From Citrobacter amalonaticus (GTDB lineage: Bacteria > Pseudomonadota > Gammaproteobacteria > Enterobacterales > Enterobacteriaceae), in the NCBI RefSeq assembly GCF_018323885.1, contig NZ_AP024585.1:3348001-3412000 (forward strand): a stretch of 64,000 bases of DNA. The letters run 5' to 3'. Positions 1 through 64,000 of this stretch are shown piece by piece (position 1 is the first letter of the stretch; every line of letters starts with the position of its first letter). Made by a program: the position numbers and the translations under genes. The notes beneath the pieces are model-generated. The model searched no databases and was not told the origin of the DNA. It worked only from the letters and a program-made list of their open reading frames with translations.

Positions 1-517
1 TGATAGCGCGTTGTGAAACGCCTTTCGCCGCCGGATGGGGAGCGAACACGACGCTGTTACCCGCGGCAATCAGGCTGATGGCGTTATTAATCACTGTCGC
101 CGCCGGGTTAGTAGATGGCGTCACTGAGGCGACGACGCCCCACGGCGCATTTTCGATCAGCGTCAGGCCGTTATCGCCGGTGAGTACCTGCGGCGATAAG
201 CACTCCACGCCCGGCGTCCCGCGAGCCTGTGCCACGTTTTTGGCAAATTTATCGTCGACGCGTCCCATGCCGGTCTCTTCGACGGCAAGTTCCGCTAATT
301 CTTTGGCATGCTTTTCGCCCGCTTCACGGATGGCGTGAATGGCAAGCTGGCGCATCGCCACGCTCTTCAGCCCCTGCTGAGCGACTTTTGCTGCCGCCAC
401 CGCATCATCCAGGGAGGCAAAGACGCCCATTTCATGAACGGCGGTCGCGGGTTGACTGCTGTCTTTCATTTTCAGCAGTACCGCTTTCACCACCTGTTCA
501 ATATCCTGTTGATTCAT
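1..517 (-). CDS. eutE: EutE acetaldehyde dehydrogenase (partial, N-terminal part)
   Basis: CoA-acylating acetaldehyde dehydrogenase that turns acetaldehyde into acetyl-CoA inside the ethanolamine microcompartment. Only about the first 172 residues are present; the rest lies beyond the left edge. The protein starts MNQQDIEQVVKAVL, the N-terminal helix that in this family acts as a microcompartment-targeting peptide. It continues into the aldehyde-dehydrogenase Rossmann region with VVASVTPSTNPAATV near residue 135. It lies 11 bases downstream of eutN in the same operon. Identity comes from the recognised EutE N-terminus and the eut context. Confidence 0.95.
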   Translation of the reverse strand, partial: MNQQDIEQVVKAVLLKMKDSSQPATAVHEMGVFASLDDAVAAAKVAQQGLKSVAMRQLAIHAIREAGEKHAKELAELAVEETGMGRVDDKFAKNVAQARGTPGVECLSPQVLTGDNGLTLIENAPWGVVASVTPSTNPAATVINNAISLIAAGNSVVFAPHPAAKGVSQRAI

Positions 518-528
518 GATGTTCAGTC

Positions 529-816
529 CTATTTGTGGAATATCACCTGACCGCCAGCCACCACTTCATCGACGATACCAATCACGCACAGATCGACAGG
601 GGACGCTTCGCTGCGATGCGCCTGGCGAGCAGAACTGCCGCTAACCAGCAGCACCCACTCCCCGGTTCCCGCCCCGATGCTGTCAATGGCGACGGCACAC
701 TGCCCGTCGGGATTTCCCTGGGCATCGATCATCTCCACCATCAGCAATTTATCGTGTGCCAGTCCTTGATGGCGTACGGTACAAACGATTTGTCCTGTGA
801 CGACTGCCAGTTTCAT
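529..816 (-). CDS. eutN: EutN microcompartment vertex protein
   Basis: A 95-residue EutN/CcmL-family protein. Family members form pentamers that cap the vertices of the polyhedral shell. The sequence starts MKLAVVTGQIVCTVRH and has the family GxVWxT-like N-terminal strand and the conserved SGSSAR loop near residue 58. Length matches E. coli and Salmonella EutN. It sits between eutM and eutE as in Salmonella, separated from eutM by 77 bases that hold a REP palindrome. Confidence 0.95.
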   Translation of the reverse strand: MKLAVVTGQIVCTVRHQGLAHDKLLMVEMIDAQGNPDGQCAVAIDSIGAGTGEWVLLVSGSSARQAHRSEASPVDLCVIGIVDEVVAGGQVIFHK

Positions 817-850
817 ACCCGCCTCCGTGGGTTACGTTGTGCTGCGATCC

Positions 851-881
851 TGTAGGCCGGATAAGCGCAGCGCCATCCGGC
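851..881. repeat. REP palindrome between eutM and eutN
   Basis: The stretch TGTAGGCCGGATAAGCGCAG followed by CGCCATCCGGC is a standard enterobacterial REP unit with GGCCGGAT/ATCCGGC arms. It lies inside the eut transcription unit, where it could stabilise upstream mRNA or reduce expression of downstream eutN and eutE. That effect is inferred. Confidence 0.85.
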
Positions 882-893
882 CCCCAGTCCTGC

Positions 894-1184
894 TTAGATG
901 TTGCTGTCGCCTTTGAAGCTGATCGGGAAGACTTCTTCCAGATCGCCATGCGGACGCGGAATCACGTGAACGGAGACCAGTTCGCCGATACGCTGTGCCG
1001 CTGCGGCACCGGCATCTGTTGCTGCTTTGCAGGCCGCGACATCGCCACGAACCATCGCAGTCACCAGACCGCCGCCAATCTGTTTCACACCAACCAGCTT
1101 CACGCGTGCGGCTTTTACCATCGCATCAGAGGCCTCAATCAGTGCAACCAGGCCCCGGGTTTCAATCATTCCTAAAGCTTCCAT
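894..1184 (-). CDS. eutM: EutM microcompartment shell hexamer protein
   Basis: A 96-residue single BMC-domain protein and the major hexameric facet protein of the ethanolamine microcompartment. It begins [20 protein letters not shown], a hallmark BMC start, and contains [19 protein letters not shown] around residues 31-49 and the pore-region glycines. Family length is 96-97. It lies in the eutD-M-N-E order. EutK, EutL and EutS are the other shell paralogues; length, sequence and position make EutM the clear choice. Confidence 0.96.
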
Positions 1185-1220
1185 TGTGTTTTCCTCTCAT
1201 GGGGTCCAGAACGGGACCAT

Positions 1221-2237
1221 TTATACAACCAGGGTTTGTGAGTCACGTTCGCGTCTCACGTCAGTCTGGCGCGGCATGGCTGCCACCAACGCCAGTTCGA
1301 TAATTTCCTGTACGCTACAGCCTCGCGAAAGGTCATGAAGCGGTGCGGCAAGCCCCTGAATCAGCGGCCCGACGGCACGATACCCTCCCAGACGCTGGGC
1401 GATTTTGTAACCAATATTGCCGGCCTCCAGTGACGGAAAAACCATCACGTTGGCGTTACCGCGCAAAGGGCTGGCGGGCGCTTTTTGCGCAGCGACCTCC
1501 GGCACAAAGGCGGCGTCAAACTGCAATTCGCCATCCACCAGTAGCGTGGGCGCACGTTCGCGAACAATCTCCGTTGCCTGCTGCACGTTCGCCACGCAGG
1601 GATGACGGGCGCTACCCTGACTGGAGAATGACAGCATCGCCACACGCGGTTCTTCACCGGTGATGGCGCGCCAGGTGTCGGCGCTGGCGATCGCGATATC
1701 TGCCAGTTGCGCCGCCGTCGGCTGCGGCACCACGCTGCAGTCGGCAAACCCTAACGCGGGTCCGACGTACTGCGGCAGCATCAGGAAAATGGACGACAGC
1801 GTTTTACATCCCGGCTGCAGGCCAATAATGCGTAAGCCCGCACGCAGCACGTTAGCTGTGGATGAAAGGTTGCCAGCGATACAGACATCCGCCTGGCCTG
1901 CGCTTACCATCGCCGCAGCAAACATCAGCGGGTCATTGAGTTTCTCAAGGGCATCCGGCGGCGTTTTCTCTCCAGATCGGGCGAGCCAGCGCTGGGCGAA
2001 CGCTTCACGCATCGCCAGATTGCTGTACGGGTCGATAACCTGAATACCGTCCAGCGCCACCCGATGTGTGAGGGCAAACTGGCGCAGTGCGAACGGACTG
2101 GCCACCAGAATGGGGTGCGCCAGACCGTGCTGTTGCAGGTAATGCGCCGCTTTCAGCACGCGTTCGTCTAACGCATCCGGAAAGACCACCCGGGCCGGCG
2201 CCTGCTGAGCCCGTTCACGGGCGCGTTCAATGATCAT
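1221..2237 (-). CDS. eutD: EutD phosphotransacetylase
   Basis: A 338-residue phosphate acetyltransferase that converts acetyl-CoA and phosphate to acetyl phosphate and CoA, recycling CoA in the microcompartment. It has the PTA fold from the N-terminal [16 protein letters not shown] through the C-terminal [17 protein letters not shown]. It lacks the long N-terminal regulatory region of housekeeping Pta, as is normal for EutD. Its start overlaps the eutT stop by 4 bases (ATGA), so the two are probably translationally coupled. Confidence 0.95.
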
Positions 2238-3037
2238 TGTTCACCTCCCAGTCGCTGTTGGATCTGGTTGACGGTGAGTGGGTGTTTGGTGACACACAGA
2301 ATCATCATCACGTAGACCGCGCTGGAGAGACGGTTCAGCGCCTGCAAAATATCCGGGCGCAGGACGTCAAATCCGCGGGTGATAAAGACCTGAGCGGCGA
2401 TCGTTTCCGTCTCGCGAATTTTGGTACGTAGCAGATTCAGCAGCGCGGACTCACGACCATGACTGGCTTCAGGTACCAGATGATCGTGCTCCAGATAACG
2501 CAACGGTTGATGGGAAAGACGATGCAGGTCATCCTCGTTCAACCCAACGATGGACTGTGCCGCCAGGGGTTCATCCATCGCATCGGCGCGCATAATGTTG
2601 CCCAGCCGCGAACGAATATCCGCCAGCCAGGGCTGCCACGGCTCCGCCAGTTCGATTTGCAGCCACACCGCCAGCGCGATGGTGCTGTCCAGCGCGGCGC
2701 GAAAGCCCAGACGCGGATCGCTTTTGGCGACCATTTTGTCCGCCGTCAGGTGGGTCAAGGTGTCAGGCTTTTTCGCCACCGGCTGGCGACACAGTTCACA
2801 GCAGGCCTGGGGATGCGTATCGCTACTGGTTAACCCGTGCACCGGCTGCGGCTGCTGTTGCTCGTCGTCGACAAACAGACTGCCCTGCTCATCCAGAAAC
2901 TTGATGCGCAGATGTCGCCCTTCCAACAGTTCGCGGGCAGAGGGCGTCAGGCGAGCGTCAGCGGGGAGATGGATTTCCGCCCCTTCGCTGAGCGTATGGT
3001 TCGCTCTGAGCCATGCTTCGGTGATGAAATCTTTCAT
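2234..3037 (-). CDS. eutT: EutT cob(I)alamin adenosyltransferase
   Basis: ATP:corrinoid adenosyltransferase that makes the adenosylcobalamin needed by ethanolamine ammonia-lyase. The start chosen is the ATG at 3037 ([19 protein letters not shown]), giving 267 residues, the E. coli length, and a 4-base ATGA overlap with eutQ. A longer frame reaching 3061 adds eight residues that would overlap eutQ further. The HX11CCX2C metal motif described for Salmonella EutT is intact near residues 67-83 (ending HPQACCELC). Confidence 0.95.
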
Positions 3038-3726
3038 ACCGATTGCCAGTTCGCAGGCCACGCAACGTACAGGAAGCGCACGGTCGTCGGCGTGCCAAAT
3101 TCAATGCTCGAGCCTTTCGGGATGAACATGACGTCCCCGGCTTTAGCGATCATCGTTTCGCCTTCATGGCGCACATGCAATTCACCGTCGAGCACCATGT
3201 CGATTTCGTCGTAGTTCAGCGTCCATGGGAAGAATGCGTTATCCCACTGCATGAACCCGGCGGCCATACTGCTGCCATCCTGCTCGGTGACGAGATCGGT
3301 CAGGCCTACGCAGTGTGGCTGCGCACCATCGAAGCGGCCAAACTTAACGCTGCTGCCGTCGATCACTTTGATGCCGCCTTTGCCGGTCACCGAGTGAAAA
3401 CCCGGTTGCATCTCGCCCTGCTCCAGCGACTGTTTTTCCTTCAGCACCTTGTCCATCAGCTGTGAAACCAGACTCTCGGTAAACTGCCCTTCTGGTAGTT
3501 GCGCGATGATAGTTTCACGAATGCGCTGGGTTTCAGATTTGGCCTCGTCGACACTGCACGCTGCCGTTGGCGCGGATCCCTCGCGCTCCACAATCGTGAT
3601 GCCCAGTAACTCCGCGACTTCACGGGCTTCCGGAGTGATGATGCTGGCGCGCAGCACCACCGACATCTCTTGTTCGCCTCGTGCGTGCGCCGCACGTATA
3701 TCGTTAGCTGTGATAAGTTTTTTCAC
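3034..3726 (-). CDS. eutQ: EutQ cupin-fold acetate kinase-like protein
   Basis: A 230-residue protein with a poorly conserved N-terminal half and a C-terminal cupin barrel (about residues 110-228, with HVRHEGETMIAKAGDVMFIP as cupin signature). EutQ has reported acetate kinase activity in Salmonella and helps microcompartment biogenesis. It starts MKKLITANDIRAAHARG, overlaps the end of eutP by 23 bases and eutT by 4, so the three are tightly coupled. Confidence 0.94.
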   Translation of the reverse strand: MKKLITANDIRAAHARGEQEMSVVLRASIITPEAREVAELLGITIVEREGSAPTAACSVDEAKSETQRIRETIIAQLPEGQFTESLVSQLMDKVLKEKQSLEQGEMQPGFHSVTGKGGIKVIDGSSVKFGRFDGAQPHCVGLTDLVTEQDGSSMAAGFMQWDNAFFPWTLNYDEIDMVLDGELHVRHEGETMIAKAGDVMFIPKGSSIEFGTPTTVRFLYVAWPANWQSV

Positions 3727-4183
3727 CTGCCCCTTCCTCCTTTTGGCTGAGCTCAGTCAGATAGTCCACCAGGTGCTGCACGCTTTGCGGGTCATGGCTG
3801 TTGAGCTCGAAAATCGGCCCCTGGAACCCAATTCCGCGCAGTAATTCCCGCGTTGCGGTTACGTCGGCATCCGGCATATCCGTTTTGCTGATCACGGCGA
3901 TGTGTCGTTTACTGGCACCGATATCTAACAGCCCGGCAGGTAAGCGACTTTCTTTGTCATTGGCCGCATGGACATAAATCAACGTATCTACATCCTGCAG
4001 CGTGGTAATTAAGGCGTGATACCAGCGGGGATGACTAAAATATTCCCCCGGCGTATCGATATCGCCATTTTCATTAAATTCCACGGCCTGGGTTTTTCTG
4101 GCGAGGGAATAATTTCCCTGTAATGCATTAAAAAGCGTTGTTTTTCCCGCGCCGACAGTGCCAACAAACGCAATACGTTTCAT
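3704..4183 (-). CDS. eutP: EutP P-loop protein
   Basis: A 159-residue EutP/PduV-family protein with a Ras-like P-loop near the N-terminus (GTVGAGKTT, about residues 8-16) and SKTDMPDAD as a G4-like motif. Family members associate with microcompartments, and acetate kinase activity has been reported. The ATG at 4183 is preferred: it follows GAGG by 5 bases and gives the E. coli length. An upstream GTG at 4189 would add two residues. Confidence 0.93.
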   Translation of the reverse strand: MKRIAFVGTVGAGKTTLFNALQGNYSLARKTQAVEFNENGDIDTPGEYFSHPRWYHALITTLQDVDTLIYVHAANDKESRLPAGLLDIGASKRHIAVISKTDMPDADVTATRELLRGIGFQGPIFELNSHDPQSVQHLVDYLTELSQKEEGAGEKTYHS

Positions 4184-4196
4184 GAGCACCTCAAAA

Positions 4197-4532
4197 TTAG
4201 CTTTTCGTCAGGTCGCAGAGCGTGAAATGTAATAACCGACCCAGCCCGCTGACCGTTTGCAATAAGGCCTCTTCTACCGCGCCAACCGAGCCGTAGATCA
4301 CCAGCGCGCCGCTGAATCTGTCGAGAAAACCGATGTGTACGTCAGCCGCCTTCATCGCCAGATCGCCGGCAATCATGGCCGTTTCACCCGGCGTCAGGGT
4401 CATAATGCCGATAGCGCCAGCTTCGGGAACACCGATCTTTTTCGCCAGTTCTTCACCTGGATGCGCAATGAGATGCGCCAGCGTGACCTGTTTGCCCGGC
4501 ACAAATTCCTGAATGATGCGTTCTTTATCCAT
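4197..4532 (-). CDS. eutS: EutS shell protein, first gene of the eut operon
   Basis: A 111-residue BMC-domain shell protein with the bent-hexamer EutS/PduU architecture. It starts [20 protein letters not shown], with [21 protein letters not shown] around residues 40-60. Length equals E. coli EutS. It is promoter-proximal; the upstream 160 bases must contain the operon promoter, which in Salmonella is activated by EutR with ethanolamine and B12. Confidence 0.95.
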
Positions 4533-4616
4533 TGCTCACCGCCTGTGTTAAGACTGGGCTTATCGTGGCAATTTTTTGTCAGGGTAAATAACAAAATTCG
4601 GCAAGGTGATTTAAAA

Positions 4617-4632
4617 GGTGAAGTGGATCACT
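4617..4632. promoter_or_regulatory. Possible CRP site upstream of eutS
   Basis: GGTGA, six bases, TCACT: four of five positions match in each half of the CRP consensus TGTGA-N6-TCACA. It lies about 85-100 bases before the eutS start codon. CRP control of eut is established in Salmonella, but this particular site is inferred by eye. Confidence 0.4.
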
Positions 4633-4640
4633 AATACGCG

Positions 4641-4672
4641 GAAAATAAAAAGGCGCGGGAAAAACCCGCGCC
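4641..4672 (-). terminator. Intrinsic terminator of maeB
   Basis: GGCGCGGG, an AAAAA loop, then CCCGCGCC form a perfect 8-bp stem. On the minus strand it is followed by a T-rich run (complement of 4642-4651). It lies 20 bases beyond the maeB stop codon and separates maeB from eut. Confidence 0.9.
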
Positions 4673-4691
4673 GGAATTAATTAAAGTAAAA

Positions 4692-6971
4692 TTACAGCGG
4701 CTGTGTTTGTGCTTCAACCACCGCCAGCGCGACCATATTAACAATTCGACGAACAGAGGCGATCGGCGTTAATACATGAACGGGTTTCGAGACCCCCATC
4801 AGTACCGGCCCAACAGTGACCCCTTCCGAACTGGAAACGCGCAGCAGGTTGTAACTAATACGCGCCGCTTCCATATTCGGCATCACCAGAATATTGGCCG
4901 AGCCTTTCAGCGGGCTGTCCGGCATCCGGTCATTACGAATGCTTTCCACCAGCGCGGCATCACCATGCATTTCGCCGTCAATCATCAGGTCAGGCGCACG
5001 TGCTTTGATAATCTCCAGCGCGGCGCGCATTTTGCCGGCAGACGGACAGTTGGACGAACCAAAGTTAGAATGCGACAGCAGCGCCACTTTCGGTTCGATA
5101 CCAAAGCGACGCACGGTTTCCGCCGCCATCACGGCGATTTCCGCCAGCTCTTCCGGCTCAGGATCGTCATTGACGTAGGTATCGGCAATAAAGGTGTTGC
5201 CGCTCGGCAGCAGTAACGCGTTCATCGCCCCGGCGGTATGGACGCCTTCACGGTAGCCAAACACCGCTTTCACCACGCTGAAGTGTTCATGGTAATCACC
5301 GATAGTGCCGCAGATCATCGCATCCGCTTCACCGCGCTGTACCATAATCGCCCCAATCACCGTGGTGTTGGCGATCACCGCACGCTGCGCCTGCTCCTGG
5401 GTAATGCCTCGACGCTTCATAATCTGGTAGTACTCGCTCCAGTACTCTTTAAAGCGCGGATCGGATTCATTGTTGACGATCTCAAAATCGACGCCTGCTT
5501 TGATCTGCAGCCCCAGTTTTTGAATGCGCATTTCGATTACGCCCGGACGGCCGATCAGGATCGGCTTCGCCAGACCCAGCGTGATCAGTTCTTGCGTTGC
5601 GTGCAGCACACGCGCCTCTTCCCCTTCCGGCAACACGACACGCTTCGGTGCTTTGCGTGCCTGCGAGAAAATCGGCTTCATGAACAGGTTAGTTTTGTAG
5701 ACAAATTCCGTCAGCTTGTCGACATAAGCGTCAAAGTCGGCAATGGGACGCATTGCCACGCCGGAATCCATTGCTGCTTTGGCAACCGCTGGCGCAATTT
5801 TAACGATCAGACGCGGGTCGAACGGTTTTGGAATGATGTATTCCGGGCCGAAGCTCAGATCCTGGTCGCCATAGGCCGAGGCCACGACTTCGCTTTGCTC
5901 GGCATGCGCCAGTTCGGCAATGGCATGGACCGCAGCCAGCTTCATCTCTTCGTTGATTGCCGTCGCGCCAACGTCCAGTGCGCCACGGAAAATGAACGGG
6001 AAGCACAGGACGTTGTTGACCTGGTTCGGGTAGTCGGAACGGCCGGTACAGATGATGGCGTCCGGACGCACCTCTTTTGCCAACGGCGGCAGAATTTCCG
6101 GTTCCGGGTTAGCCAGCGCCAGAATCATCGGCGCGCGGGCCATTTTCTTGACCATCTCCTGGGTCAGCACTTTCGGGCCTGAACACCCAAGGAAAATATC
6201 CGCGCCGTCAATAACGTCATCCAGCGTCCGTTTGCCGTCATCATCTACCGCGTAGGCCGCTTTGGTTTCAGCCATATTCGGCTCGCGACCTTTGTAGATA
6301 ACGCCCTTGGAGTCGCAGACCACAATGTTGTGTTTCTGCATTCCCAGCGCCACCAGCAGGTTCATACAGGCGATCGCCGCCGCGCCCGCGCCGGATACCA
6401 CCATCCGCACGTCGGAGATATTTTTCTCTACCACCCGCAGGCCGTTAAGAATGGCGGCGGTACTGATGATCGCGGTGCCGTGCTGATCGTCATGGAACAC
6501 CGGAATATTCATGCGTTCGCGCAGTTTCTGTTCGATGTAGAAACACTCCGGCGCTTTGATGTCTTCCAGGTTGATCCCGCCGAACGTCGGTTCCAGCGCG
6601 GCAACGACGTTAATAAATTTGTCCGGATCGAGCTCATCGACTTCGATATCGAACACATCAATACCGGCGAATTTCTTAAACAGAACGCCTTTGCCTTCCA
6701 TGACCGGTTTACCGGCCAGCGCACCGATATTGCCTAAGCCCAGCACCGCCGTCCCGTTAGAGATAACGGCAACCAGGTTGCCACGCGCGGTGTATTTATA
6801 CGCAGCCAGCGGGTCTTTTTCGATTTCAAGACAAGGTGCCGCGACGCCCGGCGAGTAGGCCAGCGCCAGATCGCGCTGCGTGGCAAGGGGCTTGGTCGGA
6901 GAAACCTGGATTTTACCAGGTACCGGGAATTCGTGGAAATCAAGGGCGCTTTGCTTTAACTGGTCATCCAT
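4692..6971 (-). CDS. maeB: NADP-dependent malic enzyme MaeB
   Basis: A 759-residue malate dehydrogenase (oxaloacetate-decarboxylating, NADP+) that makes pyruvate, CO2 and NADPH from malate. Residues about 1-430 are the malic enzyme part, with [12 protein letters not shown] near residue 39, FHDDQHGTA near 160 and a Rossmann motif ([13 protein letters not shown]) near 190. Residues about 430-759 are a phosphotransacetylase-like regulatory domain ([15 protein letters not shown]). Family length is 759. It is monocistronic, with a terminator downstream. Confidence 0.97.
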
Positions 6972-7154
6972 CTTGTTGTTCCTTTCACGTATCGTTCAAA
7001 AAAGTCACGCGCAGCCAGGTGCGTCGCACATTATCACCGCACTGCGGGACGCAAACTTTGAAGGTCCCCAAACTATCACGACTTAAATAAAGATTTCGTA
7101 ATCAACTCATAACAACCATGTTACCTGCTTAAGCCAGCAATACCATGCCTGTCT

Positions 7155-7162
7155 GCTATGCT
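7155..7162 (+). promoter_or_regulatory. Sigma-S-like extended -10 upstream of talA
   Basis: TGCTATGCT, about 85 bases before the talA start, resembles the sigma-S extended -10 (C before TAtacT, T-rich afterwards). talA-tktB is known to be RpoS-controlled in E. coli. The exact promoter position is inferred. Confidence 0.4.
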
Positions 7163-7245
7163 TTTTTGTGGTGCACATCATGAATTTCTCAGAAGTGTGA
7201 TTTTAAGCACTCACCTAACACGTTACTTTTCAAGGAGTATTTCCT

Positions 7246-8196
7246 ATGAACCAGTTAGACGGCATCAAACAATTCACCACTGTCGTGGCCGACAGCGGCG
7301 ATATTGAGTCTATTCGTCATTACCAACCCCAGGATGCCACCACCAACCCTTCCCTGCTGCTGAAAGCCGCTGGCCTGGCGCACTACGCGCATCTGATTGA
7401 CGATGCGATCCGCTGGGGAAAGCAGCGGGGTAAAACCCAGGAACAGCAGGTTGCCGAAGCCTGCGACAAACTGGCGGTCAATTTTGGTGCGGAAATTCTT
7501 AAAAGCATTCCGGGACGCGTGTCGACCGAAGTGGATGCCCGCCTCTCCTTCGATCAACAAAAGAGTATCGACAAGGCCCGCCACCTGGTGGATTTGTACC
7601 AGCAGCAGGGGATCGATAAATCCCGCATACTGATCAAACTGGCCTCCACATGGGAAGGTATTCGCGCGGCAGAAGCGTTAGAGAAAGAGGGAATTAACTG
7701 CAACCTGACGCTGCTGTTTTCCTTTGCTCAGGCCCGCGCCTGCGCTGAAGCGGGCGTCTTTTTGATCTCTCCGTTTGTCGGGCGCATCTATGACTGGTAT
7801 CAGGCGCGCAGCCCCATGGACCCGTACGTTGTCGAGCAAGATCCCGGCGTGAAGTCGGTGCGCAATATCTACGATTACTTCAAACAGCATCGTTATGACA
7901 CCATCGTCATGGGCGCCAGTTTTCGCCGCACTGAGCAGATCCTGGCGCTGGCCGGCTGCGATCGCCTGACGATTGCCCCCAATCTCCTGAAAGAATTACA
8001 GGAAAAAGAAGAACCGGTCGTGCGCAAGCTGGTGCCGTCTTCGCAAACCTTCCATCGTCCCGCCCCCATGAGCGAAGCTGAATTCCGCTGGGAGCATAAC
8101 CAGGATGCGATGGCGGTAGAGAAACTCTCTGACGGTATCCGTCTGTTCGCCGTTGACCAACGCAAACTGGAAGACCTGCTTGCGGCCAAACTCTAA
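7246..8196 (+). CDS. talA: Transaldolase A
   Basis: A 316-residue transaldolase of the non-oxidative pentose phosphate pathway, interconverting sedoheptulose 7-phosphate plus glyceraldehyde 3-phosphate with erythrose 4-phosphate plus fructose 6-phosphate. It has [13 protein letters not shown] near residue 30 and the Schiff-base lysine in [11 protein letters not shown] near residue 130. The start follows AAGGAG. tktB follows after 20 bases, the usual talA-tktB operon, which identifies it as TalA rather than TalB. Confidence 0.96.
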
Positions 8197-8216
8197 ACCT
8201 TGCCACGGAGTGTTCT

Positions 8217-10211
8217 ATGTCCCGTAAAGACCTTGCCAATGCCATTCGTGCGCTCAGTATGGACGCTGTTCAGAAAGCCAATTCCGGTCACCCCGGCGCG
8301 CCGATGGGAATGGCGGATATCGCCGAAGTGCTGTGGAACGATTTTCTTAAGCACAACCCGACCGATCCAACCTGGTACGATCGCGATCGTTTTATTCTTT
8401 CGAACGGTCACGCTTCTATGCTGCTCTATAGCCTGCTGCATCTGTCAGGCTATGACCTGCCGCTTGAAGAGTTGAAAAACTTCCGCCAGTTGCATTCCAG
8501 AACGCCAGGCCACCCGGAAATCGGCTATACGCCAGGCGTGGAAACCACCACCGGGCCGCTGGGCCAGGGGCTGGCGAACGCCGTCGGTTTAGCCATTGCC
8601 GAACGCACGCTGGCGGCACAGTTTAACCAGCCGGACCACGAGATTGTCGATCACTTCACGTATGTGTTTATGGGTGACGGCTGCCTGATGGAAGGCATTT
8701 CGCATGAGGTCTGTTCGCTGGCGGGAACGCTGGGGCTGGGCAAGCTGATCGGTTTTTACGATCACAACGGTATCTCCATTGATGGTGAAACCGACGGCTG
8801 GTTTACCGATGATACCGCCAAACGCTTTGAGGCCTACCACTGGCATGTCGTCCACGAGATTGATGGCCACGACCCGGAAGCGGTGAAGAGAGCGATTCAA
8901 GAAGCGCAGAGCGTGAAGGACAAACCGTCGCTGATTATCTGCCGCACGGTGATCGGCTTTGGCTCACCGAACAAAGCAGGGAAAGAGGAATCCCACGGCG
9001 CGGCGCTGGGCGAAGAAGAAGTGGCGCTGACCCGCCAAAAACTCGGCTGGCACCATCCGGCATTTGAGATCCCGAAAGAGATTTATCGCGCCTGGGACGC
9101 CCGCGAAAAAGGCGAGAAAGCGCAACAGCACTGGAACGAAAAATTCGCCGCTTACCAGAAAGCGCACCCGCAACTGGCCGCGGAGTTCACACGCCGCATG
9201 ACCGGCGGTCTGCCAGAGGCGTGGGAAAAAACCACACAGAAATACATCAACGAGTTACAGGCGAACCCCGCCAAAATCGCCACCCGCAAGGCATCGCAAA
9301 ATACTCTCAACGTCTACGGTCCGCTCTTGCCGGAGCTGTTAGGCGGTTCGGCGGATCTGGCGCCGAGCAACCTGACAATCTGGAAAGGCTCGACCTCACT
9401 GAAAGAAGATCTGGCGGGCAATTACATTCACTACGGCGTGCGCGAATTTGGCATGACCGCCATCGCCAACGGTATCGCCCATCATGGCGGGTTCGTGCCC
9501 TATACCGCCACCTTCCTGATGTTCGTTGAATATGCGCGTAATGCGGCGCGTATGGCGGCGCTGATGAAGGCGCGGCAAATCATGGTCTATACCCACGATT
9601 CTATTGGCCTCGGGGAAGACGGTCCGACGCACCAGGCGGTGGAACAGCTTGCTAGCCTGCGTCTGACGCCCAATTTCAGCACCTGGCGTCCGTGCGATCA
9701 GGTTGAAGCCGCGGTGGGTTGGAAGCTGGCGGTCGAGCGCCATGATGGCCCCACGGCGCTGATCCTGTCACGACAAAACCTGGCGCAGGTTGAACGCACG
9801 CCGGAGCAGGTGAAAGCGATCGCCCGCGGTGGCTACGTGCTGAAAGACAGCGGCGGCAAACCGGATATCATTCTGATTGCCACCGGGTCAGAAATGGAGA
9901 TTACCCTGCAGGCCGCGGAGAAACTGACCGGCGAAGGGCGTAACGTCCGCGTGGTATCGCTGCCCTCAACGGATATTTTCGATGCCCAGGACGAGACATA
10001 CCGCGAGTCGGTGCTGCCATCGAACGTCAGCGCGCGCGTCGCGGTCGAAGCCGGTATTGCCGATTACTGGTACAAATATGTGGGCTTAAAAGGGGCGATT
10101 GTCGGGATGACCGGCTACGGTGAATCCGCGCCAGCAGAGAAGCTGTTCCCTTACTTCGGCTTTACGGTGGAGAACATTGTGGAGAAAGCACACAAGGTTT
10201 TGAACGCCTGA
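8217..10211 (+). CDS. tktB: Transketolase 2
   Basis: A 664-residue thiamine-diphosphate transketolase. The N-terminal pyrophosphate domain starts [19 protein letters not shown] and carries GHPGAPMG near residue 25 and the TPP motif GDGCLMEG near 155. The central pyrimidine domain has [14 protein letters not shown] near 460, and the C-terminal domain ends near 664. It pairs with talA, which marks it as TktB rather than TktA. Confidence 0.96.
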
Positions 10212-10222
10212 TGTCTGCAACG

Positions 10223-10248
10223 CCGGATGACGACTGCGTCGTCATCCG
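10223..10248. repeat. REP-like palindrome between tktB and ypfG
   Basis: CGGATGACGAC, TGC, GTCGTCATCCG: a perfect 11-bp stem between the convergent 3' ends of tktB and ypfG. It resembles a REP unit. On the plus strand no U-run follows, so a classical tktB terminator is not supported; it may act as a 3' stabiliser. Confidence 0.7.
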
Positions 10249-10256
10249 ATAAAAAA

Positions 10257-11297
10257 TCAACGCGTGATCCACAGCGTGGGCCAGGCATCTGGCCCATGCC
10301 AGCCATCACAGCTCGGCTCTTCGGCATAACGCACCAGACGAAAACGCTGACCGTCAAAACGCCAGCGAGTCTGGATGCCGCAGTCCGTTAATCCCCGCCC
10401 TTTTGCCAGGGTAACCAGTTCACGCGACTTCTCATCAAACACGGCGTTCATTAACTCCATGTCATTACTTTCCGCGCCGCTGTTAAACGGTAAACGTAGG
10501 CGTACGGCGTGTGAGGCCAGTGGTTTTTTCCGCGACACGATCCACGCCAGATCGATGGTGTTGTACGCTCCGGCTTCGCAGGCGATCATCAACAGGGCTT
10601 TGTCATCGGTAAGGGCGGTCACCCGCACCTCACGGCGTGAAGGATCGAGTGAACACTTAATGCCGTTTATTCGCCAGTTGCCGTAATCAAGAAGGTCGTT
10701 GCGTTCGTCGAGGGAGAGCGGTGTGGGTGTTGGGTTAACGACGGCTACGCCTTTCAGCGCCGGTGCCGGTGGCACGCTCAGTGGAGGATCGTCCCCTTTT
10801 TCAATCCACGCCGTTTCGCTGCCCACCCGCTTCTGCTGCGCGTCGATGAACAACAGCGCCGCTTTCAGCCCGGCCAGCGAAATGGTTTGATTGCCCTTTT
10901 GCAGGGTAATCGCCTTCCCGTCCTGAATCGTCAGCAGAAATTCAGCGATAGTCGCCGGATCATCTGTCATCAGGTGCCACGGCGTCATTCTCCAGTGATC
11001 TGGGCTCAGCGCCAACGGTTTGCCATCCAGCAACAGGCGTGGCGCGATATCCGCTTCGTTGGTGGGCGCGGTCAATCCGCCAAGATCGAGGCGCAAGACG
11101 GCATCGGTATGCGCCCCGGCACTGCGGCTCAGCGTCATCACCAGCCCGCCATGTTCACCGGTGTTACGCGCGACGCAAAAATTCTGGTTATTACAGGTTA
11201 CCTGCCAGTCAGAAAAGGCCTGTTGCGCGGGCGCGGCCCACAGCAAGCGGGCCGGAATCAGGCCGAGCAGGAAAAGGAAAATAACGCGATAGCGCAT
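10257..11297 (-). CDS. ypfG: YpfG, DUF1176-family secreted protein
   Basis: A 346-residue protein with a Sec signal peptide (MRYRVIFLFLLGLIPARLLWAAPA, cleavage likely after the alanines near residue 22). The mature part belongs to the DUF1176 family, with paired cysteines (CNNQNFC near residue 35; CSLDPSR; CEAGAYN). Function is unknown; a periplasmic location is predicted. E. coli YpfG has essentially the same length. It lies 125 bases downstream of nudK on the same strand, with no clear terminator between. Confidence 0.9.
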   Translation of the reverse strand: MRYRVIFLFLLGLIPARLLWAAPAQQAFSDWQVTCNNQNFCVARNTGEHGGLVMTLSRSAGAHTDAVLRLDLGGLTAPTNEADIAPRLLLDGKPLALSPDHWRMTPWHLMTDDPATIAEFLLTIQDGKAITLQKGNQTISLAGLKAALLFIDAQQKRVGSETAWIEKGDDPPLSVPPAPALKGVAVVNPTPTPLSLDERNDLLDYGNWRINGIKCSLDPSRREVRVTALTDDKALLMIACEAGAYNTIDLAWIVSRKKPLASHAVRLRLPFNSGAESNDMELMNAVFDEKSRELVTLAKGRGLTDCGIQTRWRFDGQRFRLVRYAEEPSCDGWHGPDAWPTLWITR

Positions 11298-11422
11298 GGA
11301 CGGTAATAACCCCAGAAGTCAAACGAACAACACAGGTCGTATCTTCGTTGTGCTGTTGACCATGCTCAATCGGATTTGTCGGATAGATTCAATCATTCGT
11401 AAAGAAATATAAACCTTATTTA

Positions 11423-11998
11423 TCAATCCATTAAATGGGAGGATTGTAAATAGTTGAGCAATAACACGGTCTTACCGTCTCGTATTTCACCGGTTTTAAT
11501 CATCTCCAGTGCCTGAGTAAACGGTAATTCCAGCACGTCGATGTCTTCGTCTTCCACACCACCCCCCGCGTTAGCACGCTGGCTTTCGCTGTATTCGGCG
11601 ATAAAAAAGTGAATCAGCTCCGTCACACCGCCGGGAGACATGTACAGCTCAAAGAGCTTGCGCACCTCACCCACTTCATAGCCTGTCTCTTCAATGGCCT
11701 CTTTGCGAATGCAGGCTTCCGGCTCGTCGTTGTCCAGTAATCCTGCGCAGGTTTCAATCAACTGCCCGCTTTCGTTACCGTTCACCCACGTCGCTACGCG
11801 GAACTGACGAATCAGCACCACCGTCTTTTTCTCTGCGTTATACAGCAGGATCGTTGCCCCGTTGCCGCGATCGTACACTTCACGTTTGTGGCGGATGACA
11901 TCGCCGTTCGAGCGGGTCAGATCGTAGGTAATATTGCGCAGGATGAAATAGTTATCAGAAAGGACTTTGTCTTTAACGAGGGTGATTTTTTGCGACAT
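11423..11998 (-). CDS. nudK: GDP-mannose pyrophosphatase NudK
   Basis: A 191-residue Nudix hydrolase (formerly YffH) that hydrolyses GDP-mannose and related sugar nucleotides. The Nudix box is visible around residues 86-108 ([16 protein letters not shown], then IEETGYEVG), with the catalytic glutamates present. The NudK/ADP-ribose pyrophosphatase-like SPGGVTE follows. It starts [18 protein letters not shown] as in E. coli. Confidence 0.94.
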
Positions 11999-12097
11999 AT
12001 CGACTCCACAGCGTAAGAAGAGAAATTATACTACGCCGTGAAGCCGGTTTTGTCTGTGTAAGATAAGGCTGATTTATGCCGGATAGAGGCGAATGGC

Positions 12098-12156
12098 AGG
12101 CCTGATAAGCGCAGCGCTATCAAGCCTGATGTCGGTTACGCCTTATCCGGCCTACG
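12098..12156. repeat. BIME (two REP units) between nudK and aegA
   Basis: AGGCCTGATAAGCGCAGCGC is followed by an inverted partner ending GCCTTATCCGGCCTAC. These are two divergent REP units in the gap between aegA (3' end) and nudK (5' end). Confidence 0.85.
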
Positions 12157-12170
12157 GGATAGTCAAACGT

Positions 12171-14132
12171 TTACCGCCCCAGCCAGTCGATGATCCCCTG
12201 CGCCGCATGGCGCCCTTCCGCCATCGCGGTGACCACCAGATCGGCGCCGCGAACAGCATCGCCGCCAGCAAAAATTTTCGGGTTAGTGGTCTGGTAACGG
12301 TATGCACTCTCCACGTTTGCCGCGATGCGCCCCCAGCTGTCCACTTGCACTCCATGGCTCTCCAGCCACGGCATCCCGTGCGGATGGAAACCAAACGCCA
12401 TGATCACAGCATCTGCCGGCATCACAAATTCACTGCCAGCAATTGGCACCGGACGGCGGCGTCCCTGGGCATCCGGCTCACCCAATTGCGTACGCAGAAA
12501 ACGAATGCCGCAAACGCGCCCGTCCGCGCTCAGTTCCAGATCGACCGGCTGTACGTTGAACTCGAACTTCGCCCCTTCCTCACGCGCGTTTTTCACCTCT
12601 TTCTTCGAACCCGGCATGTTGGCTTCGTCACGGCGATAGGCGCAGGTGACCTGGCTTGCGCCATGACGCAGCGCGGTACGGACACAGTCCATCGCCGTGT
12701 CGCCTCCGCCCAACACCACCACGTTAAGTCCGGCGGTGTTGATGTACGGCTCTTCAGGACATTCGTCCAGTCCCATCACCTGTTTAGTATTGGCGATCAG
12801 GAATGGCAGCGCGTCATAGACGCCCGGAGCCTCTTCGTTAGGCAGGTCGGCCTTCATCGAACGATAGGTTCCCACGCCGACAAATACGGCATCGTAATCC
12901 TCGAGCAGCGCCTCCATTTTCACATCCCTGCCCACTTCGCAGTTCAGCTCAAAATGGATCCCCATCGCGCTAAAAATTTCCCGACGACGCGCCAGCAGTG
13001 ATTTATCCAGTTTGAAGGCCGGGATGCCAAAGGTCAGCAGCCCGCCGATTTCAGGGTGACGATCAAAAACCGTGGCGCTGACGCCGTGACGCGCCAGCAC
13101 GTCGGCGCAGGCAAGCCCTGCCGGACCGGCGCCAATAATCGCCACACGCTTATCGACCTTCTGGACATGACTCAGATCCGGCCGCCAGCCGTTACCCAGC
13201 GCGCGGTCAGAAATGTAGCGTTCAATGTTGCCGATCGTCACCGCGCCGTGCTCGTCGCGCACCGTACAGGCGCCCTCGCACAGTCGGTCTTGTGGACAAA
13301 CGCGCCCGGTGATTTCCGGCAGACAATTCGTCTGGTGAGACAACTCCACTGCCGCATCAATATTTCCGGCTTTCACCAGTTCAATCCACTGAGGGATGTG
13401 GTTATGTAGCGGGCAGGTCCATTCGCAAATGCTGTGTTCACCACACTTCAGGCAGCGTGAGGCCTCCCGCTCCGCCTGAGCCGTGCGAAACGGCAGATAG
13501 ATTTCATCAAAGCTGACTTTTCGCGCGTCGATAGCCAGTTTATCCGGCTCACCGCGCGCCGACGTCGCGTGCATTTGCTCAATTTTGCTCATTGCGGGGA
13601 AAGCGGTCGCTGTGGCATCGGCATGCCACGGCTGATTCTCCTGCCGGGCAGTACGTAAACGTCGCGCTTTCGCCAGCCGGGTTAACGACCCTTCCGTCAC
13701 CAGTTGCAGTGCGTCCGCAGGACAGTTCTCCACGCAGGCCGGCCCCTTTTCCCGCCCCTGACAGAGGTCGCATTTATGTGCTGTGGCTTTGACCTGATCG
13801 TTGGCGACGGGGGTCAGGACGATTTGCATGGTGCCAAACGGACAAGCCACCACGCAGGATTTACAGCCGATACACTTTTGCTGATTGACCTGCACGCTGT
13901 CGTTGACGTGGCTTATCGCTCCATTCGGACAACTGCGGGCGCAGGGCGCATCTTCGCAATGGTGGCAGGTCACTGCACTTCGCTGATGCTGATGCCTGAT
14001 AACCGTGATCCGGGGCTGGTAGTGACGTTGGCTAAGGACGTGTTGCTCTTCATTGTGGGCCAAAACGCAAGCGACTTCACAGGCATGGCATCCCAGGCAC
14101 TGTTGGCTGTTGGCCATAATAAAACGGTTCAT
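12171..14132 (-). CDS. aegA: AegA, ferredoxin-fused GltD-like oxidoreductase
   Basis: A 653-residue predicted Fe-S/flavin oxidoreductase. The N-terminal part (residues about 1-180) carries cysteine clusters for several 4Fe-4S centres (CLGCHACEVAC, CHHCEDAPCARSC, CIGCKSCVVAC). The rest is homologous to glutamate synthase small subunit GltD, with FAD (IIGAGPAGLACADVL) and NADPH (VVLGGGDTAMDCV) dinucleotide motifs. E. coli AegA has been linked to anaerobic urate use. It is divergent from narQ across 210 bases. It is a few residues shorter at the C-terminus than the E. coli protein as I recall it. Confidence 0.93.
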   Translation of the reverse strand: MNRFIMANSQQCLGCHACEVACVLAHNEEQHVLSQRHYQPRITVIRHQHQRSAVTCHHCEDAPCARSCPNGAISHVNDSVQVNQQKCIGCKSCVVACPFGTMQIVLTPVANDQVKATAHKCDLCQGREKGPACVENCPADALQLVTEGSLTRLAKARRLRTARQENQPWHADATATAFPAMSKIEQMHATSARGEPDKLAIDARKVSFDEIYLPFRTAQAEREASRCLKCGEHSICEWTCPLHNHIPQWIELVKAGNIDAAVELSHQTNCLPEITGRVCPQDRLCEGACTVRDEHGAVTIGNIERYISDRALGNGWRPDLSHVQKVDKRVAIIGAGPAGLACADVLARHGVSATVFDRHPEIGGLLTFGIPAFKLDKSLLARRREIFSAMGIHFELNCEVGRDVKMEALLEDYDAVFVGVGTYRSMKADLPNEEAPGVYDALPFLIANTKQVMGLDECPEEPYINTAGLNVVVLGGGDTAMDCVRTALRHGASQVTCAYRRDEANMPGSKKEVKNAREEGAKFEFNVQPVDLELSADGRVCGIRFLRTQLGEPDAQGRRRPVPIAGSEFVMPADAVIMAFGFHPHGMPWLESHGVQVDSWGRIAANVESAYRYQTTNPKIFAGGDAVRGADLVVTAMAEGRHAAQGIIDWLGR

Positions 14133-14344
14133 GGCGACCTTCTTTTTTGGTTGTAAAAACCTTATTCTTTATATAAGTGTTGTTATTAACCGACTGACCA
14201 CACGTCGGCAATGTTCATTTGCCCAGGAAGCACAACTATTTCTACAGAACCTGTGGCAGATCAATTTATTTCAGCCAGAGTGAAATTACGTTTCAGATCT
14301 GCGAGAGATTTTTACCGTAAGCACTTTTAAAGGAAATTACGCGT

Positions 14345-16051
14345 GTGATCGTCAAACGCCCCGTCTCGGCCAGCCTGGCCCGGGCCTTTTTTTACATTGT
14401 CCTGCTCTCGATTCTCTCAACCGGCGTTGCGTTACTGACGCTGGCCAGCAGCCTGCGGGATGCCGAAGCCATTAACGTGGCGGGTTCATTACGTATGCAG
14501 AGCTATCGTCTGGGGTACGATCTGCAAAGCCACAGCCCGCAATTAAACGCCCATCGTCTGCTCTTTCAGCAAGCCCTCAACTCATCGGCGTTAAGCAATC
14601 TGAATGCCTGGTATGTGCCTCAGGCGGTGAAAGGTCGCTACGCGCAACTGCATGCCAACTGGCTGGAGATGAATGCCCGCCTGATTGATGGGGATCTGCA
14701 GTGGTATCAGAACAACATTAACGCCTACGTCGATAAGATCGATCTCTTCGTGCTGGCCTTGCAGCACTATGCCGAGCGCAAAGTGATGCTGGTGGTGGGG
14801 ATCTCGCTGGCGGGCGGTATCGGGATTTTTACCCTCGTCTTTTTCACCCTGCGCCGTATTCGTCATCAGGTTGTGCGCCCACTGAACCAACTGGTAATGG
14901 CCAGCCAGCGCATCGAACACGGTCAGTTTGATTCGCCGCCGCTGGATACGCACCTTCCCAACGAACTGGGGCTACTGGCGAAGACCTTTAATCAGATGTC
15001 GAGCGAGTTGCATAAGCTGTACCGCTCGCTGGAAGCGAAGGTCGAAGAAAAGACCCACGATCTCCATGAAGCCAAGCGACGTCTGGAAGTGCTGTACCAG
15101 TGTTCTCAGGCGCTAAATACCAGTCAGATTGATGTGCACTGCTTCCGCCATATTTTGCAGATTGTCCGTGATAATGAAGCGGCACTATTTCTGGAGCTTA
15201 CCGTCGGCGAAAACTGGCGTATCAGTGAAGGTGAAAAACAGGCCGACCTGCCGATGCAAATCCTGCCGGTGACCATGCAGGAGACGGTCTACGGCGAGCT
15301 GCACTGGCAAAGTCAGCATGTCGCCAGCGCGATCCCGCTGTTAAACAGCGTATCGACAATGCTGGGGCGCGGCCTGTACTTCAACCATGCGCAGAAACAC
15401 TTCCAGCAACTGTTGCTGATGGAAGAACGCGCCACTATTGCCCGTGAACTGCATGACTCTCTGGCGCAGGTGCTTTCGTATCTGCGCATTCAGTTGACGC
15501 TGCTCAAACGCGCCATTCCTGAGGATAACGCCCCGGCGCAGGCCATTATGGATGACTTCTCGCGGGCGCTGAACGACGCCTATCGTCAGTTGCGTGAACT
15601 GCTGACCACCTTCCGTCTAACCCTGCAACAGGCTGATTTACCTTCCGCACTGCATGAAATGCTCGAAGCGCTACAAGGGCAAACTGCCGCTAAACTCACT
15701 CTGGACTGCCGGTTGCCGACGCTGGCGCTCGATGCGCAGATGCAGGTCCATCTGTTACAGATTATCCGGGAAGCGGTGCTCAACGCGATGAAGCACGCCA
15801 GTGCCAGTGAGATTGCCGTTAGCTGTGTGACAGCGCCGGATGGCAATCACACGGTGTATATTCGCGATAACGGCGTGGGCATTGGCGAACCTAAAGAACC
15901 GGCGGGGCATTACGGCCTGAACATTATGCGCGAGCGCGCGGAACGTCTTGGCGGCACGTTAAGTTTTTCGCAGCCTTCCGGCGGTGGGACGTTAGTGAGC
16001 ATTAGCTTTCGCTCGACAGAATCAGAAGAGGATGCGAGTCATCTGGCATAA
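14345..16051 (+). CDS. narQ: Nitrate/nitrite sensor kinase NarQ
   Basis: A 568-residue inner-membrane histidine kinase that senses periplasmic nitrate and nitrite and phosphorylates NarL/NarP. TM1 is about residues 13-35, followed by the P-box (AINVAGSLRMQSYRLGYDLQ). TM2 is near 148-170, then HAMP, a signalling linker with cysteines, the HisKA_3 box with ERATIARELHDSLAQVL near residue 365, and the C-terminal ATPase (REAVLNAMKHA, DNGVGIG, GHYGLNIMRERA). The start is GTG after AAAGGA. NarQ is favoured over NarX by sequence and by acrD as neighbour. Confidence 0.96.
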   Translation: MIVKRPVSASLARAFFYIVLLSILSTGVALLTLASSLRDAEAINVAGSLRMQSYRLGYDLQSHSPQLNAHRLLFQQALNSSALSNLNAWYVPQAVKGRYAQLHANWLEMNARLIDGDLQWYQNNINAYVDKIDLFVLALQHYAERKVMLVVGISLAGGIGIFTLVFFTLRRIRHQVVRPLNQLVMASQRIEHGQFDSPPLDTHLPNELGLLAKTFNQMSSELHKLYRSLEAKVEEKTHDLHEAKRRLEVLYQCSQALNTSQIDVHCFRHILQIVRDNEAALFLELTVGENWRISEGEKQADLPMQILPVTMQETVYGELHWQSQHVASAIPLLNSVSTMLGRGLYFNHAQKHFQQLLLMEERATIARELHDSLAQVLSYLRIQLTLLKRAIPEDNAPAQAIMDDFSRALNDAYRQLRELLTTFRLTLQQADLPSALHEMLEALQGQTAAKLTLDCRLPTLALDAQMQVHLLQIIREAVLNAMKHASASEIAVSCVTAPDGNHTVYIRDNGVGIGEPKEPAGHYGLNIMRERAERLGGTLSFSQPSGGGTLVSISFRSTESEEDASHLA

Positions 16052-16130
16052 AATCTCACAAAACCGGACGTGAGCATGTGGGAAGCTGACAAACACTGTA
16101 ATCAGGCATGATAATTTACATTATCTCCTT

Positions 16131-16148
16131 TTTTTCTCCACGTTTGGC
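16131..16148 (+). promoter_or_regulatory. BaeR-like box upstream of acrD
   Basis: TTTTTCTCCACGTTTGGC matches the reported BaeR recognition sequence TTTTTCTCCATNATTGGC at nearly all positions. It lies about 70-90 bases before the acrD start. BaeSR activation of acrD is established in E. coli and Salmonella. Confidence 0.75.
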
Positions 16149-16219
16149 TCGTACCTTCCCGATACAGTGAAGCAAGTCATACCTATAAAGATATGTAGAA
16201 TAATGAGGTCCTCTTTCTG

Positions 16220-19200
16220 ATGGCGAATTTCTTTATCGATCGCCCCATATTTGCCTGGGTGCTGGCTATTCTGTTGTGTCTGACAGGTACCCTGGCGATT
16301 TTCTCTTTGCCGGTGGAGCAATATCCTGATCTGGCGCCGCCAAACGTGCGCATCACGGCAAACTATCCTGGCGCTTCCGCCCAAACGCTGGAAAACACCG
16401 TCACCCAGGTCATTGAGCAGAACATGACCGGCCTCGATAATCTGATGTACATGTCATCGCAAAGCAGCGGCACCGGACAAGCGTCGGTTACGCTGAGCTT
16501 CGTGGCGGGCACCGATCCGGATGAAGCCGTACAACAGGTCCAGAACCAGTTACAGTCGGCGATGCGTAAACTGCCGCAGGCGGTACAGAACCAGGGTGTC
16601 ACGGTCCGTAAGACCGGGGATACCAACATCCTGACGATTGCTTTTGTCTCCACCGACGGGTCGATGGATAAGCAGGATATCGCGGACTACGTAGCCAGTA
16701 ATATTCAGGATCCGCTCAGCCGGGTGAGCGGCGTCGGCGACATCGATGCCTACGGCTCGCAATATTCCATGCGCATCTGGCTGGATCCGGCAAAGCTCAA
16801 CAGCTTCCAGATGACGGCGAAAGATGTCACCGACGCCATTGAGTCGCAGAACGCGCAGATCGCCGTCGGACAGCTTGGCGGAACCCCTTCCATTGATACC
16901 CAGGCGCTGAATGCCACCATTAACGCCCAGTCGCTGCTGCAAACGCCGGAACAGTTTCGCGCCATTTCGCTACGTGTCAATCAGGATGGCTCAGAAGTAA
17001 CCCTGGGCGATGTCGCCACCGTCGAAATGGGGGCTGAGAAGTATGACTATCTCAGCCGCTTCAATGGCAATGCGGCATCCGGTCTTGGAGTGAAACTGGC
17101 GTCGGGGGCCAACGAAATGGCCACCGCGACCCAGGTCATTAAGCGTCTGGATGAACTGGCGCAATACTTCCCACATGGTCTTGAGTACAAGGTGGCCTAT
17201 GAAACCACCTCCTTCGTTAAAGCCTCGATTGAAGACGTGGTGAAAACACTGCTGGAAGCCATCGCGCTGGTGTTCCTCGTGATGTACCTGTTCCTGCAAA
17301 ATTTCCGCGCCACGCTGATCCCCACTATTGCCGTACCGGTGGTACTGATGGGGACGTTTTCGGTGCTCTATGCCTTCGGCTACAGCATCAATACCCTGAC
17401 GATGTTTGCGATGGTACTGGCAATCGGCCTGCTGGTGGATGACGCCATCGTGGTTGTGGAAAACGTCGAGCGTATTATGAGTGAGGAAGGCCTCACGCCG
17501 CGCGAGGCGACGCGAAAATCGATGGGACAAATTCAGGGTGCGCTGGTCGGTATCGCGATGGTGCTGTCAGCCGTCTTCGTACCGATGGCCTTTTTTGGCG
17601 GAACCACCGGGGCAATCTACCGTCAGTTCTCCATTACCATTGTGGCGGCGATGGTGCTTTCCGTTCTGGTGGCGATGATCCTTACCCCTGCCCTGTGCGC
17701 CACTTTGCTTAAACCACTGCATAAAGGCGAGCATCACGGGCAAACCGGTTTCTTCGGCTGGTTTAACCGTACCTTCAACCGTAACGCCGAACGCTACGAA
17801 AAAGGCGTTGCCAAAATTCTGCATCGCAGCCTGCGCTGGCTCCTGATTTATGTGCTGCTGCTTGGCGCGATGGTGGTTCTGTTCCTGCGTCTGCCGACCT
17901 CGTTCCTGCCGCTGGAAGATCGCGGCATGTTTATCACCTCGGTTCAGTTGCCAAGCGGCTCAACGCAGCAACAAACCTTAAAAGTGGTACAGGAAGTCGA
18001 GAAATATTATTTCACCCAGGAAAAGGATACCGTCCAGTCCGTCTTTGCGACGGTCGGTTCTGGCCCAGGGGGCAACGGTCAGAACGTGGCGCGTATGTTT
18101 GTACGCCTGAAAGACTGGAGCGAACGCGACCCGACGACTGGCACCTCGTTTGCCATTATCGAACGTGCGACGAAGGCGTTTAACAAAATCAAAGAGGCGC
18201 GCGTGTTCGCCAGCAGTCCGCCTGCCATCAGCGGTCTCGGCAGTTCCGCAGGTTTTGATATGGAACTACAAGATCACGCCGGCGCCGGTCATGACGCCTT
18301 AATGGCCGCGCGTGACCAACTGCTTCGCCTGGCGTCGCAGGATAGCGCCCTGACTCGTGTACGACACAACGGTCTGGACGACAGTCCTCAGTTGCAAATT
18401 GATGTCGACCAACGCAAAGCGCAGGCGCTGGGTGTATCCATTGACGACATCAACGATACGTTGCAGACCGCCTGGGGATCGAGCTACGTCAACGACTTTA
18501 TGGACCGTGGCCGCGTCAAGAAGGTCTACGTCCAGGCGGCAGCGAAATACCGTATGCTGCCAGACGACATCAACCTGTGGTACGTGCGCAATAACAGCGG
18601 CGGTATGGTGCCTTTCTCCGCCTTCGCCACCTCTCGCTGGGAGACGGGTTCTCCACGTCTGGAGCGCTACAACGGCTATTCCGCCGTCGAAATTGTCGGT
18701 GAAGCCGCACCAGGAGTGAGTACCGGGACAGCGATGGATGTGATGGAGTCGCTGGTGCGTCAGTTGCCGACCGGATTTGGACTGGAATGGACCGCCATGT
18801 CTTACCAGGAGCGACTCTCCGGAGCGCAGGCTCCGGCCCTGTATGCCATTTCACTGTTGGTGGTATTCCTGTGCCTGGCTGCGCTGTATGAAAGTTGGTC
18901 AGTACCGTTCTCAGTGATGCTGGTGGTGCCCTTGGGGGTCATCGGCGCGTTGCTTGCGACCTGGATGCGTGGCCTGGAAAATGATGTCTATTTCCAGGTC
19001 GGGCTGTTGACGGTCATTGGGCTTTCGGCGAAAAACGCCATTTTGATCGTTGAATTTGCCAATGAGATGAATGAGAAAGGACACGATCTGCTGGATGCGA
19101 CGCTACATGCATGTCGACAGCGCTTACGTCCGATCCTGATGACCTCACTGGCGTTTATCTTTGGCGTACTGCCGATGACGATCAGCAGCGGCGCAGGCTC

Positions 19201-19333
19201 CGGCGGTCAACACGCCGTCGGGACGGGCGTCATGGGCGGGATGATCTCGGCAACGGTGCTGGCAATGTACTTCGTGCCGCTGTTTTTCGTGCTGGTACGT
19301 CGCCGCTTCCCACTGAAGCCGCGTCCGGAATAA
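16220..19333 (+). CDS. acrD: AcrD RND aminoglycoside/multidrug efflux transporter
   Basis: A 1037-residue RND pump that works with AcrA and TolC and exports aminoglycosides and other amphiphilic drugs. It has twelve predicted TM segments. TM1 starts [16 protein letters not shown]; the proton-relay aspartates lie in [16 protein letters not shown] near residue 405; the second repeat has [11 protein letters not shown] near 940. Length equals E. coli AcrD. No adjacent membrane-fusion gene is present, consistent with AcrD recruiting AcrA from elsewhere. A terminator follows. Confidence 0.96.
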
Positions 19334-19345
19334 CAGACAAAAAAA

Positions 19346-19373
19346 GGCGACCTGCCAACGGGTCGCCCTTTCT
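19346..19373 (+). terminator. Intrinsic terminator of acrD
   Basis: GGCGACC, an 8-base loop, GGTCGCC, then CTTTCT, starting 13 bases after the acrD stop codon. The upstream run of seven A residues gives it partial function on the minus strand too, where it would follow ypfM. Confidence 0.85.
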
Positions 19374-19426
19374 GTGTGATGAATCTCACACGGTATGTTC
19401 TGTTATTTGGTCATCCTTCCAGAAAT

Positions 19427-19486
19427 TTATTTGCGAAGCATAACTTCGATAAAATCTTTCCAGTTCCCCAGTTCGCGTTCAATCAT
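19427..19486 (-). CDS. ypfM: YpfM, 19-residue small protein
   Basis: A tiny gene read on the minus strand: ATG at 19486, protein MIERELGNWKDFIEVMLRK, stop TAA. An AGAGG ribosome-binding site lies 6 bases before the ATG. The peptide matches, from memory, the E. coli small protein YpfM found at this locus between acrD and yffB. Function is unknown. The length and strong conservation of an acidic, amphipathic 19-mer argue for real translation. Confidence 0.85.
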   Translation of the reverse strand: MIERELGNWKDFIEVMLRK

Positions 19487-19874
19487 AACAACCTCTGCTT
19501 CTTATTATGGGTATTCTACAAAAACATTCTCATCTGGTGAAGACAAATTAACCGATTGCTGTGATTACATCCTCCGGGGTGTGGTTGATGTGATTACTAT
19601 GGCGCGGTCACCATAAATTTTATGTGACTTACTGCAATAATTCGCAACAATCATACCTTATCTGGTACTTCTTCAATTTCGATTAAAAACAAGTGACTGC
19701 GTCGGAGAAAATTCCGAATTTTGATTAAGAAGAAAATTCCAACAAATTCAGGAATTATTATTCACATTACTTCAACAATGTTATATTTACCGATCACGAT
19801 TAAATGACAAGATGTATTATCGGACGTAACGATATTGATGATTATATAATCAGTTTACGTTAATAAGGATGCAC
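19487..19874. other. AT-rich intergenic region between ypfM and yffB
   Basis: About 390 bases with no convincing gene, visibly poorer in G+C than the flanks. It must hold the ypfM promoter (minus) and the yffB promoter (plus; TATAAT within GATTATATAATCAG, 25 bases before the RBS region). AGAAAATTCC occurs twice about 25 bases apart near 19705 and 19730. Confidence 0.5.
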
Positions 19875-20231
19875 ATGATTACCCTCTACGGTATTAAAAA
19901 TTGCGACACCATTAAAAAGGCCCGCCGCTGGTTGGAAGCGCGTGGCATTGACTACCGTTTTCATGATTACCGTGTCGATGGTCTGGACAGCACACTTCTC
20001 ACTTCATTTATCAATGAATTAGGGTGGGAACCGCTTCTCAACACCCGTGGGACGACGTGGCGAAAACTGGATGAAACCACACGCAGTCACATCACGGATG
20101 CCGCGTCCGCCGCCGCATTAATGACTGAAATGCCGGCAATCATCAAACGCCCATTGCTCTGTGCGCCCGGGAAGCCTATGCTGCTGGGTTTTAGTGAATC
20201 CAGTTATCAGCAGTTTTTTGACGAGGTGTAG
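19875..20231 (+). CDS. yffB: YffB, ArsC/Spx-like protein
   Basis: A 118-residue thioredoxin-fold protein of the ArsC family. It has a single N-terminal cysteine in [16 protein letters not shown] (Cys10). The RGTTWRKL stretch near residue 60 and KRPLLC near 93 are family features. The physiological substrate is unknown; a glutathione-dependent thiol reductase activity has been suggested. The start at 19875 is preferred over the ATG at 19869 because AAGGA is then 5 bases upstream and the length equals E. coli YffB. dapE follows after 3 bases. Confidence 0.92.
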
Positions 20232-20234
20232 TCT

Positions 20235-21362
20235 ATGTCGTGCCCGGTTATTGAGCTGACACAACAGCTTATTCGCCGCCCTTCCCTGAGCCCGGATGAT
20301 GCCGGATGTCAGGCGTTGATGATTGAGCGCCTGCGTGCGATCGGTTTTACCGTTGAGCGCATGGATTTTGCGGATACACAGAATTTTTGGGCATGGCGCG
20401 GACAGGGTGAGACGCTGGCGTTTGCCGGTCACACCGACGTCGTGCCGGCGGGCGATGCCGATCGCTGGATCAACCCACCTTTCGAGCCAACCATCCGCGA
20501 CGGGATGTTGTTCGGCCGCGGCGCGGCGGATATGAAAGGTTCGCTGGCGGCCATGGTGGTGGCGGCAGAGCGTTTTGTCGCTCAGCACCCGAACCACAAA
20601 GGGCGCCTGGCGTTCCTGATCACCTCCGATGAAGAGGCCAGCGCGAAAAACGGCACCGTTAAGGTGGTTGAGGCGCTGATGGCGCGAAATGAGCGCCTGG
20701 ATTACTGTCTGGTCGGCGAACCCTCAAGTACCGAAGTCGTGGGTGACGTGGTGAAAAACGGCCGTCGCGGATCGCTCACCTGTAACCTGACTATCCACGG
20801 TGTGCAGGGTCACGTCGCCTATCCACACCTGGCGGATAACCCGGTACATCGCGCCGCGCCGATGCTCAATGAACTGGTGAATATTGAGTGGGATCAGGGC
20901 AATGAGTTTTTCCCGGCCACCAGCATGCAGATTGCCAACGTCCAGGCGGGTACCGGTAGCAATAACGTCATCCCCGGTGAACTGTTTGTGCAGTTCAACT
21001 TCCGTTTCAGTACCGAACTGACTGACGAGATGATCAAAGCGCGGGTGCACGCGCTGCTCGAGAAACATCAGTTGCGCTATACCGTTGACTGGTGGCTCTC
21101 TGGCCAGCCGTTCCTGACCGATCGCGGGAAACTGGTGGATGCAGTCGTGAACGCCATCGAGCACTATAATGAAATTAAACCGCAGTTACTGACCACGGGC
21201 GGTACGTCCGATGGACGGTTTATCGCTCGTATGGGGGCGCAGGTCGTAGAGCTCGGTCCGGTGAATGCCACGATTCATAAAATTAATGAATGTGTGAACG
21301 CCGCCGACCTGCAACTGCTTGCCCGTATGTATCAACGTATAATGGAACAACTCGTCGCCTGA
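20235..21362 (+). CDS. dapE: Succinyl-diaminopimelate desuccinylase DapE
   Basis: A 375-residue M20-family di-zinc amidohydrolase of lysine/mDAP biosynthesis, releasing succinate from N-succinyl-LL-diaminopimelate. The metal-site motifs are [10 protein letters not shown] (His66, Asp68), GRGAADMKG (Asp99) and [10 protein letters not shown] near residue 135. A dimerisation domain lies in the middle. It is the central gene of yffB-dapE-ypfN. Confidence 0.97.
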
Positions 21363-21388
21363 CGAGGTTCCTGCAAGAGGTAACGCGC

Positions 21389-21589
21389 ATGGACTGGCTG
21401 GCAAAATATTGGTGGATTCTGGTGCTGGTGTTTTTGGTAGGTGTGCTGCTGAATGTGATCAAGGATCTCAAACGCGTCGACCACAAAAAATTCCTCGCGA
21501 ATAAACCGGAACTTCCCCCGCATCGTGATTTTAACGATAAGTGGGATGACGACGACGATTGGCCGAAGAAAGACCAACCGAAGAAATAA
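21389..21589 (+). CDS. ypfN: YpfN, small membrane protein
   Basis: A 66-residue UPF0370-family protein. One N-terminal TM helix (about residues 5-25, [18 protein letters not shown]) is followed by a charged cytoplasmic tail with a DDDDDW stretch. The ATG at 21389 has AAGAGG 8 bases upstream and gives the E. coli length. It is co-transcribed with dapE. Function is unknown. Confidence 0.92.
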
Positions 21590-21594
21590 ACCAG

Positions 21595-21631
21595 AGCCGG
21601 AAGGGGTTTCCCCATTCCGGCTTTGTCTTTT
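21595..21631 (+). terminator. Intrinsic terminator of yffB-dapE-ypfN
   Basis: GCCGGAAGGGG, TTT, CCCCATTCCGGC (one bulged A), then TTTGTCTTTT, directly after ypfN. The U-tract runs into the stop codon of convergent ypfH. Confidence 0.9.
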
Positions 21632-22328
21632 AGATCATCTCAATTACGTCATCATCGTTCGGCGTACCGCCGCTGAGCGCTTCATCAAAGTAGTGCTTCG
21701 GCACGGTATAGCGCAAATGGTCGAGTGCAAACTGCATGCTACGGTCGTCAATCGCGTGACCGAGGTCTTCCACAATATCCAGCGTGACATCCCCGCCTGC
21801 GCTTAACAGCGCATCCTGGGCGGCTACCGCATGCGAAAGCTCAATGACCCGGTCTTCCCCACCGTGAATCAGATGAATCGTGGTGGCGGTCGATGCCGTT
21901 TCCGGCAGGCTGGCGTAGCGTCCGTTAAACGCAATCACCCGCGAGGCCAGCCCAGGCTCGGCTTTGATGCTCTCCAGCGCCATAATCGCGCCCTGCGAGA
22001 AACCAATCAGCGCCGTGGCATTTGCCCCTACGCCACTCTGTTTTTGCCAGTAACGTACGGTTTCGATAAACACCGGCATGATAGCGTCAATCCGTGCCTG
22101 ACGGTTCTCTTCCGTCACCCCTTGCACGGAAAACCACTGCCGCCCGGATGCCGGTCCGCTCGGCTCAACGCCGCCGATACTGACCACCAGCGCGTCCGGG
22201 AAGAGAGGGGCAAACCACGAACCAATCTCTCCCATCGCAACGGGGTTATCACCCACGCCATGAAACAGCAGCAACAGCTGTTGAGCAGGTTGGGCCGGAC
22301 TTTGAACAACAAAATGGTCATGTTTCAT
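21630..22328 (-). CDS. ypfH: YpfH carboxylesterase
   Basis: A 232-residue alpha/beta-hydrolase esterase of the phospholipase/carboxylesterase family. LLLLFHGVGDNP near residue 20 forms the oxyanion side. The nucleophile serine is in GFSQGA near residue 110, with Asp in HGGEDRVI and His in LGHAID completing the triad. E. coli YpfH cleaves short-chain p-nitrophenyl esters; the natural substrate is unknown. The start at 22328 has AAGGAG upstream and gives the family length; an extension to 22442 lacks support. Confidence 0.93.
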   Translation of the reverse strand: MKHDHFVVQSPAQPAQQLLLLFHGVGDNPVAMGEIGSWFAPLFPDALVVSIGGVEPSGPASGRQWFSVQGVTEENRQARIDAIMPVFIETVRYWQKQSGVGANATALIGFSQGAIMALESIKAEPGLASRVIAFNGRYASLPETASTATTIHLIHGGEDRVIELSHAVAAQDALLSAGGDVTLDIVEDLGHAIDDRSMQFALDHLRYTVPKHYFDEALSGGTPNDDDVIEMI

Positions 22329-22401
22329 GGCGATCTCCTTAACTGATGTCGTTAATTCTACGCTGCTCAATCGCAATGACCATGCCAGAAAATTGAAGGA
22401 G

Positions 22402-24411
22402 TTAGTGAAAAAATTGCCATTGCAGAATGCCATTACGGTCATGCTCAGTCCGTGCGGGATCCAGCCCGGCTAACGCCTGCGCCGCCTCTTCCCGCTGACG
22501 CTTCAGCAGTGCTTTGCGCCCTGAAAGGCGCAATGTCACACAGAGTTCCGCATCGCTGAGGCGTGCTTGCAGGCTGCCCCGCAGCGCCGGTAGCGGCAAC
22601 GCGCTGGTCGACAGCAGGCGGTTCAGACCACCGAGAGAGGTCAACAACGGACGGTGCGCGAAAGCAAACCCTGCCAGCGTCTGCCAGTCATCTTCATTAA
22701 GCGTAGTCGCTTTCAGCGGTTCAACCGGGATCGCCTCCCCATTCCACCGCGTAAGAATATCCGCATCGCGACGCAAACGGTGGTGCTCATATTCGGCCAG
22801 GCGCCTGCCTGCCGCGCTTAGCGGTAAGAGCGCCATTGCGGTATAGCAGCCGCTACTGGCCTCCTTGTGGTTGCCTACCCGCACCAAGATAAAACCACAG
22901 CGCTGCCAGAAGCGCCACAGCTCCGGCGTATAGCCAAAGCTCACGGAAAGATAGTCACAGTGTGCCGTATGAGCCTGCGCGATCAGCTGTTGTCCAATCC
23001 CCTCACGCTGACGTCCCGGATGGACGGCAATGCGACTGATTCGACGACCGGTCAGGGTAGCCGCCAGCGGATCGCCACCGTGTGCCGCCAGCGACTGCGC
23101 GACGAGATTCCCCCGCGGTCGCCGAAATCCCGCCCAGACCGCCTGGCTGAGTTCGGGAGCAAGACCGCCTTCCTCAACCAGCCAGAGTGCCCCGACGATT
23201 TCCCTGTCACAGGTGGCGTGGAAAAAATGCTGCCCCGGCGCATCCATCATTCGGCGTAGATCCAGCGGAGAGGTACGATAATGCGCCCCGGAAAGCAGCC
23301 GATAGACCGCCAGAGGCATTTCCGGTTGCGTCTGCCAGGCGTCCTGTTCGAAAGGCCTAATCACCATGCAGCCCTGCGGGGTAGTTGCAAAATCGTCATC
23401 ATCAAAAACCAGCGCGTCGCTAACCCATTTCTCCAGCGGACATCCCTGCGCCCAGCGGACGGGTTGCTGAAGTTCATAACGCTGTCGTTCCGGGAAGCGG
23501 GCGCAAAATTTTAACAAAAAGCCGCGTCCGGTGCCTTCGTAGCCCTGTACGGTCGTTGTCAGTAGGGCGCGCGGAAAACGGGAAACCAGACGCTGAAGGA
23601 GCGGCGCAGGGATCGCCGCCGCCTCATCCACCACCAGCCAGTCGGCATCAACCTCCACACTCAGCAGCGCATCTGGCGCCATAAAGCGGAAACGGTCACC
23701 GGCAAATTGCGCCAGCACGTCCGTTGCCGCTTTCGCCGGTGCCGTCACAAGGGCGTTGCCCGTAATACGTGAAATCAACTGACCGGCCAGCGCCGATTTT
23801 CCACGTCCACGCGCGGCGGTCACCGTGGCGATCCCTTCGGGCATCCGGAGCAGTTGCGTCAGAATAGCGGCCTGTTCCGGCAGCGGCGCACCGGTTGCGG
23901 ACTGCCAGTGAGGACGTTCTGAAAAATACGGTACGCAAAACGGCTGCGACTGTTGCCAGCACAGCGTCTGTTCATCCGCCGCGATGAGGCGACGAATGCG
24001 GTGGATAAAATGGGGAGTCGCAATAGGTTGCGCGCAGTCGCTCCAGCGCAGCGAATCATTATCAGGACAGAGATGCCAGCGCGCCAGTGTCGGCGTGAGT
24101 AACACCAGCCAACTGCCCGCGCGCAGCGTTCCGCTTAAGGCAGCAAAAGCCGCCGCATCAAACCCGGCCAGAGCATCGAAAACGGCATGGTGGAATTCAC
24201 GTCCCAGTAACGTTTGCAGCGCCAGCGGCGTGCAACTGGGTTCGGCGGCGGCATCAGGGGAAACCCATAGCCAGTCGCCGGGCAACGTGTCGCGCAGGTG
24301 CTGTACTTGTTCATGACACCAGGACGCCTCGCCGCTCAGCACCAGCAGGCGGCGAATCCCCTCCCGGGTCATTTGCGCGGTTAACGCATTCAGCGCGGTG
24401 TAACCAGACAT
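22402..24411 (-). CDS. tmcA: tRNA(Met) cytidine acetyltransferase TmcA
   Basis: A 669-residue RNA helicase-acetyltransferase that makes N4-acetylcytidine at the wobble position of elongator tRNA-Met using ATP and acetyl-CoA. It has an N-terminal DUF1726-like domain, then the ATPase with Walker A (ARGRGKSALAGQL near residue 198) and Walker B (VVDEAAAIPAP). The GNAT domain has ISRIAVHPGRQREGIGQQL near residue 460, and a C-terminal tRNA-binding region follows. It lies just downstream of ypfJ. Confidence 0.96.
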   Translation of the reverse strand: MSGYTALNALTAQMTREGIRRLLVLSGEASWCHEQVQHLRDTLPGDWLWVSPDAAAEPSCTPLALQTLLGREFHHAVFDALAGFDAAAFAALSGTLRAGSWLVLLTPTLARWHLCPDNDSLRWSDCAQPIATPHFIHRIRRLIAADEQTLCWQQSQPFCVPYFSERPHWQSATGAPLPEQAAILTQLLRMPEGIATVTAARGRGKSALAGQLISRITGNALVTAPAKAATDVLAQFAGDRFRFMAPDALLSVEVDADWLVVDEAAAIPAPLLQRLVSRFPRALLTTTVQGYEGTGRGFLLKFCARFPERQRYELQQPVRWAQGCPLEKWVSDALVFDDDDFATTPQGCMVIRPFEQDAWQTQPEMPLAVYRLLSGAHYRTSPLDLRRMMDAPGQHFFHATCDREIVGALWLVEEGGLAPELSQAVWAGFRRPRGNLVAQSLAAHGGDPLAATLTGRRISRIAVHPGRQREGIGQQLIAQAHTAHCDYLSVSFGYTPELWRFWQRCGFILVRVGNHKEASSGCYTAMALLPLSAAGRRLAEYEHHRLRRDADILTRWNGEAIPVEPLKATTLNEDDWQTLAGFAFAHRPLLTSLGGLNRLLSTSALPLPALRGSLQARLSDAELCVTLRLSGRKALLKRQREEAAQALAGLDPARTEHDRNGILQWQFFH

Positions 24412-24425
24412 CCCTGCCTCAGAAG

Positions 24426-25292
24426 TTAAAAACCTTTACCAAAGGTATTACATTGCGCCGGATTGCCACTATCGAAACCGCGCTTAAACCAGCGATAGCG
24501 CTGCTCTGACGTCCCGTGGGTGAAGCTGTCCGGAACGACGCGCCCCTGACTTTGCTGCTGGAGACGATCGTCGCCAATCGCTTCGGCGGCATTCAATGCT
24601 TCTTCCAGATCGCCGGACTCCAGTACGCCCTGCTGCTGCATGCTGTTGCCCCAGACACCGGCAAAGCAGTCCGCCTGTAGTTCCATACGGACAGAGAGTT
24701 GGTTGATTTCCGCCTGCGAGGCGTTCTGCTGCATCTGACGCACTTTCGGCTCGATGCCAAGCAGTTTCTGGACGTGATGACCGACTTCGTGAGCAATCAC
24801 ATACCCCTGAGCGAAATCACCGTCCGCGCCCAGTTTGTCTTTCATGTCATCGTAGAAGGAGAGATCGATATAGACCGTGCTATCCGCCGGGCAATAAAAC
24901 GGCCCCATGATGGATTGTCCGGTACCGCAGCCAGTTCGCGTTGCTCCACGGTACATCACGAGCTTTGGCGGTTGATAGGTACGCCCCATTTTTTCAAACT
25001 GCTGTCCCCAGGAGTCTTCTGTCGTTGCCAGAATCACCGAGGTAAATTTTGCTGCTTCATCTTCATTCGGGCTGATGGAACGCTGAGACTGCTGCTGAGA
25101 GACCGGTTGTCCCGTCATCAGTCCGGTTAAATCGACGCCGTAATACCCGGCAACCAGCACGACGATGAGCAGAATAATTCCGCCTTTGCCGCTCGGCAGA
25201 CGAAATCCTGGCCCGCCCAGAGAGGGACCACCGCCTGAGCTGCTGCGCCTGTCTTCCACATTGTCACTTTCACGACGCCCTTGCCAGCGCAT
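24426..25292 (-). CDS. ypfJ: YpfJ, predicted membrane-anchored zinc metallopeptidase
   Basis: A 288-residue protein of the neutral zinc metallopeptidase family (Pfam zn_peptidase). The N-terminal 35 residues are charged and Gly/Ser-rich, then one TM helix (about 38-56, [16 protein letters not shown]) anchors a periplasmic catalytic domain. HEVGHHVQ near residue 167 is the zinc site; a downstream glutamate in [12 protein letters not shown] is the third-ligand candidate. Substrates are unknown. tmcA starts 14 bases after its stop, suggesting co-transcription. Confidence 0.92.
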
Positions 25293-25382
25293 ACTTACCT
25301 CAACATTCTATTCGTTATGATGATGATCGTAGGCGGTTCAGCGGAAGATTACCACAGGAAAACAAGATTGAAGTGCGAAGAG

Positions 25383-25407
25383 CGGGTCGGAGAGCATCCC
25401 CGACCCG
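25383..25407 (-). terminator. Probable terminator hairpin after purC
   Basis: CGGGTCGG and CCGACCCG form an 8-bp stem with a 9-base loop, 9 bases beyond the purC stop. The following minus-strand T-tract is weak, so it may be a processing or stabilising hairpin. Confidence 0.55.
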
Positions 25408-25416
25408 AAAGGTAAG

Positions 25417-26130
25417 TTAGTCGAGATTCACACCCAGACGACGCGCCACGGTTTCATAGGCTTCAATCAGGCCACCCAGGCTCTGACGGAAACGGTCTTT
25501 GTCCATTTTCTCGAGGGTCTCTTTGTCCCACAGACGGCTACCGTCCGGAGAGAATTCATCGCCGAGCACCACTTCGCCTTTGTACAGACCGAACTCCAGT
25601 TTGAAGTCGACGAGGATCAGTCCTGCGTCATCGAACATTTTTTTCAGCACATCGTTCGCTTTATAGGTCAGCTCTTTCATTCGTGCCAGATTCTCTTTGC
25701 TCACCCAACCAAAGGTTTCGCAGTAGGAATCGTTGACCATTGGGTCATGCATTGCATCGTTTTTCAGGAACAGGTCGAATAACGGCGGATTCAGTTCGAT
25801 GCCCTCTTCAATACCCAGACGTTTAACCAGAGAGCCTGCCGCACGGTTACGCACCACGCACTCGACCGGCACCATATCCAGCTTTTTCACCAGACATTCG
25901 GTATCAGAGAGCAGTCGCTCCATCTGCGTCGGGATACCCGCTTCGGCCAGTTTGGTCATGATGAAATAGTTGAACTTGTTATTCACCATACCTTTACGAT
26001 CAAACTGCTCAATGCGCGCGCCATCCCCTGCTGACGTATCATTGCGGAATTCGAGCACCAACAGGTCCGGGTTTTCCGTGCTGTATACGGTCTTCGCTTT
26101 ACCACGATACAACTCAGCTTGCTTTTGCAT
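25417..26130 (-). CDS. purC: SAICAR synthetase PurC
   Basis: A 237-residue phosphoribosylaminoimidazole-succinocarboxamide synthase, ligating CAIR and aspartate with ATP in de novo purine synthesis. It begins [18 protein letters not shown] and has the family motifs [14 protein letters not shown] and LVDFKLEFG. The ATG at 26130 is chosen over 26136 because AGGAG is then 8 bases away and the length equals E. coli. A PurR box lies upstream. Confidence 0.96.
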
Positions 26131-26183
26131 CTTCATTACTCCTGGGTGTGATCATTTGTATTCAAAACGGGGAATATTATGCC

Positions 26184-26199
26184 ACGCACACGTTTGCGT
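26184..26199. promoter_or_regulatory. PurR box of purC
   Basis: ACGCACACGTTTGCGT differs at one position from the consensus ACGCAAACGTTTGCGT. It lies 54-69 bases before the purC start. PurR repression of purC is established in E. coli. Confidence 0.9.
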
Positions 26200-26207
26200 A
26201 GCACGGA

Positions 26208-26240
26208 AATAAAAAGGGCCGGATTTCTCCAGCCCTGTTT
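26208..26240 (-). terminator. Terminator of dapA-bamC
   Basis: On the minus strand GGGCTGG, AGAAAT, CCGGCCC (one mismatch) is followed by TTTTTATTT, immediately after bamC and just upstream of the purC promoter. Confidence 0.85.
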
Positions 26241-26242
26241 TT

Positions 26243-27277
26243 TTACTTGCTAAACGCTGCCTGGAAGATAGCAACCAGCGCGTCGTTCTGGCTCTGCGTC
26301 AGGGTATGCCCCTTCGGATCGATAAACTGCAAGCTGCTGCGGTTGTCTAAATCACCGACCTGCAGTTTGTAGTCACCGGAAGAGAGCCCTGGATCGCGAG
26401 CGCCCAGCTCCTGCCAGCCGCTATCGGACAGCGGTTTGTAGGTAACAGCCATACTCCCCTGCGAACGGGTACTGTCGGTCACTTTCATGCCGACTTTCTC
26501 CAGTGCTGCCGGGAGGCGCTGCCAGACGACGTTGAATGGGCCACGCACCACCAGCATCGGTAAACCGGTGTCATCCGCGGCGCTCTGCACATCCATCGTG
26601 GCGGCAGAACGGTTCTGTGCAGCATTCGCGGCGTCAGTCGCGGTCTTATCAAGGCCCGCAGAAATCACGTTCATCATCTCAGTGCTATAACGCTGCAGTG
26701 AAGCGGCATCCGCCACAGGCTTACCGGCCTGCTCAAGGTTGACCAGTTTCACCATCACCGCCTGCTGATAGCCCTGCGGTTTAACCGAGATTTGATAACG
26801 GCCACGGTACTGCTCGTCTTCGTCCAGACGGTTCCAGTCAACCCAACCGGTTGTCAGCGTCTGGCTGGCATCATCACGTTTTTCAATCGTGTAGTTTTTA
26901 GACTGAATCACGCTGACCACCTGCGGCCACAGCGTATTTCCACGCCCGTTTTCCACCAGCAGCGTGGCGGTATCGCCCGCAAACTGGGTCCGGGCACCGG
27001 AAACCAGCGCCAGCGGCTGTGCCGGCGGACGGATATCCAACGCTTTCCCAACGGCACCGCTGCCGTTGGTGACCGGAATGTTGTAGTCGCTCGTGGTCAC
27101 CGGCAGAATCATACCGGCAGGCGCATGAAGTTCAGCAAGCGGTGCGGCTTCCAGATAGGATTCATCACCACTCACCTGGCGCTTGTAGCGCGAGTCAGAA
27201 CTACAGGCCGCGAGCAGCAAAACAAGCGAAACACCCGCAACCCTGGCCAGGCGCGACTTTTGTACTGAGTAAGCCAT
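26243..27277 (-). CDS. bamC: BamC outer-membrane assembly lipoprotein
   Basis: A 344-residue lipoprotein (formerly NlpB) of the BamABCDE machine that inserts beta-barrel proteins. The signal peptide ends in a lipobox, [10 protein letters not shown], with the lipidated cysteine near residue 25. A disordered N-terminal segment that binds BamD and two helix-grip domains follow. ATG 27277 is used; the preceding TTG (27280) would add one residue. It lies 16 bases after dapA, as in E. coli. Confidence 0.96.
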
Positions 27278-27293
27278 CAAATCTCCCTAAACT

Positions 27294-28172
27294 TTACAGC
27301 AAACCGGCATGCTTGAGCGCCGCTTTGACAATTTCACGACCATTGTCTGTGATGGGTGTCATCGGCAAGCGCAGCGTATCGGTCGCCACAAGGCCCAACG
27401 CCTTACATGCCCATTTCACTGGGATTGGGTTGGGTTCGACAAACAGTTTGTTATGTAACGGCATCAGACGCTGATTAATGGTACGCGCCTCGGCAAAACG
27501 CCCTTCCGCCGCCAGTTTGCACATTTCCGCCATATCACGCGCCGCAACGTTAGACGTCACGGAGATCACGCCATGACCGCCTAACTGCATAAAGTCCATC
27601 GCGGTCGCGTCATCGCCGCTGAGCAGCAGAAAATCATCGGAAACCAGCTCTTTGATCTGGTGAACCCGACTTAAGTTCCCTGTCGCCTCTTTAATTGCGA
27701 CAATATTTTTTAATTCCGCCAGACGACCAACGGTTTCCGGCAGCATATCGCAACCGGTACGGGATGGCACATTATACAGAATTTGGGGCAGGTCAGTATG
27801 TTCCGCGATGGCTTTGAAATGCTGGAACAAACCTTCCTGAGTCGGACGGTTGTAGTAAGGCGTTACCGTCAGGCAGCCGACAATTCCGCTGTCATTGAAA
27901 CGCTGCGTCAGACTAATGGCTTCTGCGGTCGCGTTCGCGCCCGTACCGGCAATCACCGGGATACGCCCATCAGCCAGCTCCAGCGTCATCATCACCACAT
28001 CGCCATGTTCATCATGACTCAGCGTAGCGGACTCACCGGTAGTGCCAACAGAAACGATCGCCGAGGTGCCACTGGCGACATGATAATCAATCAGTTTTTT
28101 CAGGCTTGACCGGCAGACATTACCTTTTTCATCCATCGGTGTAACAAGCGCGACAATACTTCCCGTGAACAT
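27294..28172 (-). CDS. dapA: Dihydrodipicolinate synthase DapA
   Basis: A 292-residue 4-hydroxy-tetrahydrodipicolinate synthase condensing pyruvate and aspartate semialdehyde at the head of lysine/mDAP synthesis. It has a TIM barrel with [10 protein letters not shown] near residue 41, YYNRP near 106, [10 protein letters not shown] near 133 and the Schiff-base lysine in IKEATGN near 161. The ATG at 28172 has GAGGA upstream and gives the family length, unlike the 28190 start. Confidence 0.97.
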
Positions 28173-28317
28173 GGGCCATCCTCTGTGCAAACAAGTGTCT
28201 CAATGTTACGTTTGGTACGACAATAAAAGCAAGCGACGAGAGCCCTTCTGATTGTTGTATGCAGGTTTTTTTTATGCTTTCCTTATGATTACCCCACCTC
28301 TCAAAGGAAGAACAGGT

Positions 28318-28890
28318 TTGACACCTTCATCGCAACATTACCTGGTTATTACTGCGCTGGGTGCCGATCGCCCTGGAATTGTGAACACGATCACCCGCCA
28401 TGTCAGCAGTTGCGGCTGTAATATCGAAGACAGTCGCCTGGCCATGTTGGGCGATGAGTTTACGTTTATCATGCTGCTGTCGGGTACCTGGAATGCCATC
28501 ACCCTGATCGAATCGACCCTGCCGTTGAAAGGTGCAGAGCTGGATTTACTGATTGTGATGAAGCGTACGACGGCGCATCCCCGTCCGCCAATGCCGGCAA
28601 CGGTATGGGTTCAGGTTGATGTACCGGATTCGCCACATTTAATTGAACGATTTACAGCCCTGTTTGATAACCATCGAATGAACATTGCGGAACTGGTTTC
28701 GCGCACGCAACCTGCTGAAAATGATAAGGCGGCGCAGTTATACATCCAGATTACCGCCCACAGTCCGGCATCGGATGATGCCGCAAATATTGAACAGGCC
28801 TTTAAAGCACTATGTACAGAACTCAATGCACAAGGCAGTATTAACGTTGTTAATTATTCACAACATGATGAACAGGATGGAGTTAAGTAA
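28318..28890 (+). CDS. gcvR: GcvR, glycine cleavage repressor
   Basis: A 190-residue protein with two ACT domains (about 8-80 and 95-175) that binds GcvA and glycine to control the gcv operon. It starts after AAGGAA with TTG (LTPSSQHYLVITALGADRPG). An in-frame ATG at 28285 would give 201 residues but has no clear ribosome-binding site. The stop overlaps the bcp start by one base (TAATG), and dapA is divergent. Confidence 0.93.
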   Translation: MTPSSQHYLVITALGADRPGIVNTITRHVSSCGCNIEDSRLAMLGDEFTFIMLLSGTWNAITLIESTLPLKGAELDLLIVMKRTTAHPRPPMPATVWVQVDVPDSPHLIERFTALFDNHRMNIAELVSRTQPAENDKAAQLYIQITAHSPASDDAANIEQAFKALCTELNAQGSINVVNYSQHDEQDGVK

Positions 28891-29360
28891 TGAATCCACT
28901 GAAAGCCGGTGACATCGCACCGAAATTTAGCTTGCCGGATCAAGACGGAGAACAAGTAAATTTGACCGACTTCCAGGGACAGCGTGTGCTGGTCTATTTC
29001 TATCCGAAAGCCATGACACCAGGCTGTACCGTTCAGGCCTGTGGCCTGCGAGATAACATGGATGAGCTGAAAAAAGCAGGTGTAGACGTGCTGGGCATCA
29101 GCACTGACAAGCCTGAAAAGCTTTCCCGTTTTGCCGAAAAAGAGCTGCTTAACTTTACCCTGCTGTCCGACGAGGATCATCAGGTCTGCGAGCAGTTTGG
29201 CGTCTGGGGCGAGAAATCCTTTATGGGGAAAACCTATGATGGGATCCATCGCATCAGCTTCTTGATTGACGCTGACGGTAAGATTGAACACGTTTTCGAT
29301 GATTTCAAAACCAGTAATCACCACGATGTGGTGCTGAACTGGCTGAAAGAAAACGCCTGA
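28890..29360 (+). CDS. bcp: Bcp thiol peroxidase (bacterioferritin comigratory protein)
   Basis: A 156-residue atypical peroxiredoxin of the PrxQ group that reduces peroxides with thioredoxin. Peroxidatic Cys46 lies in TPGCTVQACGLRD and resolving Cys51 is in the same helix. FSLPDQDG near residue 13 and FYPKAMTPGC are family motifs. It is translationally coupled to gcvR. Confidence 0.96.
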   Translation: MNPLKAGDIAPKFSLPDQDGEQVNLTDFQGQRVLVYFYPKAMTPGCTVQACGLRDNMDELKKAGVDVLGISTDKPEKLSRFAEKELLNFTLLSDEDHQVCEQFGVWGEKSFMGKTYDGIHRISFLIDADGKIEHVFDDFKTSNHHDVVLNWLKENA

Positions 29361-29370
29361 CTTTCACGCT

Positions 29371-29419
29371 GCCGGATGACGGCTGACGCCCTGTCCGGCC
29401 TACCGTGTGTAGGCCGGGT
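29371..29419. repeat. REP/BIME after bcp
   Basis: GCCGGATGACGGCTGACGCC followed by CTGTCCGGCCTAC is one REP unit; GTGTAGGCCGGGTAATCG begins a second, inverted one. They lie 10 bases beyond bcp. The remaining 120 bases before perM show nothing recognisable. Confidence 0.8.
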
Positions 29420-29543
29420 AATCGGCTGTCTGTTTAAGCGTCCTTTTTTACACTCGCCTTTTTATCTCGCGCTACCTTTTTGCCTTTCGCTCAGAGCGCA
29501 TCGACTAACACACAGTTCACCACTTCCCTGTTACATAAACGCC

Positions 29544-30608
29544 TCAGGACTCGTCAACGACCTGCGCATCCGGCCAGGCATGGACAACGGCCTTGATTAA
29601 CGTCGCCAGCGGAATGGCGAAGAACACGCCCCAGAATCCCCACAGGCCGCCAAAGATCACCACTGACAGGATAATCACCAGCGGATGCAAATTGACTGCT
29701 TCAGAAAACAGCACCGGCACCAGCAGGTTGCCGTCCAGCGCCTGGATAATCAAATAGACGGCGAAACAACTCCAGAACTCGGTCCCCAGACCGAACTGGA
29801 ACAGCGCAACGCCTACCACAGGAATAGTGACTACAAAAGCGCCAATATAGGGAATGAGTACCGAGAACCCCACCAGCACGGCCAGTAGCAGTGAGTAGTT
29901 GAGGCCAAACATCAGGAAGCCCAGCCAGGTCGCCACGCCCACCACCACCATCTCCAGCACCTTGCCGCGGATGTAGTTAGTGATTTGCTGGTTCATCTCC
30001 TTCCAGACCTGCCCCGCCAGCCCGCGATTACGCGGCAGCACACGACGCACGGCGTTCAGCATTTGCTCTTTATCTTTGACGAGGAAGAACACCATCAGCG
30101 GCACCAGCACCAGATAGACCGCCAGAGTCAGCAGCCCGACCAAAGAGGCCAGCGAATATTTCACTACCGAATCGCCCATCGTCAGCATGCGGGTGCGCAT
30201 ATTTTCCGCCATCGCATCGATAATGCCCGCATCCATTAAAGCCGGATAACGACGCGGCAGCGTAGCGGCAAAATCCGACAGTTTGTTCAACATGCCTGGC
30301 ATGTCGCGAATCAGTAAGATCCCCTGTTGCCATGCCACCGGCATCACCACAAAGGCCATCAACAGCAAAATGCCGACAAATACGATCAGCACGAGAGAGG
30401 TCGCCCAGCGGCGCGAGCAGCCGATGGCTTCAAGACGCACCGTTGGCCATTCCAGCAGGTACGCCAGCACAATGGCAACCAGCAGCGGCGCCAGTAATCC
30501 GCTAAAAAAGAAAAGAATGCCAAACCCGGCAACCAGAATAACCAGCAAGGCAATCGCCTCGGGGTCGCTAAAGCGACGGCGATACCATTGCATCAACATT
30601 TCGAGCAT
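29544..30608 (-). CDS. perM: PerM, AI-2E transporter-family permease
   Basis: A 354-residue polytopic membrane protein of the AI-2E exporter/UPF0118 family. It has about eight predicted TM segments, several in the first 100 residues ([19 protein letters not shown]) and several after residue 200 ([17 protein letters not shown]). The transported molecule is not established for PerM. The ATG at 30608 follows GGAAGG; the longer frame to 30629 is not supported. It is divergent from bepA. Confidence 0.92.
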
Positions 30609-30831
30609 AAAACCTTCCCTGAACCTCAATAGCGGGATTGCGATCCCGAATTGTATCGAAATGTCACAAAAAAGACTTCGCTTTTTATTGCTGATTCTGG
30701 AAACTGAAAAGTCATTTGTGCAGGGTATTCATCGACAAATTTCGCCGTTACACTGCCTGTGTCGGCAGACACGGAACGATACGACCCGGCATCGGTCAAA
30801 TGACTATCTCAAAGAAAACAGGACAGAGGTT

Positions 30832-32295
30832 ATGTTCAGGCAGTTTAAGAAGAACCTGGTTGCTACCCTCATTGCCGCGCTGACCCTGAGTCAGGTGGCT
30901 CCCGCGTTCGCAAACTCCGCGGACAGCTTGCCAGACATGGGAACCTCGGCGGCAAGTACGCTTTCCATCGGCCAGGAAATGCAGATGGGCGATTATTATG
31001 TACGCCAGCTGCGTGGCAGCGCGCCGCTGATTAACGATCCGCTGCTGGTTCAGTACATTAATGGGTTGGGTATGCGTCTGGTTTCACACGCCGATTCGGT
31101 CAAGACGCCCTTCCATTTCTTTTTGATTAACAATGACGAAATCAACGCCTTTGCTTTTTTTGGCGGTAACGTCGTGCTGCACTCTGCCCTGTTTCGCTAT
31201 TCCGATAACGAAAGTCAGCTCGCCTCAGTTATGGCGCACGAAATCTCGCACGTCACCCAGCGCCACCTTGCGCGCGCCATGGAAGATCAGAAACGCAGCG
31301 CGCCGCTGACCTGGGTTGGCGCGTTAGGCTCCATTCTATTGGCGATGGCGAGCCCTCAGGCCGGGATGGCCGCGCTCACCGGCACGCTGGCGGGATCGCG
31401 TCAAGGGATGATTAGCTTCACGCAGCAAAATGAACAGGAAGCAGACCGTATCGGCATTCAGGTTTTACAACGTTCTGGATTCGATCCGCAGGCGATGCCG
31501 ACTTTCCTGGAAAAACTGCTCGACCAGGCGCGTTACTCCTCGCGTCCGCCTGAAATTTTGCTGACCCACCCCCTGCCGGAAAGTCGTCTTTCAGATACCC
31601 GCAATCGCGCAAACCAGATGCGTCCGGTGGTGGTGCAATCCTCTGAAGATTTCTATCTGGCGAAAGCGCGAACTCTGGGGATGTATAACTCCGGACGAAA
31701 CCAACTGACCAGCGACATGCTCGACGAGTGGGCAAAAGGTAACGTCCGACAGCAGCGCGCGGCGCAGTACGGTCGTGCGTTACAGGCGATGGAAGCCAAT
31801 AAATACGACGAGGCTCGCAAAGCGCTGCAACCGCTGCTGTCCGCAGAGCCCAATAACGCCTGGTATCTGGATCTGGCCACCGACATCGACCTCGGGCAAA
31901 AGAAAACCAGTGACGCGATTGCCCGACTGAAAAAAGCGCGTGATTTGCGAATCAACCCAGTTTTGCAACTTAACCTTGCGAACGCCCTGCTACAGGGCGG
32001 TCAGCCACAAGAAGCGGCAACCATCCTTAACCGTTATACCTTTAACAACAAGGACGACGCCAACGGCTGGGATCTGTTGGCGCAGGCGGAAGCCGCGTTG
32101 TATAACCGCGATCAGGAACTGGCCGCGCGTGCGGAAGGGTATGCGTTGGCGGGCCGTCTCGATCAGGCCATCTCGTTACTGAGCAGCGCCAGTTCGCAAG
32201 TGAAGCTGGGCAGCCAACAACAGGCGCGTTACGATGCGCGCATCGACCAACTGCGCCAGTTGCAGGAACGCTTTAAGCCGTACACGAAAATGTAA
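30832..32295 (+). CDS. bepA: BepA periplasmic metalloprotease/chaperone
   Basis: A 487-residue protein (formerly YfgC) that assists LptD maturation and degrades stalled outer-membrane proteins. The signal peptide is about 27 residues ([15 protein letters not shown]). The M48 zinc site is [12 protein letters not shown] near residue 136, with the third ligand in NEQEADRIG near 201. The C-terminal half is TPR-like helical repeats that contact the BAM complex. The ATG at 30832 gives the E. coli length; reading further upstream yields an unsupported extension across the perM promoter. Confidence 0.96.
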
Positions 32296-32307
32296 AAAGG
32301 ATTCTCC

Positions 32308-32667
32308 ATGTCAAAGGCCGTAAAAATCTACCATAACCCGCGCTGCTCCAAGAGCCGCGAAACGCTGAACCTGCTGCAATCGCACGGTGTGGAGCCAGAA
32401 GTGGTGCTTTACCTGGAAACGCCTGCCGATGCCGCAACGCTGCGTCAGTTGTTGAAGATGCTGGGCATGGAAAGCGCCCGGGAACTGATGCGCCGAAAAG
32501 AGGATCTCTACGCGTCGCTCAACCTGGCTGACAGCAGTCTGAGTGAAGATGAATTGATTCAGGCGATGGTGGAACACCCGAAACTGATGGAACGTCCAAT
32601 TGTAGTGGCGAACGGCCAGGCGCGTATTGGCCGTCCACCGGAACACGTGCTGGAAATCATCGGCTAA
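32308..32667 (+). CDS. yfgD: YfgD, ArsC-family protein
   Basis: A 119-residue arsenate reductase-family protein. The catalytic Cys13 lies in YHNPRCSKSRETL and the conserved IGRPPEHV near residue 106 is the ArsC substrate-loop region. It follows bepA after 12 bases and is probably co-transcribed. No arsR/arsB is nearby, so a role in arsenate resistance is not evident. Its stop codon directly abuts the stop of the next, convergent gene. Confidence 0.92.
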   Translation: MSKAVKIYHNPRCSKSRETLNLLQSHGVEPEVVLYLETPADAATLRQLLKMLGMESARELMRRKEDLYASLNLADSSLSEDELIQAMVEHPKLMERPIVVANGQARIGRPPEHVLEIIG

Positions 32668-33510
32668 TCACTCCCGCCGTAGTGCTTCGAGAAAAGCCTG
32701 CGGCGTCATCTCCCCCAGTTTTTTCTGCGCCTTGCCGGTATTATAACTTTCGCAAATTTCTGCCAGCAGTTGACTGGCTGATACGTCCTTTACCCGCGGC
32801 ACAATCGCCACCAGCGGAAGGTTAACCTGAATCGCATTCTGCACGTTATGGTTTATGTAGTGCGTCATTCCTCGTGCTATCAGCCCCTGTTCCAGCCCAT
32901 CAAGATGGGTGTCAGAAAAGAATGTCTCAATAGATTGTATATCAGCCGGACAGGCTGTCAGCAGCGCATCCAGCCATTTCATGACCAGATGCGGCGAAAT
33001 CCCGGCATACAGTCGCGCGTAGCACCAGCCGCTCACCGGTTCACGAGCCCAGAGCACATGATGCTCCCCGCCATCCTCCATATGCAGTGAAAGCGGGAGG
33101 TGATGCACCTCAAGCACATGAGGGAAATGCCCGGCCTTCAGTGCCTTTTTCCCCTGCAAAAGTGTCCCCTGACGCATCAACCTTGCAGGTTTAAGATAAC
33201 GATTTAGCGTCGCACGGGAAACGTGAATGCCCAGCCCTTCATTGACCAGTAACAAAAGCTCATCTAACGGCGCGCCGGTCGCATCCCGCAGTCCGTTAAT
33301 CAGCGCAATCTGCTCTTGTCTCATCGCTTTATGTATCACTTTCGGCGTAGTTTGCCGATCGGCAGTCTGCTCACGTTGTCGCCAGCGCCTGACCGTGGTG
33401 ACGGAAATCCCCAGCTCAGCGGCCAGCGCTCTGTCGCTTTTATCCGACTGCTGCAGATAACGACGGATGCGCGGTGTCGTGGTGGCATTGGCATGCAGTT
33501 TTATTTCCAT
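32668..33510 (-). CDS. Transposase-derived HTH protein with degenerate integrase core
   Basis: A 280-residue protein I do not recognise by name. An N-terminal HTH (residues about 26-47, DRALAAELGISVTTVRRWR) and a second HTH-like segment (about 80-106) resemble IS481-type transposases. Residues about 130-275 align with the integrase core, but the first catalytic Asp appears as Glu134 (HVLEVHHLP), Asp200 remains (FFSDTHLDG) and the third catalytic Glu region is missing. The tail SYNTGKAQKKLGEMTPQAFL fits the integrase end. The start at 33510 has AAGGA 7 bases upstream. No terminal inverted repeats are visible. It is intact and divergent from a sugar/peptide operon, so a DNA-binding regulator is plausible; a decayed transposase is the alternative. 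Confidence 0.65.
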   Translation of the reverse strand: MEIKLHANATTTPRIRRYLQQSDKSDRALAAELGISVTTVRRWRQREQTADRQTTPKVIHKAMRQEQIALINGLRDATGAPLDELLLLVNEGLGIHVSRATLNRYLKPARLMRQGTLLQGKKALKAGHFPHVLEVHHLPLSLHMEDGGEHHVLWAREPVSGWCYARLYAGISPHLVMKWLDALLTACPADIQSIETFFSDTHLDGLEQGLIARGMTHYINHNVQNAIQVNLPLVAIVPRVKDVSASQLLAEICESYNTGKAQKKLGEMTPQAFLEALRRE

Positions 33511-33574
33511 CGCCAAATCCTTTTCCAAAGAGATAACTAATCATATGAGATTTATATTTATAAGGCGAACACAT

Positions 33575-33617
33575 TGTGACCAGATTCACCTTTCGACTGC
33601 GGAGCTTCCCTGATAAT
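33575..33617 (+). promoter_or_regulatory. CRP site and -10 element of the EIIC operon
   Basis: TGTGA-CCAGAT-TCACC at 33575-33590 matches the CRP consensus at 9 of 10 positions. GATAAT at 33612-33617 is a good -10. With transcription starting near 33624, the CRP centre is at -41.5, the class II geometry. The start codon is about 43 bases further on. The assignment is inferred from sequence. Confidence 0.6.
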
Positions 33618-33666
33618 CCTCTGGCATACCATAAATACTCTCATCCGATCTTGTACGGAGTTCACA

Positions 33667-34986
33667 ATGAACAATGTTCTGGGATTTCTTGAAGCAAAAC
33701 TGATGCCGCTTGCGGCCAAAACGGCGCAGCAGCGTTACCTGGGCGCGATCCGCGGCGCTTATGTTTCCTTTATGCCGTTCATTATCGTCGGCTCCATTCT
33801 GCTGGTTATTTCCTCCTTTCCGAACCAGACCTATCAGCAATTTATGTCTGGCGCGTTTGGTGAAAGCTGGAGCAGTATTATCGAGATCCCGTTTAACGCG
33901 GTGTTCTCAACGATGTCACTGTTCATCAGTTTCCTGGTTGCCTACCGTCTGGCGGAACATTACGGTGAAGACCGTATCTCCTGCGGCATCCTGGCGCTGG
34001 TCTGCTTCCTGATCCTCACCCCGTTTATCAAAGTTGCGGATAACGGCGGCATCACCGTGATACCAGTAGAATGGATCGGCACTAAAGGGCTATTTGTGGC
34101 AATGATTGGCTCGTTGCTGTGGACGGAATTGTTCTGCTGGCTGAAACGCAAAAAACTGGTCATCAAGATGCCCGAAGGGGTTCCGCCTGCCGTGCAGGAA
34201 TCATTTGCCGCGCTGATCCCCGCCCTGTTGGTAATGATCCTGGTGCTGATTATTCGCATCCTGTTTGAAAATACCCACTACCAGACAATTCACCGCTTTA
34301 TCTATGAAGTGGTTGCGACGCCGGTTCGTCACTATGGCACCTCCTATTTTGGCGCGCTGATGACGGTTTTCAGCATCACGATTTTATGGTCGGTAGGGAT
34401 TAACTCTGGCTCAATGATCAACGGCATTATCCGGCCACTGTGGATGGAGAACCAGACGGATAACATCGCCGCCATTCAGGCGGGCGTTACGCCACCGCAT
34501 ATTATCACCGAGCAGTTTTTTGACATGATCTGGATGGGGGGCGCTGGCGCAACCTTATCGCTGGTTATCGCAATGCTGATTTTTGCCCGCAGTAAAAACA
34601 TGCGGGAAGTGGCCCGGCTGGGGGCTGGCGCATCGATTTTCAATATCAACGAACCCATTTTGTTCGGTCTGCCGGTCATCATGAACCCCATCATGCTAAT
34701 ACCGTTCAACCTGGTGCCTCTGGTGTTAGTCACCATCCAGTACGTCGCAATGAAAATTGGCGCTGTTGCCGTCACGACGGGCGTGTTTATTCCATGGACG
34801 CTGCCGCCGGTTATCAGTGGTTTTATCGTCACAGGCCATCTCAGCGGTAGCGTCATGCAGATCATCAATTTACTGATTGGCGCAATGCTCTATCTGCCAT
34901 TTATGCGCATTGTCGATAAACAGTACCGCGCGGCGGAAGTCACCACGCTGGCACAAAATGAGAGTACACCCGTTAAACAGGAGTAA
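33667..34986 (+). CDS. PTS EIIC, cellobiose/chitobiose (lactose) family, orphan
   Basis: A 439-residue membrane protein with about ten TM segments, homologous to ChbC/CelB/LicC permeases. It has the family motif INEPILFGLPVIMNP (Glu329) and MPFIIVGSILLVI near the N-terminus. The usual GIHG motif reads GINS at residues 244-247, so the conserved histidine is Asn246. No EIIA or EIIB gene is adjacent, so phosphoryl-transfer partners must be shared or absent. GGAG lies 6 bases before the ATG. The next gene starts 3 bases after the stop. Substrate is unknown; the neighbours suggest a GlcNAc-containing amino acid or peptide. Confidence 0.85.
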   Translation: MNNVLGFLEAKLMPLAAKTAQQRYLGAIRGAYVSFMPFIIVGSILLVISSFPNQTYQQFMSGAFGESWSSIIEIPFNAVFSTMSLFISFLVAYRLAEHYGEDRISCGILALVCFLILTPFIKVADNGGITVIPVEWIGTKGLFVAMIGSLLWTELFCWLKRKKLVIKMPEGVPPAVQESFAALIPALLVMILVLIIRILFENTHYQTIHRFIYEVVATPVRHYGTSYFGALMTVFSITILWSVGINSGSMINGIIRPLWMENQTDNIAAIQAGVTPPHIITEQFFDMIWMGGAGATLSLVIAMLIFARSKNMREVARLGAGASIFNINEPILFGLPVIMNPIMLIPFNLVPLVLVTIQYVAMKIGAVAVTTGVFIPWTLPPVISGFIVTGHLSGSVMQIINLLIGAMLYLPFMRIVDKQYRAAEVTTLAQNESTPVKQE

Positions 34987-34989
34987 AAC

Positions 34990-35946
34990 ATGTGGGGAAT
35001 TATCGCCACCTGGCGAATGGCGCTTGAAGGCGTTACTGAGTCCGCTTCCGCGCTGGCTGCAGGCCAAACAGCGGCCAGTGCGGTAGTCGATGCCGTTGCC
35101 GCAGTTGAGGACTTCCCATTATACAAGTCCGTTGGCTACGGCGGACTGCCAACCGAAAAGGGTGAGGTGGAACTGGATGCCGCATTCATGGATGGCGACA
35201 CGCTGGCGTTCGGCGCCGTGGGCAATCTCGTGGATATCGCCAATCCGGTACGCGTTGCGCACGCCCTGAGTCGTCAACGGTATAACAGCCTGCTTGTCGG
35301 CCAGGGTGCCCGAGAATGGGCGTTAAGCCAGGGGTTTGCAGAAAAAACCATGCTTACCGACCGCGCCATCCAACACTATCGCAAACGCTGCCGCGAGACG
35401 CTGGATAAGGGACTGAGTCCTTATGACGGCCATGATACCGTCGGCATTATCGGACTGGACACACAAGGTTCGATGAGCGTGGCGACCTCCACCAGCGGTC
35501 TGTTTATGAAAAAACGCGGTCGTCTGGGAGATTCCCCGATTATTGGTTCCGGCTTCTACTGCGACAGTCAAATCGGCGCCGCGACCGCCACTGGCGTTGG
35601 CGAAGACCTGATGAAGGGGTGCACCAGCTACGAAATCGTTCGCCGTATGGCACAGGGCATGACGCCGCAGCAGGCTGCGGACTCCGTGGTTTTTGAACTG
35701 GAGGACAACCTGATGTCCCGCTTTGGCAGGGTGGGCGATTTATCCGTCGTGTGTATGAATCACCGGGGAGAATTTGGCGCGGCGACCAATATCAAAACCT
35801 TCTCGTTTACCGTTGCCACCGCCAGTCATCCACTCACCGTCTATCTCGCGGAACGTCGGCACGAAAAGACGTATTACCAGCCAGTCGATGAGGCGTGGAT
35901 GCAGGCCTATGCGGCACGGATCCGTGCGCCAATAGAGGAAGAATAA
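34990..35946 (+). CDS. N4-(beta-N-acetylglucosaminyl)-L-asparaginase (glycosylasparaginase)
   Basis: A 318-residue Ntn-hydrolase that by family splits the GlcNAc-Asn bond, giving aspartate and an amino sugar. The autoprocessing/nucleophile motif is HDTVG with Thr150. Arg178 and Asp181 in GRLGDSPIIGSG match the substrate-binding pair of the Flavobacterium enzyme, and Trp8 matches its substrate-contacting tryptophan. SVGYGGLP near residue 47 is also typical. There is no signal peptide, unlike the Flavobacterium enzyme, so it should act in the cytoplasm. AGGAG precedes the start. The stop overlaps the next start (TAATG). Isoaspartyl peptidases share the fold, but HDTVG plus the Arg/Asp pair favour glycosylasparaginase. 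Confidence 0.88.
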   Translation: MWGIIATWRMALEGVTESASALAAGQTAASAVVDAVAAVEDFPLYKSVGYGGLPTEKGEVELDAAFMDGDTLAFGAVGNLVDIANPVRVAHALSRQRYNSLLVGQGAREWALSQGFAEKTMLTDRAIQHYRKRCRETLDKGLSPYDGHDTVGIIGLDTQGSMSVATSTSGLFMKKRGRLGDSPIIGSGFYCDSQIGAATATGVGEDLMKGCTSYEIVRRMAQGMTPQQAADSVVFELEDNLMSRFGRVGDLSVVCMNHRGEFGAATNIKTFSFTVATASHPLTVYLAERRHEKTYYQPVDEAWMQAYAARIRAPIEEE

Positions 35947-37391
35947 TGATGACATATCAGTTGATTCAGTCCCTTTCAGAGGCGCAACCCAACGCGCACC
36001 TGATTGCCCGTCCCACAAGCCAACAGTTACCAGACACCGCGCTGATAAACGAAATGCGTGCCACGGGTAACATGGCGGATACCTGTTTTGGCTGCGCCCC
36101 TTACAAACGCATCACCCTCATTCCATCAGCACTGTGGCAGGACAACCTGACCGACGGTTTGCTGAACGCATTACGTCCACTGTTCACCACGCCGGTCAGT
36201 TCTCACGTGATCATTGATGTTCGCGAAATACACGAAACCGTGCTGCTTCAGGTTCTGCGTTTTCTGTTCAATCAGGTACATCGCCTTGACGACCTGCAAC
36301 TGAAAACTACAGACAACGCGACGATAAGACTCGACCACATAACGGCGCTTTGTTTACCCGAACAGCGGGAAGCGTTAGAGGAAATTTTCCGTCGGCAGCA
36401 GGCCATTGCCAACGGCATGGTCGCCGCCCGCCGCCTGGCGGATATGCCATCCGAGCAGTGTACGCCGCAGGTCGTTGTCGAAGAGGCCCAACGTCTATGC
36501 GCGGCTTACCCTGACCTGCGCTGCGAAGTGCTGGACGAACAGGCCATCGTAGCGCAAGGCCTTGGCTTGCTGCACGCCGTGGGGAAAGGCTCCAGCCGCC
36601 CGCCCCGCCTGCTGGCGATTCATTACGACGGCGTCAGCAGCGGCCCGGTGCGCAGCTATGTCGGGAAAGGCATCACTTTCGACACCGGCGGTTTGTGGCT
36701 GAAAGAAGGCGCGGGCATGTACACCATGAAGTACGACATGTGCGGCGCAGCCAACGTGCTTGGGCTGATGCTCAGTATTGCCGGGCTGGCGCTGCCGGTT
36801 CGAGTCATGGGCGTACTGGCGCTGGCGGAAAACGCCATTGGTCCCGACGCCATGCAACCGGGTAACGTAGCACGCGCCTGTAACGGGATGACGGTGGAGA
36901 TCAACAACACCGACGCCGAAGGACGACTGGTACTTGCTGACGCCATTGCCTGGGCCAGCCAGCGCCACAAAGAGACTCGCTATATCATTGATTTAGCAAC
37001 GCTGACCGGCGCCGTGGTGAAAGCGCTGGGCTATGAGCTGAGTGGATTGATGACCCAGGATAGCGCGCTGCGTGCGGCGTTAACCGTTGCCGGTGAGCAG
37101 AGCGGAGATAGAGTCTGGTCGCTGCCATTGGACGCTCACCTGAAAAAACAAACGGAGAGCGCGATTGCCGATCTGTGCAATACGCCGACTAACAACGCGG
37201 CAATCAGCGCATCGGCGGCCTGGCTGCTTCATCATTTTTGTCCGGCGACGATTCCATGGGCGCATCTCGACGTCAGCGGTACGGCGTTGTGGCGCGAAGG
37301 GGGAAGAAGCGTGGCATCGGGCAGACCGATTCCACTGCTGATGGAGCATTTACTTAACGATCTGGCAGTTGAGAAGTCCCCCTCTGAGTGA
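35946..37391 (+). CDS. M17-family leucyl aminopeptidase
   Basis: A 481-residue cytosolic di-metal aminopeptidase. All PepA-type active-site residues are present: Lys241 and Asp246 (VGKGITFDTGG), Lys253, Asp264 (MKYDMCGAA), Asp323, Glu325 and Arg327 (NTDAEGRL). The N-terminal domain (1-160) is divergent from PepA and PepB. The ATG at 35946 overlaps the previous stop by one base and has GAGGAAG upstream; the frame extends to 35895 but into the previous gene. In this operon it could trim glycopeptides so that the asparagine becomes free. Specificity is unknown. Confidence 0.9.
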   Translation: MMTYQLIQSLSEAQPNAHLIARPTSQQLPDTALINEMRATGNMADTCFGCAPYKRITLIPSALWQDNLTDGLLNALRPLFTTPVSSHVIIDVREIHETVLLQVLRFLFNQVHRLDDLQLKTTDNATIRLDHITALCLPEQREALEEIFRRQQAIANGMVAARRLADMPSEQCTPQVVVEEAQRLCAAYPDLRCEVLDEQAIVAQGLGLLHAVGKGSSRPPRLLAIHYDGVSSGPVRSYVGKGITFDTGGLWLKEGAGMYTMKYDMCGAANVLGLMLSIAGLALPVRVMGVLALAENAIGPDAMQPGNVARACNGMTVEINNTDAEGRLVLADAIAWASQRHKETRYIIDLATLTGAVVKALGYELSGLMTQDSALRAALTVAGEQSGDRVWSLPLDAHLKKQTESAIADLCNTPTNNAAISASAAWLLHHFCPATIPWAHLDVSGTALWREGGRSVASGRPIPLLMEHLLNDLAVEKSPSE

Positions 37392-37410
37392 GGGCGTTTG
37401 TTTGGGTAAT

Positions 37411-37482
37411 CAGGCCGGATAAGGCGACGTCGCCCTCCGGCATCCGCACCGTTCTGCCTGATGGTGCTACGCTTATCAGACC
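37411..37482. repeat. BIME between the M17 gene and hda
   Basis: AGGCCGGATAAGGCGACGTC followed by GCCCTCCGGCA is one REP unit. GCCTGATGGTGCTACGCTTA followed by TCAGACC is a second. They lie between the convergent ends of the accessory operon and hda. Confidence 0.8.
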
Positions 37483-37510
37483 GACTGCGATGCGTAACCT
37501 TGTATTTCGA

Positions 37511-38212
37511 CTAGAGCTTCAGAATTTCTTTCACGAACGGAATGGTCAATTTGCGCTGCGCGGAGATGGAGGCGTGATCAAGCTGATCGAGCGTCATAAA
37601 CAGCGTGCGCATTTCTCTGTCGAGCCGTTTGAGCAAGAAGCGCCCCACGTCTTCCGGGAGTTCAAATCCGCGCAGTCGGGCGCGTAGCTGTAGCGCCTGC
37701 AGCTTATCTTCATCCGACAGCGGTTGCAGCTTGTAGATTTGCCCCCAATCCAGACGCGAGGCCAGATCGGGCAACCCCAGCTTTAACTGCCGTGGAGGAC
37801 GATCGCCGGTGATCAGTAACCGCGTTTTTCCGGATTCCAGAATGCGGTTGTAGAGATCAAATATCGCCATCTCCCACTCTTCATCACCCGCGACACATTC
37901 AATATTGTCGATACAGACTAACGACAGGTGTTCCATCCCGTCGAGCACTTCCGGTACAAACCAGGTGCGCTTGTCCAGCGGCACATAGCCCACGGCATCA
38001 CCACGCTGCGATAATTCAGCACAGGCAGCATGCAGCAAATGGCTGCGGCCGGCGCCTTCACGCGACCAGAGATAGATGTATCCGCTATGCTCCTGGCGCA
38101 GCACGTTTTGCAGTGCGGCCAGTAAAGAGGCGTTATCTCCCGGCCAGAAACTTGCAAACGTTTCGTCGTCAGGCAGATAAAGTGGCAAAGAGAGCTGTGC
38201 CGGTGTGTTCAG
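37511..38212 (-). CDS. hda: Hda, DnaA-related regulator, CTG start
   Basis: A 233-residue AAA+ protein that with the DNA-bound beta clamp triggers DnaA-ATP hydrolysis (RIDA). The N-terminus from CTG at 38212 reads [16 protein letters not shown] and contains the clamp-binding peptide QLSLPL. The CTG has GAGG 5 bases upstream and restores the E. coli length; the E. coli gene is known to use CUG. Starting at the next usable codon (TTG, 38188) would delete the clamp-binding motif. The P-loop is degenerate ([10 protein letters not shown]), as in the family. DnaA-like box VII/sensor regions follow. Confidence 0.93.
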
Positions 38213-38235
38213 AGAGACCTCAACCCAGATTTCAT
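38209..38235 (-). other. Eight-codon mini-ORF overlapping the hda start
   Basis: ATG at 38235 reads MKSGLRSL then TGA at 38211-38209; the TGA overlaps the hda CTG as CTGA. No clear Shine-Dalgarno precedes it. Translation is unproven, but the geometry could allow coupling to hda. Confidence 0.3.
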
Positions 38236-38307
38236 TAAAATCGTGATGAGTTTACCACAGAATTCCGTCGCGTTAGAACCGGGCAGCATCACTGCCCGGA
38301 TCCCATT

Positions 38308-39597
38308 TTACGGCTTCGGCGTATCCGCATCTTCCGCGTCCAGCACCACTTCTTCCGGGCGCAGGACAGAAATCAGCTTGAAGATCAGGCTCAGACCGAT
38401 CCCAACGATCGTCGCCAGCGCCATTCCTTTCAGCTCCGCCGCGCCAATGTGCACTTTCGCGCCGCTGACGCCAATGATCAGAATGACAGAGGTCAGGATC
38501 AGGTTCTGCGCTTTGTTGTAATCCACTTTCGATTCAATCAGCACGCGAATACCGGATGCCCCGATCACCCCGTACAGCAGCAATGACACCCCACCCATCA
38601 CCGGTAGCGGAATGATCTGGATCGCCGCCGCCAGTTTACCGACGCAGGACAGCAGAATCGCGAAAATCGCCGCGCCGCCAATTACCCAGGTACTGTAAAC
38701 ACGGGTGATTGCCATTACACCAATGTTCTCACCGTAGGTGGTGTTCGGCGTGGAGCCAAAGAAGCCAGAAATCACCGTCGACAAACCGTTGGCAAACATC
38801 GAGCGATGCAGACCCGGATCGCGAACCAGATCTTTTTTGACGATATTCGCCGTGACCACGAGGTGACCGACGTGTTCGGCAATCACCACCAGCGCCGCAG
38901 GCAGAATAGTCAAAATGGCGAACCACTCAAAGCGCGGCGTGTAGAAGGTCGGCAGCGCAAACCAGTGCGCCTCGGCAATCGGTGTGGTATCAACCACGCC
39001 CATCGCAAATGACAGTGCATAACCTGCCAGTACCCCAATCAGGATCGGGATAATCGCAAGGAAACCACGAAACAGCACCGAGCCAAACACGGTCACCGCC
39101 AGCGTCACCATCGAGATAATGATGGTCTTCGAATCCGCAGATTGTCCTTCCGCAGGCAGCAATCCAGCCATACCAGCGGCCACGCCTGCCAGTTCAAGAC
39201 CGATGACGGCAACGATTGCGCCCATTGCCGCAGGAGGAAACATCACGTCCAGCCAGCCGGTTCCCGCTTTCTTGACAATGAAAGAAACCAGGCAGAACAG
39301 CACACCACACATGATGAAGCCGCCCAGCGCCACTTCGTATCCCAACGGCAACAGCAGCAGAACCGGTGAGATAAACGCGAAGCTTGAACCTAAATAGGCA
39401 GGAATTTTTCCTTTACAGATAAAGAGATACAGCAAGGTCCCGATCCCGTTGAACAACAGAACGGTAGCCGGGTTGATATGAAACAGAACTGGCACCAGCA
39501 CGGTTGCGCCAAACATGGCGAACAGGTGTTGCAAACTAAGCGGGATTGTCTGTAAAAGTGGCGGTCTTTCACTCACCCCGATAGCACGGCGCGTCAT
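38308..39597 (-). CDS. uraA: Uracil permease UraA
   Basis: A 429-residue NCS2-family uracil:proton symporter of the inner membrane, with about 14 TM segments. It starts MTRRAIGVSERPPLLQTIPL. The substrate-site region has GLELAGVAAG near residue 125, the key glutamate in VIAEHVGH near 241, and GFFGSTPNTTYGENIG near 275. It lies downstream of upp, past an intergenic terminator, in the standard upp-uraA arrangement. Confidence 0.97.
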   Translation of the reverse strand: MTRRAIGVSERPPLLQTIPLSLQHLFAMFGATVLVPVLFHINPATVLLFNGIGTLLYLFICKGKIPAYLGSSFAFISPVLLLLPLGYEVALGGFIMCGVLFCLVSFIVKKAGTGWLDVMFPPAAMGAIVAVIGLELAGVAAGMAGLLPAEGQSADSKTIIISMVTLAVTVFGSVLFRGFLAIIPILIGVLAGYALSFAMGVVDTTPIAEAHWFALPTFYTPRFEWFAILTILPAALVVIAEHVGHLVVTANIVKKDLVRDPGLHRSMFANGLSTVISGFFGSTPNTTYGENIGVMAITRVYSTWVIGGAAIFAILLSCVGKLAAAIQIIPLPVMGGVSLLLYGVIGASGIRVLIESKVDYNKAQNLILTSVILIIGVSGAKVHIGAAELKGMALATIVGIGLSLIFKLISVLRPEEVVLDAEDADTPKP

Positions 39598-39645
39598 AGT
39601 GTTTTCCTCTGAGTGTGTTTGTTATGAATCGTTGAGTTGTTTTAT

Positions 39646-39675
39646 TCAAAAAAAAGCCGACTCTTAAAGTCGGCT
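39646..39675 (-). terminator. Terminator/attenuator between upp and uraA
   Basis: On the minus strand AGCCGACT, TTAAG, AGTCGGCT is followed by TTTTTTTT, just after upp. Readthrough is presumably needed for uraA expression. Confidence 0.9.
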
Positions 39676-39692
39676 ATTTATCAGTTATTCAC

Positions 39693-40319
39693 TTACTTCG
39701 TACCAAAAATCTTATCGCCGGCATCACCCAGCCCCGGAATAATGTATCCGTGCTCGTTCAGGCCCTGGTCGATCGACGCGGTGTAGAGTTCCACATCCGG
39801 ATGCGCTTTTTCCAGCGCGGCGATCCCTTCCGGGGCCGCCACCAGCACCAGCACTTTGATGCTGCTGCAGCCCGCTTTTTTCAGCAGATCGATAGTGGCG
39901 ATAACAGAACCCCCGGTTGCCAGCATCGGGTCGACGATCAGCGCCATGCGCTCGTCGATATTGGATACCAGCTTCTGGAAATACGGGACCGGCTCAAGCG
40001 TTTCTTCGTTGCGGTACATGCCGACCACGCTGATACGTGCGCTGGGTACGTTTTCCAGCACGCCTTCCATCATGCCCAGACCGGCACGCAGGATAGGTAC
40101 AACGGTAATTTTTTTGCCTTTGATTTGATCCACTTCGACCGGACCATTCCAGCCTTCAATGGTTACTTTTTCGGTTTCCAGGCCCGCAGTCGCTTCGTAG
40201 GTCAGCAGACTGCCTACTTCCGAGGCGAGTTCACGAAAGCGTTTGGTGCTGATATCGTTCTCACGCATCAGACCCAGCTTGTGTTTGACGAGTGGGTGTT
40301 TGACTTCCACGATCTTCAT
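39693..40319 (-). CDS. upp: Uracil phosphoribosyltransferase Upp
   Basis: A 208-residue enzyme that makes UMP from uracil and PRPP. It starts [20 protein letters not shown]. The PRPP loop is [10 protein letters not shown] near residue 131, and the uracil-binding C-terminus has [12 protein letters not shown]. Length equals E. coli Upp. It is the first gene of upp-uraA. Confidence 0.97.
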
Positions 40320-40449
40320 ACTCTTCTCCTTTCCTCAGACGAGTGGCAACCACAAAAAAAATCGCCGGATTATACCGCTTTTCCTCTCTGGCGCAATATA
40401 ACGTATGCATGACCTGGATCAAGCAAAGTGGTATACGTTTGGGTGATGA

Positions 40450-40483
40450 GTATAAAATACGCCCCGCATTCTGTACGGGGCGT
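40450..40483 (-). terminator. Terminator of the GH1 gene
   Basis: ACGCCCCG, a 9-base loop, CGGGGCGT; on the minus strand it is followed by ATTTTATA. It lies 18 bases beyond the GH1 stop and separates that gene from the upp promoter. Confidence 0.75.
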
Positions 40484-40501
40484 CGTATCAAGTGGCTGAA
40501 A

Positions 40502-41977
<1,476 letters not shown>

Positions 41978-42020
41978 GTATGATACTGAGCAATCCCGGC
42001 ACTGCTTTCAAGGGTGAAAC

Positions 42021-42034
42021 TGAACCCGGTTTCA
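42021..42034. promoter_or_regulatory. AscG/LacI-type operator 2 upstream of the GH1 gene
   Basis: TGAACCCGGTTTCA matches the AscG consensus at 13 of 14 positions, 57 bases from operator 1 centre to centre. Everted half-sites (TTTCA, TGAAA) lie just before it at 42006-42019. Confidence 0.65.
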
Positions 42035-42118
42035 TTTTCGTGGTTCAGGTCATAAAAACACCGCGCCGCGGAGAAAATGCAGCAAATCTCGACAGATAAA
42101 AACGGATGCAACACAGGC

Positions 42119-42134
42119 TCGCAAACGTTTGCTT
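42119..42134. promoter_or_regulatory. PurR box of purMN
   Basis: TCGCAAACGTTTGCTT keeps the full core GCAAACGTTTGC. It lies about 60-75 bases before purM. PurR control of purMN is established in E. coli. Confidence 0.9.
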
Positions 42135-42173
42135 TCCCTGCTAGAATTGCGCCGAATTTTACTTTTACCGTAA

Positions 42174-43231
<1,058 letters not shown>

Positions 43232-43232
<1 letters not shown>

Positions 43233-43870
43233 TGAATATTGTGGTGCTTATTTCCGGTAACGGAAGCAATTTGCAGGCGATTATTGATGCCTGCAAAGAG
43301 AAGAAAATCAATGGCACCCTGCGGGCAGTATTCAGCAACAAGGCCGACGCGTTCGGCCTTGAGCGTGCCAGAAAAGCGGCAATCCCGGCCCATACGCTAA
43401 CGGCGGATCAGTTTTCCAGCCGTGAAGCATTTGACCGCGAGCTGATCCTTGAGATCGACGCGTATGCGCCTGACGTTGTGGTGCTGGCCGGTTTTATGCG
43501 CATTCTGAGCCCGGCGTTCGTCGCGCACTATAACGGTCGACTGCTGAATATTCACCCTTCCCTGTTGCCCAAATATCCCGGTTTGCACACCCACCGTCAG
43601 GCGCTGGAAAACGGCGATGAGGAACACGGCACCTCGGTCCACTTTGTCACTGACGAGCTCGACGGCGGACCGGTCATTTTGCAGTCCAAAGTTCCGGTTT
43701 TTGAGGGCGATGACGAAGATGAAATCACCGCCCGCGTTCAGGTTCAGGAACACGCCATTTACCCGCTGGTCGTCAGTTGGTTTGTGGACGGACGGCTGAA
43801 AATGCGCGATAACGCCGCCTGGCTGGACGGTGTTCGCCTGCCGCCACAGGGCTACGCTGCCGACGAGTAA
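43232..43870 (+). CDS. purN: GAR transformylase PurN
   Basis: A 212-residue folate-dependent phosphoribosylglycinamide formyltransferase. It begins MNIVVLISGNGSNLQAIIDA (GNGSNLQ phosphate loop). The catalytic region NIHPSLLPKYPGLHTH near residue 106 and Asp in VTDELDGGPVI near 144 are present. It is translationally coupled to purM. Confidence 0.97.
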
Positions 43871-43877
43871 AAACGGT

Positions 43878-43909
43878 GCCGGATAACGGATGTCATCCCT
43901 TATCCGGCC
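43878..43909. repeat. REP palindrome after purN
   Basis: GCCGGATAACGGATGTCATC followed by CCTTATCCGGCC, 8 bases beyond purN. The next 150 bases hold the ppk promoter region, with no recognised gene. Confidence 0.8.
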
Positions 43910-44058
43910 AGCGCTTCTCTTCAGACCTCCAGTCCCCCTTCCCCTTTGCGATCAGACGGTTTATTGTCATATTTTTCTGGCACAGTTGGACATCTGAGCG
44001 CAATGCTCGCCATAATAATCAGGCAGTGTCCCGTGAATAAAACGGAGTATAAGTATTA

Positions 44059-47671
<3,613 letters not shown>

Positions 47672-47678
47672 AGCACAC

Positions 47679-49919
47679 TCAGGTGCCAGTCACTGGCACC
47701 TGCTCTTTCAGCGTGTCGCTTAACGGCTGCGGCACACCGATTAAATATCCCTGCATATAATCAATCCCCAGAGAGATCGCGGCATGGCGAATCTCCTCAC
47801 TTTCGACAAATTCAGCGACCACCTGCATTTTCTTCATACGCGCCAGATGACAGATTGAGGCCACAATCTGATAGTCGAGGCTATTCGAAACGATATTGCG
47901 GATGAAACTACCGTCAATCTTCAGAATATTGGCGTTAACGTTTTTCAGCCTTGCATAACTGGCGTAACCCGTACCGAAGTCATCAATAGCGATTTGGCAG
48001 CCCAGTTGTTGCAGGTTTTGCAGCGTTGCCTCCGCCTGTCCGGCATTCATCAGCGCCTGACTTTCTGTCACTTCAAATATCAATTGCCAGGCTTCGATCT
48101 GGTATTTGCTCAGCAGTTTGCTGATATCCTGCGCAAACCTGGCCCGACAGACCGAGGACGCCGACAGGTTAAGCGCAAAGCGACGGGCAGGCATCTGCGC
48201 ACGATTCTCCGCCATAAAGCGTAACGTGTGTTCGATAACCCAGAGATCAATTCTCGAGGAGAGACCAAACTCATGCGCGACGGGCAGGAAGGCATCAGGG
48301 TTGATCATGCCACCGTCATCATCCAGCAATCGCAGTAAAATCTCATGATAAACATCGCCGCGAAGCCCTTCGATTGGCTGCGCCATCAGACAAAAACGGT
48401 CATGCTCCAGCGCATGCTGTAACCGGTTCATCATTGCGACTTTGTCTCGCAGATTACGCTGCATGTTCATCGCACCACTACGCTCTAAATTTTCCGGCGT
48501 GTTGGTCATGATGGACAGCTCAGCCGTCGTGCTCAACTCCCCCAGCAACAGGTAAATGTGATTTACCGGGGAACGCACATAGCAATAGCTCATCCCCACC
48601 TGTGGCTGGAACGTCATGCCATCCCAGACAAACCGGAACGTCTTGATATGCTCATCCAGATCGTCAATGCGTTGCTGATGTGACTCTGTATTTAAGCGTA
48701 GCAGCAGGTCAGGCCCGGACATTTGGTAAACATGTTCATCAGGACCCAATTTTTCGGCAATCCAGTGGGAGAGCTGTTGCTTGTACTGGATACGCAGCAT
48801 TATTCCGTAATTTTTCACGAGAAACTCGAGTTCAGGAACGCGCAGAAAGCACAACGCAGACCAGGGCGTATTTCTCAGCGCGCGGTTGAGCGCACGAAGA
48901 TTGGGAAGATGGACAACCGGATCAAGAAACGCAAGCCGTCGGGCACGACTGCTCACAATCCGCTGACGCGTCGCCAGCACCGCCATGTAATTCACAATAA
49001 AAGAAAAAACCAGGAAACTGGAAGAGGTAATCGCCAGTTGTACATCGTAACCTGAATAATAGGGCGTATAGCTTCTGTAATTATGGATCGCAATAATTAA
49101 AACTGGCGCCCATAGCAGTGATATGAATCGATAGCCATAACGCATCGCTCCCCATAACATAACCGGGAGTAATAACGACATAGTATAGTTCGTGCTGAAT
49201 ATGGAACTATTTTCATTCAGTGGCATACAAAGCAAAGACATTAAAGCGGACAATACCAGCAACCAAATAATGATCTCTTTTTGCGAGGCCTTGGCATCAA
49301 ACTGTAACTTTAATTGTGAATAATAGCCGCGTAAATGTAGCGGGTTACGAATAACGCGAATAATAAAGTAGAAGAGCGGTACACCAATCAAATTGCCCAC
49401 CAGAATACCCTGGTAGTTTATTAATGCGTTGATGTTAAATGGTGTTCCCCCCATTAAGCTCAACTTGCTTTCATACAACCCCACAAAGGCTGCGAACTGG
49501 AAAAGCACCAGAAATAGCGTTGCGGCGCAAAAAACTTGCCAAAAAATGCGGGGGAAGACCAGCTGCGCGTCACCATGCGAGATGTTGTTACGTCGGGGCG
49601 TAAAAACACGGTAACCGCCCCAACTGAGCACGACAGCAATAAGAAAATGCGCAATAACAGGCAATGTTTCCGCCAGACCTACCTGCGGATATTTGCGAAT
49701 AAAAACCGCCAGAACAATACCGGGTAAGGCCGCCCAACCGAAAAAAATCATCAGGCTCATCATGAGTGATAACGGTAAGTAGAAAAGGATGACATCCCCG
49801 GTGGCCACATGCGCATAGGTATTCGTATGGCTCACGAGCGGTAAAAACAGGGAAGGCAAAATCAGAGGCAGTCCCCACCACTTATCTCTGATTGCAATAT
49901 AAGTTTTATTCAGTCGCAT
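47679..49919 (-). CDS. pdeF: PdeF c-di-GMP phosphodiesterase (YfgF)
   Basis: A 746-residue inner-membrane enzyme. The N-terminal MASE1-like region has about eight TM segments (1-325), then a degenerate GGDEF domain without a GGDEF motif (about 330-470), then an EAL domain (480-740). The EAL signature reads EILLRL; NLSASSV, EVTES, DDFGTGYAS and the distal catalytic glutamate segment VVAEFVESEE are present, so activity is expected. E. coli YfgF is an anaerobic phosphodiesterase. An FNR-like site lies upstream. Confidence 0.94.
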   Translation of the reverse strand: MRLNKTYIAIRDKWWGLPLILPSLFLPLVSHTNTYAHVATGDVILFYLPLSLMMSLMIFFGWAALPGIVLAVFIRKYPQVGLAETLPVIAHFLIAVVLSWGGYRVFTPRRNNISHGDAQLVFPRIFWQVFCAATLFLVLFQFAAFVGLYESKLSLMGGTPFNINALINYQGILVGNLIGVPLFYFIIRVIRNPLHLRGYYSQLKLQFDAKASQKEIIIWLLVLSALMSLLCMPLNENSSIFSTNYTMSLLLPVMLWGAMRYGYRFISLLWAPVLIIAIHNYRSYTPYYSGYDVQLAITSSSFLVFSFIVNYMAVLATRQRIVSSRARRLAFLDPVVHLPNLRALNRALRNTPWSALCFLRVPELEFLVKNYGIMLRIQYKQQLSHWIAEKLGPDEHVYQMSGPDLLLRLNTESHQQRIDDLDEHIKTFRFVWDGMTFQPQVGMSYCYVRSPVNHIYLLLGELSTTAELSIMTNTPENLERSGAMNMQRNLRDKVAMMNRLQHALEHDRFCLMAQPIEGLRGDVYHEILLRLLDDDGGMINPDAFLPVAHEFGLSSRIDLWVIEHTLRFMAENRAQMPARRFALNLSASSVCRARFAQDISKLLSKYQIEAWQLIFEVTESQALMNAGQAEATLQNLQQLGCQIAIDDFGTGYASYARLKNVNANILKIDGSFIRNIVSNSLDYQIVASICHLARMKKMQVVAEFVESEEIRHAAISLGIDYMQGYLIGVPQPLSDTLKEQVPVTGT
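47680..47708 (+). terminator. Terminator of ppk-ppx, overlapping the pdeF 3' end
   Basis: CAGGTGCCA, GTCAC, TGGCACCTG, then CTCTTTC. It begins 9 bases after the ppx stop, inside the last codons of convergent pdeF. Confidence 0.75.
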
Positions 49920-50047
49920 AGACGCTCAGCGGAACCCCTGGATCCTTAAGGGGTGAATCAGACAGGCATCCCACCTGACGTCAAAATTAAGATGAAAAAC
50001 TCACCATACATGTCGCACAGATTTTAGTTATCAACGGGAAGTTATTT

Positions 50048-50061
50048 TTGACGTATATCAA
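50048..50061. promoter_or_regulatory. FNR-like site upstream of pdeF
   Basis: TTGACGTATATCAA matches the FNR consensus TTGAT-N4-ATCAA at 9 of 10 positions, about 130 bases upstream of the pdeF start. FNR involvement with E. coli yfgF has been reported; the site could also serve divergent yfgG. Confidence 0.6.
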
Positions 50062-50267
50062 ATAATTCCGTCCCCATTAACCAATTATTACCTTTATTTC
50101 ACGGTGTTATCATTCTCATATTATTAATGTAAATAATATCATTATTCTTCATAACAACGAGATATGATTCAACTGACGCAATTTTACATAATCAAGAATT
50201 GACCCGCCTGACACAGTGTGCCTTAATGTATCTATCGCCCGTATGGGCATCCCTTAAGGAACCTTTT

Positions 50268-50459
50268 GTGAGTCAGGCAACCAGTATGCGAAAACGACAT
50301 CGATTTAACAGTCGCATGACCCGTATCGTATTGCTTATCAGCTTTATCTTCTTTTTTGGACGTTTTGTCTACTCTTCTATCGGCGCCTGGCATCATCATC
50401 AGGACAAAAAAGACGCGCAACAGTCTACTCTTTCTGTCGAAACGCCTGCTCAACGTTAA
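50268..50459 (+). CDS. yfgG: YfgG, small membrane protein
   Basis: A 63-residue protein starting at GTG (VSQATSMRKRHRFNSRM), with AAGGA 7 bases upstream. A basic N-terminus is followed by one TM helix (about residues 19-38, IVLLISFIFFFGRFVYSSIG), then a His-rich HHHQ stretch and a polar tail. Length equals E. coli YfgG. The 24-residue upstream extension of the frame lacks a ribosome-binding site. Function is not firmly established. Confidence 0.88.
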   Translation: MSQATSMRKRHRFNSRMTRIVLLISFIFFFGRFVYSSIGAWHHHQDKKDAQQSTLSVETPAQR

Positions 50460-50511
50460 TCCTGTTATTTCAGACAGACGCCATTTGGTCTTTTATACGC
50501 CCAAATAAAGC

Positions 50512-50540
50512 AAAAACCCCCTGTCTAAACAGAGGGTTTT
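50512..50540. terminator. Bidirectional terminator between yfgG and guaA
   Basis: AAAAACCCCCTGT, CTAA, ACAGAGGGTTTT: a stem with one mismatch and T-runs on both strands. It serves convergent yfgG and guaBA. Confidence 0.9.
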
Positions 50541-50571
50541 GTCGATTATACGTCAGTGACGTGTGGGGATA

Positions 50572-52149
50572 TTATTCCCACTCGATCGTAGCTGGCGGCT
50601 TACCGCTGATGTCATACACGACGCGGGAAATGCCGTTCACTTCGTTGATGATGCGGTTAGACACACGGCCCAGGAAGTCATACGGCAGGTGTGCCCAATG
50701 CGCGGTCATGAAGTCGATGGTTTCAACCGCACGCAGAGAAACCACCCAGTCGTATTTACGGCCATCGCCCATCACGCCAACAGAGCGAACCGGCAGGAAC
50801 ACGGTGAACGCCTGACTCACTTTGTTGTACAGGTCGGCTTTGTGCAGTTCTTCAATGAAGATAGCGTCCGCACGACGCAGCAGGTCGCAATATTCTTTCT
50901 TCACTTCACCCAGCACGCGCACGCCCAGACCTGGTCCCGGGAACGGGTGACGGTAGAGCATATCGTACGGCAGGCCCAGTTCCAGACCAATTTTACGCAC
51001 TTCGTCTTTGAACAGCTCTTTCAGCGGCTCAACCAGGCCCATCTTCATCTCTTTAGGCAGACCACCTACGTTATGGTGAGATTTGATGACATGCGCTTTA
51101 CCGGTCGCAGAAGCGGCAGATTCGATAACGTCAGGATAGATGGTGCCCTGCGCCAGCCATTTCACATCTTCCAGCTTCAGCGCTTCTTCGTCGAAGACTT
51201 CAACAAAAACGCGGCCAATGATCTTACGTTTCGCTTCCGGATCGTTCTCGCCTTTCAGCGCGGTCAGGAAACGATCTTCAGCCGGAACATGAACAATGTT
51301 CAGACCAAAGTGATCACCGAACATATCCATCACCTGCCCGGCTTCATTCAGACGCAGCAGACCATTATCGACGAAGACACAGGTCAGGTTTTTACCAATC
51401 GCACGGTGCAGCAGCATCGCCGTGACGGAAGAGTCCACGCCACCGGAAAGGCCGAGGATCACTTTGTCATCGCCAACCTGCTGGCGGATACGCTCAACGG
51501 CGTCGTCGATGATTTTTGCCGGCGTCCACAACGCTTCACACTGGCAGATATCGCGGACAAAACGCTCCAGCATACGCATCCCCTGACGGGTATGGGTCAC
51601 TTCCGGGTGGAACTGAACGCCGTAGAAGCGTTTTTCTTCGTTCGCCATAATGGCAAACGGGCAGCTTTCGGTGCTGGCAACGGTGACGAAGTCGGACGGG
51701 ATTGCCGTCACTTTATCGCCGTGGCTCATCCACACATCCAACAGCGGTTTGCCGTCAGCGGTCAGGGAGTCTTCGATACCGCGAACCAGCGCGCTATCGG
51801 TTACAACTTCAACCTGCGCGTAGCCGAATTCACGCTCAGTCGACCCTTCAACATGACCGCCCAACTGCATCGCCATCGTCTGCATGCCGTAGCACACGCC
51901 GAAGACCGGAACGCCGGCTTCGAAAACGTATTGCGGTGCACGTGGGCTGTTGTCTTCCGTGGTGCTTTCCGGGCCACCGGAAAGAATGATGCCGCTAGGA
52001 TTAAACTCGCGAATCTGTGCTTCAGTTACATCCCACGCCCACAGTTCACAGTAAACGCCCAGTTCACGTACGCGACGTGCAACCAGTTGTGTGTACTGCG
52101 ATCCGAAATCAAGGATGAGAATGCGATGCTTGTGAATATTGTCTGTCAT
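50572..52149 (-). CDS. guaA: GMP synthetase GuaA
   Basis: A 525-residue glutamine-hydrolysing GMP synthase. The class I amidotransferase domain has catalytic Cys in [12 protein letters not shown] near residue 86 and HPE in [10 protein letters not shown] near 181. The ATP pyrophosphatase P-loop SGGVDSS is near residue 235. The C-terminal dimerisation domain ends PPATIEWE. It is second in guaBA, 67 bases after guaB. Confidence 0.98.
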
Positions 52150-52216
52150 TGACGCTAATTCCGAGGCAAGTGAAACAATAACAAAACGCCCGGTTAAAAC
52201 CGGGCGCGGAAACTTA

Positions 52217-53683
52217 TCAGGAGCCCATACGGTAATTCGGGGACTCTTTGGTGATGGTCACGTCGTGAACGTGGCTTTCCTGAATACCCGCACCACTGAT
52301 ACGTACGAATTCCGCTTTAGTACGCAATTCGTCGATAGTACCACAGCCGGTCAGCCCCATACAGGAGCGCAGGCCGCCCATCTGCTGGTGAATAATCTCT
52401 TTCAGGCGGCCTTTATAGGCAACGCGGCCTTCGATACCTTCCGGCACCAGTTTGTCTGCGGCGTTATCGCTCTGGAAGTAACGGTCAGAAGAACCTTTGG
52501 ACATTGCGCCCAGAGAGCCCATACCGCGGTAGGATTTGTAGGAACGGCCCTGGTAAAGTTCGATTTCACCCGGGGATTCTTCCGTGCCCGCCAGCATGGA
52601 ACCCACCATCACCGCGCTTGCACCAGCCGCGATAGCTTTGGCGATATCGCCAGAGAAACGGATACCGCCGTCAGCGATAACGGGAATCCCCATCCCTTCC
52701 AGCGCTTCAACAGCATCAGACACTGCGGTGATCTGCGGAACACCCACGCCAGTCACGATACGAGTGGTACAGATGGAACCAGGGCCAATACCCACTTTCA
52801 CCGCGCTCACGCCCGCTTCCGCCAGGGCACGAGCCCCCGCGCCGGTCGCCACGTTACCGCCAATGATTTGCAGATCCGGGTATTTCGCACGGGTTTCACG
52901 AATGCGCTGTAAAACACCTTCAGAATGGCCGTGAGAAGAATCAATCAGCAGCACGTCAACACCTGCCGCGACCAGCGCATCAACACGCTCTTCGTTGCCA
53001 GCGCCTGCGCCAACCGCAGCGCCAACGCGCAGACGGCCATGCTCATCTTTACAGGAGTTCGGCTTACGTTCCGCTTTCTGGAAATCTTTTACGGTGATCA
53101 TGCCGAGCAGATGGAAGCTGTCATCAACAACCAGCGCTTTCTCGACGCGTTTCTCGTGCATTTTTGCCAGCACGACGTCACGCGCTTCGCCTTCGCGAAC
53201 GGTGACCAGACGCTCTTTCGGCGTCATGTAAACGCTGACCGGTTGGCTCAAATCGGTGACAAAACGCACGTCACGACCGGTGATGATCCCAACCAGCTCA
53301 TTGTCTTCGGTCACGACAGGATAACCTGCAAAGCCATTGCGTTCAGTCAGTTCTTTCACTTCACGCAGGGTAGTCGTCGGCAGAACGGTTTGCGGGTCAG
53401 TTACTACGCCAGATTCATGTTTTTTCACGCGGCGGACTTCTTCTGCCTGACGCTCAATCGACATGTTTTTGTGGATAAAACCAATGCCACCTTCCTGTGC
53501 CAGTGCAATCGCGAGGCGCGCTTCAGTCACGGTATCCATCGCTGCGGAGAGCATAGGAATGTTCAGACGAATCGTTTTCGTCAACTGCGTGCTGAGGTCA
53601 GCAGTATTCGGCAGAACGGTGGAATGAGCGGGAACGAGGAGGACGTCGTCAAACGTCAAAGCTTCTTTAGCAATACGTAGCAT
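52217..53683 (-). CDS. guaB: IMP dehydrogenase GuaB
   Basis: A 488-residue enzyme converting IMP to XMP with NAD+. It starts [21 protein letters not shown] Bateman module of two CBS domains spans about 93-205. The catalytic loop is [13 protein letters not shown] with Cys near 305, and the flap has [10 protein letters not shown]. The ATG at 53683 matches the family start; an upstream extension to 53869 runs through the promoter. Confidence 0.98.
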
Positions 53684-53736
53684 GGGCAATATCTCTAACC
53701 TGGGGGTGGATAAATATTGCCGTGGCATTATACAGA

Positions 53737-53752
53737 GCGTAATCGGTTGCAT
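53737..53752. promoter_or_regulatory. PurR box of guaBA
   Basis: On the minus strand ATGCAACCGATTACGC resembles the PurR consensus with the central CG and flanking GCAA kept. It is 54-69 bases before guaB. PurR regulation of guaBA is known in E. coli. Confidence 0.7.
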
Positions 53753-53844
53753 CCACACTTTTTTGCAAATAATGCTTGCGCTCCTGCTCAGGCGGGTTAC
53801 TATCGATTGAATAACCTGCTGATTTAGAATTTGATCCCGCTCAC

Positions 53845-55215
53845 ATGTTATCCTCTCAGACCTCCGCAATTTTTACTGTTAGCCGCCTTAATCAGACGGT
53901 TCGTCTGCTGTTAGAACAGGAAATGGGACAGGTCTGGATCAGCGGCGAGATTTCCAATTTCTCACAGCCGTCATCGGGGCACTGGTACTTCACGCTAAAA
54001 GATGACACGGCACAGGTTCGCTGTGCCATGTTCCGCAACAGCAATCGTCGGGTGACCTTTCGCCCCCAGCACGGCCAGCAGGTTTTGGTTCGCGCCAATA
54101 TCACCCTGTACGAGCCGCGCGGCGACTATCAGATTATCGTCGAAAGCATGCAGCCTGCCGGTGAAGGTCTGCTCCAGCAAAAGTATGAACAGTTAAAAGC
54201 TAAACTGCAGGCTGAAGGGCTTTTTGATCAGCAGCATAAGCAGTCACTTCCCTCTCCCGCCCACTGCGTGGGGGTGATTACCTCGAAAACCGGGGCCGCA
54301 CTGCACGATATTCTCCATGTTCTGAAACGTCGCGATCCCTCTTTACCGGTTATCATCTATCCGACCGCCGTCCAGGGTGACGACGCACCGGGGCAGATTG
54401 TCCGTGCAATCGAACTGGCGAATGCGCGCCAGGAGTGTGATGTCCTGATCGTCGGTCGCGGCGGCGGTTCGCTGGAAGATTTATGGAGTTTTAACGACGA
54501 GCGTGTCGCACGGGCTATTTTTGCCAGCGCGATTCCGGTAGTCAGCGCCGTCGGCCATGAAACGGACGTCACCATTGCCGATTTTATTGCCGACCTGCGT
54601 GCGCCGACGCCTTCGGCCGCCGCTGAAATGGTCAGCCGCAATCAGCAGGAGTTGCTGCGTCAGATCCTGTCTGCACAGCAGCGTCTCGGCATGGCGATGG
54701 ATTACTTTCTGGCGAACCGCAGTCGTCGATTCACTCAGATTTATCATCGCCTGCAACAGCAACATCCGCAGTTGCGTCTCGCTCGTCAGCAGACGGCACT
54801 GGAGAGGTTGCATCAGCGTATGAACGTGGCCATCGACGGCCAGTTGAAGCGCACCAGCCAGCGGCAATCCCGTCTGCTGCAACGCCTGAACCAGCAAAGT
54901 CCGCAGCCACGCATTCATCGTGCGCAAACCCGCATTCAGCAACTGGAATATCGTCTGGTGGAGAATGTGCGTTCCCGTCTGAGCGCCACGCGGGAACGCT
55001 TTGGCAACGCAGTTACCCACCTGGAAGCGGTCAGCCCACTCTCGACCCTGGCGCGTGGTTACAGCGTCTCTACGGCCACCGACGGCAAAGTGCTGAAAAA
55101 AGTGACACAAGTGAAAGCCGGTGATGTGATGACGACCCGGCTGGAAGACGGCTGGGTAGAAAGTGAAGTCAAAAGCATAACGCCGGTGAAAAAACGCGCG
55201 CGAAAAAAAGCCTGA
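53845..55215 (+). CDS. xseA: Exonuclease VII large subunit XseA
   Basis: A 456-residue subunit of the single-strand exonuclease VII. The N-terminal OB-fold (about 1-103) includes [20 protein letters not shown]. The catalytic core has [25 protein letters not shown] and [14 protein letters not shown] long coiled-coil arm follows (about 260-380, Gln/Arg-rich), then LARGYS. It is divergent from guaB. Confidence 0.96.
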
Positions 55216-55224
55216 CATCAGGCT
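55203..55224 (-). terminator. Terminator of the MFS gene
   Basis: AGCCTGA, CA, TCAGGCT; on the minus strand it is followed by TTTTTTT. It overlaps the MFS stop codon and the last xseA codons. Confidence 0.7.
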
Positions 55225-56356
55225 AGCGTTCGCCTTCAGGTGAAATGAACAGCAATGCCCCCGACAGCCCAGAAAAAACAACCAGTGCCTCCGCCGCGCC
55301 AATCGCGCCATAAAGCTGACCAAATGTCACAGAGCCAACAATTTGCCCAACGGCCAGCATCAGGAAAGCCAGACTGACACCCGCCGCCGGTGAAGGCTCC
55401 GCCAGCGCGGCGCCCCGCACCAACAGCACACCGGATAAAATGACATATCCCGCCCCGTTTAGCGCCGCGACCGGAAACAACCACCAGGCGAAACCGTGGC
55501 TTAGCGCCAGGGACACTAGCGAAACCGCCATAAACACCAGCGAGCAACAGTAAACCCCGCGCATACCGATACGCTTTGCCGCACTTCCGGTAAATACAGC
55601 GGCAATTCCTGCACCACCGCTGACCAGCCACAGCATATGGGTGATGGCACTGTCCAGCCCGGTATGGCGCTGCAGCAATTCGGGGCCAAAACTCCACCAT
55701 GCCGCGCTGGCGACACCGCTAACAAAGGCTATCACCAGCAGGCGAAACATCCCCGATTTCGCAAGGACAACGCGCCAGCGCGGCGGCGCTCGGAGTTGTT
55801 CCGCGTGTTCCCCAGGCAACGTACGCAGAGCGGCAAACAGACAGAGTAGCGCCATGACTGCAAAGACGATGCATGCCATGCGCCAGTTACCCGACATAAC
55901 CCGTAACACCAGAACCGACAGGATGATCCCCCCACTCGTTCCGGCGTTGATAAGGGTATTTACCTGGGTTTGCCGTTCCGCAGAGATTCGCTTACTCACC
56001 GCTGCGGCAAGGGACGGTGAGGCCAGCCCGGAGCTGAGCCCGGCGATAAAAAGACCTGTCGCCAGAATAAGAGGGGAATACGCCAACGCCAGGATAACTA
56101 ATCCAATTGCTGCGGAGATTCCCGCCAGAACGGCCGGGAGTCGTGGACCAAAGCGATCCGTCAGAAAGGAGGCCAAAAAAACGGATAAACAGTAGGCAAC
56201 ATAGCTGCAGGCCGCAATAATCCCGGCAACTTCTGGCGTGAAGGGAATCGCCTGACGGATATCAGGCAGCATGATTCCCCATGAAAATCGCGCCATTCCG
56301 TAAGTCACAGCAATCAGTGAGAAACCCGTCATCCCCAACGCGACATGTTTATTCAT
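55223..56356 (-). CDS. MFS transporter (YbfB/YjiJ-type)
   Basis: A 377-residue major-facilitator protein with about 12 TM segments. It starts MNKHVALGMTGFSLIAVTYG after GAGGGG. The RFSWGIMLPDIR segment in TM1 and the loop LTDRFGPRLPAVL between TM2 and TM3 are typical. Substrate is unknown. It is convergent with xseA (7-base gap) and divergent from the protealysin gene. It has no evident counterpart here in E. coli K-12 as I recall. Confidence 0.85.
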   Translation of the reverse strand: MNKHVALGMTGFSLIAVTYGMARFSWGIMLPDIRQAIPFTPEVAGIIAACSYVAYCLSVFLASFLTDRFGPRLPAVLAGISAAIGLVILALAYSPLILATGLFIAGLSSGLASPSLAAAVSKRISAERQTQVNTLINAGTSGGIILSVLVLRVMSGNWRMACIVFAVMALLCLFAALRTLPGEHAEQLRAPPRWRVVLAKSGMFRLLVIAFVSGVASAAWWSFGPELLQRHTGLDSAITHMLWLVSGGAGIAAVFTGSAAKRIGMRGVYCCSLVFMAVSLVSLALSHGFAWWLFPVAALNGAGYVILSGVLLVRGAALAEPSPAAGVSLAFLMLAVGQIVGSVTFGQLYGAIGAAEALVVFSGLSGALLFISPEGER

Positions 56357-56515
56357 TGTTCCCCTCACCTTATGCGTCGTTAAAAACGTAAACCCTGATA
56401 GTCAGTTGCGCCACTTTCAGCAGCGCTGATTTGTCCGACTTTCCTGCAGGTTTGCTTCTATGATTTACACTTAACATGCTTACTTTTTCGGCATTGCCAG
56501 ACTCAGGAGAGCCTT

Positions 56516-57535
56516 ATGTCCCATGCTTACAGTGTGATCCCGCCCTATATCCTGCGACGCATTATTGAAAGCGGTTCGGCGATGCAGCAACAGTGCGCAC
56601 GCCAGACGCTGACTCATGTACAAACCCTGATGGCGCACATGCCCGGAAAACCAGCGGCGCCGCATGTGAATCAACCCGGTCAACTTGAACGTGATATCTA
56701 CGATGCGAAAAACAGGCAGGAATTACCCGGCACGCAGGTGCGCTATGAAGGCCATCCCTCAAACGGGGATGTTGCAGTGGACGAAGCCTATGATTACCTC
56801 GGTGTCACGCATGACTTTTTCTGGAAAAACTGGCGCCGCGACTCGCTGGATAACAAAGGCTTAATTCTCACCGGGACCGTGCATTACGGGCATGAATACC
56901 AGAATGCGTTCTGGAACGGTCAGCAGATGGTCTTTGGCGACGGCGATGGTGAGATATTTAATCGATTTACGATTGCCATTGATGTCGTGGCTCATGAGCT
57001 GGCACACGGGATTACCGAATCAGAAGCAGGGTTGATTTACTTTGAACAGGCCGGGGCGCTCAACGAATCGGTTTCCGATGTATTTGGTGCGTTGGTTAAA
57101 CAGTATCATCTCAAACAAACCGCCGATCAGGCTGACTGGCTTATCGGGCAAGGATTGCTGGCGGACAGCATTAATGGCAAGGGATTGCGCTCCATGTCAG
57201 CACCGGGCACAGCCTATGACGACCCGTTGCTTGGGAAAGACCCACAACCTGCGCATATGCGGGACTTTATTAAGACACGCGAAGACAATGGCGGTGTTCA
57301 TCTTAACTCTGGCATCCCGAACCGGGCGTTTTATCTGGCAGCCACCGCGCTCGGCGGCTACGCATGGGAAAAAGCAGGTTATGCCTGGTATGATACGGTT
57401 TGCGATCGACAACTGGCGCAGGATGCAGACTTCATTGATTTTGCCCGCTTAACCGTTTATCACGGCGACAAGCGCAGCGGCGCGGAAACGGCGAAGGCGA
57501 TAGAAGCGGCCTGGAAAGCCACAGGAGTGATGTGA
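56516..57535 (+). CDS. prtS: Protealysin-like M4 metalloprotease
   Basis: A 339-residue thermolysin-family protease of the protealysin group. A short propeptide (about 1-50) carries the PPYIL motif at residues 9-13 that inhibits the active site. The zinc site is His160, Glu161 and His164 (VVAHELAHGIT) with third ligand Glu184 (NESVSDVFG). The proton-donor histidine is in GGVHLNSGIPNRAF. There is no signal peptide, as in protealysin. The inhibitor gene starts directly after the stop codon. Natural substrates of the Serratia homologue include actin and outer-membrane proteins. Confidence 0.92.
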   Translation: MSHAYSVIPPYILRRIIESGSAMQQQCARQTLTHVQTLMAHMPGKPAAPHVNQPGQLERDIYDAKNRQELPGTQVRYEGHPSNGDVAVDEAYDYLGVTHDFFWKNWRRDSLDNKGLILTGTVHYGHEYQNAFWNGQQMVFGDGDGEIFNRFTIAIDVVAHELAHGITESEAGLIYFEQAGALNESVSDVFGALVKQYHLKQTADQADWLIGQGLLADSINGKGLRSMSAPGTAYDDPLLGKDPQPAHMRDFIKTREDNGGVHLNSGIPNRAFYLAATALGGYAWEKAGYAWYDTVCDRQLAQDADFIDFARLTVYHGDKRSGAETAKAIEAAWKATGVM

Positions 57536-57886
57536 ATGGAGATCCCAGAATTAACTGATGACGCCGTGGTAGAACTGGCCCGGGAAGGTGGCGTCGCGTT
57601 TATGCCCAAACTGGCACGGCAGCGCAAAATTGCGCTGTCGACCTTATCGACTGTTCAGCGTCAGCGCGTGGCCGACATTCTCCGGCAGAGCCTGACCGTC
57701 GGTATGCCTCCGGGACAGACGGGATCGCCGGGTCGCGGCGACCAGCGCTACTTTCGCATACAGATCATCTGGACACAGCATAATCAGGCAGGCGTTACCG
57801 ACATCATCGTACTGGTACCGGAAAACGATGCGCCAGCCTCACTGGTCGATCTTTGGCAAAAGGGCGAAGCCTGTATCTGCGATTAA
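57536..57886 (+). CDS. Emfourin-like inhibitor of protealysin
   Basis: A 116-residue protein starting MEIPELTDDAVVELAREGG, with VAFMPKLARQRKIALSTL typical of the emfourin (M4in) family, slow tight-binding inhibitors of M4 proteases encoded next to protealysin. It starts at the base after the protease stop (TGAATG), so stoichiometric coupled translation is likely. It has no signal peptide, matching cytoplasmic restraint of its partner. It overlaps the yfgJ stop by 4 bases on the other strand (TTAA). Confidence 0.85.
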   Translation: MEIPELTDDAVVELAREGGVAFMPKLARQRKIALSTLSTVQRQRVADILRQSLTVGMPPGQTGSPGRGDQRYFRIQIIWTQHNQAGVTDIIVLVPENDAPASLVDLWQKGEACICD

Positions 57887-58104
57887 TCCTGCGACAGCAC
57901 AAACTCAACGCGTTTTTTCGAAATCAGTCCGTGACCGTTGTGACAGAAATAATCGACTGCGCCGCAGGCTTTTAAAACCTGGAGCGGCTGATGACAGTCC
58001 GGGCAACGCGCTTCTACGCTAAAGTCTGTCTGACAGGTTTCACAATGTGCGTTATCGCCATGACGATCGAGCGGATGCTGACAAACGGGACAAATGAGTT
58101 CCAC
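57883..58104 (-). CDS. yfgJ: YfgJ, zinc-ribbon protein
   Basis: A 73-residue DUF1407/zinc-ribbon protein with four CxxC-type pairs: CPVC, CETC, CPDC and a final Cys pair (KACG, YFCHNGH), suggesting two zinc ribbons. It starts at GTG 58104 with GGAG 5 bases upstream. It is last in the ispG-der cluster. Function is unknown. Confidence 0.9.
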   Translation of the reverse strand: MELICPVCQHPLDRHGDNAHCETCQTDFSVEARCPDCHQPLQVLKACGAVDYFCHNGHGLISKKRVEFVLSQD

Positions 58105-58162
58105 ACTTTCTCCTCATATTCCTGTTGATGGCGCCCTCCCCGCCGGGAGAGGGCGTAATGAA

Positions 58163-59635
58163 TTATTTGCTTTTTTTGATGTGCTTAATCAGACGTTTAC
58201 GCTTGCGCATCTGAGTCGGGGTCAGCGTATTGCGCTTGTTGGCATACGGGTTCTCGCCCTCTTTAAACTGAATACGGATCGGCGTCCCCATCACTTCCAG
58301 CGATTTACGGAAGTAGTTCATCAGGTAGCGCTTATAGGAATCCGGCAGGTCTTTGACCTGGTTACCGTGAATCACCACAATCGGCGGGTTATAGCCCCCC
58401 GCATGAGCATATTTCAGTTTCACGCGACGACCACGGACCAGCGGTGGCTGATGATCTTCAACCGCCATCGTCATGATTCGGGTCAACATCGCCGTGCTAA
58501 CGCGACGGGTGGAGCTGTCATAGGCTTCGCGGACGGATTCAAACAGGTTGCCGACACCGCTGCCATGCAACGCAGAGATAAAATGCACACGCGCAAAATC
58601 GATAAAGCCCAGACGGAAGTCCAGCGTCTCTTTCACCTGCTCTTTCACTTCCTGAGTCAGGCCATCCCACTTGTTCACTACGATGACAAGTGAGCGCCCA
58701 CTATTGAGGATAAAGCCCAGCAGCGACAAATCCTGGTCAGAGATACCTTCGCGGGCATCAATCACCAGCAACACCACGTTAGCGTCCTCTATCGCCTGCA
58801 ACGTCTTGATAACGGAGAATTTTTCTACCGCATCGGTGATTTTCCCGCGTTTACGTACCCCGGCGGTATCGATCAGCACGTATTCGCGCTCATCACGTTC
58901 CATCGGGATATAAATACTGTCACGCGTGGTGCCCGGCATATCATAAACGACCACGCGGTCTTCACCCAGAATACGGTTAGTCAGTGTGGACTTACCGACG
59001 TTCGGACGACCGACAATCGCCAGCTTAATCGGCAGATCCTGCGGATTGAAGTCATCTTCAGGCTCTTCTTCACCGTTCTCGTCAGCTTCAAACTGTGCCC
59101 AGTATTCGGCGTCTTCGTCCACCTCTTCCTGCGGCGCGGCATCGTCCATCCACGGCAGCAGAACGTGTTCCAGCAGACTGAGCACGCCACGGCCATGAGA
59201 CGCGGCGATCGGATGGATTTCACCCAGGCCCAGCGAGTAGAAATCAACGATAGCCTGATCCGGATCGAGTCCGTCCGTTTTGTTGGCGACCAGGAACGTC
59301 GGTTTTTCACGAGAGCGTAAATGCTGGGCGATCGCTTCATCGGCAGGCATCAGGCCAGCGCGCGCATCCACCATGAACAGCACCACATCCGCCTCTTCAA
59401 TTGCCAGTAGCGACTGTTCCGCCATACGGGTTTCTACGCCATCTTCGGTGCCATCAATCCCGCCGGTATCGATGCAGATAAACTCACGGCCTTCAATCTC
59501 CGCACGACCGTACTTACGGTCACGAGTCAGACCCGGGAAATCCGCCACCAGCGCATCTCGGGTGCGAGTTAGACGGTTAAATAACGTGGATTTTCCGACG
59601 TTAGGGCGCCCGACAAGCGCGACCACAGGTACCAT
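58163..59635 (-). CDS. der: Der (EngA) double GTPase
   Basis: A 490-residue essential ribosome-assembly GTPase acting on the 50S subunit. There are two G domains with G1 motifs [14 protein letters not shown] (residue 8) and [15 protein letters not shown] (about 210), linked by an acidic stretch ([19 protein letters not shown]). A C-terminal KH-like domain ends in a basic tail. The ATG at 59635 follows GAGG. Confidence 0.98.
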
Positions 59636-59702
59636 GTTTAAAGCCTCATTTTAAAAATCATCAGACAACAGACGCGATTTTTGCGCCGTTGTTAAAAACA
59701 GG

Positions 59703-59733
59703 AAAACGGCCCCTGCACCAGGAGCCGTTTTTT
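59703..59733. terminator. Hairpin terminator between bamB and der
   Basis: AAAACGGC, CCTG, CAC, CAGG, GCCGTTTT with one mismatch and T-runs on both sides. On the minus strand it ends or attenuates bamB transcripts before der. Confidence 0.8.
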
Positions 59734-59753
59734 AAAGCGTACGACCAGGACGA

Positions 59754-60932
59754 TTAACGTGTAATAGAATACACGGTACCGTCTTTGGCCTGGATCAGCA
59801 GCTTGCCATCGGCTGAGACCGGTTCAGTCAGGAAGCCGGAGCTGTCTACTTTCTGCTGAGCCACAAAACGGCCATCTTCGACGTTAAGCCAGTGCAGATA
59901 CCCTTCGCTGTCACCCACCACCAGGTTGCCATTATACAACGCCGGGGAAGTCAGCAGACGGTGCAGCAGATCGCTTTGCGTCCACAGCGTAACGCCGCCA
60001 TCGGTCGTCAACGCCAGTACGCGGTCATTCTGATCCACCAGATAGATACGGTTGCCGTCGACGATAAAGTCATTCACCGAGCCCAGTTCACGTTTCCACA
60101 TGATCTGGCCACTGCGCAGATCCAGCGCGGTCAGGTTACCATTATAAGCCAGGGCGTAAACGACGCCATTGACGATGACCGGAGTGGTGTCCACATCGCT
60201 CAGACGGTCAATCTCTGTAGAACCGGTCGCCTGAGAAATACGCTGCTGCCAAATCATCTGGCCTTGCTGCATCAGTACGGCGCTCACGCGGCCGTTATCG
60301 CCACCGACAATGGCCGCACCAAAGGCGGTTGCCGGCGCAGATTCGCCACGCAGTGACAGCGAAGGCATATCCAGGTTCACGGTCCACTTAATGGCGCCAT
60401 CGGCTTCGTTCAGTGCCTGCAACTGACCGTTGCTGGTATGAATCAGCACCATGCCGTCACTGACTACCGGACGGGAAAGCGCTTCGCCAGCCACTTTGGT
60501 TTGCCACGTAACCGTACCGTCCGCTGCGTTCAGCGCATAAACCTGCGCTTTTTCGCTGCCGATATAGACGTGACCGCCTGCAACCGTTACGCCGCCAGAC
60601 AACTGGGCTGACGAACGCGAGAACCAGCCATCTTTCTCACCCAGGTTCACCGACCAGATTTCTTTGCCGTCATCAGCATTTAACGCTTTCACCACGCCAG
60701 CGCGATCGGCTGCGTAGACCACGTTATCGGCATACGCCGGGTGGAGGTTGGAATAGAAATCGCCGATACCATTACCTACAGACGTGCTCCAGGCCGTAGA
60801 CGGGGTAAACTGATTTTCAACCACCGGTAATGGGGACATTTTAACAACGTCTTCTTCGCCACTAAACAGTGAACAGCCGCTCAACAGGGTAACGGAAAGC
60901 AGCCCTGGCAGAAGTAATTTACGCAATTGCAT
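59754..60932 (-). CDS. bamB: BamB outer-membrane assembly lipoprotein
   Basis: A 392-residue eight-bladed beta-propeller lipoprotein (formerly YfgL) of the BAM complex. The lipobox is LLSGCSLFSG with lipidated cysteine near residue 20. PQQ-like repeats recur, for example VYALNAADGTVTWQTKV and LTALDLRSGQIMWKREL. It follows yfgM by 10 bases. Confidence 0.97.
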   Translation of the reverse strand: MQLRKLLLPGLLSVTLLSGCSLFSGEEDVVKMSPLPVVENQFTPSTAWSTSVGNGIGDFYSNLHPAYADNVVYAADRAGVVKALNADDGKEIWSVNLGEKDGWFSRSSAQLSGGVTVAGGHVYIGSEKAQVYALNAADGTVTWQTKVAGEALSRPVVSDGMVLIHTSNGQLQALNEADGAIKWTVNLDMPSLSLRGESAPATAFGAAIVGGDNGRVSAVLMQQGQMIWQQRISQATGSTEIDRLSDVDTTPVIVNGVVYALAYNGNLTALDLRSGQIMWKRELGSVNDFIVDGNRIYLVDQNDRVLALTTDGGVTLWTQSDLLHRLLTSPALYNGNLVVGDSEGYLHWLNVEDGRFVAQQKVDSSGFLTEPVSADGKLLIQAKDGTVYSITR

Positions 60933-60942
60933 CGGGTCCCTC

Positions 60943-61563
60943 TCAGATGGACAAATTATTGATTTTCATCTGCATCATTTCGCTCAGTGCCGGGGAGGCG
61001 TTACTTTTCACGCCCGCTTCCCACGCACTACGCGCACCTTGTTTATCACCTTTGCTCAGCAGCGCTTCGCCGCGCAGATCGGCAACAATCGCCGCCCATC
61101 CTTCACCCTTCACACTCTCCAGGGTTTTCAGCGCCGTATCCGCCTGCTTGAGTTGAATCTGAACGCGAGCAAGACGCAGCGTGATCACTGCGTTAAGATT
61201 CTCATCACTCGTGGCGGCCAGTCCCTGCTGAAGCTGGGCTGCGGCCTTCTCAAGTTGATTCTGATCGACAAACTGCTGCGCCAGTTCCATCGACGCTAAC
61301 GCGCCGTAGGTGTTCTTATTGTCGGCAGCAAATTTCTCTGCGGCTGACAGGTCTTCCGCTTTACCCGCGCTGAGCGAACTCACCACGGTTTGATATGACA
61401 GAGAAGCAGAGCGTGCGGACTCAATCTGATGATTGTTCCAGTAGCGCCAGCCTACCAGCGCACCAACACCTAAAATAACCCCAACAGCCAGGGCTTTGCC
61501 GTTCTCGGCAAAGAAGCGTTTAATCGCCTCAACCTGATCGTTTTCGTTCTCGTAAATTTCCAC
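60943..61563 (-). CDS. yfgM: YfgM, inner-membrane TPR protein
   Basis: A 206-residue protein with one N-terminal TM helix (about residues 22-42, ALAVGVILGVGALVGWRYW) and periplasmic TPR-like helices. E. coli YfgM associates with PpiD and the Sec translocon and affects RcsB stability. It starts at GTG 61563 (VEIYENENDQVEAIKRF) with AAGGA upstream. It lies between hisS and bamB, 13 and 10 bases apart. Confidence 0.95.
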   Translation of the reverse strand: MEIYENENDQVEAIKRFFAENGKALAVGVILGVGALVGWRYWNNHQIESARSASLSYQTVVSSLSAGKAEDLSAAEKFAADNKNTYGALASMELAQQFVDQNQLEKAAAQLQQGLAATSDENLNAVITLRLARVQIQLKQADTALKTLESVKGEGWAAIVADLRGEALLSKGDKQGARSAWEAGVKSNASPALSEMMQMKINNLSI

Positions 61564-61576
61564 GCAGTCCTTCTCC

Positions 61577-62851
61577 TTAAGCCATTAACGTGCGCAAATG
61601 CGTTGCAACGCTATCCTGTGCAACTTCAGTTTGCTCACCGGAGCGCAAATCCTTCACTACAACAGTACCGGCGGCCACTTCGGACTCGCCAAGCACCAGT
61701 GCAACGCGGGCACCCCATTTATCAGCTCGGGCAAACTGTTTCTTAAAGTTGCCGCCGCCGTGGTTTGTCATTAGCTTCACGCCCGGGATTTCATCACGCA
61801 CGCGCTCAGCCAGTGTCATTGCCGCAGACTGCGTATCCGCACCTGAAGCGACCAGGTATATATCGACAACAGAATCGGCTTTAAATTCCGGATTAACTGC
61901 CTGAACCAGTAAAACAAGGCGTTCCAGGCCCATTGCAAAGCCCACTCCCGGCGTCGCGCGACCGCCGAGTTGCTCAACCAGTCCGTCATAACGACCGCCC
62001 GCACAGACGGTGCCCTGTGAGCCCAGGCTGCTGGTGACCCACTCAAACACGGTGCGGTTGTAGTAGTCGAGGCCACGAACCAGACGCTGGTTAACAGTGT
62101 AGGCAATCCCTGCGGCTTCCAGCAGTTTGCACAGGCCAGCAAAGTGTTCGCGGGAATCGTCATCCAGATAGTCGCCAAGCTGAGGAGCATCGTTGAGCAG
62201 CGCCTGTACGTCCGGATTTTTTGAATCCAGCACGCGCAGCGGGTTGGAGTACATGCGACGTTTGCAGTCTTCGTCCAGTTTCTCAACGTGCTGCTCCAGG
62301 AATGCCACCAGCGCATCGCGGTAGTTTGCACGCGCGTCCAGCGATCCGATGGAGTTCAGCTCAAGATTGACATGTTCAGCGATACCCAGCGCACGCCACC
62401 AGCGCGCGGTAAGCATAATCAGTTCGGCATCAATATCCGGCCCTTGCAGACCAAAGGCTTCGACACCCAACTGATGAAACTGACGATAGCGCCCTTTCTG
62501 CGGACGTTCGTGGCGGAACATCGGCCCGATGTACCACAGGCGCTGTTCCTGATTGTACAGGAGACCATGCTCGATGCCGGCGCGTACACAGCCCGCCGTG
62601 CCTTCCGGACGCAGCGTCAGGCTATCGCCATTGCGGTCCTCAAAGGTGTACATCTCTTTTTCAACCACGTCGGTCACTTCGCCGATCGCGCGTTTGAATA
62701 ACGGGGTCTGCTCTACAATCGGCAAGCGGATTTCACTGTAACCGTAGCTGCCGAGCACGTTTTTGAGTGTGCCTTCAATGCGCTGCCAGATGGCGGTCTC
62801 GCCAGGCAGATAATCGTTCATGCCGCGAATGGCTTGAATGTTTTTTGCCAC
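61577..62851 (-). CDS. hisS: Histidyl-tRNA synthetase HisS
   Basis: A 424-residue class II synthetase. It starts at GTG 62851 with [20 protein letters not shown]. The histidine motifs [15 protein letters not shown] near residue 257 and [13 protein letters not shown] near 285 are present, followed by motif 3 ([12 protein letters not shown]) and the anticodon-binding domain. It begins the hisS-yfgM-bamB run. Confidence 0.98.
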
Positions 62852-62866
62852 GTTTATTCTCTTTCT

Positions 62867-62957
62867 GAATATAAAAATGAACCCTCAGCGCTTCCCCGAG
62901 CGATACGGGAGCCATGCGGGTTCAATCATACACGGGAAGCACGCCGCTTCCCATCAC
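62867..62957 (-). ncRNA. sroE: SroE small RNA (probable)
   Basis: The 110 bases between ispG and hisS fold on the minus strand into GGGAAGC-GGCGT-GCTTCCC, then a longer stem closed by TGAACCC and GGGTTCA followed by TTTTTAT. SroE is a known roughly 90-nt RNA at exactly this locus in E. coli and Salmonella. Boundaries are estimated. It may derive from the ispG-hisS transcript. Confidence 0.65.
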
Positions 62958-62961
62958 GTTA

Positions 62962-64000
62962 TTATTTTTCAACCTGCTGCACGTTAATCCGCTGCGCTTC
63001 GTCGAGCATCGTCGCTTTGGCGCGGATACGGGCTTCAAGCTGGTCAATCATATCGCTGTTATCCAGACGATCTTTTCGCACGCCGTCTTCATAGAGGCCG
63101 CTTTTTTTGTTACCACCCGTCACGCCCAGCGTCGAAACTAGTGCTTCACCCGGTCCGTTAACGACACAGCCAATGATGGAAACGTCCATCGGCGTAATGA
63201 TGTCTTCCAGACGCTGCTCCAGGGCGTTGACCGTGCCGATCACGTCAAACTCCTGACGCGAGCAGGTCGGACAGGCGATGAAGTTTATCCCGCGAGCACG
63301 AATGCGCAGAGACTTCAGGATATCGAAGCCAACCTTAATCTCTTCCACCGGATCGGCAGCCAGCGAAACGCGCAGCGTATCGCCAATCCCTTCGGACAGC
63401 AGCAGGCCAAGACCGATTGCCGATTTCACCGCACCACTGCGCGCACCACCGGCTTCGGTGATCCCTAAATGCAGTGGTTGATCGATTTGCTTCGCCAGCA
63501 GGCGATAGGATTCAACGGCGAGGAAAACATCAGACGCTTTTACGCTGACCTTGAACTGATCAAAGTTCAGACGATCGAGATGATCCACATGGCGCATTGC
63601 CGATTCCAGCAAAGCCTGCGGCGTGGGTTCGCCGTACTTTTCCTGTAGATCTTTTTCCAGCGATCCGGCGTTAACACCGATACGAATCGGGATATTCTTG
63701 TCGCGCGCGCAATCCACCACCATGCGGATACGCTCTTCATTGCCGATGTTGCCTGGATTAATCCGCAGGCAGTCAACGCCGTATTCCGCCACTTTGAGCG
63801 CAATACGGTAGTCGAAGTGAATGTCGGCGACCAGCGGAACAGAAACCTGTTGCTTGATCAGTTTGAAGGCTTCTGCGGCATCCATCGTGGGTACGGAGAC
63901 ACGAACAATGTCAGCGCCAACACGTTCCAGCGCTTTGATCTGATTAACCGTCGCTTCCACGTCCGTGGTCCGCGTGTTGGTCATCGACTGGACGGCGATG
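62962..64000 (-). CDS. ispG: IspG, HMBPP synthase (partial, N-terminus missing)
   Basis: 4-hydroxy-3-methylbut-2-enyl-diphosphate synthase (GcpE), the penultimate enzyme of the MEP isoprenoid pathway, with a 4Fe-4S centre. About 346 C-terminal residues are present; the reading frame stays open through the right edge (IAVQS precedes [13 protein letters not shown]). TIM-barrel motifs [11 protein letters not shown] and LRINPGNIG are present, and the cluster cysteines lie in [11 protein letters not shown] and [12 protein letters not shown]. It ends DVQQVEK-like (NVQQVEK). Confidence 0.97.

Follow-up and report, generated by a model that had tools for sequence, protein, structure and literature searches.

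Introduction

The best-matching described system for bacterial use of asparagine-linked sugar is the ega locus of Enterococcus faecalis, which in the available part of the report comprises genes for a glycosylasparaginase (AGA), EIIB, EIIC, a dipeptidase and a GntR protein (PMC11160706), and on which, according to the title of Combret et al. 2024, use of N-acetylglucosamine-L-asparagine (GlcNAc-Asn) depends. A second system is the alf-2 operon of Lactobacillus casei, in which, as far as the available text goes, a leaderless glycosylasparaginase, AsnA2, is encoded with a permease and a peptidase and a glycoamino acid serves as carbon source (PMC6960285). We examine here a candidate Gram-negative counterpart in a 64,000-nucleotide stretch of Citrobacter amalonaticus DNA (the window), to which all coordinates refer. 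The idea that such an operon scavenges glycosylated asparagine is not new, having been known already, on the accessible parts of these two reports, from ega and alf-2.

Results

In the window, genes for an EIIC permease, an AGA and an M17 peptidase form one tight operon on the plus strand (33667-37391), with 3 bases between EIIC and AGA and a 1-base overlap of the AGA stop with the ATG of M17. These junctions bear out the three closely joined genes of the original prediction; the start position given there, 33510, belongs to the initiation codon of a divergent gene and not to the EIIC (33667). The operon was found in 46 of 392 genomes of the family (47 carried an AGA; G264, with only a 47% paralog, was dropped, and L182, not an operon locus, was excluded). 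Named loci with the operon include Citrobacter, Enterobacter, Klebsiella oxytoca and its kin, Lelliottia and Kluyvera, and relatives occur in Vibrionaceae, Pasteurellaceae, Clostridia and Enterococcus. A search for co-occurrence of the three genes across genomes, proposed with the original prediction, found that 71 of 80 named loci have an EIIC no more than 3.5 kb from AGA and that 60 of 63 gammaproteobacterial-type loci (one of them, L085, filed under Chryseobacterium) have an M17 at such a distance, a recurrence on which we reject a chance neighbourhood. Among 5,426 E. coli genomes no match to the operon was seen in a search that reaches down to about 65-70% DNA identity, bar a ~70-base EIIC stretch in 31, and the CC-licensed literature searched yielded no description of the Enterobacteriaceae operon.

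The AGA gene (34990..35946, plus strand) encodes, by profile and structure-database comparison, a putative N4-(beta-N-acetylglucosaminyl)-L-asparaginase with predicted nucleophile Thr150. The protein matches PF01112 at 215 bits and carries HDTVG at residues 148-152 and RLGDSP at 178-183; H148, D149 and T150 are invariant in alignment A1, the Thr in H-D-T expected of an Ntn hydrolase. Its nearest solved chains are the Elizabethkingia glycosylasparaginases (1p4k and kin, 192 bits), ahead of 4o47, an 'uncharacterized protein' (127.5 bits), and isoaspartyl peptidases (at most 122 bits). The N-terminus, MWGIIATW, reads as lacking a leader, and the leaderless glycosylasparaginase with HDTVG that had been predicted is thereby upheld, an assignment supported by homology. 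The Thr-Trp of glycosylasparaginases is retained within the motif ATWRMA, which is present in all 80 named and all 46 family operon loci, with or without EIIB/EIIA in the operon. Across 240 AGA homologues TWRM was read in 226; of the remainder, 2 matched an earlier TWG and 12, mostly pieces, lacked a TW motif within their first 60 residues. The 14 other Pseudomonadota AGAs read, a set from which L225, with one in-frame TGA, was omitted, all have TW[DEN] instead, every one with a leader-like N-terminus, and TW[DEN] is found also in the Hymenobacter and Elizabethkingia AGAs; a literature search on the Trp site gave nothing usable. In L173 and L174 (Pfam/NCBIfam run for L173 only) the neighbours of a sister-type AGA are a NagB-like gene and an EIICB of the glucose/maltose type; the sugar transporter paired with AGA is therefore not always of one kind.

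The EIIC (33667..34986, plus strand) belongs to the lactose/cellobiose/chitobiose family (PF02378, 204 bits; TIGR00359/TIGR00410, 437 bits) and has the EIIC domain and NINEP motif of a lactose/cellobiose-type PTS permease; the EIIB and EIIA of a complete PTS permease have no genes in the window's operon. The only solved relative found is Bacillus cereus ChbC (3qnq, 374 bits). In the motif WSVGINSG an Asn stands where the genome's own paralogs and ChbC carry His. Of the 80 named loci, 72 showed this motif, always with Asn, and 8 showed no EIIC; it was also read in 45 of the 46 family operon loci, G134 having a stop at that point. The exchange could alter phosphotransfer, but we reject it as a sign of an uncoupled EIIC, since the same Asn in GI[HN] is present in EIICs whose operons retain EIIB and EIIA. 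A literature search on EIIC His/Glu contacts found nothing usable. In the EIIC tree, which bears on a possible common origin of the Asn in Gram-negative and Gram-positive AGA-linked EIICs, each of these two sets is split off by a branch (98/99 and 100/100); ChbC, with its His, joins the Gram-positive set at 93/90 on an unstarred node with long branches.

In 10 of the 80 named loci the operon itself continues with homologues of EIIB and EIIA (Pfam check for L078 only); these loci come from Serratia, Atlantibacter, Izhakiella, Providencia, Enterovibrio, Photobacterium, Histophilus and two records filed as Klebsiella and Cedecea. Among Buttiauxella/Cedecea-type loci, EIIB alone is kept in L080, L082 and L089, its match lies in two pieces in L083, and none was seen in L081, L084, L086, L087, L091 and L092. 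The presence of both genes in relatives' operons argues that the window's EIIC is an orphan by secondary loss, so that the orphan EIIC of the original prediction stands as a description of this operon but in a derived state. Beside rpoC in the window's own genome lies a chromosomal EIIB-EIIA pair that is a candidate partner in trans (the adjoining EIIA was checked in this genome only). With trans EIIB counted at a minimum of 85% identity (the G387 match spans 76 of 102 residues), 8 of the 9 operon genomes with a full in-operon pair are without the rpoC-linked EIIB, and the other 37 of the 46, one with its operon cut by a contig end, all have it (Fisher 3e-8, kinship ignored). The operon of G074 ends at a contig end 199 bases after M17, where an in-operon EIIB/EIIA is possible. 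In 37 hand-chosen loci of the 80, a set that overlaps the 46 genomes, the trans EIIB is missing from 9 of 10 with a full pair and present in 26 of 27 that have no such pair (8e-7, kinship again ignored). The single exception in this trans EIIB count is L057 (record G401, 2.8 Mb), and L068, which seems to be identical with record G332, carries both an in-operon and a trans pair. This complementarity may follow phylogeny, since whole clades either have the trans EIIB or lack it, and part of the pattern may be due to kinship.

The trans EIIB is 43-49% identical to five gammaproteobacterial in-operon EIIBs and is their best match by bits among the genome's own EIIBs compared (9 of 13), by a narrow lead of 99 vs 94 and 94 vs 92 for L080 and L093. 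It is not the best own match for clostridial EIIBs, and of 4 gammaproteobacterial comparisons the trans EIIA came first in only 2. The trans EIIB also co-occurs with another orphan EIIC in 89 of 90 and is found in 51 of 345 genomes that have no AGA, so another partner exists, and we reject the rpoC-linked pair as dedicated to the window's EIIC.

The third gene (35946..37391, plus strand) encodes an M17 leucyl-aminopeptidase-like peptidase of 481 aa (PF00883, 346 bits) whose GKGITFDTGG and NTDAEGRLVL, which we take to hold the metal ligands, align with a solved M17. Peptidases recur beside AGA across phyla from unrelated families: M17 in Gram-negatives, M20 in C. difficile and a Sapep dipeptidase in Enterococcus gilvus. 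Family, motifs and recurrence favour the aminopeptidase that had been proposed; a point against is that, in the available text on L. casei, growth on the glycoamino acid does not require the operon peptidase PepV (PMC6960285).

Divergent from the operon (32668..33510, minus strand) is a gene for a 280-aa IS481-transposase-like DNA-binding protein, a candidate dedicated regulator. Its score against the IS481 model NF033577 is 54.5 bits (cut-off 224), beyond position 106 of alignment A2 no acidic residue is invariant, and the protein thus falls short of an IS481 transposase in both score and conserved catalytic acidic residues; it matches an integrase-like fold weakly. All 46 operon genomes carry it, and elsewhere among the 392 there is only one 29% match (G158). 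The 156-base gap between this gene and the EIIC holds a CRP-type site, TGTGA-N6-TCAC (33575..33589, an unstranded pattern match). The window has 4 matches to this pattern, two of them one palindrome read on both strands, vs 0.62 expected. In 51 of 62 loci (L095 omitted) such a site occurs in the 200 bases preceding the EIIC match, but of the 10 loci whose operons include EIIB and EIIA only 1 has it. Neither the IS481-like neighbour nor the CRP-type site had been mentioned in the original prediction.

Discussion

Our comparisons make it reasonably likely, on genomic grounds, that the window's operon is a PTS-type glycosyl-asparagine scavenging operon with EIIB and EIIA supplied in trans and control by CRP and a dedicated regulator. 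The EIIC would import GlcNAc-Asn, the likeliest substrate by homology, and perhaps short GlcNAc-Asn peptides. The EIIB and EIIA genes inside relatives' operons, together with the complementary trans EIIB, point to uptake that probably phosphorylates the substrate, most likely by way of the rpoC-adjacent pair. The M17 peptidase would remove peptide residues and so free the Asn amino group, and AGA would cleave (6-phospho-)GlcNAc-Asn to give aspartate and (6-phospho-)1-amino-GlcNAc, the latter then decaying to GlcNAc-6P for NagA/NagB; nagA is present in the genome. Transcription would probably be governed by CRP and a regulator derived from an IS481-like transposase. GlcNAc-Asn thus survives from the original prediction as the likeliest substrate, and mucosal or dietary N-glycoprotein remnants may be its source, as suggested there; the scheme proposed there lacks the probable phosphorylation step, and AGA probably cleaves GlcNAc-6P-Asn. 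EgaG of E. faecalis reportedly acts on a 6-phosphate.

Should the EIIC work alone, as a facilitator or symporter, GlcNAc-Asn would enter unphosphorylated and AGA would free GlcNAc for a kinase acting as SugK does in L. casei. An operon that holds no EIIB/EIIA and the Asn for His in GI[HN] fit such import, as does the pairing of an MFS permease with a requirement for SugK in the accessible account of L. casei (PMC6960285), but the same Asn occurs in EIICs with both partners in the operon, the AGA motif is identical with or without them in 46 of 46, and every one of the 37 genomes in which no full pair was seen has the trans EIIB; we consider such import unlikely. Less likely again is that the same machinery handles chitobiosyl-Asn, glucosyl-Asn or another glycoamino acid, as might be suspected from the chitobiose/cellobiose family of the EIIC, with ChbC the only solved relative found, and from the sister AGA beside a glucose/maltose-type EIICB and NagB-like gene (L173, L174); the title of Combret et al. 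2024 instead ties an AGA-EIIB-EIIC locus of E. faecalis to GlcNAc-Asn. We give very little credence to an isoaspartyl peptidase or plain asparaginase beside an EIIC for an unrelated beta-glucoside. PF01112 does cover both kinds of enzyme, and the sole NCBIfam match of AGA is to a beta-aspartyl-peptidase model, at 116 bits far below the cut-off of 567. Against this stand the 192 bits to the Elizabethkingia enzyme, the retained Thr-Trp, a second PF01112 gene in the same genome and the EIIC near AGA across phyla.

A wider reading, built on the preferred PTS scheme and held more tentatively, joins the observations into one history. The Thr-Trp-Arg-Met in the sugar site would mark an AGA subclass specific for 6-phospho-GlcNAc-Asn and coupled to PTS uptake in Gram-negatives and Gram-positives; core Enterobacteriaceae would have shed EIIB and EIIA because the housekeeping rpoC pair, common to another orphan EIIC, serves in trans; and the regulator would be a domesticated IS481-like transposase travelling only with the operon. 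If so, many Enterobacteriaceae could feed on what N-glycan breakdown leaves behind, the Asn-linked stub; the literature found reports such use for Enterococcus and Lactobacillus. W-R-M versus W-[DEN] would then be a sequence test for phospho-glycosylasparaginases, one EIIB-EIIA pair would serve several EIICs in a natural case, and the divergent gene would be a candidate for a transposase turned operon regulator.

Set beside E. faecalis ega, as far as that locus is described in the text available, the window's operon shares AGA, a lactose/cellobiose-PTS EIIC, a peptidase and a candidate regulator. It differs in having no EIIB or EIIA in the operon, an M17 enzyme in place of the dipeptidase, an IS481-like candidate regulator in place of GntR, a CRP-type site and a Gram-negative host. 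The Enterococcus gilvus locus (L212) reads GntR, Sapep dipeptidase, AGA (51% identical), EIIB, EIIC and EIIA, and AGA relatives are listed in other Enterococcus and in Vagococcus. With L. casei alf-2, on the available part of its report, the operon shares a leaderless glycosylasparaginase accompanied by permease and peptidase genes; in contrast to this PTS-type operon, alf-2 has an MFS permease and a sugar kinase, a fucosylated substrate and a dispensable PepV. The Elizabethkingia glycosylasparaginase (1p4k, 9gaa and kin) is of the same enzyme family, with the same nucleophile region and RxGDSP, but has TWNF where the window's AGA has TWRM, and a signal peptide, by the portion of the source available (PMC6960285), where the window's AGA shows none. 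B. cereus ChbC (3qnq) belongs to the EIIC family but has His in GIHG, against Asn in the AGA-linked EIICs. The Salmonella fructose-asparagine system, too, uses a glycosylated asparagine, as proposed here, through a transporter, kinase and deglycase that are, to our knowledge, unrelated to the window's genes. By these comparisons the locus appears to be a Gram-negative relative of the known Enterococcus system in which part of the transporter has seemingly been lost and would be borrowed from elsewhere in the genome.

Operon structure and conservation

The operon opens with the EIIC gene (33667-34986, + strand), followed after a 3-base gap by the glycosylasparaginase (AGA) gene (34990-35946, +), which overlaps the M17 peptidase gene (35946-37391, +) by 1 base, in agreement with the tight junctions noted originally; an hda-like gene lies downstream on the minus strand (37511-38188), and the genome measures 5.07 Mb. 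The assignment of a leaderless glycosylasparaginase also held, as the protein scores 192 bits against glycosylasparaginases versus 122 or less against isoaspartyl peptidases and no leader was seen on it; its closest relative among the matches listed (95% identity) is from Citrobacter amalonaticus. AGA occurs in 47 of 392 family genomes (E <= 1e-40), and once G264, which holds only a 47% paralog, is dropped, EIIC, AGA and M17 are all present in the remaining 46. Of the best 80 AGA loci retained with organism names, 71 have an EIIC no more than 3.5 kb from AGA, and 60 of the 63 gammaproteobacterial-type loci have an M17 in that range, the other three being from Enterovibrio (2) and Photobacterium. 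Across 5,426 E. coli genomes only a ~70-base stretch of EIIC was found, in 31. The operon is real and conserved.

Motifs of the hydrolase and permease

The AGA motif ATWRMA is present in 80/80 named loci (8 of which have no EIIC in the stretch examined) and 46/46 family loci, and recurs in the Enterococcus gilvus AGA and in malX/nagB-linked paralogs. AGAs with leader-like N-termini carry TW[DEN], in all 14 Pseudomonadota loci read (L225 left out), in Hymenobacter and in Elizabethkingia, in whose enzyme the motif Trp and the residue two positions on line the sugar pocket. The Arg of ATWRMA would suit a 6-phosphate substrate. AGA-linked EIICs, which form separate Gram-negative and Gram-positive groups, share GIN in place of the GIH seen in this genome's own paralogs and in B. 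cereus ChbC; in G134 (L189) an in-frame stop immediately precedes this motif.

A second PTS-linked AGA operon, in two Enterobacteriaceae genomes (L173:1936-6223 in G264; L174:1892-6222 in G303), comprises a glucose/maltose-type EIICB, a NagB-like deaminase and an AGA paralog (46-48% identical, with ATWRMA), with a convergent gene that by reading encodes a LacI-like regulator; this suggests a further phosphorylated glycosyl-Asn pathway. On a Hymenobacter tibetensis plasmid (L213), an AGA with a leader-like N-terminus sits beside genes for CutC, GH92, ROK and nagB; several clostridial loci, by reading, likewise have a CutC-looking gene following.

Regulation and the peptidase partner

The divergent gene upstream (32668-33510) encodes a 280-aa protein weakly matching IS481 transposases. 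Its N-terminal helix-turn-helix region is strongly conserved, but beyond position 106 of the alignment no acidic residue is invariant. Its predicted structure (pLDDT 83, pTM 0.70) retrieved IstA and retroviral integrases in Foldseek (best E 7e-8), the fit being loose among the matches listed (TM 0.33-0.41, rmsd 10-21 A). This gene type is present in 46/46 operon genomes, with a single 29% match elsewhere in the 392 (G158). Of the 80 named loci, 47 have it upstream and divergent and 14 downstream, while a 6-kb range shows none in the other 19 (the gammaproteobacterial L090 and L095, and all 17 clostridial loci); this regulator candidate therefore accompanies the operon and not one fixed site. 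In one lineage, that of L065 (Trabulsiella odontotermitis) and L209, the gene gave two separate partial matches. A candidate CRP-type site lies upstream of EIIC (33575-33589), and 51/62 loci have such a match in the 200 bases preceding EIIC.

The peptidases beside AGA belong to different families: Gram-negatives have an M17 enzyme, Gram-positives one of the M20/Sapep type (M20 after AGA in C. difficile L099, other clostridial loci being similar by reading). The recurrence of unrelated families beside the same enzyme supports a trimming role, but L. casei could dispense with PepV for growth on a glycoamino acid (PMC6960285).

Probable completion of the phosphotransferase system

EIIB and EIIA homologues lie 3' in the operon in 10 of 80 named loci (L060, L068, L069, L072, L073, L074, L078, L079, L088, L093; order by reading, PF02302 and PF02255 confirmed for L078). 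The nine clostridial loci with EIIC have EIIB homologues in 9/9 and EIIA homologues in 6/9. Buttiauxella/Cedecea-type loci (L080, L082, L083, L089; L081, L084, L086, L087, L091, L092) look like steps losing in-operon EIIA, then EIIB; one such EIIB was matched in two pieces.

Outside the window, the same genome has an EIIB-EIIA pair (L128:6226-6853; PF02302, PF02255) without EIIC, flanked by rpoC and, by reading, a diguanylate-cyclase-like gene. At 85% identity or more this EIIB occurs in 90/392 genomes, 89 of which also hold another orphan EIIC (L129:3846-5192, ~450 kb away and outside the window in our genome), the exception being 49%-complete. The rpoC-linked EIIB, adjoined by EIIA in our genome, and the distant EIIC likely form a split PTS, and given their co-occurrence the pair probably already serves that EIIC. 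A full in-operon pair occurs in 9/46 operon genomes, 8 of them without the rpoC-linked EIIB (G332 alone has both). The remaining 37 all carry it, with EIIB only in the operon in 3, neither in 33, and the G074 operon ending at a contig end. Among 37 named loci it is absent from 9/10 with a full pair and present in 26/27 without, the lone exception being a 2.8 Mb record. This complementarity is suggestive, not proof, because the two sets overlap and kinship is uncontrolled; the rpoC-linked pair likely replaces lost in-operon EIIB/EIIA. When 9 of 13 own EIIBs were compared by bits, the rpoC-linked EIIB scored best against 5/5 gammaproteobacterial in-operon EIIBs tried (two narrowly) and was not top-scoring against clostridial ones; the rpoC-linked EIIA was best in 2/4 comparisons.

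We lean, with some reserve, towards PTS scavenging of glycosyl-asparagine with EIIB/EIIA in trans; our confidence is lowered by the narrow EIIB margins and by full-pair loci lacking a CRP-type match (only L060 of ten has an exact one).

Relation to known systems

Uptake probably involves PTS phosphorylation, and GlcNAc-Asn, the substrate originally proposed, is likely correct as a prediction. The E. faecalis ega study reportedly describes phosphorylating uptake, with EIIA encoded elsewhere and the 6-phosphate split by EgaG. According to PMC11160706, the ega locus encodes the glycosylasparaginase EgaG together with EIIB and EIIC, while the genes for GntR and the dipeptidase have a separate promoter; the title of a paper cited for it links the locus to GlcNAc-L-asparagine use. 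Within the literature searched, the Gram-negative branch, EIIB/EIIA loss with likely replacement in trans, the Arg mark of AGA, the pairing with an M17 peptidase and the transposase-like neighbour are new. The kind of system is already known from Enterococcus: E. gilvus has the order GntR, Sapep dipeptidase, AGA (51% identical), EIIB, EIIC, EIIA, whereas the window pairs its hydrolase and permease with M17 and an IS481-like neighbour.
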